Origin: a virus | Direction: 5' to 3' (one strand) | DNA: 25,916 nt | Virus record (IMG/VR): IMGVR_UViG_3300025840_000217 | Span: 1 to 25,916 of that record | Shown here: one piece after another, positions 1 to 25,916 of the stretch | Numbering within the stretch: position 1 is the stretch's first letter | Layout of the letters: each line of letters begins with the position of its first letter | Position numbers and translations under genes: made by a program | Notes under the pieces: model-generated | Database searches by the model: none | Told to the model about the DNA's origin: nothing | What the model saw: only the letters and a program-made list of their open reading frames with translations

Positions 1-211
1 TTATTTAGAAAATTATGCAGCACAAACAACACCTTTTGTAAGACCTGCAATTCCTGCATTAATGGTTAATTTACAAATGATAGACCCATCACAAACAACA
101 GGGTCAGCACATGAGTTATATGTAAGCGATAAACAAAAAGGACAAGCAACGGTAACACATTTGCCTAACAGCGTGTCGAATAAAACATATGGATATGTTA
201 TAATAGGGTAG
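1..211 (+). CDS. C-terminal end of a probable virion structural protein (5' truncated)
   Basis: The window opens inside a reading frame (codons from base 2) that gives 69 residues and stops with TAG at 209-211. The visible part contains TTPFVRPAIPALM and ends KTYGYVIIG. I recognise no domain. It lies directly upstream of the putative internal virion genes on the same strand, so a late structural (tail or capsid-associated) protein is the contextual guess. The start and most of the gene are outside the window. Confidence 0.6.
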   Translation, partial: YLENYAAQTTPFVRPAIPALMVNLQMIDPSQTTGSAHELYVSDKQKGQATVTHLPNSVSNKTYGYVIIG

Positions 212-233
212 TATATTTTACAAGGTTTTGACT

Positions 234-644
234 ATGGAAACCAATCTTTTTGTAGTTCCTACAACACATATCCATCAATTCTGGCATTTTGCGGAACAGC
301 ACTTACAACGAGCTATAGACACTGGAAACGGTGAATTTACTATAGACCAGTTAAAACAATTTGTCTCACAAGGTAATTCTGTATTACTTCTTGTTATGAA
401 AGAAGAAGAATGTCTTGGGGCATTAACAGTCCAATGGGTTATGTATCCAAACGATAAGGTAGCTTATATCACTTATATCGGTGGATATACAGACCATAAA
501 TGTTGGGGTCAATTCCTAACATGGGTAAGAAACAACGGTGGAACTAAAGTTCAAGGTTCTACTGCAAAAGATTCAATCGTCAGGTTATGGCGAATGAAAT
601 GGAACATGAAACCTAAATATACACTAATGGAGTATAAATTATGA
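234..644 (+). CDS. GNAT-fold-like protein, resembles T7 gp13-type internal virion protein
   Basis: About 136 residues. The central part (V-L-L-L-V-M-K-E-E-E-C-L-G-A-L then a strand-rich A-Y-I-T-Y-I-G-G) looks like the core beta strands of a GNAT acetyltransferase, but I do not see a clear acetyl-CoA pyrophosphate loop (Q/RxxGxG/A), so catalysis is doubtful. T7 gp13, of similar length and in the same genome position before the ejection proteins, has been described as GNAT-like, and podoviruses often carry such a gene here. I chose the ATG at 234 over the in-frame TTG at 228 because AAGG at 222-225 is 8 nt from the ATG but only 2 nt from the TTG. The stop overlaps the next start as ATGA (641-644), which suggests translational coupling. 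Confidence 0.6.
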   Translation: METNLFVVPTTHIHQFWHFAEQHLQRAIDTGNGEFTIDQLKQFVSQGNSVLLLVMKEEECLGALTVQWVMYPNDKVAYITYIGGYTDHKCWGQFLTWVRNNGGTKVQGSTAKDSIVRLWRMKWNMKPKYTLMEYKL

Positions 645-1453
645 TTTACGATTATTTCCCAGAGTTAGATGGCAACCAGTCTATCGACAATGGCAAAATG
701 GGCAGACAACTATTTAAAGGCGGAGGTGGAGGCGGTAGCACACAAACTACACAAAACCAATTAGACCCTACTGTAAGACCGTTTGTTGAGTATGGTTTAC
801 AAGAAGCAAAACAACTATACCAATCAGATACTCCACAATACTACCCATATCAAACCTATGTAGACCCAAGCCAACAAACACAGTCTGCATTACAGGCTGC
901 ACAAACAAGAGCATTAGCTGGTAGTCCATTAGTACCTGCTGCTCAACAACAACAATTAGCTACAATACAAGGTCAAAATTTAGGTTTAAATCCATACTTT
1001 GCTAATGCCTTACAAGGTGCGGCAGGGGTTGCTACTACACAGTTTCAAGATGCTTTAAAAGACATTGCATCTCAAAGCTCACAAGCTGGTCGTTATGGTT
1101 CTGGTGCTATGGCTGACTTACAATCTCGTGCATCTACAAACCTAGCTAAAGAACTTACAAGTAGAGCTGGTGAATTAGCATACCAAAACTATGCGGCTGA
1201 AAGAGCAGCTCAAGAAAGAGCAATTCAGCAAGCACCTGCAATGGCACAAGCAGATTACCAAGATATTCAACAGTTGCTCAATGTGGGTCAAACAGCAGAA
1301 GATTACCAAAGACAAGCTCTTGAAGCTGATATTGGTAGATTTGAGTTTGAGGAAAACAAACCTTATACTAAACTACAGTCTTACCTATCTGCTGCATACG
1401 GTGCTCCTATGGGTCAAGTGTCTACGACTGAATCATCAGGAGGAGGTAAGTAA
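641..1453 (+). CDS. Putative internal virion / DNA-ejection protein
   Basis: A 270-residue protein, Gln/Ala rich. It begins with a short segment and a poly-Gly stretch (residues about 27-33), then LDPTVRPFVEYGLQEAKQLY, followed by long helices rich in A, Q, R and E (about 85-240) and a Gly/Ser tail. The segment with SQSSQAGRYGSGAM (about 145-160) is the kind of repeat-like sequence seen in ejection proteins of marine podoviruses. It has no signal peptide or enzyme motif. Its start is coupled to the gene upstream (ATGA) and its stop to the gene downstream (TAATG), so the block is co-translated. The virion role is inferred from composition and position. Confidence 0.6.
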   Translation: MIYDYFPELDGNQSIDNGKMGRQLFKGGGGGGSTQTTQNQLDPTVRPFVEYGLQEAKQLYQSDTPQYYPYQTYVDPSQQTQSALQAAQTRALAGSPLVPAAQQQQLATIQGQNLGLNPYFANALQGAAGVATTQFQDALKDIASQSSQAGRYGSGAMADLQSRASTNLAKELTSRAGELAYQNYAAERAAQERAIQQAPAMAQADYQDIQQLLNVGQTAEDYQRQALEADIGRFEFEENKPYTKLQSYLSAAYGAPMGQVSTTESSGGGK

Positions 1454-2256
1454 TGGCTATATTCGGTGCATTAGCCCCAATCTTAATACCAGCCGCTATT
1501 GGTGCTGTTACTTCAGCAGCATTTGGGAAAAACCCATTACAAGGTGCGGTTATGGGTGGGATAACTGGCGGATTACTAGGTCCAGCAGGTGGAAATCTAT
1601 TTAATCTAGGTTCACCTACTGCTGCAGCAACAGAAAGTGCTGTCTCTTCAGCAGCTTCAGGTGGTGCTACAGCATTTGGTGCATCTCAAGCCCCTAATGT
1701 TTTAGCAAATACTTCTTTACTTGCTCCAGAAGCCATTACATCTACAGCGATGAACAATGCGTACACTGGTCCAGTATCTAGCACTGTTGGAGGTATACAT
1801 ACAGGTGCTGGAGTGCCATCTGATGTTGCATTATCTAATTTAGGTAACAAAAGTATGATGCAGGCAACTAATCTAGGCAGACCTGCAGACTATATTGCTC
1901 CATTACCAGAAAATACAGTTCAGTTTGATGCAGGTTTAGCAAATGCCCCAGTTGCTCAAAAATATCCTGATTATAGTATTACTCAAGATAAACTAGGCAA
2001 GTCTTTAGATTATACAGGCGGTGGAGCTGAAATAGCTGAAAAACCATTATATGAAAAAGCATATGAAAGCGTTATTAATTATGCTAAAAAGAACCCATTA
2101 GAGGTTGGTGGATTAGCTTTGGTAGCTTCTGGTGGTATAAAACCAAGAACACCTCAACAACCTGTAACTGGTAGCGGTGGCTCTATTACTAAAGGAACAC
2201 CTCCACAACAAGCAGGACAAATATTAAAAGTTAGACGACCAACACGATTCGCATAA
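1453..2256 (+). CDS. Glycine/alanine-rich putative membrane-active virion protein
   Basis: A 267-residue protein whose first 50 residues are hydrophobic and Gly/Ala rich (PILIPAAIGAVTSAAFG, then a run of GG pairs up to about residue 47). This is a glycine-zipper-like pattern compatible with inserting into membrane. The middle is Ala/Ser/Gly-rich low complexity, and the tail is basic (VRRPTRFA). Small proteins of this kind sit beside the large ejection proteins in many podoviruses and may help form the trans-envelope channel. The start overlaps the previous stop as TAATG. The function is inferred; no specific family is assigned. Confidence 0.55.
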   Translation: MAIFGALAPILIPAAIGAVTSAAFGKNPLQGAVMGGITGGLLGPAGGNLFNLGSPTAAATESAVSSAASGGATAFGASQAPNVLANTSLLAPEAITSTAMNNAYTGPVSSTVGGIHTGAGVPSDVALSNLGNKSMMQATNLGRPADYIAPLPENTVQFDAGLANAPVAQKYPDYSITQDKLGKSLDYTGGGAEIAEKPLYEKAYESVINYAKKNPLEVGGLALVASGGIKPRTPQQPVTGSGGSITKGTPPQQAGQILKVRRPTRFA

Positions 2257-2266
2257 GGAAAAAAAC

Positions 2267-3919
2267 ATGGCTAATGGATTATTAGATTACATTCAAGATT
2301 TTGATATTAACAAAGCATTAGGGGTTCAGTACGGACTGCCTAAAGGTATGTTAAGTCCAGAAATAGAATCACAAATGGGCGTTGGTGGAACAGTAGCTGG
2401 TATTGGTAATGTTATAGAAGGTATGCAACAAGGTGCAGGTACGCCTGAAAATATCTTTAGATTTCTTACTGGTCAAAAAGCTGGTAGACAAAATGTTATT
2501 GATACTGCTGCTAAAAATTATTTAAGTCAACTTAACATTGCTAAATTACAAGGCGATATTGCACAAGACCCATACAAACTAGCAAAACTTAAATTTGAAG
2601 TAGAAAAAGCACCGTACGAAGTTGGTGAGTTACAAAACAAATTCTATCAAAGCTCATTTAAAACACAGTCTATAAAAGATGAATTTAAAAAGCTGCAAGA
2701 TGAAGGTAGAACTGATGAATTAAATACATTGATGGCTAACCCAGATAAATATTTTGAATTAAAACAGTCTACAGACATTAATAAAATGACATATTCACAG
2801 CCAGAGTTAAGTGCTGCAAGAATATTAAATCTTAATGTTAGAGATAGAAAAAACTGGAATGAGCAAGATGAAATAAATTATAATGCAATTATATCTGCAC
2901 CTAGTGTTGAAGAAGCTGCTAGCCTCAATGCAGAAGCATTAGCAAGACACAAGGCTGATCCTAATCGTGTTCCTTATGTTTATACGCCATCTAGAAATGA
3001 AGTCATTGCAAAAATTAGAAAACAAAACAAAGGTCAAGTTGTAACAAATCAAGTAGGTCAGCAACAAGTTGTACAACAACCATATAGTACAAACGAGCTA
3101 TCTAACTTACCAGTAGGTGCTTTTGAAGGTACTGGTCAAGGCAAGTACAAAGATGGTGGTTTTAAGGGTGCTGATGGTAAGATTTATACAAATGATGAGT
3201 TTAATAAGTTAGGTCTTGAGCAACAAAATCTATTATCATTAGATGTCACTAGAGAAGAATATGTTGAGTCAAGAAAAAAATTAAATGAAGATATGAGAAC
3301 TGATAGGCAGTCAACTAGTTATGCTTTTAAAAACTCTGACAGAACTGCTAGATATTTGGAAAAAATATTAGATGATCCTGTTAAATTTAAAAAACTATTT
3401 AGTAAATTTGGAAGAATAAGAGTTAAAGTCAATGAAGTTACTGGTAGCGTTATATCCGAGATGGGTGGAGAAGGTCAAGATATTGTTAATTTATTAAGAA
3501 CAATTAAAGGACAGCAATTTACTAATGAGATTCAAGATATGAGAGCTAACAACAAAACAGGTGGTGCTGTTGGTAATGTTTCTGATCGAGAAGTTGAAAT
3601 GTTCCAAAACATTGCTGCTAATTTAAATTACAGTGGTTCTGCTGAACAATTATGGGCAGAATTAAATGATTTATATCAATCTGGATTTAATATGGCAAAT
3701 AGATATAGAGATAATTTCAAAGACTTTTATGGAGAAGATGAGTTTAAACGCTATAGAATTGGTGAACTATCTGTTGCTCAACAAAAAGATTATTTTACAG
3801 ATTTAAACCAAGCATTATCACAAACACAATCAGACCAAGCTGCAAAAGTGTTTGGCGTTCCAAGAAAAAAAGAGCAACAACCATATACAACTAATGAAGG
3901 GTTTAGCCTAGCTAACTAA
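2267..3919 (+). CDS. Large putative ejection (internal virion) protein, GLLDYI N-terminus
   Basis: A 550-residue, mostly helical, charged protein preceded by AAGGAAAAAAAC before the ATG. The N-terminus reads MANGLLDYIQDFDI and is followed by a Gly-rich stretch (GVGGTVAGIGNVIEGM, about residues 37-52). The rest is K/E/N/Q-rich helix with no enzyme motif that I can name; residues 255-275 are Gln/Val-rich low complexity. The C-terminus ends with the NEGFSLAN segment. Codons are strongly A/T biased compared with the head genes. Size, composition and position between a membrane-active protein and a second large protein point to an internal core protein ejected with the DNA. Confidence 0.55.
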   Translation: MANGLLDYIQDFDINKALGVQYGLPKGMLSPEIESQMGVGGTVAGIGNVIEGMQQGAGTPENIFRFLTGQKAGRQNVIDTAAKNYLSQLNIAKLQGDIAQDPYKLAKLKFEVEKAPYEVGELQNKFYQSSFKTQSIKDEFKKLQDEGRTDELNTLMANPDKYFELKQSTDINKMTYSQPELSAARILNLNVRDRKNWNEQDEINYNAIISAPSVEEAASLNAEALARHKADPNRVPYVYTPSRNEVIAKIRKQNKGQVVTNQVGQQQVVQQPYSTNELSNLPVGAFEGTGQGKYKDGGFKGADGKIYTNDEFNKLGLEQQNLLSLDVTREEYVESRKKLNEDMRTDRQSTSYAFKNSDRTARYLEKILDDPVKFKKLFSKFGRIRVKVNEVTGSVISEMGGEGQDIVNLLRTIKGQQFTNEIQDMRANNKTGGAVGNVSDREVEMFQNIAANLNYSGSAEQLWAELNDLYQSGFNMANRYRDNFKDFYGEDEFKRYRIGELSVAQQKDYFTDLNQALSQTQSDQAAKVFGVPRKKEQQPYTTNEGFSLAN

Positions 3920-3923
3920 TATT

Positions 3924-5603
3924 ATGGCAGAAACTAGAATATATACAGTTAATACGCCTGATGGTGGCACTATAGACATAAAAGGTCCTGTTGGTGCATC
4001 AGAAGAAACGGTACTAAACAATGCAAGAGAATTGTACAATGCTCAACTACAATCTCAACAAACTGCAGAGCAACCTGTATCTACTGAACCAGATTATGCG
4101 AATATGTCTGGTCTCGAAGTAGCTGGTAGAGCTATTCAAAATGCACCTAGAGATGTTGCTGATTTAGCTGTAAACACAGCAACTGCTATTGCAAACCCTG
4201 TAGATACAACAACAGGTATTATTGATTTAGCATCTGCTGGAATGTCTAAAGTATTAGATTTTACTGGGTTAAGTAAGTATGCAGACCCAGAGAAAATGGC
4301 AAGATACAGAACATTAAGAGGTCATATTGCAGATCAATTATCTGATACTTTTACAAAAGAAGGTCTTAAGAAAAGAATAGCAGAAAAACCAATTACATCA
4401 TTATTAGATGTGAGTTTAGCAGGTCAAGCTATTACTGCTCCTGCAAAAGCTACAAGATATGGTGGTGCGGTTAATAAGCTAATGAAGAACATCGATCCTA
4501 TTCAAGGTGGCGCAAAAGTTACTGGAATGGGGTATAACAAACTAAAAGATGTAGCAACATCTAAAACAAATGTTAATAGAGTTGTAGATGCAAAAACAAG
4601 AAGAGGTGTTAAAGAAGGCTATACAATCACCCCATCAGAGTCTAAAGGTGCAGGTTTATTAACAAAAGCTGTTGAAAAGATAACACCAAAAGGTACTGCA
4701 AACAAAGCAAGAGAATTAAATCAAGAGAACACTAATAGGCTTATTAGAAAACATCTTGAAGTTCCTCAAGATATGCCATTAAGTAGCATACTGGATACTG
4801 TTAAAAAGAGAAGTGGTCCTGCATACGAGAAAGTTGGCAAATTAGATTCTGTAATTACAAAAAGAGGAAGAACTCAAAAACAATATGATATAGATGCTCT
4901 TGGAACTAAATATGAAGCAGCACCTAAAAAGATTCCAGCACAAAGAACTAGAACTGGAGCAGAAATATTAAAAGATTGGAAGTTAGCTAATAAACAAGCT
5001 AAAGCAGAGTTTAATAAACAAAAGAATAGTAAAATACCTGACTTTACAAAAGCTAATTTACTAAAAGACAAAGTAGGTAAACTTACTGATGAGTTAGAGC
5101 AATTAGCTAAACTAAACAAGAAACCAACATTAGTTAAAAATCTAAAAGAGGCTAGAAAAGATTATGCGAAAGCATATAGCATACAATCTTCTATAGACAA
5201 TGCAGGTAATTTAAACGCTACTAAATTTGCTAATGCAAATAGAAACAATCAAGCATTAGATGGTTTTGGTAAGGTAATTAAAGAGTTTGCAGAAACTCAT
5301 CCATCATTGGTTGGAAAACAACAATCAACTTTTATGGACTTCTTAAAAACATCAGGCGCTTTTGCTGCAGGACCATTAACATTGGGGTCAGGAGCTGCTG
5401 CTGGATTTGCTGGAATGTTGGCTGGACCGTCATTATTAGCATCAAGACGAGTCCAAAGAAACATTGCAAAACCTGATTATGCTAACCCTTTATATTTACA
5501 ACAATTACTAAAAACATTAAGCAAAACACCTACATCAGCAGTAGCAGTTCCTAGTTTACTAGACAGAACAGATGTTGAATACATACAAGACTTGCAACTG
5601 TAA
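3924..5603 (+). CDS. Large putative ejection (internal virion) protein, second of pair
   Basis: A 559-residue protein. The N-terminal 40 residues (YTVNTPDGGTIDIKGPVGAS, then EETVLNNARELY) form a small beta-hairpin plus helix module that recurs at the N-terminus of phage internal proteins. A middle part (about 215-345) is basic and contains VVDAKTRRGVKEGYTITPSE, followed by K/A-rich helices. Near the C-terminus there is a hydrophobic Gly/Ala stretch (AFAAGPLTLGSGAAAGFAGM, about 474-493) that could insert into membrane. The spacing to the previous gene is 4 nt, and the stop TAATG starts the next small ORF. The role is inferred from position and composition. Confidence 0.55.
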   Translation: MAETRIYTVNTPDGGTIDIKGPVGASEETVLNNARELYNAQLQSQQTAEQPVSTEPDYANMSGLEVAGRAIQNAPRDVADLAVNTATAIANPVDTTTGIIDLASAGMSKVLDFTGLSKYADPEKMARYRTLRGHIADQLSDTFTKEGLKKRIAEKPITSLLDVSLAGQAITAPAKATRYGGAVNKLMKNIDPIQGGAKVTGMGYNKLKDVATSKTNVNRVVDAKTRRGVKEGYTITPSESKGAGLLTKAVEKITPKGTANKARELNQENTNRLIRKHLEVPQDMPLSSILDTVKKRSGPAYEKVGKLDSVITKRGRTQKQYDIDALGTKYEAAPKKIPAQRTRTGAEILKDWKLANKQAKAEFNKQKNSKIPDFTKANLLKDKVGKLTDELEQLAKLNKKPTLVKNLKEARKDYAKAYSIQSSIDNAGNLNATKFANANRNNQALDGFGKVIKEFAETHPSLVGKQQSTFMDFLKTSGAFAAGPLTLGSGAAAGFAGMLAGPSLLASRRVQRNIAKPDYANPLYLQQLLKTLSKTPTSAVAVPSLLDRTDVEYIQDLQL

Positions 5604-5707
5604 TGATATGGCACGATTTAAACTTTCCCCCTATAAACCTCTACAACGCACCAAGAAAGGATTCTGATGGAAATGGACCACACCGAAGCACGACTGAACA
5701 CTCATGA
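5603..5707 (+). CDS. Small protein with FPPINLYNAPRK motif
   Basis: A 34-residue ORF that begins in a TAATG overlap with the stop of the large virion protein. Its product contains DLNFPPINLYNAPRK, then a polar tail. A short Pro-Pro-Ile-Asn-Leu motif like this looks familiar from small phage proteins, but I cannot tie it to a named family. It overlaps the start of the next gene by 41 nt. It has no ribosome site of its own beyond coupling, so expression would depend on re-initiation. Confidence 0.4.
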   Translation: MIWHDLNFPPINLYNAPRKDSDGNGPHRSTTEHS

Positions 5708-5831
5708 AGCTATATGTAAAGAAAGATATGAGTCAATCTGTGCGAGACTAACAAGACTTGAAAGAATCATGATTGGTATGACTGGCGGTATTCTTTTTAT
5801 CTTAATCCATATTGCACTTAAAATGTCATGA
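5667..5831 (+). CDS. Small coiled-coil plus single-TM protein, XhlA/holin-accessory-like
   Basis: 54 residues: a charged helical first half (EARLNTHEAICKERYESI) and one C-terminal membrane segment (MIGMTGGILFILIHIAL, about residues 36-52). This is the layout of XhlA-type hemolysin/holin-associated phage proteins. AAGG at 5657-5660 lies 6 nt before the ATG. The stop overlaps the next start as ATGA (5828-5831). Its place at the head of the lysis region supports a membrane role in host lysis; the exact partner is unknown. Confidence 0.6.
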   Translation: MEMDHTEARLNTHEAICKERYESICARLTRLERIMIGMTGGILFILIHIALKMS

Positions 5832-6298
5832 GAGAACAAGCATTAATTGTCTCTGTCATACTTGTAATACTATTCTGGGCTGCTTATGCGTTTTCTGCTG
5901 ACACTACTATCAAATATTCTGGGATGCCTGTCCCAAGTGCTATGTCTCCTAGCATTAGTGCTTTTTCTAATGATATGTGTAAGTCAGGCGTATCAGGTGG
6001 AGCTAATACAGGTGTTATCTCTATCAGTGGCGGAGCTACTATAACAGACGAAAATTGTGAGCGTATTAAACTTGCCAAAGTCATGAATGATTTAGGTCTT
6101 AAAGTTGCAGCCGTTGGTATTTTATGTCAAGATGAACGAGTATTTGAGGCTATGCTACAAGCTGGCTCTGCCTGCCCTATAAAAGGGGCTATTGGTGATG
6201 CTGCTGAACGAGCATGGTATGAACTTAAACCAGAAGTATTTGTGAGGTTATATGGCAAAGATTACGAGCCTCCTACTGTTACTTATCCAATGGAGTAA
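5828..6298 (+). CDS. Secreted phage protein of unknown function with signal peptide
   Basis: 156 residues. The N-terminal segment (LIVSVILVILFWAAYAFSA, cleavage plausible near residue 24) is a signal peptide or signal anchor. The mature part has KYSGMPVPSAMSPSISAFSN, ISGGATITDENCERIKLA, and a helical region with ICQDERVFEAMLQAGSACP-like spacing of Cys residues. This pattern recurs in lysis-adjacent genes of marine phages, and I know no assigned function for it. Four Cys residues suggest folding outside the cytoplasm. There is no lipobox, so it is not an obvious o-spanin. It overlaps the previous gene by ATGA and the next by 47 nt. Confidence 0.6.
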   Translation: MREQALIVSVILVILFWAAYAFSADTTIKYSGMPVPSAMSPSISAFSNDMCKSGVSGGANTGVISISGGATITDENCERIKLAKVMNDLGLKVAAVGILCQDERVFEAMLQAGSACPIKGAIGDAAERAWYELKPEVFVRLYGKDYEPPTVTYPME

Positions 6299-7271
6299 TG
6301 TATATGCGTGGAGTTGTTACTACAATCAAACAGAAGATGGTTGGTATCTTGAAGACAGCATGGTATGCACTGGTATCGAGGTTAGCGTGGCTATTGAGAA
6401 CCATTATTGTGAATGGCACAGACCTGATGACCCTTACTGCACACAGTATCAAGAGCCTATATGCGTGGATAGTATTGAATATCAAACACTATCTTGTCCC
6501 CCAAATCATAGTGGAGGAATACAACAAAGTAGAACCTATGTTTGCAAACAAGCAAGCTGGACAGATTGGACGACTACTTCTGATAACTGTACCGCTAACC
6601 CTCCTACTTGTGTTGCTTCATTTGATTCTAGGGTGTTACAATGTCCTAGTGGCTATGATGGTCAAATTACTGAAACGAGGATAAGTTCATGCCCAAATCC
6701 ATATGGCACAGAAGTATGGAGCGATTGGTCAGAATCACAGAACACATGCACTCAAAGCACTACAGACCCAGTAAGTCCAATATCAGTAACATCTCCTACA
6801 AACCCTGTGTCTCCCATGCCCATAGAGTCTGTAATTGCACCGACAATAGATGTACCGCAGACGAATGAACCTACAATAGAATCAGTCATCCAAGAAGAAA
6901 TCAGCGATACGAGTGATAAAGTCGAGACAAGCACTAGCAGTGAGACTCAAAGCACCAAAGAAGTAAAAGAAGACAAACAAGATGGGGACAAAGAACAGTC
7001 TAAAGATAATGTAGACAATGTCGTTGATAATCGCAAAGAAATTGTTCATGGCTTTGGATTAGTCCTTTCACTAGAAATATTAAATAAACCGTTGGAATTT
7101 TACCAACCACCATTAACTGATATGTTCAGTATAACACAGGAGTTCCCAATTAATGCAGATACCAGAAAGTTTCAACTTGACCTTCTCAAAAGGAACGATG
7201 TCGAAGATTATTATTATTCTCTTTCCGATAATACTTGGGAGCGGCTACGCAGGGGTGACATTTTACAATAA
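6252..7271 (+). CDS. Secreted protein with two thrombospondin-like Cys repeats
   Basis: 339 residues. A signal peptide (ITSLLLLLIQWSNVYA, cleavage near residue 19) is followed by a Cys-rich region. Two repeats can be aligned by eye: C71-C113 and C120-C166. Each has the form C...CPxxxxGxIxxxRxxxC, then W-(T/S)-D-W, then C, a thrombospondin type-1-like pattern. After it come a Pro/Ser/Thr-rich linker (about 170-215), a charged Lys/Glu/Asp region (about 215-262) and a C-terminal domain of about 75 residues. GAGG at 6243-6246 gives a good ribosome site for this start although it lies inside the upstream gene. The last 119 nt overlap the next gene in another frame. I would guess surface or envelope binding; the function is not known. 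Confidence 0.65.
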   Translation: MAKITSLLLLLIQWSNVYAWSCYYNQTEDGWYLEDSMVCTGIEVSVAIENHYCEWHRPDDPYCTQYQEPICVDSIEYQTLSCPPNHSGGIQQSRTYVCKQASWTDWTTTSDNCTANPPTCVASFDSRVLQCPSGYDGQITETRISSCPNPYGTEVWSDWSESQNTCTQSTTDPVSPISVTSPTNPVSPMPIESVIAPTIDVPQTNEPTIESVIQEEISDTSDKVETSTSSETQSTKEVKEDKQDGDKEQSKDNVDNVVDNRKEIVHGFGLVLSLEILNKPLEFYQPPLTDMFSITQEFPINADTRKFQLDLLKRNDVEDYYYSLSDNTWERLRRGDILQ

Positions 7272-7584
7272 AATGTTAAAGACTATAGAAGCTACCAGTA
7301 AGTTCACAATAATAGAAGATAATATTAAAGAGTTAAAACTGCAAGTATCAGCCATCAAGGAACGACAATTAGAGGGGCTAGATACAAATGTTAGGTTACA
7401 AGAAAAAGTTGCTGATGCGTATGTGCTTGCAAAAGAAAGCAATGCAGTTGCTCTATCAACACAAAGAGAACTCAAGGCATCAACAGCAGCAACCAAATCA
7501 GAAGTAGAAACTATGATTCGTTCTGTAGAAGATAAACTTGATATAATTAAAAGGTCAGTGACTAATCCTTTAGACAGAAGATGA
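7153..7584 (+). CDS. Single-TM coiled-coil protein (lysis region, i-spanin-like layout)
   Basis: 143 residues: a short N-terminus, one membrane segment (KIIIILFPIILGSGYAGVTF, about 18-37) and then a long charged heptad-rich coiled coil to the C-terminus. This N-anchored, periplasmic-coil layout resembles Rz-type i-spanins, but the protein could equally be a phage accessory holin. AGGAG at 7139-7143 is 9 nt from the ATG at 7153. An alternative ATG at 7198 has AAGGA just upstream and would start right before the membrane segment. It overprints the end of the upstream gene by 119 nt (74 nt with the later start). The stop overlaps the next start as ATGA. Confidence 0.6.
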   Translation: MQIPESFNLTFSKGTMSKIIIILFPIILGSGYAGVTFYNKMLKTIEATSKFTIIEDNIKELKLQVSAIKERQLEGLDTNVRLQEKVADAYVLAKESNAVALSTQRELKASTAATKSEVETMIRSVEDKLDIIKRSVTNPLDRR

Positions 7585-7919
7585 AAATAGATATTAAAAC
7601 AGTTAAAGCAGTTTACTCTATGTTAATTGCTACAAGTGTTTTAAGAGAACTAGGTCTTCCTCCTGCAGACGAGGTTGAGTTTGAACTACTGCCTGTATCA
7701 GATAAGGTCATGGCAACCTATACACCAGACCCAGATACCATAGGTGTTTGTCCTGAACGACATAGATTCTTGACTAGCCTCATTAAGTCTATGGTGCATG
7801 AAATAATACATATGGCTAATCATTATTATGGTAAATCTTATTTACGACATGATAAAAATTTTGAGCAATTAAGAAAAAAAATAGCTGATGAATTTGGCTT
7901 TGATGAAAACGAAATATAG
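7581..7919 (+). CDS. SprT-like zinc metallopeptidase domain protein
   Basis: 112 residues with the zinc-binding HEIIH motif at 73-77 inside SLIKSMVHEIIHMANHYYG, and a possible third ligand His90 in the following RHDKNF segment. This is the order seen in SprT-like metallopeptidases (HExxH ... H). The upstream part carries a short beta-like segment. There is no signal peptide. It sits between the coiled-coil membrane protein and the holin, so it may take part in lysis or virion processing, but SprT-like phage proteins are not established lysins. The start is coupled to the previous stop by ATGA. Confidence 0.65.
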   Translation: MKIDIKTVKAVYSMLIATSVLRELGLPPADEVEFELLPVSDKVMATYTPDPDTIGVCPERHRFLTSLIKSMVHEIIHMANHYYGKSYLRHDKNFEQLRKKIADEFGFDENEI

Positions 7920-7927
7920 GAGATAGT

Positions 7928-8326
7928 ATGGTGTGGACAGCATTAATTGGACCAGTTGCAGGTTTGTTAGATAAGTTTATAGAAGATAAAGACCAGAAGA
8001 ATCAGTTAGCACATGAGATTGCTACGATGTCAGAAAAACACGCACAAGAGTTAGCTAAAGGACAGATAGAGGTCAACAAAGCAGAGGCATCTCATCGTTC
8101 TCCTTTAGTTGCTGGCTGGAGACCTTTTATAGGCTGGGTATGCGGAATAGCTTTAGCTTGGCATTTTGTACTATCTCCTGTTATAATATTCGTAGCAGCG
8201 TGGTTTAATGTTGTATTACCTGCCTTACCTGAATTTGATATGGGTTCTTTAATGACTGTATTAATGGGTATGTTAGGCTTGGGTGGACTACGCACATTTG
8301 AGAAAACAAAAGGGTTGACTAAATGA
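7928..8326 (+). CDS. Holin, 3-TM type (GTA_holin_3TM-like)
   Basis: 132 residues. An amphipathic N-terminus (about 1-20) and charged helix (20-56) lead to RSPLVAGWRPFIGWVCGIAL, a signature of the three-TM phage/GTA holin family. Hydrophobic segments lie at about 66-82, 83-99 and 106-122. The protein would make holes in the inner membrane and let the endolysin out. AGGAGATAGT lies just before the ATG. The stop overlaps the start of the M15 endolysin (ATGA), the usual holin-endolysin order. Confidence 0.85.
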   Translation: MVWTALIGPVAGLLDKFIEDKDQKNQLAHEIATMSEKHAQELAKGQIEVNKAEASHRSPLVAGWRPFIGWVCGIALAWHFVLSPVIIFVAAWFNVVLPALPEFDMGSLMTVLMGMLGLGGLRTFEKTKGLTK

Positions 8327-8763
8327 AGTTGTCACCGCATTTTAGTTTAGAAGAATTAACACATTCAGATACGGCTGTTAGGTTAGGTATTGATAATACC
8401 CCTACAGTTGAAGTCATTGATAATTTAACATTTTTAGCGAAAGAATTAGAATATGTCCGAGATGTACTTAACGCTCCTATGCTTATTAGCTCTGGGTACA
8501 GGGGTGTGCTTCTTAATGATTATTTGGGAAGCAAGCGAACTTCTAGCCACATCAAAGGCTTGGCGGTTGACTTTATCAGTCCTAGCTTTGGTAATCCCCA
8601 TAGCATTGTTGAAGCTATAATATTAGCTAACATTAATTACGACCAAGTCATCCTTGAATTTGATAAGTGGGTGCATTTATCATTTCATCCTACAGAGCCT
8701 CGTAAGCAGGCACTCATCATTGATAAGAAAGGGACACGACCCTTTGAAGATATTACTTCTTGA
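8323..8763 (+). CDS. Endolysin, M15 family D,D/L,D-carboxypeptidase-like
   Basis: 146 residues with the M15_3 signature: SGYRG at 57-61, SSHIKGLAVDF at 74-84 (zinc ligands His76 and Asp83) and WVHLSF at 116-121 (His118). The N-terminal FSLEELTHSDTA segment is typical of this family. It should cleave peptide crosslinks of peptidoglycan after the holin opens the inner membrane. It has no signal peptide, in line with holin-dependent release. It follows the holin by ATGA overlap. The C-terminal 20 nt overlap the exonuclease gene if that starts at TTG 8744. Confidence 0.9.
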   Translation: MKLSPHFSLEELTHSDTAVRLGIDNTPTVEVIDNLTFLAKELEYVRDVLNAPMLISSGYRGVLLNDYLGSKRTSSHIKGLAVDFISPSFGNPHSIVEAIILANINYDQVILEFDKWVHLSFHPTEPRKQALIIDKKGTRPFEDITS

Positions 8764-9487
8764 TATAGAAACATCACCTAATACCGCCCATGTTTGGGGT
8801 TTATACAATCAGAATGTTAGTTTGAATCAACTGATGGAGTCTAGCTATGTCATGTGTTGGGCTGCTAAATGGCTTGGTCAAAAAGATGTTTACTTTAGCT
8901 CTATGATGGAAACATCTCATAAGAAGATGGTCAAAGAAATCTACAAACTATTAGATGAAGCTGATGCCGTCATTCATTACAATGGCACAAAGTTTGATAT
9001 ACCCACTCTCAATAAAGAGTTTCTACTATTAGGACTAACTCCACCATCACCTTACAGAGAGATAGACCTATTAAGAACTAGCCGTAGTAAGTTTAAATTT
9101 CCTAGTAATAAACTTGACTATGTTGCTCAAGCATTAGGTCTTGGTGAAAAAGTAAAACATATTGGTCATGAACTGTGGATACGGTGCATGAATAAAGATA
9201 AGCAGGCTTGGGATATGATGAAGAAGTATAATATCCAAGATGTTGTATTGTTGGAAAAGGTCTATGAAAAGATGTTGTCTTGGATTAGAAACCATCCAAA
9301 CCACAATGGGTTCACAGAGGGTGTTGTATGTCCTAACTGTGGTAGTAGCAGTTTACAGAAAAGAGGTTTTGCTTGCAATACAAATACCGTTTATCAGAGA
9401 CTTCGTTGCAACTCTTGCGGAAAATGGTCGAGGAGCAACAAAAAGATTCCACAGATGAAAAAGTTACAATCCGCCATCAGCATTTAG
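8744..9487 (+). CDS. DEDD-type 3'-5' exonuclease (RNase H fold) with C-terminal zinc ribbon
   Basis: About 247 residues from TTG 8744. The protein starts KILLLDIETSPN, the ExoI motif (DxE at 7 and 9), has HYNGTKFDIPTL (ExoII region) and YNIQDV (Yx(3)D, ExoIII-type Tyr/Asp). The C-terminus has CPNCG and CNSCG about 22 residues apart, a zinc ribbon that may bind nucleic acid. The frame is open back to ATG 8654, but the first 30 residues then would overprint the endolysin and precede the beta strand that normally opens this fold; AAAGGG at 8728-8733 supports TTG 8744. A proofreading or DNA-processing role is inferred. No DNA polymerase is in the window. Confidence 0.8.
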   Translation: MKILLLDIETSPNTAHVWGLYNQNVSLNQLMESSYVMCWAAKWLGQKDVYFSSMMETSHKKMVKEIYKLLDEADAVIHYNGTKFDIPTLNKEFLLLGLTPPSPYREIDLLRTSRSKFKFPSNKLDYVAQALGLGEKVKHIGHELWIRCMNKDKQAWDMMKKYNIQDVVLLEKVYEKMLSWIRNHPNHNGFTEGVVCPNCGSSSLQKRGFACNTNTVYQRLRCNSCGKWSRSNKKIPQMKKLQSAISI

Positions 9488-9495
9488 GGAGAATT

Positions 9496-9657
9496 ATGGA
9501 TATTGATAGAATAGCAGAGGTTATGACAGGTAAGATTATAGAGGAAGTTGCCATTACTTATGGTGAAGACACTATGACTATCTTCTTGTCTGACGGCTCG
9601 TCTATCGAAATAGTAATAGATTCTATCTATGCAGACATTCCAGAGTTAGATGATTAA
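9496..9657 (+). CDS. Small hypothetical protein
   Basis: 53 residues, acidic, with helix (DIDRIAEVMTGKII) and a beta pattern (EVAITYGEDTMTIFLSDGSSIEIVIDS). AGGGAG at 9486-9491 precedes the ATG at 9496. The frame is open further upstream, but those codons overprint the zinc ribbon of the exonuclease. It overlaps the next gene by 8 nt. I do not recognise a family; small beta-rich acidic proteins like this are common in phage nucleic-acid modules. Confidence 0.65.
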   Translation: MDIDRIAEVMTGKIIEEVAITYGEDTMTIFLSDGSSIEIVIDSIYADIPELDD

Positions 9658-9850
9658 AAACAAGCGTGATATAACACTGCCAGACGGCTCACAAACAGAT
9701 AATTACAGCAAAGAATACCAAAGATACTGTGAAGCATTAAACCTCTCTAAAAAGCCTCTATGGAAGCGACAGGAGTGGTTAGATAAGCTAACAGATGAAG
9801 AGAGGGTAGAACAGTTAAAATACTGGTTAAATTTAATCTGGAAGCAGTAG
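9650..9850 (+). CDS. Small hypothetical basic/acidic helical protein
   Basis: 66 residues, rich in K, E, W and Y (WKRQEWLDKLTDEERVEQL, then YWLNLIWKQ). The start lies in the tail of the previous gene (ATGATTAA), so re-initiation is likely. It is the last gene of the rightward block. Its 3' end overlaps the convergent minus-strand nuclease gene by 18 nt, with no obvious terminator between them. No family recognised. Confidence 0.6.
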   Translation: MIKNKRDITLPDGSQTDNYSKEYQRYCEALNLSKKPLWKRQEWLDKLTDEERVEQLKYWLNLIWKQ

Positions 9851-10372
9851 TTGGGACTTAAACTCATCTATAGTATTAGATTGCACTAGATACTTATTCT
9901 CTAGTTCATACAAATCACATTTAGTAATTAACTTACTACCATCTGACCTAGTTCTTTCTTGACCTGTGCCAAAGAACTTTGCTTTATCAATAAACTCATC
10001 TTTATCTATCCATCCACATATAGTCAATACTTTGTCTATTTTATGTAGACTGCAAAATACATACCTATCCACTTCATACTTTGCCTGCATACCTATTAGA
10101 TTATTTACATAATAGTCTTTAGGATACGATGTTCTCCCCATTGTCTTAACATCATAAGTCTTACCATTTAATAAAAAATCTATTCCGTTATCAAACCCAC
10201 CACTAAAGTCACTGTGTAAGTTTAGTATATTACATATCATGTATTGACCTACAACTCCAATTCTTTGTTCTTTGAACCCTCCATCTGCATAACCACGATT
10301 ACCCAGACTGTAACGCTTAACAATATCATAACTATATCTTGCTACTTCATCTGATATAGGTATGTTAATTAT
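9833..10372 (-). CDS. PD-(D/E)XK nuclease-like protein, apparent non-AUG start
   Basis: From the first ATG (10240) the frame gives 135 residues, but it is open upstream and the upstream codons read as good protein: IINIPISDEVARYSYDIV, then YSLGNRGYADGGFKEQRIG-like sequence. Core motifs are GFDNGIDFLLNGKTYDVKTM (Asp, then the D-x-K of the PD-(D/E)XK fold) and a downstream CGWIDKDEFIDKAKFFG segment. No ATG, GTG or TTG gives the longer form. The likely start is ATA (10372) or ATT (10369), in an ATAA overlap with the stop of the gene upstream, 3 nt after a GGAGG-rich stretch. It lies in the early minus-strand operon; a role in host DNA breakdown or recombination is inferred. Confidence 0.7.
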   Translation of the reverse strand: MINIPISDEVARYSYDIVKRYSLGNRGYADGGFKEQRIGVVGQYMICNILNLHSDFSGGFDNGIDFLLNGKTYDVKTMGRTSYPKDYYVNNLIGMQAKYEVDRYVFCSLHKIDKVLTICGWIDKDEFIDKAKFFGTGQERTRSDGSKLITKCDLYELENKYLVQSNTIDEFKSQLLLPD

Positions 10373-10695
10373 GCTCCTACCCTCCTACCTACAATGGTGA
10401 GTAGATTATCTATAGCTATTTGTAGTTTGTATTCATACAACTGTGGCTTTTTAGTATTAAGATAACGAGCATAAATGGCTTCTTTTTGGTCTTTAGGGAG
10501 ACTATGAATCACAGCATCAACTGTTCTTACATTGGTATCTTCTACATCTTCATACATCTCATCAAACGCATCATAACTAGATTCACCTCCACTAGACATT
10601 CCTAGAGACTTACTAGGATAACCTAGCTTATGATTGTCAGAGTTCATGTATCGTTTCCACTTATCCAACAACTCTAATAATCTATCCATCTCCAT
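10369..10695 (-). CDS. Putative antiterminator/sigma-like regulatory protein
   Basis: 108 residues. The C-terminal half, HSLPKDQKEAIYARYLN followed by YKLQIAIDNLLTIVGRRV, has the helix-turn-helix rhythm seen in ArpU/Q-like phage regulators and in sigma region 4-like proteins of phages. The N-terminus is a short amphipathic helix and a Ser/Gly linker. The start overlaps the previous stop as TAATG. A role in switching on late transcription fits its position at the end of the early operon, but this is inference. Confidence 0.5.
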   Translation of the reverse strand: MEMDRLLELLDKWKRYMNSDNHKLGYPSKSLGMSSGGESSYDAFDEMYEDVEDTNVRTVDAVIHSLPKDQKEAIYARYLNTKKPQLYEYKLQIAIDNLLTIVGRRVGA

Positions 10696-11144
10696 TACTC
10701 ACCCCAATACACACTATTATAATAAGAATTACCATAAGAAATATTGTATTTAGAGCTCATTTCGCTTTTAGAAGTTCCTTCATCTACCATTCTTTTCTTT
10801 GAGCTTTTTACAGTAAATGATTGCTCAACCTTGTCTACAGGATACATGACTTTAGCTAATAAACAGTCATCACGAGACTTAAATAAGTAATGACCATTTC
10901 TTCTTAATTTTGTATTGGTGATTAAGTTATTCTCTCTCATAACCTTTATCAGATTAAGCATAGGCTGACCATCTATTTTAAACATTTCAGACAACTCATT
11001 AATGGTCATTGCTTTCACATCAAGCACATCCAGTATCATATTAATGGCTTGATTTCTTTTATACTCTTTGCCTTTTAGTGTGTATCTATAATCAGCAAAG
11101 TCATATCTTGATTTTACGACAAGTCTTCTATCTTCACTTCCCAT
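10695..11144 (-). CDS. Winged-helix-like DNA-binding protein
   Basis: 149 residues. Residues about 32-95 (NMILDVLDVKAMTINELSEM, then LIKVMRENNLI and a wing-like RRNGHYLF) look like a winged helix-turn-helix. The tail is Ser/Tyr/Asn-rich. AAGGAGGGT lies just upstream of the ATG. The gene overlaps the upstream nuclease-like gene by 31 nt and the downstream regulator by one TAATG. It is probably a transcription regulator of the phage; the target is unknown. Confidence 0.55.
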   Translation of the reverse strand: MGSEDRRLVVKSRYDFADYRYTLKGKEYKRNQAINMILDVLDVKAMTINELSEMFKIDGQPMLNLIKVMRENNLITNTKLRRNGHYLFKSRDDCLLAKVMYPVDKVEQSFTVKSSKKRMVDEGTSKSEMSSKYNISYGNSYYNSVYWGE

Positions 11145-11464
11145 TTTCTACCCTCCTTATAAAATCCCCATAACTCAATGCGTATTCCAGCTTCACGCAC
11201 TTTCCCTACATTTTCATGCTCTGCAATTTTTTTTCGTCTACTAGACATATTAGCTTTAGAGGTGACCTGTATTGCTAACACTTCATCTCTTCTAATAGCC
11301 AAGAAGTCTATAAACCCCCATAAGTCATTCTTCTGGCGACTGAATGTATTATACTTCTCTACATTCTCAACAAGATAACCTAAATCAGTCAGTCTTTTTC
11401 TTGTCGGTATGTTTAGGTTTGCTGGTTTCTTTCTTTCCAAATATCTTGTCCCAATTATCCTCAA
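11114..11464 (-). CDS. VRR-NUC/resolvase-like nuclease, start codon unresolved
   Basis: Up to 116 residues. The core DLWGFIDFLAIRRDEVLAIQ followed by VTSKANMSSRRKKI resembles a small PD-(D/E)XK nuclease family in which the last active-site motif is Q-x-T/S instead of (D/E)-x-K; a C-terminal ELWGFYKEGRKWEV strand pair follows. The only ATG in the frame lies inside the core, so translation must begin at a non-AUG codon: TTG 11464, TTG 11440, or a codon near CTG 11392, which would overlap the stop of the small gene 11385-11510 by 8 nt. The last option avoids overprinting the whole small gene. Confidence 0.6.
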   Translation of the reverse strand: MRIIGTRYLERKKPANLNIPTRKRLTDLGYLVENVEKYNTFSRQKNDLWGFIDFLAIRRDEVLAIQVTSKANMSSRRKKIAEHENVGKVREAGIRIELWGFYKEGRKWEVKIEDLS

Positions 11465-11510
11465 ACTGTTTACGATTGGGGATTGGTCTGGCTGATGAAC
11501 CCTTACCCAT
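11385..11510 (-). CDS. Small basic conserved phage protein (MGKGSSARP type)
   Basis: 41 residues beginning MGKGSSARPIPNRKQFEDNW and then DKIFGKK and a Lys-rich tail. Short MGKGS...NWD.IF proteins of this form are common in phages of aquatic bacteria; I know no function. The start overlaps the stop of the upstream gene as TAATG (11510). The 3' end overlaps the nuclease-like gene in a different frame. It is shorter than usual ORF cut-offs but the family-like sequence and coupling support it. Confidence 0.65.
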   Translation of the reverse strand: MGKGSSARPIPNRKQFEDNWDKIFGKKETSKPKHTDKKKTD

Positions 11511-11695
11511 TATTTAATCTCCTTTTTAATCAACCCAAATGGTAAATTAATATAGTCTTCGTGTAGACAACTTGTATATTCTGCCTTTGGATAATGCTTC
11601 ATAGCATACTCATTGGCTGTTGCACAATCTACAAAATGTCCAATATATTCTGGTTGTTTCATTGTAATATATACAACTAATACATATTCAAACAT
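11510..11695 (-). CDS. Small hypothetical protein (YVLVVY..KQPEY type)
   Basis: 61 residues from ATG 11695: MFEYVLVVYITMKQPEYIGH, then FVDCATANEYAM and two Cys residues. This resembles small conserved proteins of marine phages of unknown function. The frame is open upstream to 11746 (TTG), but those codons (basic, Cys/Phe) read poorly and the family-like part starts at 11695. There is no strong ribosome site right before 11695: AGGA is about 15 nt away and a T7 run lies between. The stop overlaps the next start (TAATG). Confidence 0.55.
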   Translation of the reverse strand: MFEYVLVVYITMKQPEYIGHFVDCATANEYAMKHYPKAEYTSCLHEDYINLPFGLIKKEIK

Positions 11696-11732
11696 AAAAA
11701 AAGAGAAGCATCCTAGCCGTTTGGAGAGTAAA

Positions 11733-11750
11733 CGCATTGTAGGCAATGCG
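11733..11750. repeat. Perfect inverted repeat between small genes
   Basis: CGCATTG (11733-11739), TAGG loop, CAATGCG (11744-11750): a 7-bp perfect stem. It lies in the leader of the small gene 11510-11695 on the minus strand. No U-run follows within a few bases on either strand, so I do not call it a terminator. It could stabilise a processed mRNA end or affect translation of the gene downstream. Confidence 0.45.
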
Positions 11751-11794
11751 ATTTGGAGGCAGCTAAAATACTTCTCATTTATATTATCCTTATT

Positions 11795-11962
11795 CTAATC
11801 TATTGACTGCTCTGTGTCTAGGATTATTTTGTTATCAGGATACATTTTATAGTATTTTCCCCTAATCTCATGCTCTACTTCAACTCTAATGCTTCCATCC
11901 TCCTCTTTAAAAAACTGAACAGTGAACCATTCACCCTCTATCGCTATTCTTCTTGTTATCAT
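11795..11962 (-). CDS. Small hypothetical protein
   Basis: 55 residues from ATG 11962: MITRRIAIEGEWFTVQFFKE, then a beta-rich stretch (IRVEVEHEIRGKYYKMY) and an acidic end. The frame is open upstream to 12019, but that part overprints the zinc-ribbon gene, so a start at 11962 (or 11977) is more likely. It overlaps the zinc-ribbon gene by about 32 nt. No family recognised. Confidence 0.5.
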   Translation of the reverse strand: MITRRIAIEGEWFTVQFFKEEDGSIRVEVEHEIRGKYYKMYPDNKIILDTEQSID

Positions 11963-12080
11963 TCTTACATATCCCATGTGCTGACAAGTCTCTTCCACAC
12001 CACCATTGTTTCTTGTCATAAGTGTTTGCAGGCTGTTTACATTTGTGGCATACCTGCCCTCCCAATTTAATTTTCGTCAT
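11931..12080 (-). CDS. Small zinc-ribbon protein
   Basis: 49 residues: GGQVCHKCKQPANTYDKK, then WWCGRDLSAHGICKND. The Cys spacing CxxC (11 and 14) ... C (28) ... C (38) suggests a zinc-binding knuckle. The start (ATG 12080) lies 14 nt inside the end of the DUF3310 gene. Small zinc-ribbon proteins like this are frequent in phage early regions and may bind nucleic acid or a host protein. I prefer this frame over the overlapping one because of the Cys pattern and the coupling. Confidence 0.65.
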   Translation of the reverse strand: MTKIKLGGQVCHKCKQPANTYDKKQWWCGRDLSAHGICKNDNKKNSDRG

Positions 12081-12387
12081 GCAGTGGGTCTTCTATCCAC
12101 TCATCAGGCATTAATTTAGGAGAAGATAGTTTAGCAAGTTGTTCGGTATAGATTTGTTTCTCTTTTTCTAAATACCATGCTTGTTTATCACACTCTTCTA
12201 TTCTATTTTTAAGTTTTTCTATTTCAGATAGATTCACAGATTGCTTATGCCCTCGTCTATCTAAATACTTCCTATTGTTACCTTTGCAATAGCCAATTAA
12301 CTCTTCTGTTGTTGACTTTGCTTTAATGACATCAAATGTTTCTATCCCTCCAATTTTATAGTGGTCAGGATTAATTGCATCGCTCAC
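12067..12387 (-). CDS. DUF3310-type protein
   Basis: 106 residues. The N-terminus INPDHYKIGGIETFDVIKAK, then EELIGYCKGNNRKYLDR, is a clear match in pattern to DUF3310, a small phage family often called nucleotide-kinase-associated. The usual helix with W-Y-L is present as KQAWYLEKEK but follows an extra stretch of about 12 residues, so the gene is a variant form. The C-terminus is extended and acidic. It overlaps the upstream membrane-protein gene by ATGA. The function of the family is not established. Confidence 0.75.
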   Translation of the reverse strand: MSDAINPDHYKIGGIETFDVIKAKSTTEELIGYCKGNNRKYLDRRGHKQSVNLSEIEKLKNRIEECDKQAWYLEKEKQIYTEQLAKLSSPKLMPDEWIEDPLHDEN

Positions 12388-12629
12388 TTCACTACCTCCT
12401 TGTCTACAATAATTAAATCTTCAAATAACTCACATTGAGTACCCACAACCTTAACATAAATATCGTCAATTTCCAATGCTTTTAATAACTTACCTTTATA
12501 ACAAATAAATTCAGGTCTAGGCTGTTCTTTAATTAAATCATAATGTATATATATCCCTAATATAAGAAATAACATTATGAAAAGAACAATATATTTAAGT
12601 ATTTTCTTTAGCATAAAATAATTCTCCAT
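12384..12629 (-). CDS. Small membrane protein with one N-terminal TM
   Basis: 81 residues: a short basic N-terminus (LKKILKY), one membrane segment (IVLFIMLFLILGIYIHY, about 13-29), then a soluble part with RPEFICYKGKLLKALEIDDI and another Cys. The topology is N-in, C-out. GGAG is part of the second to third codons, so the start at 12629 lacks a clear upstream Shine-Dalgarno sequence; it may be leaderless or start at the second Met (12614, after ATTATTTT). It is transcribed divergently from pqqA. Confidence 0.6.
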   Translation of the reverse strand: MENYFMLKKILKYIVLFIMLFLILGIYIHYDLIKEQPRPEFICYKGKLLKALEIDDIYVKVVGTQCELFEDLIIVDKEVVK

Positions 12630-12631
12630 TG

Positions 12632-12659
12632 TTATACTCTATTTATATAGAGAGTATAA
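12632..12659. promoter_or_regulatory. Palindrome in the divergent promoter region upstream of pqqA
   Basis: TTATACTCT (12632-12640) and AGAGTATAA (12651-12659) form perfect 9-bp inverted arms around a 10-nt centre that itself extends the pairing (CTCTAT-TTAT-ATAGAG with a 2-nt bulge). The right arm contains most of the TATAAT box of the pqqA promoter. Its place between divergent genes suggests an operator for a dimeric regulator. Confidence 0.55.
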
Positions 12660-12684
12660 TTACATCATGTAATCAATGATTACA
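12655..12684 (+). promoter_or_regulatory. pqqA promoter -10 box and start-site palindrome
   Basis: A perfect TATAAT lies at 12655-12660; the -35 region is weak (TTATAC at 17-nt spacing). The predicted start is near 12667. A second palindrome, TGTAATCAATGATTACA (12668-12684, 7-bp arms), covers the start of the transcript and could be an operator or a 5'-end hairpin. A strong ribosome site AAAGGGG (12695-12701) follows 7 nt before the ATG. Confidence 0.6.
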
Positions 12685-12708
12685 AATTCATTAGAAAGGG
12701 GCAACATT

Positions 12709-12780
12709 ATGTGGACAAAACCATCAGCAACAGAAATGCGTTTCGGCTTTGAAGTTACAATGTATGTTTGCAACAAGTAA
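12709..12780 (+). CDS. pqqA: PqqA, precursor peptide of pyrroloquinoline quinone
   Basis: A 23-codon gene. The peptide opens MWTKPSATEM and closes RFGFEVTMYVCNK. In PqqA the radical-SAM enzyme PqqE crosslinks a Glu and a Tyr in an E-V-T-x-Y motif; here they are Glu15 and Tyr19, exactly as in the 23-residue PqqA of Klebsiella, and M-W-x-K-P at the N-terminus also agrees. AAAGGGG lies 7 nt before the ATG, and a TATAAT promoter lies 49-54 nt upstream. A hairpin follows 11 nt after the stop. The gene points against all its neighbours, like a phage moron. No pqqB-E is present, so maturation needs host enzymes. The sequence resembles PqqA of methylotrophic beta-proteobacteria, which fits a methylotroph host. 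A peptide this short could match by chance, but the full-length agreement makes that unlikely. Confidence 0.92.
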   Translation: MWTKPSATEMRFGFEVTMYVCNK

Positions 12781-12791
12781 TTCATACTAAA

Positions 12792-12813
12792 TAGGGGGAG
12801 TTACATCCCCCTA
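12792..12813. terminator. Hairpin between convergent pqqA and minus-strand gene
   Basis: TAGGGGGA (12792-12799), loop GTTACA, TCCCCCTA (12806-12813): a perfect 8-bp GC-rich stem. It lies 11 nt after the pqqA stop and covers the stop of the minus-strand gene at 12801. Both flanks are A/T rich but neither has a long U-run, so it is a probable bidirectional terminator or mRNA-end stabiliser. Confidence 0.6.
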
Positions 12814-12983
12814 AATAATACCTTATATTTAGAATCTGCTCTTTTTATCCAGTCTGCACACAGCCTAACCGTCACAAATCCTTTTTTACCCCTAATTCCA
12901 CCTACTTTTACTGCGTGTTTAGGTAAATACCTTAAATTAGCAACAGGTATCGCCCTAGAAACCCAATTAGAACGGGATGTCAT
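12801..12983 (-). CDS. Small basic hypothetical protein
   Basis: 60 residues, basic (RSNWVSRAIPVANLRYLPKH, then VGGIRGKKGFVTVRLCADW). It starts 17 nt inside the 3' end of the SSB gene, so it is coupled to the recombination operon. Its last codons lie inside the hairpin shared with pqqA. The composition suggests nucleic-acid binding. No family recognised. Confidence 0.6.
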   Translation of the reverse strand: MTSRSNWVSRAIPVANLRYLPKHAVKVGGIRGKKGFVTVRLCADWIKRADSKYKVLFRGM

Positions 12984-13254
12984 CTGTCATCTCTGATACA
13001 GATTCAACATTTCGTTTTGGTGCTTGTTTCTGACCATCTGTATTAGGTTTAAACAATGATGCAACAATAGAGTTACCTTTGCTTTCATCATATGGAAATC
13101 CTGCTAGGTTTGCACTTCTGTCAATCAATGCAAAAGAATTACCATCATCTGTTTCCATGATAACACCAATATTAGTGTATCTGTTCTTCTTGTTACCTTC
13201 TACATCGGTATAGCTACCGTTTACTACTGATATATCATACAACTTTTTAGCCAT
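12967..13254 (-). CDS. Single-stranded DNA-binding protein-like
   Basis: 95 residues from ATG 13254, preceded by AAGGAG with 8-nt spacing (the frame is open to 13290 but lacks such a site there). A beta-rich OB-like body (KLYDISVVNGSYTD, then NRYTNIGVIME and FALIDRSANLAGF) is followed by a Lys/Gln-rich linker and the acidic tip DDIPF, the hallmark by which SSB proteins bind partner proteins. It lies directly downstream of the YqaJ exonuclease and annealing protein, as expected for a phage recombination/replication module. Confidence 0.75.
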   Translation of the reverse strand: MAKKLYDISVVNGSYTDVEGNKKNRYTNIGVIMETDDGNSFALIDRSANLAGFPYDESKGNSIVASLFKPNTDGQKQAPKRNVESVSEMTDDIPF

Positions 13255-13858
13255 TATTGTTCTCCTTAATAAATTTAATGGTGTCCTCAACCTCCGTTAA
13301 GAACTTTATTACTTCTTCTTCAAGTAATTTGATTTGCTCATCATTCCATTCCAATCTAATAACTACCATTTTTAGTTCTTCAGGGAATGACGGACAATAC
13401 GATACATAATCACACCACCTTCTACCAGTACAAGCCATTTGCCAAAACATCTGCAACTTGTAATTGCTTGGTATTTGATTAGAGATTAATGTTTCTGTAT
13501 GGTTATGTGGCTGTCTGCATTTTATTTCAATTAAGCCATCATCACCAACTAATCCATCTGGACTAGCACCAGCCATGTCTATCGTAGGGTGGTCTATAAA
13601 GCCCACTTCTTCTACATCATTGTATTTAAATACATAAAAGTCTCTTGCCTCATCTTCTGTATCAATACCATGTTGCATAGCTTGATTTATTATAAATTCT
13701 GTTGGCTGACCTGTTAATCGTTCTGTTATTAATCTTAATCTATAGTTTCTACGATAGGCAGATTCGCCTGACCTTGTTGATGCTGTTACATTGGATAAAT
13801 TAGATGCTGTGACCTTACCTAACCTAGCCTGATGCCATTCTTCAGTGCGTTGTTCCAT
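13247..13858 (-). CDS. YqaJ-type (lambda exonuclease-like) alkaline exonuclease
   Basis: 203 residues. The start EQRTEEWHQARLGKVTASN is typical of the YqaJ/lambda Exo family. The active site is visible as GASPDGLVG (Asp101) and IEIKCRQPH (Glu111, Lys113); QHGIDTEDEAR (about 62-72) supplies an acidic residue upstream. It should resect double-stranded DNA 5'-3' to give 3' tails for the annealing protein encoded just upstream. It has a good AAGGAG site. It overlaps the SSB gene by 8 nt and the annealing-protein gene by 17 nt. Confidence 0.88.
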   Translation of the reverse strand: MEQRTEEWHQARLGKVTASNLSNVTASTRSGESAYRRNYRLRLITERLTGQPTEFIINQAMQHGIDTEDEARDFYVFKYNDVEEVGFIDHPTIDMAGASPDGLVGDDGLIEIKCRQPHNHTETLISNQIPSNYKLQMFWQMACTGRRWCDYVSYCPSFPEELKMVVIRLEWNDEQIKLLEEEVIKFLTEVEDTIKFIKENNNG

Positions 13859-14372
13859 CTTGACTCTCCTTATTGTTATTTCTTATCTCCTCCAAAAATG
13901 GCTGACATTTCTTTCTAGCTTCATTATCCATCTTATTGTAGACGGCTCTAGCCCCATCAATGCCTTGAGTTTCATATACATTCTTAATTAAATCTAATGG
14001 GTCTAAATCTGCTAAATCTTCACCCTGAAAGATATATAACCCTATTCCATGTAGAGCTATTGCTTTTGCCAAACATCTTTGCATAGCTGTATTAACTTGC
14101 ATCGCATCAGGATTCTTGATGGCTTGATTTTTATAGTTCATCACAGGTAACTGCATGGTCATACTTTTACCAAACGCATGGACTGTGCAAGTGACCATCA
14201 TACTGTCATTAAAGATTTGTGGCTCATGGTATTCCCATGTTGCCAGAGGGTCATGTTGTAGCAATATGTCTACAGCGTGTGCCCAAGCCAAATAACTAAA
14301 CTGACCTTTCTTTTCTATGTATTTAGAAACATCTAATACTCTTAATTCTTGAAACTTACTTTTATCTGCCAT
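13842..14372 (-). CDS. Sak/DUF1071-type single-strand annealing protein
   Basis: About 176 residues from ATG 14372 (an adjacent ATG at 14375 and one at 14399 are alternatives; AGGAG is 7 nt from 14372). KKGQFSYLAWAHAVDILLQ, then ATWEYHEPQ and a V-T-C-T-V-H strand, and NPDAMQVNTAMQRCLAKAIA are hallmarks of the DUF1071/Sak family. The protein would bind ssDNA and anneal strands during phage recombination, working with the YqaJ exonuclease. It overlaps the small coiled-coil gene upstream by 11 nt. Confidence 0.85.
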   Translation of the reverse strand: MADKSKFQELRVLDVSKYIEKKGQFSYLAWAHAVDILLQHDPLATWEYHEPQIFNDSMMVTCTVHAFGKSMTMQLPVMNYKNQAIKNPDAMQVNTAMQRCLAKAIALHGIGLYIFQGEDLADLDPLDLIKNVYETQGIDGARAVYNKMDNEARKKCQPFLEEIRNNNKESQDGTTH

Positions 14373-14511
14373 CATTACTCTCCTGTTGTTGTTGCTCATC
14401 GGTCATCATCTGCTGTCTGTCATCCATACGCTGACCTAGTTCTTGTAAATCATTCTGCATGGCTTGTATTTGCCATTGTAGATATTCATACTGCTCTTTA
14501 ATTTTACTCAT
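14362..14511 (-). CDS. Small coiled-coil protein, Gln/Met rich
   Basis: 49 residues: SKIKEQYEYLQWQIQAMQND, then a Q/M/D-rich helix ending QQQQESNDGR. The pattern is that of a short coiled coil. AAGGAGAGTAAAT precedes the ATG at 14511. It is the first gene after a near-perfect minus-strand promoter and overlaps the annealing-protein start. No family recognised. Confidence 0.6.
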   Translation of the reverse strand: MSKIKEQYEYLQWQIQAMQNDLQELGQRMDDRQQMMTDEQQQQESNDGR

Positions 14512-14540
14512 ATTTACTCTCCTTGTTAATATGTATTTAC

Positions 14541-14569
14541 AATATATTACACTTTGAAACGATTGTCAA
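14541..14569 (-). promoter_or_regulatory. Sigma70-type promoter for the recombination operon
   Basis: On the minus strand TTGACA (14564-14569) is followed by a 17-nt spacer and TATATT (14541-14546). This is a perfect -35 and a 5/6 -10 at ideal spacing. It lies inside the 3' end of the small gene 14547-14693 and would drive the genes from 14511 leftwards (coiled-coil protein, annealing protein, YqaJ, SSB). Confidence 0.7.
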
Positions 14570-14693
14570 CACTATTTTTCGTATCATCAAACCCTTGAGT
14601 TTTAAAGACTTTTCCGTCTTTGGATACGGCTCTGTATTGTATATCATTTCCAAATGTTTCTTTTAATTGCTTGATTAGTTCGTTTATTGTCAT
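14547..14693 (-). CDS. Small hypothetical protein
   Basis: 48 residues: TINELIKQLKETFGNDIQYR, then AVSKDGKVFKTQGF and a polar end. The ATG at 14693 overlaps the stop of the helicase gene as ATGA. The last codons contain the -35 and spacer of the next promoter. It is probably co-translated with the helicase. No family recognised. Confidence 0.6.
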   Translation of the reverse strand: MTINELIKQLKETFGNDIQYRAVSKDGKVFKTQGFDDTKNSVDNRFKV

Positions 14694-15616
14694 GGTCTAT
14701 CCCTATATCTCATGCCCTTTCGGTCATAATAAAAGTTAAAAGTAGGCTCTCCGTTTTCCCCTATGTAGTTTCTTTGTTTTTGCACAAAGACTTTAGCATC
14801 AGGGATATTTCTTATTTGCTCATCTGATAGTTTATCATCCTCCATTTGTTTTTCTTTCATTTTATTTCTCCATACAGTCAACAGATTGTCTGCAAGATTG
14901 ACAATGTGGTTACTGCCATGCACATCATTTTTAGATGGGTGTTCATACACATCACGCATTTTTTTTGTATGAGCCACTAGAAAGATATGAATAGGGTATT
15001 TACGGCACATTGAAGTTAATTGGTCTACAAACTTCTTCTGTGCATCATAATTATCCTCTGCAATATCATTCATCTTCATCAAACTATCTATCACTATAAT
15101 TTTACATCCTAAAATATTGTAGGCATATTCAATCATAGCGTAGATGGTTCTTGTTTTAGTTACATTGGCTTGATTGTAGATATATAGTTTATTTTTCATT
15201 ATATCCACAAAGTTATTAATACAGTCATCTGTAACATCTGCATGACCTTCTAACTGTGTCATCATTCGGCTACAAGTGTATATAGGGTGCATTTCTAAAC
15301 TGGCTATAATGCACTTTGTGCCACTTTGTAATTGCTTTAACACTACCTGTGATAACCACATGGTCTTGCCTGAACCATTTGTGCCTGATACCACTGTAAT
15401 TTCATGTGGTCTTATGAGAAATCCCTCATTAGTATGATGAAACCCTAGCCCATTACCTTTTTTGATACCACCACGATACCAACTATGAATATCCTTGCGT
15501 ATATCATCTGTGGTTATGATAGAGAATTTTTGTTCTAACTCACCTGTTAGTTCATCAATCTTATCACTGTCAATGGTTAGTTCGGCTATAATTTCACCTG
15601 TGCTTAACTCATTCAC
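14690..15616 (-). CDS. DnaB/T7 gp4-type replicative helicase (RecA-fold, no primase domain)
   Basis: 308 residues. Walker A GTNGSGKT at 78-85, catalytic Glu in ASLEM (about 108), Walker B KIIVIDSLMK (about 172-181), sensor His in FLVAHTKK (216) and an arginine-finger-like QRNYIGENGEPTFNFYYDRK near the C-terminus are all present, so it should be an active hexameric helicase or related RecA-fold ATPase. The N-terminal 60 residues are too short for a primase. The start is GTG at 15616, overlapping the end of the regulator gene. It would unwind the phage genome for replication. Confidence 0.85.
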   Translation of the reverse strand: MNELSTGEIIAELTIDSDKIDELTGELEQKFSIITTDDIRKDIHSWYRGGIKKGNGLGFHHTNEGFLIRPHEITVVSGTNGSGKTMWLSQVVLKQLQSGTKCIIASLEMHPIYTCSRMMTQLEGHADVTDDCINNFVDIMKNKLYIYNQANVTKTRTIYAMIEYAYNILGCKIIVIDSLMKMNDIAEDNYDAQKKFVDQLTSMCRKYPIHIFLVAHTKKMRDVYEHPSKNDVHGSNHIVNLADNLLTVWRNKMKEKQMEDDKLSDEQIRNIPDAKVFVQKQRNYIGENGEPTFNFYYDRKGMRYRDRP

Positions 15617-15797
15617 TCACGGTTTCCTTTTCCATGTCTTGAATGATGTCTTTAATCTGATAAGCCCTTAATAAAGGTATCTTATCGTTTTTAAACCATA
15701 CATTGACGGCTTGTCTTGATACCCCTAATGTTGTTGCTAGTTTTGATTGTGAATTATCAAAATACGGCATAATGCCTGTTAGTGTTATGTCTTGCAT
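15609..15797 (-). CDS. Cro/C1-like helix-turn-helix regulator
   Basis: 62 residues. SQSKLATTLGVSRQAVNVWF is a canonical helix-turn-helix, followed by IPLLRAYQIKDI as in Cro-type proteins. AAGGAG precedes the ATG by about 7 nt. It lies directly upstream of the helicase and overlaps it. Without an integrase or a second repressor in view, it is more likely a timing regulator of early genes than a lysogeny switch. The palindromes listed in the intergenic regions are candidate operators. Confidence 0.75.
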   Translation of the reverse strand: MQDITLTGIMPYFDNSQSKLATTLGVSRQAVNVWFKNDKIPLLRAYQIKDIIQDMEKETVSE

Positions 15798-15808
15798 ATT
15801 TTTCTCCT

Positions 15809-15862
15809 TTAGTCTGCTAAAATAATATAAATAATAATACCCACAATGATGTCTATAATCAC
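15809..15862 (-). CDS. Putative 17-residue membrane peptide
   Basis: GTG at 15862, preceded by AAGGAG with 6-nt spacing, opens a frame of 17 codons: MIIDIIVGIIIYIILAD. It is almost wholly hydrophobic, one membrane span. The start overlaps the previous stop as GTGA. Good ribosome site, coupling and composition support a real micro-gene, but chance cannot be excluded at this length. Confidence 0.45.
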   Translation of the reverse strand: MIIDIIVGIIIYIILAD

Positions 15863-15996
15863 TTTCTCTCCTTTACATCTTTATCATCTAAAAAGTATTG
15901 GCTAATGATTTTTTCTCCTGTGCTATCATCTATCCATACCTCCCAATTTCCGATTGTAACTCTAACACAATCTTCTGCCGTTGGTTTAATTATCAT
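15859..15996 (-). CDS. Small hypothetical protein
   Basis: 45 residues from ATG 15996, preceded by AAGGAGAGTAAAC. The sequence IIKPTAEDCVRVTIGNWEVW, then a beta-rich acidic end, suggests a small beta fold. The frame is open upstream to 16071, but that overprints the neighbour and lacks the ribosome site. No family recognised. Confidence 0.6.
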   Translation of the reverse strand: MIIKPTAEDCVRVTIGNWEVWIDDSTGEKIISQYFLDDKDVKERK

Positions 15997-16234
15997 GTTT
16001 ACTCTCCTTTTTGTATTCATCAGGTGCATACTCATTAAATATTTTATAATCTCTATCCATATTTTGAGCAATACACATAATTTCTGTATATTCTACTGAT
16101 GCCTGTTCCCACCTCCTATGGTCATCAGAGTATTCACTATACCAATCATGATTTTTTAATAAATCACGATATTTTTTGTATATTTTTTCATCTACTCTAT
16201 TAAATGCTTTTTGTATTTGGTTTATTACACTCAT
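15986..16234 (-). CDS. Hypothetical protein
   Basis: 82 residues, helical and Tyr/Asp/Glu/Lys-rich (INQIQKAFNRVDEKIYKKYR, then DWYSEYSDDHRRWEQAS). AGGAGAGTAAAC precedes the ATG. It overlaps the next gene by 11 nt. It belongs to the cassette of small early genes and has no recognised family. Confidence 0.65.
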   Translation of the reverse strand: MSVINQIQKAFNRVDEKIYKKYRDLLKNHDWYSEYSDDHRRWEQASVEYTEIMCIAQNMDRDYKIFNEYAPDEYKKESKHDN

Positions 16235-16244
16235 GTTTACTCTC

Positions 16245-16436
16245 CTATAAGTATTTTAACATATATACACAATATGCCATAAAAACAAACAACACTGTCA
16301 ATATAAATGGCAAAGTTAGCATTGTCAAGAAGTCTTTACATTTTCTTTGCCATGTTCTTTTTTGCAATACCTCTATCACATCTTGATTGATGTATATAAG
16401 ATGATTGTTATGGAATGATACTTTTTTATTTTTCAT
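16245..16436 (-). CDS. Small membrane protein
   Basis: 63 residues with a basic N-terminal half (KNKKVSFHNNHLIYINQDVI, then LQKRTWQRKCKDF) and one C-terminal membrane span (LTLPFILTVLFVFMAYCVYM). AAGGAGAGTAGAG precedes the ATG. Its TAG stop is part of the ribosome site of the next gene. Early phage membrane proteins of this size often act on the host envelope or exclude other phages; this is only inference. Confidence 0.6.
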   Translation of the reverse strand: MKNKKVSFHNNHLIYINQDVIEVLQKRTWQRKCKDFLTMLTLPFILTVLFVFMAYCVYMLKYL

Positions 16437-16447
16437 CTCTACTCTCC

Positions 16448-16573
16448 TTATTTAATAAATCTAATTATCAAATCACCAAAGTATGGCGATTCATCATTTT
16501 GAGGAACAATCTCCCAATCTTCATATCCCTCATTCTCTGCATACTCATCTAATAAATCTGTATTAAATTGCAT
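16448..16573 (-). CDS. Small acidic hypothetical protein
   Basis: 41 residues, strongly acidic (DLLDEYAENEGYEDWEIVPQ, then NDESPYFGDLIIRF). The start follows the shared GGAGAGTAATT junction. Small acidic proteins can mimic DNA or inhibit host enzymes, but nothing specific is visible here. Confidence 0.55.
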   Translation of the reverse strand: MQFNTDLLDEYAENEGYEDWEIVPQNDESPYFGDLIIRFIK

Positions 16574-16575
16574 AA

Positions 16576-16770
16576 TTACTCTCCTGTATAGTTTTTAGAA
16601 TAAACACCATGAATTTTATCTATGATTTTTTCTATGTCTTTATTAGTTTTTTCCTCTACATTACAATAAAATCTATGACTAGCTAGTGCATTTATTAATG
16701 ATGTTACTTTTAACATAGATTCATCTGATAATTCATCAAATCTAGGCTCTAATTCTATTGTATATTTCAT
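16576..16770 (-). CDS. Small hypothetical protein ending in GE-stop junction
   Basis: 64 residues: KYTIELEPRFDELSDESMLK, then a helix and a Lys-rich tail ending YTGE. The last codons GGA GAG TAA form the ribosome site of the next gene. The N-terminal pattern (beta strand, then LSDES helix) resembles the neighbour at 16773 loosely. No family recognised. Confidence 0.6.
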   Translation of the reverse strand: MKYTIELEPRFDELSDESMLKVTSLINALASHRFYCNVEEKTNKDIEKIIDKIHGVYSKNYTGE

Positions 16771-16772
16771 AA

Positions 16773-17024
16773 TTACTCTCCTTTTTCTATTAAATGATGT
16801 ATTGGGTTACCATATTTATCAAATAAATATTCATTACACTCACAAAAATCTATTTGTTCTGATAACTTCCAATCTCCAAAATATTCATATTTCATTATGC
16901 TATTCCCATGTTCATCTTCCATTTCATAGTAAAATGGCATATCCCACATTGTATGAATATAATTTTCTTTTGCTTTATCATCTAACTCTTGATATTTATA
17001 TGCTTGAATTTTTACTAATTCCAT
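16773..17024 (-). CDS. Small phage protein (Y-x-x-L-D-D-K-A-K type)
   Basis: 83 residues: ELVKIQAYKYQELDDKAKEN, then a Trp/Tyr-rich part, FGDWKLSEQIDFCECNEYLF and the end EKGE. Small phage proteins with an ...F/Y-x-EL-x-x-x-AK-x-x-A/Y motif and a later Cys pair look alike, with unknown function. It ends GGA GAG TAA, which overlaps the ribosome site of the next gene. Highly A/T-rich codons. Confidence 0.6.
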   Translation of the reverse strand: MELVKIQAYKYQELDDKAKENYIHTMWDMPFYYEMEDEHGNSIMKYEYFGDWKLSEQIDFCECNEYLFDKYGNPIHHLIEKGE

Positions 17025-17026
17025 AA

Positions 17027-17161
17027 TTACTCTCCTTTTGTTTTTTGGGTATCAGATTTTTTCTTTAACTCTAAACTATCCCAAATATCTTTAAATTTTT
17101 TATTATTTTGATATTCAAATAATAATGACTTTCCTAAATCAAACTTATTTTTATTATTCAT
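17027..17161 (-). CDS. Small basic hypothetical protein, first gene of the leftward early block
   Basis: 44 residues, Lys/Asn-rich: NNKNKFDLGKSLLFEYQNNK, then FKDIWDSLELKKKSD and the end KTKGE. GGAGAGTAATT precedes the ATG at 17161. It is the first minus-strand gene after the large intergenic region. No family recognised. Confidence 0.55.
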   Translation of the reverse strand: MNNKNKFDLGKSLLFEYQNNKKFKDIWDSLELKKKSDTQKTKGE

Positions 17162-17198
17162 AATTACTCTCCAATAATTAATAAATTGTTACTACATG

Positions 17199-17229
17199 GT
17201 TATAGTATCATGTCAATTCATATTGTCAA
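17199..17229 (-). promoter_or_regulatory. Possible leftward early promoter
   Basis: On the minus strand TTGACA occurs twice (17224-17229 and 17211-17216, 13 bp apart). TATAAC (17199-17204) follows the distal one at a 19-nt spacing, which is longer than ideal. It lies about 40 nt upstream of the first gene of the leftward block. The paired TTGACA may also be repeats for a regulator. Confidence 0.4.
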
Positions 17230-17340
17230 TAGTTTTTTTTAATTATTTTTTAATAAATTATTTTATTTTTTAAATCATTGTTTTTATTATTATTTTTTAT
17301 GTTAGTGTTTTTTAGGGTATTTACAAAAGTCTTAAAATAT

Positions 17341-17430
17341 GATAAAATCTAGTTTTATTTAGTGATTAAATATAAATTAATCATTTGTAGCGAACGCCGT
17401 AAGAAGCGTCGAGCGAAAAATGATTTTATC
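17341..17430. other. Structured GC-rich island with competing stems in a 440-nt gene-free region
   Basis: The stretch 17173-17603 holds no gene. Inside it, a GC-rich core (17387-17417) is set in nearly pure A/T. Stem A: AATCATTT (17379-17386) with AAATGATT (17418-17425). Inside it, CGAACGC (17391-17397) pairs with GCGTCG (17406-17411) with one bulge. Stem B: TGATTAA (17363-17369) with TTAATCA (17377-17383). Stem C: GATAAAATC (17341-17349) with GATTTTATC (17422-17430). B and C both exclude A. It could be a replication origin, a regulatory RNA or an attenuator. The rest of the gap is featureless A/T apart from the promoters listed. Confidence 0.55.
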
Positions 17431-17544
17431 AAGTATGATAACCAAAAGGCAATAACTATATATATTATATCCATAATATATTCTATAAGTAAATATCAAG
17501 TAAATCTAATAAATAAATTAAATTAAAATAATTGTAAATAAAAG

Positions 17545-17572
17545 TTTACATTATTATTTTTTTATGTATAAT
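17545..17572 (+). promoter_or_regulatory. Promoter for the small + strand gene at 17604
   Basis: TTTACA (17545-17550), 16-nt spacer, perfect TATAAT (17567-17572). The predicted transcript start is near 17579, giving a leader of about 25 nt with a GGAGAG ribosome site. Very A/T-rich surroundings make chance matches more likely, but position and spacing fit. Confidence 0.6.
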
Positions 17573-17603
17573 AAGAATTGTATTAATTTTATTGGAGAGT
17601 AAA

Positions 17604-17909
17604 ATGCAAACATATCAAGATTTAAAAAACTATGAAAAAGATTTAACAATAGAATTAGATAGATTATCAAAATATAAGGGGGATTATTCAGATAATATTT
17701 TTAATAAACATATGCAAAGTGAAATAAGAAAAGAATTAATAAAAATTGAAAGATATATAAATAAATATGAATTAAAATTTAAATATTCTTTGGCTTGGTG
17801 TTGTAAATATAATAAAGAATATGATTTTAATAAAGATTATTTTTATTTAAAAGATAGATATTTATTAAATACAAGTTTAGATAAAAGAAATATTGTTAAA
17901 AAAGATTAA
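17604..17909 (+). CDS. Hypothetical Lys/Tyr-rich protein, extremely A+T-rich gene
   Basis: 101 residues from ATG 17604: QTYQDLKNYEKDLTIELDRL, then a long charged helix and a Tyr/Lys/Asp-rich C-terminus. GGAGAGTAAA precedes this ATG, so I prefer it to the upstream TTG (17592), which is part of the ribosome site. About 20% GC by eye in a sample line, well below the head genes. It is a self-contained unit: promoter upstream, terminator right after the stop. A coiled-coil or nucleic-acid-related role is possible; no family recognised. Confidence 0.6.
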   Translation: MQTYQDLKNYEKDLTIELDRLSKYKGDYSDNIFNKHMQSEIRKELIKIERYINKYELKFKYSLAWCCKYNKEYDFNKDYFYLKDRYLLNTSLDKRNIVKKD

Positions 17910-17935
17910 AAAAGGGGTAAAAAAATACCCCTTTT
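17910..17935. terminator. Intrinsic terminator after the 17604 gene
   Basis: AAAAGGGGTA (17910-17919), A6 loop, TACCCCTTTT (17926-17935): a perfect 10-bp stem whose right arm ends in the U-run. The A-run on the left arm makes it able to work in both directions. It starts at the stop codon of the gene. Confidence 0.85.
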
Positions 17936-17938
17936 CTA

Positions 17939-17967
17939 TTGACATTTATTTTAAATGAGTGTATAAT
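17939..17967 (+). promoter_or_regulatory. Perfect-consensus sigma70 promoter
   Basis: TTGACA (17939-17944), 17-nt spacer, TATAAT (17962-17967). Both boxes match the consensus exactly at ideal spacing, the strongest promoter I see in the window. The only thing downstream on this strand is a short stretch ending in a terminator hairpin at 18022-18039. Confidence 0.8.
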
Positions 17968-17973
17968 GTTTAT

Positions 17974-18045
17974 CGATGGGATAACTACGCCTAAAGAATA
18001 CATAAATTAAGAGCAAAAAAAAGGGGCTAAAAAGCCCCTGTTTTA
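17974..18045 (+). ncRNA. Candidate phage small RNA
   Basis: Predicted transcript from the perfect promoter to the hairpin AGGGGCT-AAAA-AGCCCCT and following U-rich stretch, about 72 nt. The only ATG after the start is followed at once by a stop (ATG GGA TAA), so it is non-coding. The 5' part (GATGGGATAACTACGCC and on) is A-rich and mostly unpaired, with an A-run before the hairpin. If the terminator leaks, the transcript would be antisense to the minus-strand genes 18027-18577. Confidence 0.5.
18022..18039 (-). terminator. Bidirectional terminator, strong on the minus strand
   Basis: AGGGGCT (18022-18028), AAAA loop, AGCCCCT (18033-18039). Read on the minus strand the hairpin is followed by seven U (complement of 18015-18021), a strong intrinsic terminator for the gene 18027-18176, whose stop lies inside it. 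On the + strand it is followed by GUUUUAU, weaker but usable. Confidence 0.85.
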
Positions 18046-18176
18046 TATTCATTTATATATTGTTTAAACATTTTCTTACAGTCTTTAATTGAATAACCAA
18101 TATACTTTTGTTTTATATATTGATTATTAACAATATCTGAAATAAGAATAAATTGATTAGTTTTTTCTACTGTCAT
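18027..18176 (-). CDS. Small phage protein (YIGYSIKDCKKMFKQY type)
   Basis: 49 residues: TVEKTNQFILISDIVNNQYI, then KQKYIGYSIKDCKKMFKQYI. The YxGYSxKxAKxxFK pattern looks like small conserved proteins of marine phages, without known function. AAGGA lies about 9 nt before the ATG. The last codons form one arm of the terminator hairpin. Confidence 0.6.
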   Translation of the reverse strand: MTVEKTNQFILISDIVNNQYIKQKYIGYSIKDCKKMFKQYINEYKTGAF

Positions 18177-18209
18177 AATAATAATTCCTTGTAAGTTTAA
18201 GTTTACAAT

Positions 18210-18248
18210 TATCCCTCTAATAAGTTTTTCGGACTTAAAAAAGGGATA
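18210..18248. repeat. Two-step inverted repeat between small minus-strand genes
   Basis: TATCCCT (18210-18216) pairs with AGGGATA (18242-18248), and inside it TAAGT (18221-18225) with ACTTA (18233-18237). It would fold as one interrupted hairpin in the transcript between the genes 18266-18577 and 18027-18176. No adjacent long U-run on the minus strand. It may be a processing or regulatory hairpin. Confidence 0.4.
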
Positions 18249-18265
18249 TTGTATTTGATTTGGAT

Positions 18266-18577
18266 TTATAGTGATAATTCTTGAATTGCTTTTTTACCTA
18301 AAATAATAAGGTCGGAATTATCTAGCTCATCTAATAAACACCGAATTAGAAAAGCATATTCTATTTCATGTAATGATTTTGCTTTATCATATAACTCTGA
18401 CATGGCATCATTCAGATTAACTCTGATAAATAGCCCTATTTTAGAATGTAAATCAGGATCAACGCCATTGACATTTAATGTCATATGAAACTCTTTTAGG
18501 CGTTTGAATAAATCCTCATCATCGTTAACAGCATTAAGAATTGAATCAACTAAATATCCATCTGGAATAGTAAACAT
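18266..18577 (-). CDS. Hypothetical acidic helical protein
   Basis: 103 residues, acidic and Leu-rich: FTIPDGYLVDSILNAVNDDE, then several helices ending SDLIILGKKAIQELSL. AAAAGGATATTATT precedes the ATG. A good promoter lies about 75-100 nt upstream. It may be a host-directed early protein. No family recognised. Confidence 0.65.
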   Translation of the reverse strand: MFTIPDGYLVDSILNAVNDDEDLFKRLKEFHMTLNVNGVDPDLHSKIGLFIRVNLNDAMSELYDKAKSLHEIEYAFLIRCLLDELDNSDLIILGKKAIQELSL

Positions 18578-18650
18578 AATAATATCCTTTTAAAAGATTA
18601 ATAAAGTTTAAATAGTTTTTAAAGAACGGGTAAGCTCAAGGCTTAATATA

Positions 18651-18679
18651 ATAATAACAGTATCAATCTACATTGACAA
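18651..18679 (-). promoter_or_regulatory. Leftward promoter for 18266-18577
   Basis: On the minus strand TTGTCA (18674-18679), 17-nt spacer, TATTAT (18651-18656): 5/6 in each box. The -35 overlaps a TTGACA on the + strand (18673-18678), and a palindrome TTGATT-N9-AATCAA lies at 18687-18707, so this is probably a shared divergent control region for 18577 (leftward) and 18753 (rightward). The + strand -10 is poor. Confidence 0.55.
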
Positions 18680-18752
18680 GATATAATTGATTTAAATAAT
18701 TAATCAAACTAACAATAATCATAAGTAAAATAAAATTGACAAAGGTTTAATA

Positions 18753-19148
18753 ATGAGTGATAATAAAGATATTGACAGTAATGTTATAATGGGGGAAGTC
18801 GAGCCCAAAAAAGTAGGCAGACCCCCACACCTTCCAGATGGCGATACCCGAAAACAAGTGTATGAATTAAGTAAAGTAGGTACTCGGTACGAAGATATCG
18901 CAACTATGTTGTCAATCTCTGCTGACACCCTCACAAAGTATTATCCAGAAGAACTTAAGCGTGGTCGTATTGAGGCTAACTCTGTCATTGCTGGTACATT
19001 GTATGAGAAAGCTAAAGCAGGTGATACGACTTCTATGATATTTTGGCTTAAATCTCGTGCACAGTGGAAAGAGACACAAAAGCATGAGCATGGCGGAGAC
19101 CCAGACGGTGCTCCTGTTCATGTAAAAGTCATTACAGGAATAGAATAG
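18753..19148 (+). CDS. Putative terminase small subunit (DNA-binding)
   Basis: 131 residues. KKVGRPPHLPDGDTRKQVYE is followed by a helix-turn-helix (GTRYEDIATMLSISADTLTK) and a long helix pair with GTLYEKAKAGDTTSMIFWLK, as in small terminase/DNA-packaging proteins of aquatic phages. It should recognise the packaging site and present DNA to the large terminase at 20503. It starts the rightward packaging/head block. AAAGG lies about 8 nt before the ATG. Homology cannot be checked here, but context and fold agree. Confidence 0.7.
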   Translation: MSDNKDIDSNVIMGEVEPKKVGRPPHLPDGDTRKQVYELSKVGTRYEDIATMLSISADTLTKYYPEELKRGRIEANSVIAGTLYEKAKAGDTTSMIFWLKSRAQWKETQKHEHGGDPDGAPVHVKVITGIE

Positions 19149-19233
19149 ACCCCCACCCCCCTTTTTTCTGTAGACTGTTTTTACAACAGCGTTGAAAACT
19201 AGGGTACTACAAATTTTACACTAGGAGAAAATG

Positions 19234-19284
19234 ATGGCTTGTAAAGGCAAAGGTAAAAAAGGTTACGGAAAAAAAGGTAAATAA
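19234..19284 (+). CDS. Tiny Lys/Gly-rich protein (MACKGK type)
   Basis: 16 residues: ACKGKGKKGYGKKGK after the Met. Tiny MACKG/K proteins recur near packaging genes of marine phages. AGGAG (19223-19227) is 6 nt from the ATG at 19234 and 3 nt from one at 19231. It is very basic and could bind nucleic acid. Function unknown. Confidence 0.55.
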   Translation: MACKGKGKKGYGKKGK

Positions 19285-19286
19285 TT

Positions 19287-19619
19287 ATGGCACAAATAAG
19301 CATAACAGATATTATGAGAATGATGCAACAGCCTACATCTGGAATGTTGTCAGATGAAGATATTGCACGATTCAAGCAACAACAAATTGAAAAAGGAATA
19401 ATGCAGCCAATTAAACAAATGCTGTCTCTACCAGCAAATGAAATGCAACCTAACTATGCAGATGGTCAAATGCCTCTCTATACAGGCGGATTGTTACAAA
19501 ACCCACAAGGTGAAATGGTTGACCCACAACAGTTTCTAAATATTGCTTATGATATGTCTGCCCCACGAGAAATGCGTATTAACGCTATAGAAAGATTAAG
19601 AGCACTAGGTATACAATAA
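19287..19619 (+). CDS. Hypothetical protein in packaging region
   Basis: 110 residues, Met/Gln/Pro-rich: AQISITDIMRMMQQPTSGML, then helices and PREMRINAIERLRALGIQ. It lies between a tiny basic protein and another basic protein, with 2-nt and TAATG junctions, so the four small genes are one translational unit. No family recognised; a head- or packaging-associated role is guessed from position. Confidence 0.6.
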   Translation: MAQISITDIMRMMQQPTSGMLSDEDIARFKQQQIEKGIMQPIKQMLSLPANEMQPNYADGQMPLYTGGLLQNPQGEMVDPQQFLNIAYDMSAPREMRINAIERLRALGIQ

Positions 19620-19780
19620 TGGCTAAACAAGGACTTTATGCAAATATCCATGCAAAACGAAAAAGAATCGCAGCAGGAAGCGGAGAAAAAATGCGTAAAG
19701 CAGGAGCAAAAGGAGCACCTACAGCCAAACAATTCAAACAAGCAGCCAAGACTGCAAAGTCTAATAAAAAATCTCGGTGA
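19619..19780 (+). CDS. Small basic phage protein (MAKQGLYANIHAKRKRI type)
   Basis: 53 residues: AKQGLYANIHAKRKRIAAGS, then GEKMRKAGAKGAPTAKQFKQ and a Lys-rich tail. This is a well-recognisable small conserved protein of marine phages with no settled function (I believe a DUF). Start in TAATG overlap with the previous stop. Its high positive charge suggests nucleic-acid binding or a virion role. Confidence 0.75.
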   Translation: MAKQGLYANIHAKRKRIAAGSGEKMRKAGAKGAPTAKQFKQAAKTAKSNKKSR

Positions 19781-19782
19781 TT

Positions 19783-19935
19783 GTGTCTGATGATTCACCC
19801 TGCAACGGTGTCTGTCGTATGAAGGACAATCATTGTATCTCATGCGGTAGAGACTACGAAGATTTAGCACAATGGTTATACATGTCTCGTGAAGCTAGAT
19901 TAGAAAGAATGGAACAACTAAAAAAAAATAGGTAA
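19783..19935 (+). CDS. DUF1289-like Cys-rich protein
   Basis: 50 residues from GTG 19783: SDDSPCNGVCRMKDNHCISC, then GRDYEDLAQWLYMSREARLE. The PCxxxC...CxxCxR...E/DxxxW pattern is that of DUF1289, a small bacterial family that may bind a metal or iron-sulfur cluster. It follows the previous stop by 2 nt. The gene is probably of bacterial origin. Function unknown. Confidence 0.7.
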   Translation: MSDDSPCNGVCRMKDNHCISCGRDYEDLAQWLYMSREARLERMEQLKKNR

Positions 19936-19944
19936 TATGTATAT

Positions 19945-20478
19945 ATGGGCTTGTTAGATTACATCTATGATTCTTGGAAAGATAATGTATCATCTGAAAA
20001 AAGATGGTATTTGCAATCTTTGCTTGGAGATAAAACAAAACCATTAACTGAAAAAGATTTAACAGAATATGAATTATCTAATTTAAAATCTTTAATAGAA
20101 GAGCAAGGTATTAATACCTCCAAATCTTCTGGATATGTTGGAGACAAATATTATGAAGATTCTTTATTAGATGATAAATTTTTAAATTTAGAATCAGACC
20201 CATTACAAAACACATTAGGAAGATTTACATACACATACAATCCAGATGGAACAATAACTGTAGTTGATAATTATGACTTCAGTAATGAGTATTTAGATGA
20301 TTTGGTTAAAATGTACGGCAATATGTCAACACCTGAAAAAGTTTTAGAATTATCTAAAAGAACACCAGCAAAAATATTAAATCAAGGATTATCTTCTGGA
20401 TTAACTGATGTAGCTACTGAAGTAGGAACAGCCTTTATAGGTAAAAATGGAAGACCAGTAAAAATAAATATTAAATAA
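19945..20478 (+). CDS. A/T-rich hypothetical protein with GLLDYI N-terminus
   Basis: 177 residues: GLLDYIYDSWKDNVSSEKRW, then acidic helices, LGRFTYTYNPDGTITVVDNY with a Asp-Phe-Ser-Asn follow-on, and a C-terminal helix. The DG-T-x-x-V-x-D-x-Y-D-F stretch resembles a small domain found in large phage polyproteins. The N-terminal motif GLLDYI is shared with the ejection protein at 2267, so it may be a virion protein. About 18-20% GC in a sample line, well below the terminase next door. No ribosome site stands out beyond AATATGTATAT. Confidence 0.6.
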   Translation: MGLLDYIYDSWKDNVSSEKRWYLQSLLGDKTKPLTEKDLTEYELSNLKSLIEEQGINTSKSSGYVGDKYYEDSLLDDKFLNLESDPLQNTLGRFTYTYNPDGTITVVDNYDFSNEYLDDLVKMYGNMSTPEKVLELSKRTPAKILNQGLSSGLTDVATEVGTAFIGKNGRPVKINIK

Positions 20479-20502
20479 ATAATAAAGGAGCGATGACCCA
20501 CT

Positions 20503-21771
20503 ATGGAGTCGCAATCAATAGATACAGGGTATAGACCCCGTGACCCACAAAAACAGATACACCAACTCGTTAAGAACAACCGTTTTTCAGTAGTGGTTGC
20601 TCATAGACGAATGGGCAAAACCGTATGTGCAATTAACCAACTGATACATTCAGCGTTAATTTCTGACAAAGCTAACCCTAGATTTGCCTACATTGCACCA
20701 ACTTACAATCAAGCGAAGCGAGTGGCTTGGGATTATCTTCTTGAGTACACCAGACCGCTAGGAGGTAAAGCAAACATTGCAGAACTACGAGTGGACTTTA
20801 TGGGTCGCAGGATTTCTTTGTATGGAGCTGATAACCCAGACTCTCTTCGAGGTATCTATCTTGACGGCTGTGTTATTGATGAGATAGGTGATGTCAACCC
20901 TTCTTTGTTTACAGAGATTCTACGACCAGCATTAGCTGACCGACAAGGTTACTGTATTGCAATGGGAACACCGAAAGGTCAAAACCATTTTAAAGATTTA
21001 AGAGACAGAGGCGAGAAAAACGAAGGTTGGTCTTTGCTTGAGTTTAAAGCATCAGAAACAGAATTACTCCCTAAAGAAGAATTAAAAGCTGCCTATGATG
21101 AAATGGGCGAAGACAAATACATGCAAGAGTTTGAATGTTCTTTCCAAGCTCCTGTTGAGGGTTCTTACTATTCTAAACTGATACATGATTTAGAAGAAAA
21201 AGGTAGATTAGTGTCTATAGAACCAGATGGTTTAGCGAGAACATACACAGGCTGGGACTTGGGTATGTCTGATTCTACAGCAATATGGGTAGCACAACTG
21301 GTCAACAAAGAGATAAGGTTAGTCGACTATGTGGAAAATCATGGTGTTGGTCTTGATTATTATGTGAGCTGGTTACAAGAAAACGATTGGATGTATGCAA
21401 CACACATTCTTCCTCACGATGTTGCCGTTAGAGAGTTGGGTACAGGTAAATCGAGAAAAGAAATGTTGGAAGATGCTGGATTACAAATCACAATAGCACC
21501 CAGATTTAATGTACATGATGGTATTCAATCAGTCAGACGAATACTACCGCGATGCTGGTTTGACCCAGAAAAAGTAAAACAAGGATTAGATGCTCTACGA
21601 AATTACCGCAGAGTGTTTGATGAAAAAAGAAATGTATTTCATGACCGACCGTTACATGATTGGTCATCACACGCAGCCGATGCGTTTAGATATTTAGCAG
21701 TAGGTTTAGACGAGTCTCCTATGGAGTCATGGCACAAACCTATTACAGTCAACAATAAATGGATTGTGTAA
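20503..21771 (+). CDS. terL: Terminase large subunit (ATPase-nuclease)
   Basis: 422 residues. ATPase: AHRRMGKT (33-40, Walker A variant), CVIDEIGD (123-130, Walker B with Asp-Glu) and MGTPKG (154-159). Nuclease: GWDLGMSDSTA (about 250-260, first catalytic Asp) and WSSHAADAFRYL (about 387-398, later Asp). Together they are the classic packaging motor of tailed phages, which pumps DNA into the prohead and cuts it. AAGGAG lies 12 nt upstream of the ATG at 20503, rather far. It is flanked by two A/T-rich accessory genes. Confidence 0.95.
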   Translation: MESQSIDTGYRPRDPQKQIHQLVKNNRFSVVVAHRRMGKTVCAINQLIHSALISDKANPRFAYIAPTYNQAKRVAWDYLLEYTRPLGGKANIAELRVDFMGRRISLYGADNPDSLRGIYLDGCVIDEIGDVNPSLFTEILRPALADRQGYCIAMGTPKGQNHFKDLRDRGEKNEGWSLLEFKASETELLPKEELKAAYDEMGEDKYMQEFECSFQAPVEGSYYSKLIHDLEEKGRLVSIEPDGLARTYTGWDLGMSDSTAIWVAQLVNKEIRLVDYVENHGVGLDYYVSWLQENDWMYATHILPHDVAVRELGTGKSRKEMLEDAGLQITIAPRFNVHDGIQSVRRILPRCWFDPEKVKQGLDALRNYRRVFDEKRNVFHDRPLHDWSSHAADAFRYLAVGLDESPMESWHKPITVNNKWIV

Positions 21772-22686
21772 ATGGTAATAGCTCAAGATTATGCTCCAGA
21801 TTTATCTAAATATAAAGATAAATTTATGCTTACCCCTCTTGGTCTAATTATTCAAGGAAAATCATCAGAAGCTATAAATAAATTAGGTTCAAATGCAAAA
21901 GAAAGGGTTAATGCAATGAATAACCCTGAAACAGCATTGCAAACTGGCATGGATTTTATGGGTGGTGGTTTATTGGGAACAATAAAAAAAATTGCTCCAA
22001 AATCTTACTCATTAAATTCTAATTTAAAATTAGATAGTGATATTCCATCAAAAGATTGGTTATTAGAAAAAAGATTAAGAGCTGCATCAGCAGGTGGTAC
22101 TGGAGAAATTGGTGCACATATAGGCTCATCAATCACTGGAGGGTATAGAGGTGAATACCCTACTATTCCAACAAATGTTTTAAAGGAAATTCTTGGATTA
22201 AATTTAGAACAACAAAAAGTTAGAGAAAGTTCATTAAATTATTTAACAGATTATATGGAAAAAAATCAACATTTACCTACTCATTATTTTGGCAGTGGGA
22301 ATGTTTTTTCTGGAAGAAAAGGTGATTATCTTCCTTTAAATGTTGAAGGGGTAAGAGAATATAAGCCATTTATTATGGTTGACCAATACGGACAACCATT
22401 TGTAAATGAAGGAAATCATAGAATTATGGTTGCTAATAAACTAGGTTGGGAAAATTTACCAATAGAATTAAGATATTTTGAAGGTGGAGATATTAGACAG
22501 GGGTTATTAAATCCAGATTTAGTTATAAATTATAATAAAACTGGCAATAAAGATATATTTAATGAAGAGTTACAAAAATATATTGATAAAGCAAAATCAA
22601 ATACATTAATAACAGAATACCACAAAGATAACTTAAAGAGAAAAGAAGTTTTAAACCGTAGACTTAAACTTACAAGAAAAAAATAA
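21772..22686 (+). CDS. A/T-rich accessory protein with ParB/sulfiredoxin-like core
   Basis: 304 residues inserted between terminase and portal. Residues about 195-240 read KPFIMVDQYGQPFVNEGNHR, then IMVANKLGWENLPIELRYFE, the V-x-x-G-N-H-R...A...G...I-P-V/I pattern of ParB/sulfiredoxin-like nuclease domains. The N-terminus has the Gly-rich GMDFMGGGLLGTIKK seen in phage virion proteins, and the C-terminus is a Lys-rich helix. GC is about 20% in a sample line against about 45% in the portal, a sign of separate acquisition. A host-directed or virion-borne effector is possible; unproven. Confidence 0.6.
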   Translation: MVIAQDYAPDLSKYKDKFMLTPLGLIIQGKSSEAINKLGSNAKERVNAMNNPETALQTGMDFMGGGLLGTIKKIAPKSYSLNSNLKLDSDIPSKDWLLEKRLRAASAGGTGEIGAHIGSSITGGYRGEYPTIPTNVLKEILGLNLEQQKVRESSLNYLTDYMEKNQHLPTHYFGSGNVFSGRKGDYLPLNVEGVREYKPFIMVDQYGQPFVNEGNHRIMVANKLGWENLPIELRYFEGGDIRQGLLNPDLVINYNKTGNKDIFNEELQKYIDKAKSNTLITEYHKDNLKRKEVLNRRLKLTRKK

Positions 22687-22699
22687 AGGCAATTAAATA

Positions 22700-24796
22700 A
22701 TGTCAAATGAAAAATTAAAAGCAATATTAGAAAATGAGATAGAAGATGCCATAGGTTATCTTGAAACGGAGACAACCGATGAAAGACAACAGGCATTAGA
22801 ATACTATCTTCGTGAGCCTTATGGTAACGAAGTAGAAGGTAAATCTCAAATTGTAACAGGCGAAGTTGCAGAAGTCGTTGATGGTGCATTACCACAACTC
22901 ATGCGTTTATTTGCATCTGGAGACAATGTTGTTTCATTTGAACCTGTAAACGATGGCGACCAACCATTTGCTAAACAAGCTACAGAATATGTAAACTGGG
23001 TATTTAACAAGGATAATGATGGATTCCTTGTGATGCACAACTGGTTTAAAGATGCTCTACTACAAAAAGTAGGTATTGTAAAAGCATACTGGGAAGACAA
23101 GATTGATGTTAAGAAAGAGTCATACAAAAACTTAACAGACGATGAGTTAATGATTCTAATGCAAGACCCAGAAGTAGAAGTGGTCGAGCAAGAAACAACC
23201 ATTATCCAAGAAGCTGTGTTTGATGAAATGACTGGTATGGAAGTATCACCAGCGATTGTTTCTCATAATGTAAAACTCAAGAAAACAACTAACAATGGTA
23301 AAGTGACTGTTGAGAATGTACCACCAGAAGAGTTCTTAATTTCTAAACGAGCAAGAAGTATTGCTGATTCACCATTTACTGCACACCGTAAGATGATGAC
23401 TCGTTCAGAATTAGTGGCTATGGGTTATGATGAAGAACTTGTTGAATCTCTACCGACTGGTGATGCACTAGAATTTAGTCCTGAAAGAATAGCACGATAC
23501 ACTCGTGGTGAACAACCAACCGATATGGATTCTAATGATGAATCAATGCAGTTAGTTGAAGTGTTTGAATGTTATCTTAAAGTTGATATGGATGATGATG
23601 ACATTGCTGAATACAGAAGAGTAGTGTATGCAGGTCATGAAATATTAGAAGAGCATGAATGTGATTATAACCCATTTCATTCTCTCTGCCCAATTCCAAT
23701 TCCACACAAGTTTTATGGTCAGTCATTAGCTGATAGAGCAATGGACTTACAGTTGATTAAGTCGACTGTTGTTCGTCAAATGTTAGACAACCTCTACCTC
23801 ACTAACAACTACAGAGTGGGTGCAGTAGAAGGACAAGTCAACCTAGATGACTTATTGACATCAACAGCAGGTGGTGTGGTTCGATTAAAGAATCCAGCAG
23901 CGATTGTTCCAATGACTGTGCAATCTTCTGCAGGTCAATCATTCCCTATGCTAGAATACTTGGATGCAATTCAAGCTAAACGCACAGGTGTATCTGACAC
24001 ACAACAAGGTTTAGACCCTAACCTTTTACAGAATGTAACAGCAACAGCCGTATCTGCTATGTCTGCTGCATCTACAGGTAAGCTAGAACTTATAGCTCGT
24101 ATCTTTGCAGAAACAGGCGTGACAAGTTTATTTAGAGGTATCCTACATCTGTTATGTAAATACCAAGATAAAGCTCGTGTGGTGCGTATTAATGGCGAGT
24201 TTATTCCGTTTGACCCAAGAGAGTGGAAAACTAACTATAATGTCAATATTAATGTAGGTTTAGGTACAGGTCAAAGACAAGAGCAATTAGCAACCATGCA
24301 AATGATTTTAGCTAAACAAGAAGAGATTATTACAAACTATGGATTATCTAATCCGTTAGTCAACATTAAACAATACAGAGATACATTAGCTAAATTTATT
24401 CACATGGCTGGTTTCAAAGACTCTACAGAGTTTATTAATGAAATTACACCAGAGATGAACGCACAACTATCTCAACCACAACCAGAAAAAGTTGACCCTA
24501 ATACACAAGCTGCACAAGTATTGGCTCAAGTGGAAAGAGAAAAAGCACAATTAAAAGCTCAAACAGATGCTGCTAAACTTGAATTAGAAAGAGAGCAAAT
24601 GCAATTGAAAGCTCAAAAAGATGCTTTAGAGTTACAGCAAAAAGAAGTGCAACAAACTACTGAACTTGCATTAAAAGAATTGCAAATCAGAATGGATGCT
24701 GAAAACAAATCAGGAAAACTACAAACAGACCAAACTAAAATGATTATGGATGCGTTAGAAAAGATTAACAACATTGCTAATAAAGGGATGCAGTAA
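22700..24796 (+). CDS. Portal protein (P22 type)
   Basis: 698 residues. The N-terminal part (EDAIGYLETETTDERQQALE, then YYLREPYGNEVEGKSQIVTG and the VDGALPQLMRLF segment) is typical of P22-type portal proteins. The middle is the usual wing/stem region with VENVPPEEFLISKRARSI and HECDYNPFHSLCPIPIPHKF. The C-terminus (about 600-690) is a long Gln/Lys/Glu-rich coiled coil like a portal barrel. It forms the ring through which DNA enters and leaves. It ends in a TAATG overlap with the next gene. Confidence 0.92.
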   Translation: MSNEKLKAILENEIEDAIGYLETETTDERQQALEYYLREPYGNEVEGKSQIVTGEVAEVVDGALPQLMRLFASGDNVVSFEPVNDGDQPFAKQATEYVNWVFNKDNDGFLVMHNWFKDALLQKVGIVKAYWEDKIDVKKESYKNLTDDELMILMQDPEVEVVEQETTIIQEAVFDEMTGMEVSPAIVSHNVKLKKTTNNGKVTVENVPPEEFLISKRARSIADSPFTAHRKMMTRSELVAMGYDEELVESLPTGDALEFSPERIARYTRGEQPTDMDSNDESMQLVEVFECYLKVDMDDDDIAEYRRVVYAGHEILEEHECDYNPFHSLCPIPIPHKFYGQSLADRAMDLQLIKSTVVRQMLDNLYLTNNYRVGAVEGQVNLDDLLTSTAGGVVRLKNPAAIVPMTVQSSAGQSFPMLEYLDAIQAKRTGVSDTQQGLDPNLLQNVTATAVSAMSAASTGKLELIARIFAETGVTSLFRGILHLLCKYQDKARVVRINGEFIPFDPREWKTNYNVNINVGLGTGQRQEQLATMQMILAKQEEIITNYGLSNPLVNIKQYRDTLAKFIHMAGFKDSTEFINEITPEMNAQLSQPQPEKVDPNTQAAQVLAQVEREKAQLKAQTDAAKLELEREQMQLKAQKDALELQQKEVQQTTELALKELQIRMDAENKSGKLQTDQTKMIMDALEKINNIANKGMQ

Positions 24797-25368
24797 TGTT
24801 ACTTAATCTAGGTCTTAACAGGTTAGCACCTAGCCTAGACCCTAGTCTACGCAAAGCCCCTAACATTGTTGCTGCACCACAATCTAATATAGATGTTAAT
24901 GCTGTACTAGGATTAACTCCAAGTAAATACTCTGGACTACAGTCTGTAGGTGATACTGGTTACTACTATGGTAACAATCGTGTATATGAACCATACACAG
25001 TTACCTACTCACCTCCAAGTTACTTTTTTGGTAATATGGGTTTTGGCGGTGGTTCTAATCGTGCAGAAGGAACTATTGAAGTAGATAATCAATCATTTAG
25101 ACCTGTTAATACAGACATTACAGGGTTTAGTAAAAGCAAAGTAGGTGATACAGACATATACGAATACTCACCTTCTATGGCTTATGTGTATTCTAAATCA
25201 CCTAGACCTGCACCATTACCAACACCGAATGTAACATCATTTTTATCGACCCCAACTGCTATGGCGACACCGACAGGTAACTATGGAGCTGGAAGATATT
25301 TAAGTGGACTGCTAGGTTCACCAATTAACTACGGAAGTCCAAATGACACGACAGGAAGCAATTCGTAA
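24796..25368 (+). CDS. Hypothetical Tyr/Ser/Pro-rich protein in head module
   Basis: 190 residues, rich in S, P, Y, N and G: LNLGLNRLAPSLDPSLRKAP, later YTVTYSPPSYFFGNMGFGGG and a Thr/Pro-rich tail. It has a structural, low-complexity look and no enzyme motif. Position between portal and scaffold suggests a head-associated protein. Its end overlaps the next gene by 26 nt in another frame. Confidence 0.6.
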   Translation: MLLNLGLNRLAPSLDPSLRKAPNIVAAPQSNIDVNAVLGLTPSKYSGLQSVGDTGYYYGNNRVYEPYTVTYSPPSYFFGNMGFGGGSNRAEGTIEVDNQSFRPVNTDITGFSKSKVGDTDIYEYSPSMAYVYSKSPRPAPLPTPNVTSFLSTPTAMATPTGNYGAGRYLSGLLGSPINYGSPNDTTGSNS

Positions 25369-25573
25369 TTTATTACAATCACAAGAATTTTTAGATGTAA
25401 TCGAAGAGTTAAGAGACAATCAACTCAATAATATTCGTTATTCAGAAGCACACCAAAAAGAAGAACGAGAAAGATATTACAACCGATTACAAGCTATAGA
25501 CGAAATCATGGCTTATCTTGAATCAATCACTAAAGACGGTGACATTAAAGATAAAGCGTGGAAGATATTATAG
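25343..25573 (+). CDS. Small helical hypothetical protein in head module
   Basis: 76 residues, charged and helical: TRQEAIRNLLQSQEFLDVIE, then EERERYYNRLQAIDEIMAYL. Looks like a short coiled coil. It overlaps the previous gene by 26 nt. Similar small helical proteins occur between portal and scaffold in podoviruses, with unknown function. Confidence 0.65.
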   Translation: MTRQEAIRNLLQSQEFLDVIEELRDNQLNNIRYSEAHQKEERERYYNRLQAIDEIMAYLESITKDGDIKDKAWKIL

Positions 25574-25585
25574 ACCTTTCTATAA

Positions 25586-25600
25586 TGGCAACCCTTGCCA
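25586..25600 (+). promoter_or_regulatory. Small hairpin before the scaffold gene
   Basis: TGGCAA (25586-25591), CCC loop, TTGCCA (25595-25600): a perfect 6-bp stem directly after a TATAAT (25581-25586) and 13 nt after the stop of the previous gene. No U-run follows. It may protect or separate the scaffold/capsid mRNA. No convincing -35 was found for the TATAAT. Confidence 0.45.
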
Positions 25601-25623
25601 AAAGGGAACATTAAGGAAATACA

Positions 25624-25916
25624 ATGAGTGAAGAAACCATGACTCCTGAACAAGGAAGTGGAGAACTAACTGTGAATGAAGCTGCTGCAAAATTTGAAGG
25701 CTTCTTATCAGCAAGTGAGGACTCCAATGAGCAACCAGAAACTGTTGAAACAGAGCAAGAAGATAGTGCAGACTACGAAGAAGCTGCGGAAGCAACAGAA
25801 GATGAAGTTGTTGATGCAGACGATGTAGAAGTTGAAGATGATGATGAATCTGAAGTTGAAGAAGAGGAACTTGAAGAACCTCAACGCTTTAAGGTGAAAG
25901 CCGCAGGCGAAGAAAA
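25624..25916 (+). CDS. Probable head scaffolding protein (3' truncated by window)
   Basis: 97 residues visible. After MSEETMTPEQGSGELTVNEA the sequence becomes extremely acidic (runs of E and D such as DADDVEVEDDDESEVEEEEL) and ends in EEPQRFKVKAAGEE, open at the window edge. Acidic, low-complexity proteins right after the portal are the scaffold in T7-like phages, which guide capsid assembly and are then released. AAGGA precedes the ATG with 6-7 nt. Confidence 0.75.
   Translation, partial: MSEETMTPEQGSGELTVNEAAAKFEGFLSASEDSNEQPETVETEQEDSADYEEAAEATEDEVVDADDVEVEDDDESEVEEEELEEPQRFKVKAAGEE

Follow-up and report, generated by a model that had tools for sequence, protein, structure and literature searches.

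A probable Q-dependent late-gene control unit of the lambda pR'/tR' kind in relatives of Methylophilales phage Venkman

Why should a perfect sigma-70 promoter be followed by a hairpin terminator after only about 70 nt? This question is raised by a 25.9-kb virus record, called the window here, in which a first-pass annotation had read the short stretch as a candidate small RNA that could act on phage or host mRNAs. The short, terminated, noncoding transcript is backed by conservation, but the trans-acting part of that claim was not supported, since the body of the transcript varies among relatives and the unit tracks the gene of a Q-like antiterminator and the beginning of the late operon. This is the behavior of a cis-acting leader. 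Thus, the short RNA is most likely the attenuated leader of the late-gene message rather than a free-acting small RNA, and the unit very probably serves Q-dependent control of the late genes, in the manner of lambda pR'/tR'.

Anatomy of the unit and gene layout in the window

The features of the window (coordinates, strand and description) were as follows:

10369-10695, minus: Q-like antiterminator homologue, 108 aa, recognized by sequence identity to an annotated Q
17907-17938, no strand assigned: hairpin between a 105-aa plus-strand ORF and the promoter, called by the scan as a minus-strand terminator
17939-17967, plus: sigma-70 promoter, late-type, TTGACA-N17-TATAAT, 12/12 match in a sequence scan
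17974-18043, plus: predicted leader transcript of ~70 nt, counterpart of the lambda 6S RNA, with its 5' part kept in relatives
17977-17993, plus: short hairpin in the 5' part of the leader, UGGG/CCUA, weak in the window copy (z -0.54), stronger in relatives
17978-17989, plus: consensus-pause motif GG-N8-CG, GGGATAACTACG, predicted pause at about +15/+16, containing GATAAC
18022-18039, plus: tR'-like intrinsic terminator, AGGGGCT-AAAA-AGCCCCT, found by a scan of both strands; also terminator of the convergent minus-strand ORF
18027-18176, minus: 49-aa ORF converging on the terminator, from the ORF call
18753-19148, plus: terS (PHROG terminase small subunit, E 7.8e-18), first recognized gene of the late block
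20503-21771, plus: terL, 79% identical to the terminase of Methylophilales phage Venkman
22700, plus: portal, named by position

The promoter singled out by the first-pass annotation was confirmed to the letter and is the sole 12/12 sigma-70 match within the 15.9 kb scanned. Among 200 dinucleotide shuffles of the AT-rich window, 8.5% contained a 12/12 promoter by chance, so that the promoter alone is just mildly unusual. The combination of a promoter of at least 10/12, GGG-N6/7-Y(G/C) and a terminator occurred in 0.5% of 200 window shuffles. Judging from the position of the -10 element, the leader would start at 17973-17975. As had been proposed, no usable reading frame was found in 17968-18021 (ATG GGA TAA at 17976-17984), and the transcript runs into a hairpin after about 70 nt. 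The tail of this hairpin is weaker on the plus strand (GTTTTATATT) than on the minus strand (TTTTTTTG), as befits a bidirectional terminator, because the 49-aa minus-strand ORF ends inside the same hairpin. Upstream of the promoter, the hairpin at 17907-17938 may insulate the unit against upstream transcription, presumably by acting on the plus strand as well. No Rfam family was found in the window at gathering thresholds, and a DNA search of the 1-kb region among "phages" gave no match.

The unit had been placed between divergent early blocks, a description that needs correction. The minus-strand ORFs on its right (18027-18176 and 18266-18577) sit between the terminator and terS and converge on the unit, and the plus-strand late block with terS, terL and portal lies beyond them. 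TerL is also 76% identical to its counterpart in MW202481. By likeness to the gene order of MW202481, the minus-strand block of the window reads as erf, exonuclease and SSB, and a helicase gene was assigned there by a family match. A P22 Cro-like DNA-binding protein (15609-15797, minus strand; PF14549, E 9.6e-9), whose gene overlaps the start of the neighboring helicase gene, may be a repressor of early promoters.

Recurrence of the unit and its linkage to Q and the late genes

The exact 19-mer GGGATAACTACGCCTAAAG was present in seven IMG/VR contigs. Four loci (L013, L018, L084 and L085) shared a 47-nt core that was 91% conserved but had different promoter spacers and convergent ORFs, and others, among them L012 and L016, had the same architecture in a different sequence. 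Across the relatives, conservation extended no further than the promoter, the first ~25 nt and the existence of a terminator. The leader body varied in sequence and in length, from 57 to about 101 nt, with an insertion in L004.

In MW202481, a 12/12 promoter, GTTGGGATAGGTGCG and a terminator start at the last codon of the gene for "phage antitermination protein Q," and a minus-strand ORF block follows ahead of terS. L026 and L088 likewise carry Q, the unit, a minus-strand ORF block and terS in this order, which is the layout of the window with Q still attached. EBPR podovirus 1 has a minus-strand unit between gp41, a 34% identical Q-like protein, and TerS. In L110 and L126, Q, a GGGATAA(C/T)TACGCC leader with its terminator, terS, terL and portal all lie on one strand (the names terS and portal rest on likeness and position). 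Three related terL loci, in which Q was not seen, carry a promoter, a short leader and a terminator with other leader sequences (L075 near 6383, L032 near 172 and L037 near 6589); the L075 leader forms a perfect GGGTAT/ATACCC hairpin.

The linkage to Q was quantified in loci encoding a Q homologue, fetched as the best 80 of 170 and the best 80 of 402 matches. After removal of 3 loci that were too short and 91 duplicates from the 166 with Q, 72 nonredundant loci were left, which are not independent, because duplicates were removed only when 120 nt were identical. Among these loci, drawn from the best 80 of 170 and the best 80 of 402, the unit lay at most 230 nt downstream of Q in 43 of 72 and 595 to 981 nt downstream in a further 8 (L115, L119, L122, L128, L145, L167, L172 and L235); in 3 more (L110, L151 and L092), it was missed by the script and recognized by eye. 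No unit was found near Q in 18 of the 72 loci, most of which carry a window-type Q, for which a unit at some other place is expected. None was recognized anywhere in L005, L008 or Venkman. By eye, the ORF that intervenes in several loci with a distant unit resembles a DNA methyltransferase.

A scan of both strands of 3.85 Mb for promoter, GGG element and terminator returned 17 distinct hits; since the motif derives from these same units, their recovery is expected, but their exclusive placement is not built in. Eleven hits lay 1 to 10 nt after Q and 1 at 747 nt, 3 were 2.7 to 2.8 kb upstream of terL, 1 was that of the window, and 1 (L111) lay on the other strand from Q. TerL was present in the locus of 7 hits, and all 7 pointed at it. 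The same scan on shuffled sequence gave 0, 2, 0, 0 and 0 hits, and a looser unit scan also picked up 3 distinct sites that lay near neither Q nor terL.

Moreover, a search of the whole IMG/VR collection with the 17-nt leader motif TGGGATAAYTACGCCYA returned 56 stretches. A promoter of 11 to 12/12 was present just upstream, at the right distance, in 44 of them and absent in 12. A same-strand Q lay upstream in 34 of the 44 promoter-bearing matches, and the other 10 comprised 8 window-type loci, L286, which has terL downstream, and L272, in which neither gene was found. A terminator was recognized by an automatic criterion in 40 of the 44. Wherever terL was found in the locus, it was on the same strand and downstream of the promoter. 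None of the 12 promoterless matches had Q or terL. In L260, L278, L280 and L294, contigs of 134 to 329 kb, the motif stands, with neither promoter nor Q, in unrelated surroundings that are identical among the four; we took these occurrences to be due to chance.

A pause motif in the leader and a Q homologue outside the Pfam models

The sequence GG-N8-YG, which we take to be a form of the consensus pause, was found in 30 of 36 distinct leaders, compared to 7.9% in shuffles, and thus predicts a pause near +15. GATAAC within GGGATAACTACG is a possible -10-like element, but such elements were not clearly enriched, with at least 4 matches in 16 of 36 leaders and a mean of 3.47 versus 2.92 in shuffled sequence. 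Many leaders folded into a 5' hairpin (mean z of -1.9 over the 36 leaders compared to -0.54 for the window), and compensatory changes were present among relatives. When the named 5' helix was counted, 73% of its cells were paired and its covariation score was 0.284, compared to at most 0.165 for slid versions, but RNAalifold found no consensus pairs in the leader alignment, in which the MAFFT register was wrong for some rows. Reading of the promoter spacers between -35 and -10 by eye established no shared or direct repeat that could serve as a Q binding element (QBE).

The Q homologue of the window is encoded on the strand opposite the unit, 7.2 kb away. It is 60% identical to the "phage antitermination protein Q" of MW202481 and 48% identical to the "antitermination-like protein" of Venkman. 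Neither the window protein nor the MW202481 Q matched the Pfam Q models at an E value of ≤0.1 (PF06530, PF03589 and PF06323; accessions from PMC7171158), and NCBIfam and PHROGs gave just weak or unrelated matches, the best PHROG being "transcriptional activator" (E 0.0041). A PDB sequence search with the Q alignment returned matches that look unrelated, with pentatricopeptide repeat chains as the best.

The predicted structure of the window Q homologue (pLDDT 79.8, pTM 0.71) was then used in fold searches. The top 11 rows were all sigma factor chains or domains, mostly region 4, with weak Z scores of 3.8 to 6.2, too low for a safe fold match. The 21Q and lambda Q chains were absent from these results, and Foldseek returned nothing at an E value of ≤0.001. 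A sigma region 4-like fold is described for 21Q (PMC6606751). The modeled fold would agree with it, at scores too weak to prove membership.

A proposed switch and the alternatives to it

From the anatomy, conservation and linkage described above, we infer a sequence of transcription, pausing, Q loading and antitermination. Host sigma-70 polymerase would initiate at 17939-17967 and pause about 15 nt into the transcript, at GGGATAACTACG. By default, it would stop at the hairpin near 18040 and leave the ~70-nt leader. The early minus-strand operon would make the Q homologue, which would load onto the paused polymerase, so that this terminator and later ones are ignored and transcription continues through the plus-strand late block (terS, terL, portal and beyond). 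Points that weigh against this scheme are the loci with Q but no recognized unit, the lack of a QBE among the spacers read by eye, the weak -10-like element, the lack of Pfam Q or Foldseek matches for the Q family, the off-context hits of the looser scan and, in the window, the two minus-strand ORFs ahead of terS and the two promoter-like sites beside it. According to three reports, lambdoid Q proteins bind a site at the late promoter, load at a promoter-proximal sigma-dependent pause that requires a -10-like sequence and keep terminator hairpins from forming (PMC6606751, PMC9371919 and PMC7171158).

In a comparison with the lambda sequence, pR'/tR' shares with the unit a strong promoter, a 5' leader hairpin, an antiterminator gene just upstream and a GGG with a YG step after it, spaced almost equally from the -10 element. 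The lambda leader, called 6S RNA, is ~190 nt long and ends at tR', whereas the leaders found here are shorter. The window also differs from lambda in the remote position and opposite strand of its Q, in which a Pfam scan finds no relation to lambda Q. With phage 21 Q and its QBE, the likeness would lie in the sigma region 4 domains that are the best, though weak, matches of the window Q model; unlike that system, the window Q has no Pfam Q match, and no direct-repeat QBE was identified. AlpA and PalpB of Pseudomonas aeruginosa similarly combine promoter, pause, intrinsic terminator and antiterminator but drive bacterial lysis genes (PMC9371919).

A trans-acting regulatory RNA would be an abundant species of ~70 nt that base-pairs with mRNAs of the host or the phage through its conserved 5' segment. 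The strong promoter, the terminator and the lack of an ORF fit such an RNA, as does the 91% conservation of the 47-nt core among window-type phages whose downstream ORFs differ. We nevertheless consider it improbable: conservation is confined to the ~25 nt transcribed initially, the unit follows Q and the orientation of the late operon, and the window has no Rfam match above threshold. No RNA body or seed was found to be kept independently of the late operon; the body was variable and the context fixed. A second role of the leader in trans, alongside its role in cis, is compatible with these observations.

The short 5' hairpin with its compensatory changes would also suit an RNA-only antitermination leader similar to HK022 put, in which the nascent hairpin modifies the polymerase and the Q-like neighbor is incidental or auxiliary. 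Given the weakness of the hairpin in the window, the lack of RNAalifold pairs and the Q homologue that adjoins the unit in most loci examined, this reading is very improbable. Barely credible, finally, is an ordinary strong early promoter that merely meets the terminator of a convergent minus-strand gene, without any regulation. The hairpin does terminate the region of the 49-aa ORF, but L110, L126 and EBPR podovirus 1 keep a terminator even though their next genes run the same way.

The Q-dependent control unit would thus be a known principle, namely, a Q-type late-gene switch that has its own Q family, in a phage group for which it was not described in the literature covered, which includes few subscription journals. 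In text searches, a report on Methylophilales phages (PMC8024684) makes no mention of antitermination, small RNA, ncRNA, promoter, late gene or terminator, and one on another Methylophilales phage (PMC9004378) makes no mention of antitermination. The unit would extend Q-type late control to Venkman relatives and other aquatic phages, mostly metagenome contigs, provide a candidate loading site for a Q family that lacks a Pfam model and offer a simple signature by which the late promoters of uncultured phages can be located. A further lesson is a caution against equating a strong promoter plus a terminator with a small RNA until an antiterminator gene has been checked for.

The opposite-strand blocks ahead of terS in the window, L026 and MW202481 suggested a further, rather unlikely reading, namely, that an unrecognized Q family of aquatic phages acts on a leader that combines a short, covarying RNA hairpin with a consensus pause, and that the Q-modified polymerase crossing the opposite-strand genes silences them by antisense. 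If so, a single switch would turn the late genes on and other genes off. Beside the start of terS, two 11/12 promoter-like sites (18673-18700 and 18736-18764, plus strand), in sequence common to L013, could be alternative late promoters that start transcripts without Q, or could be due to chance.
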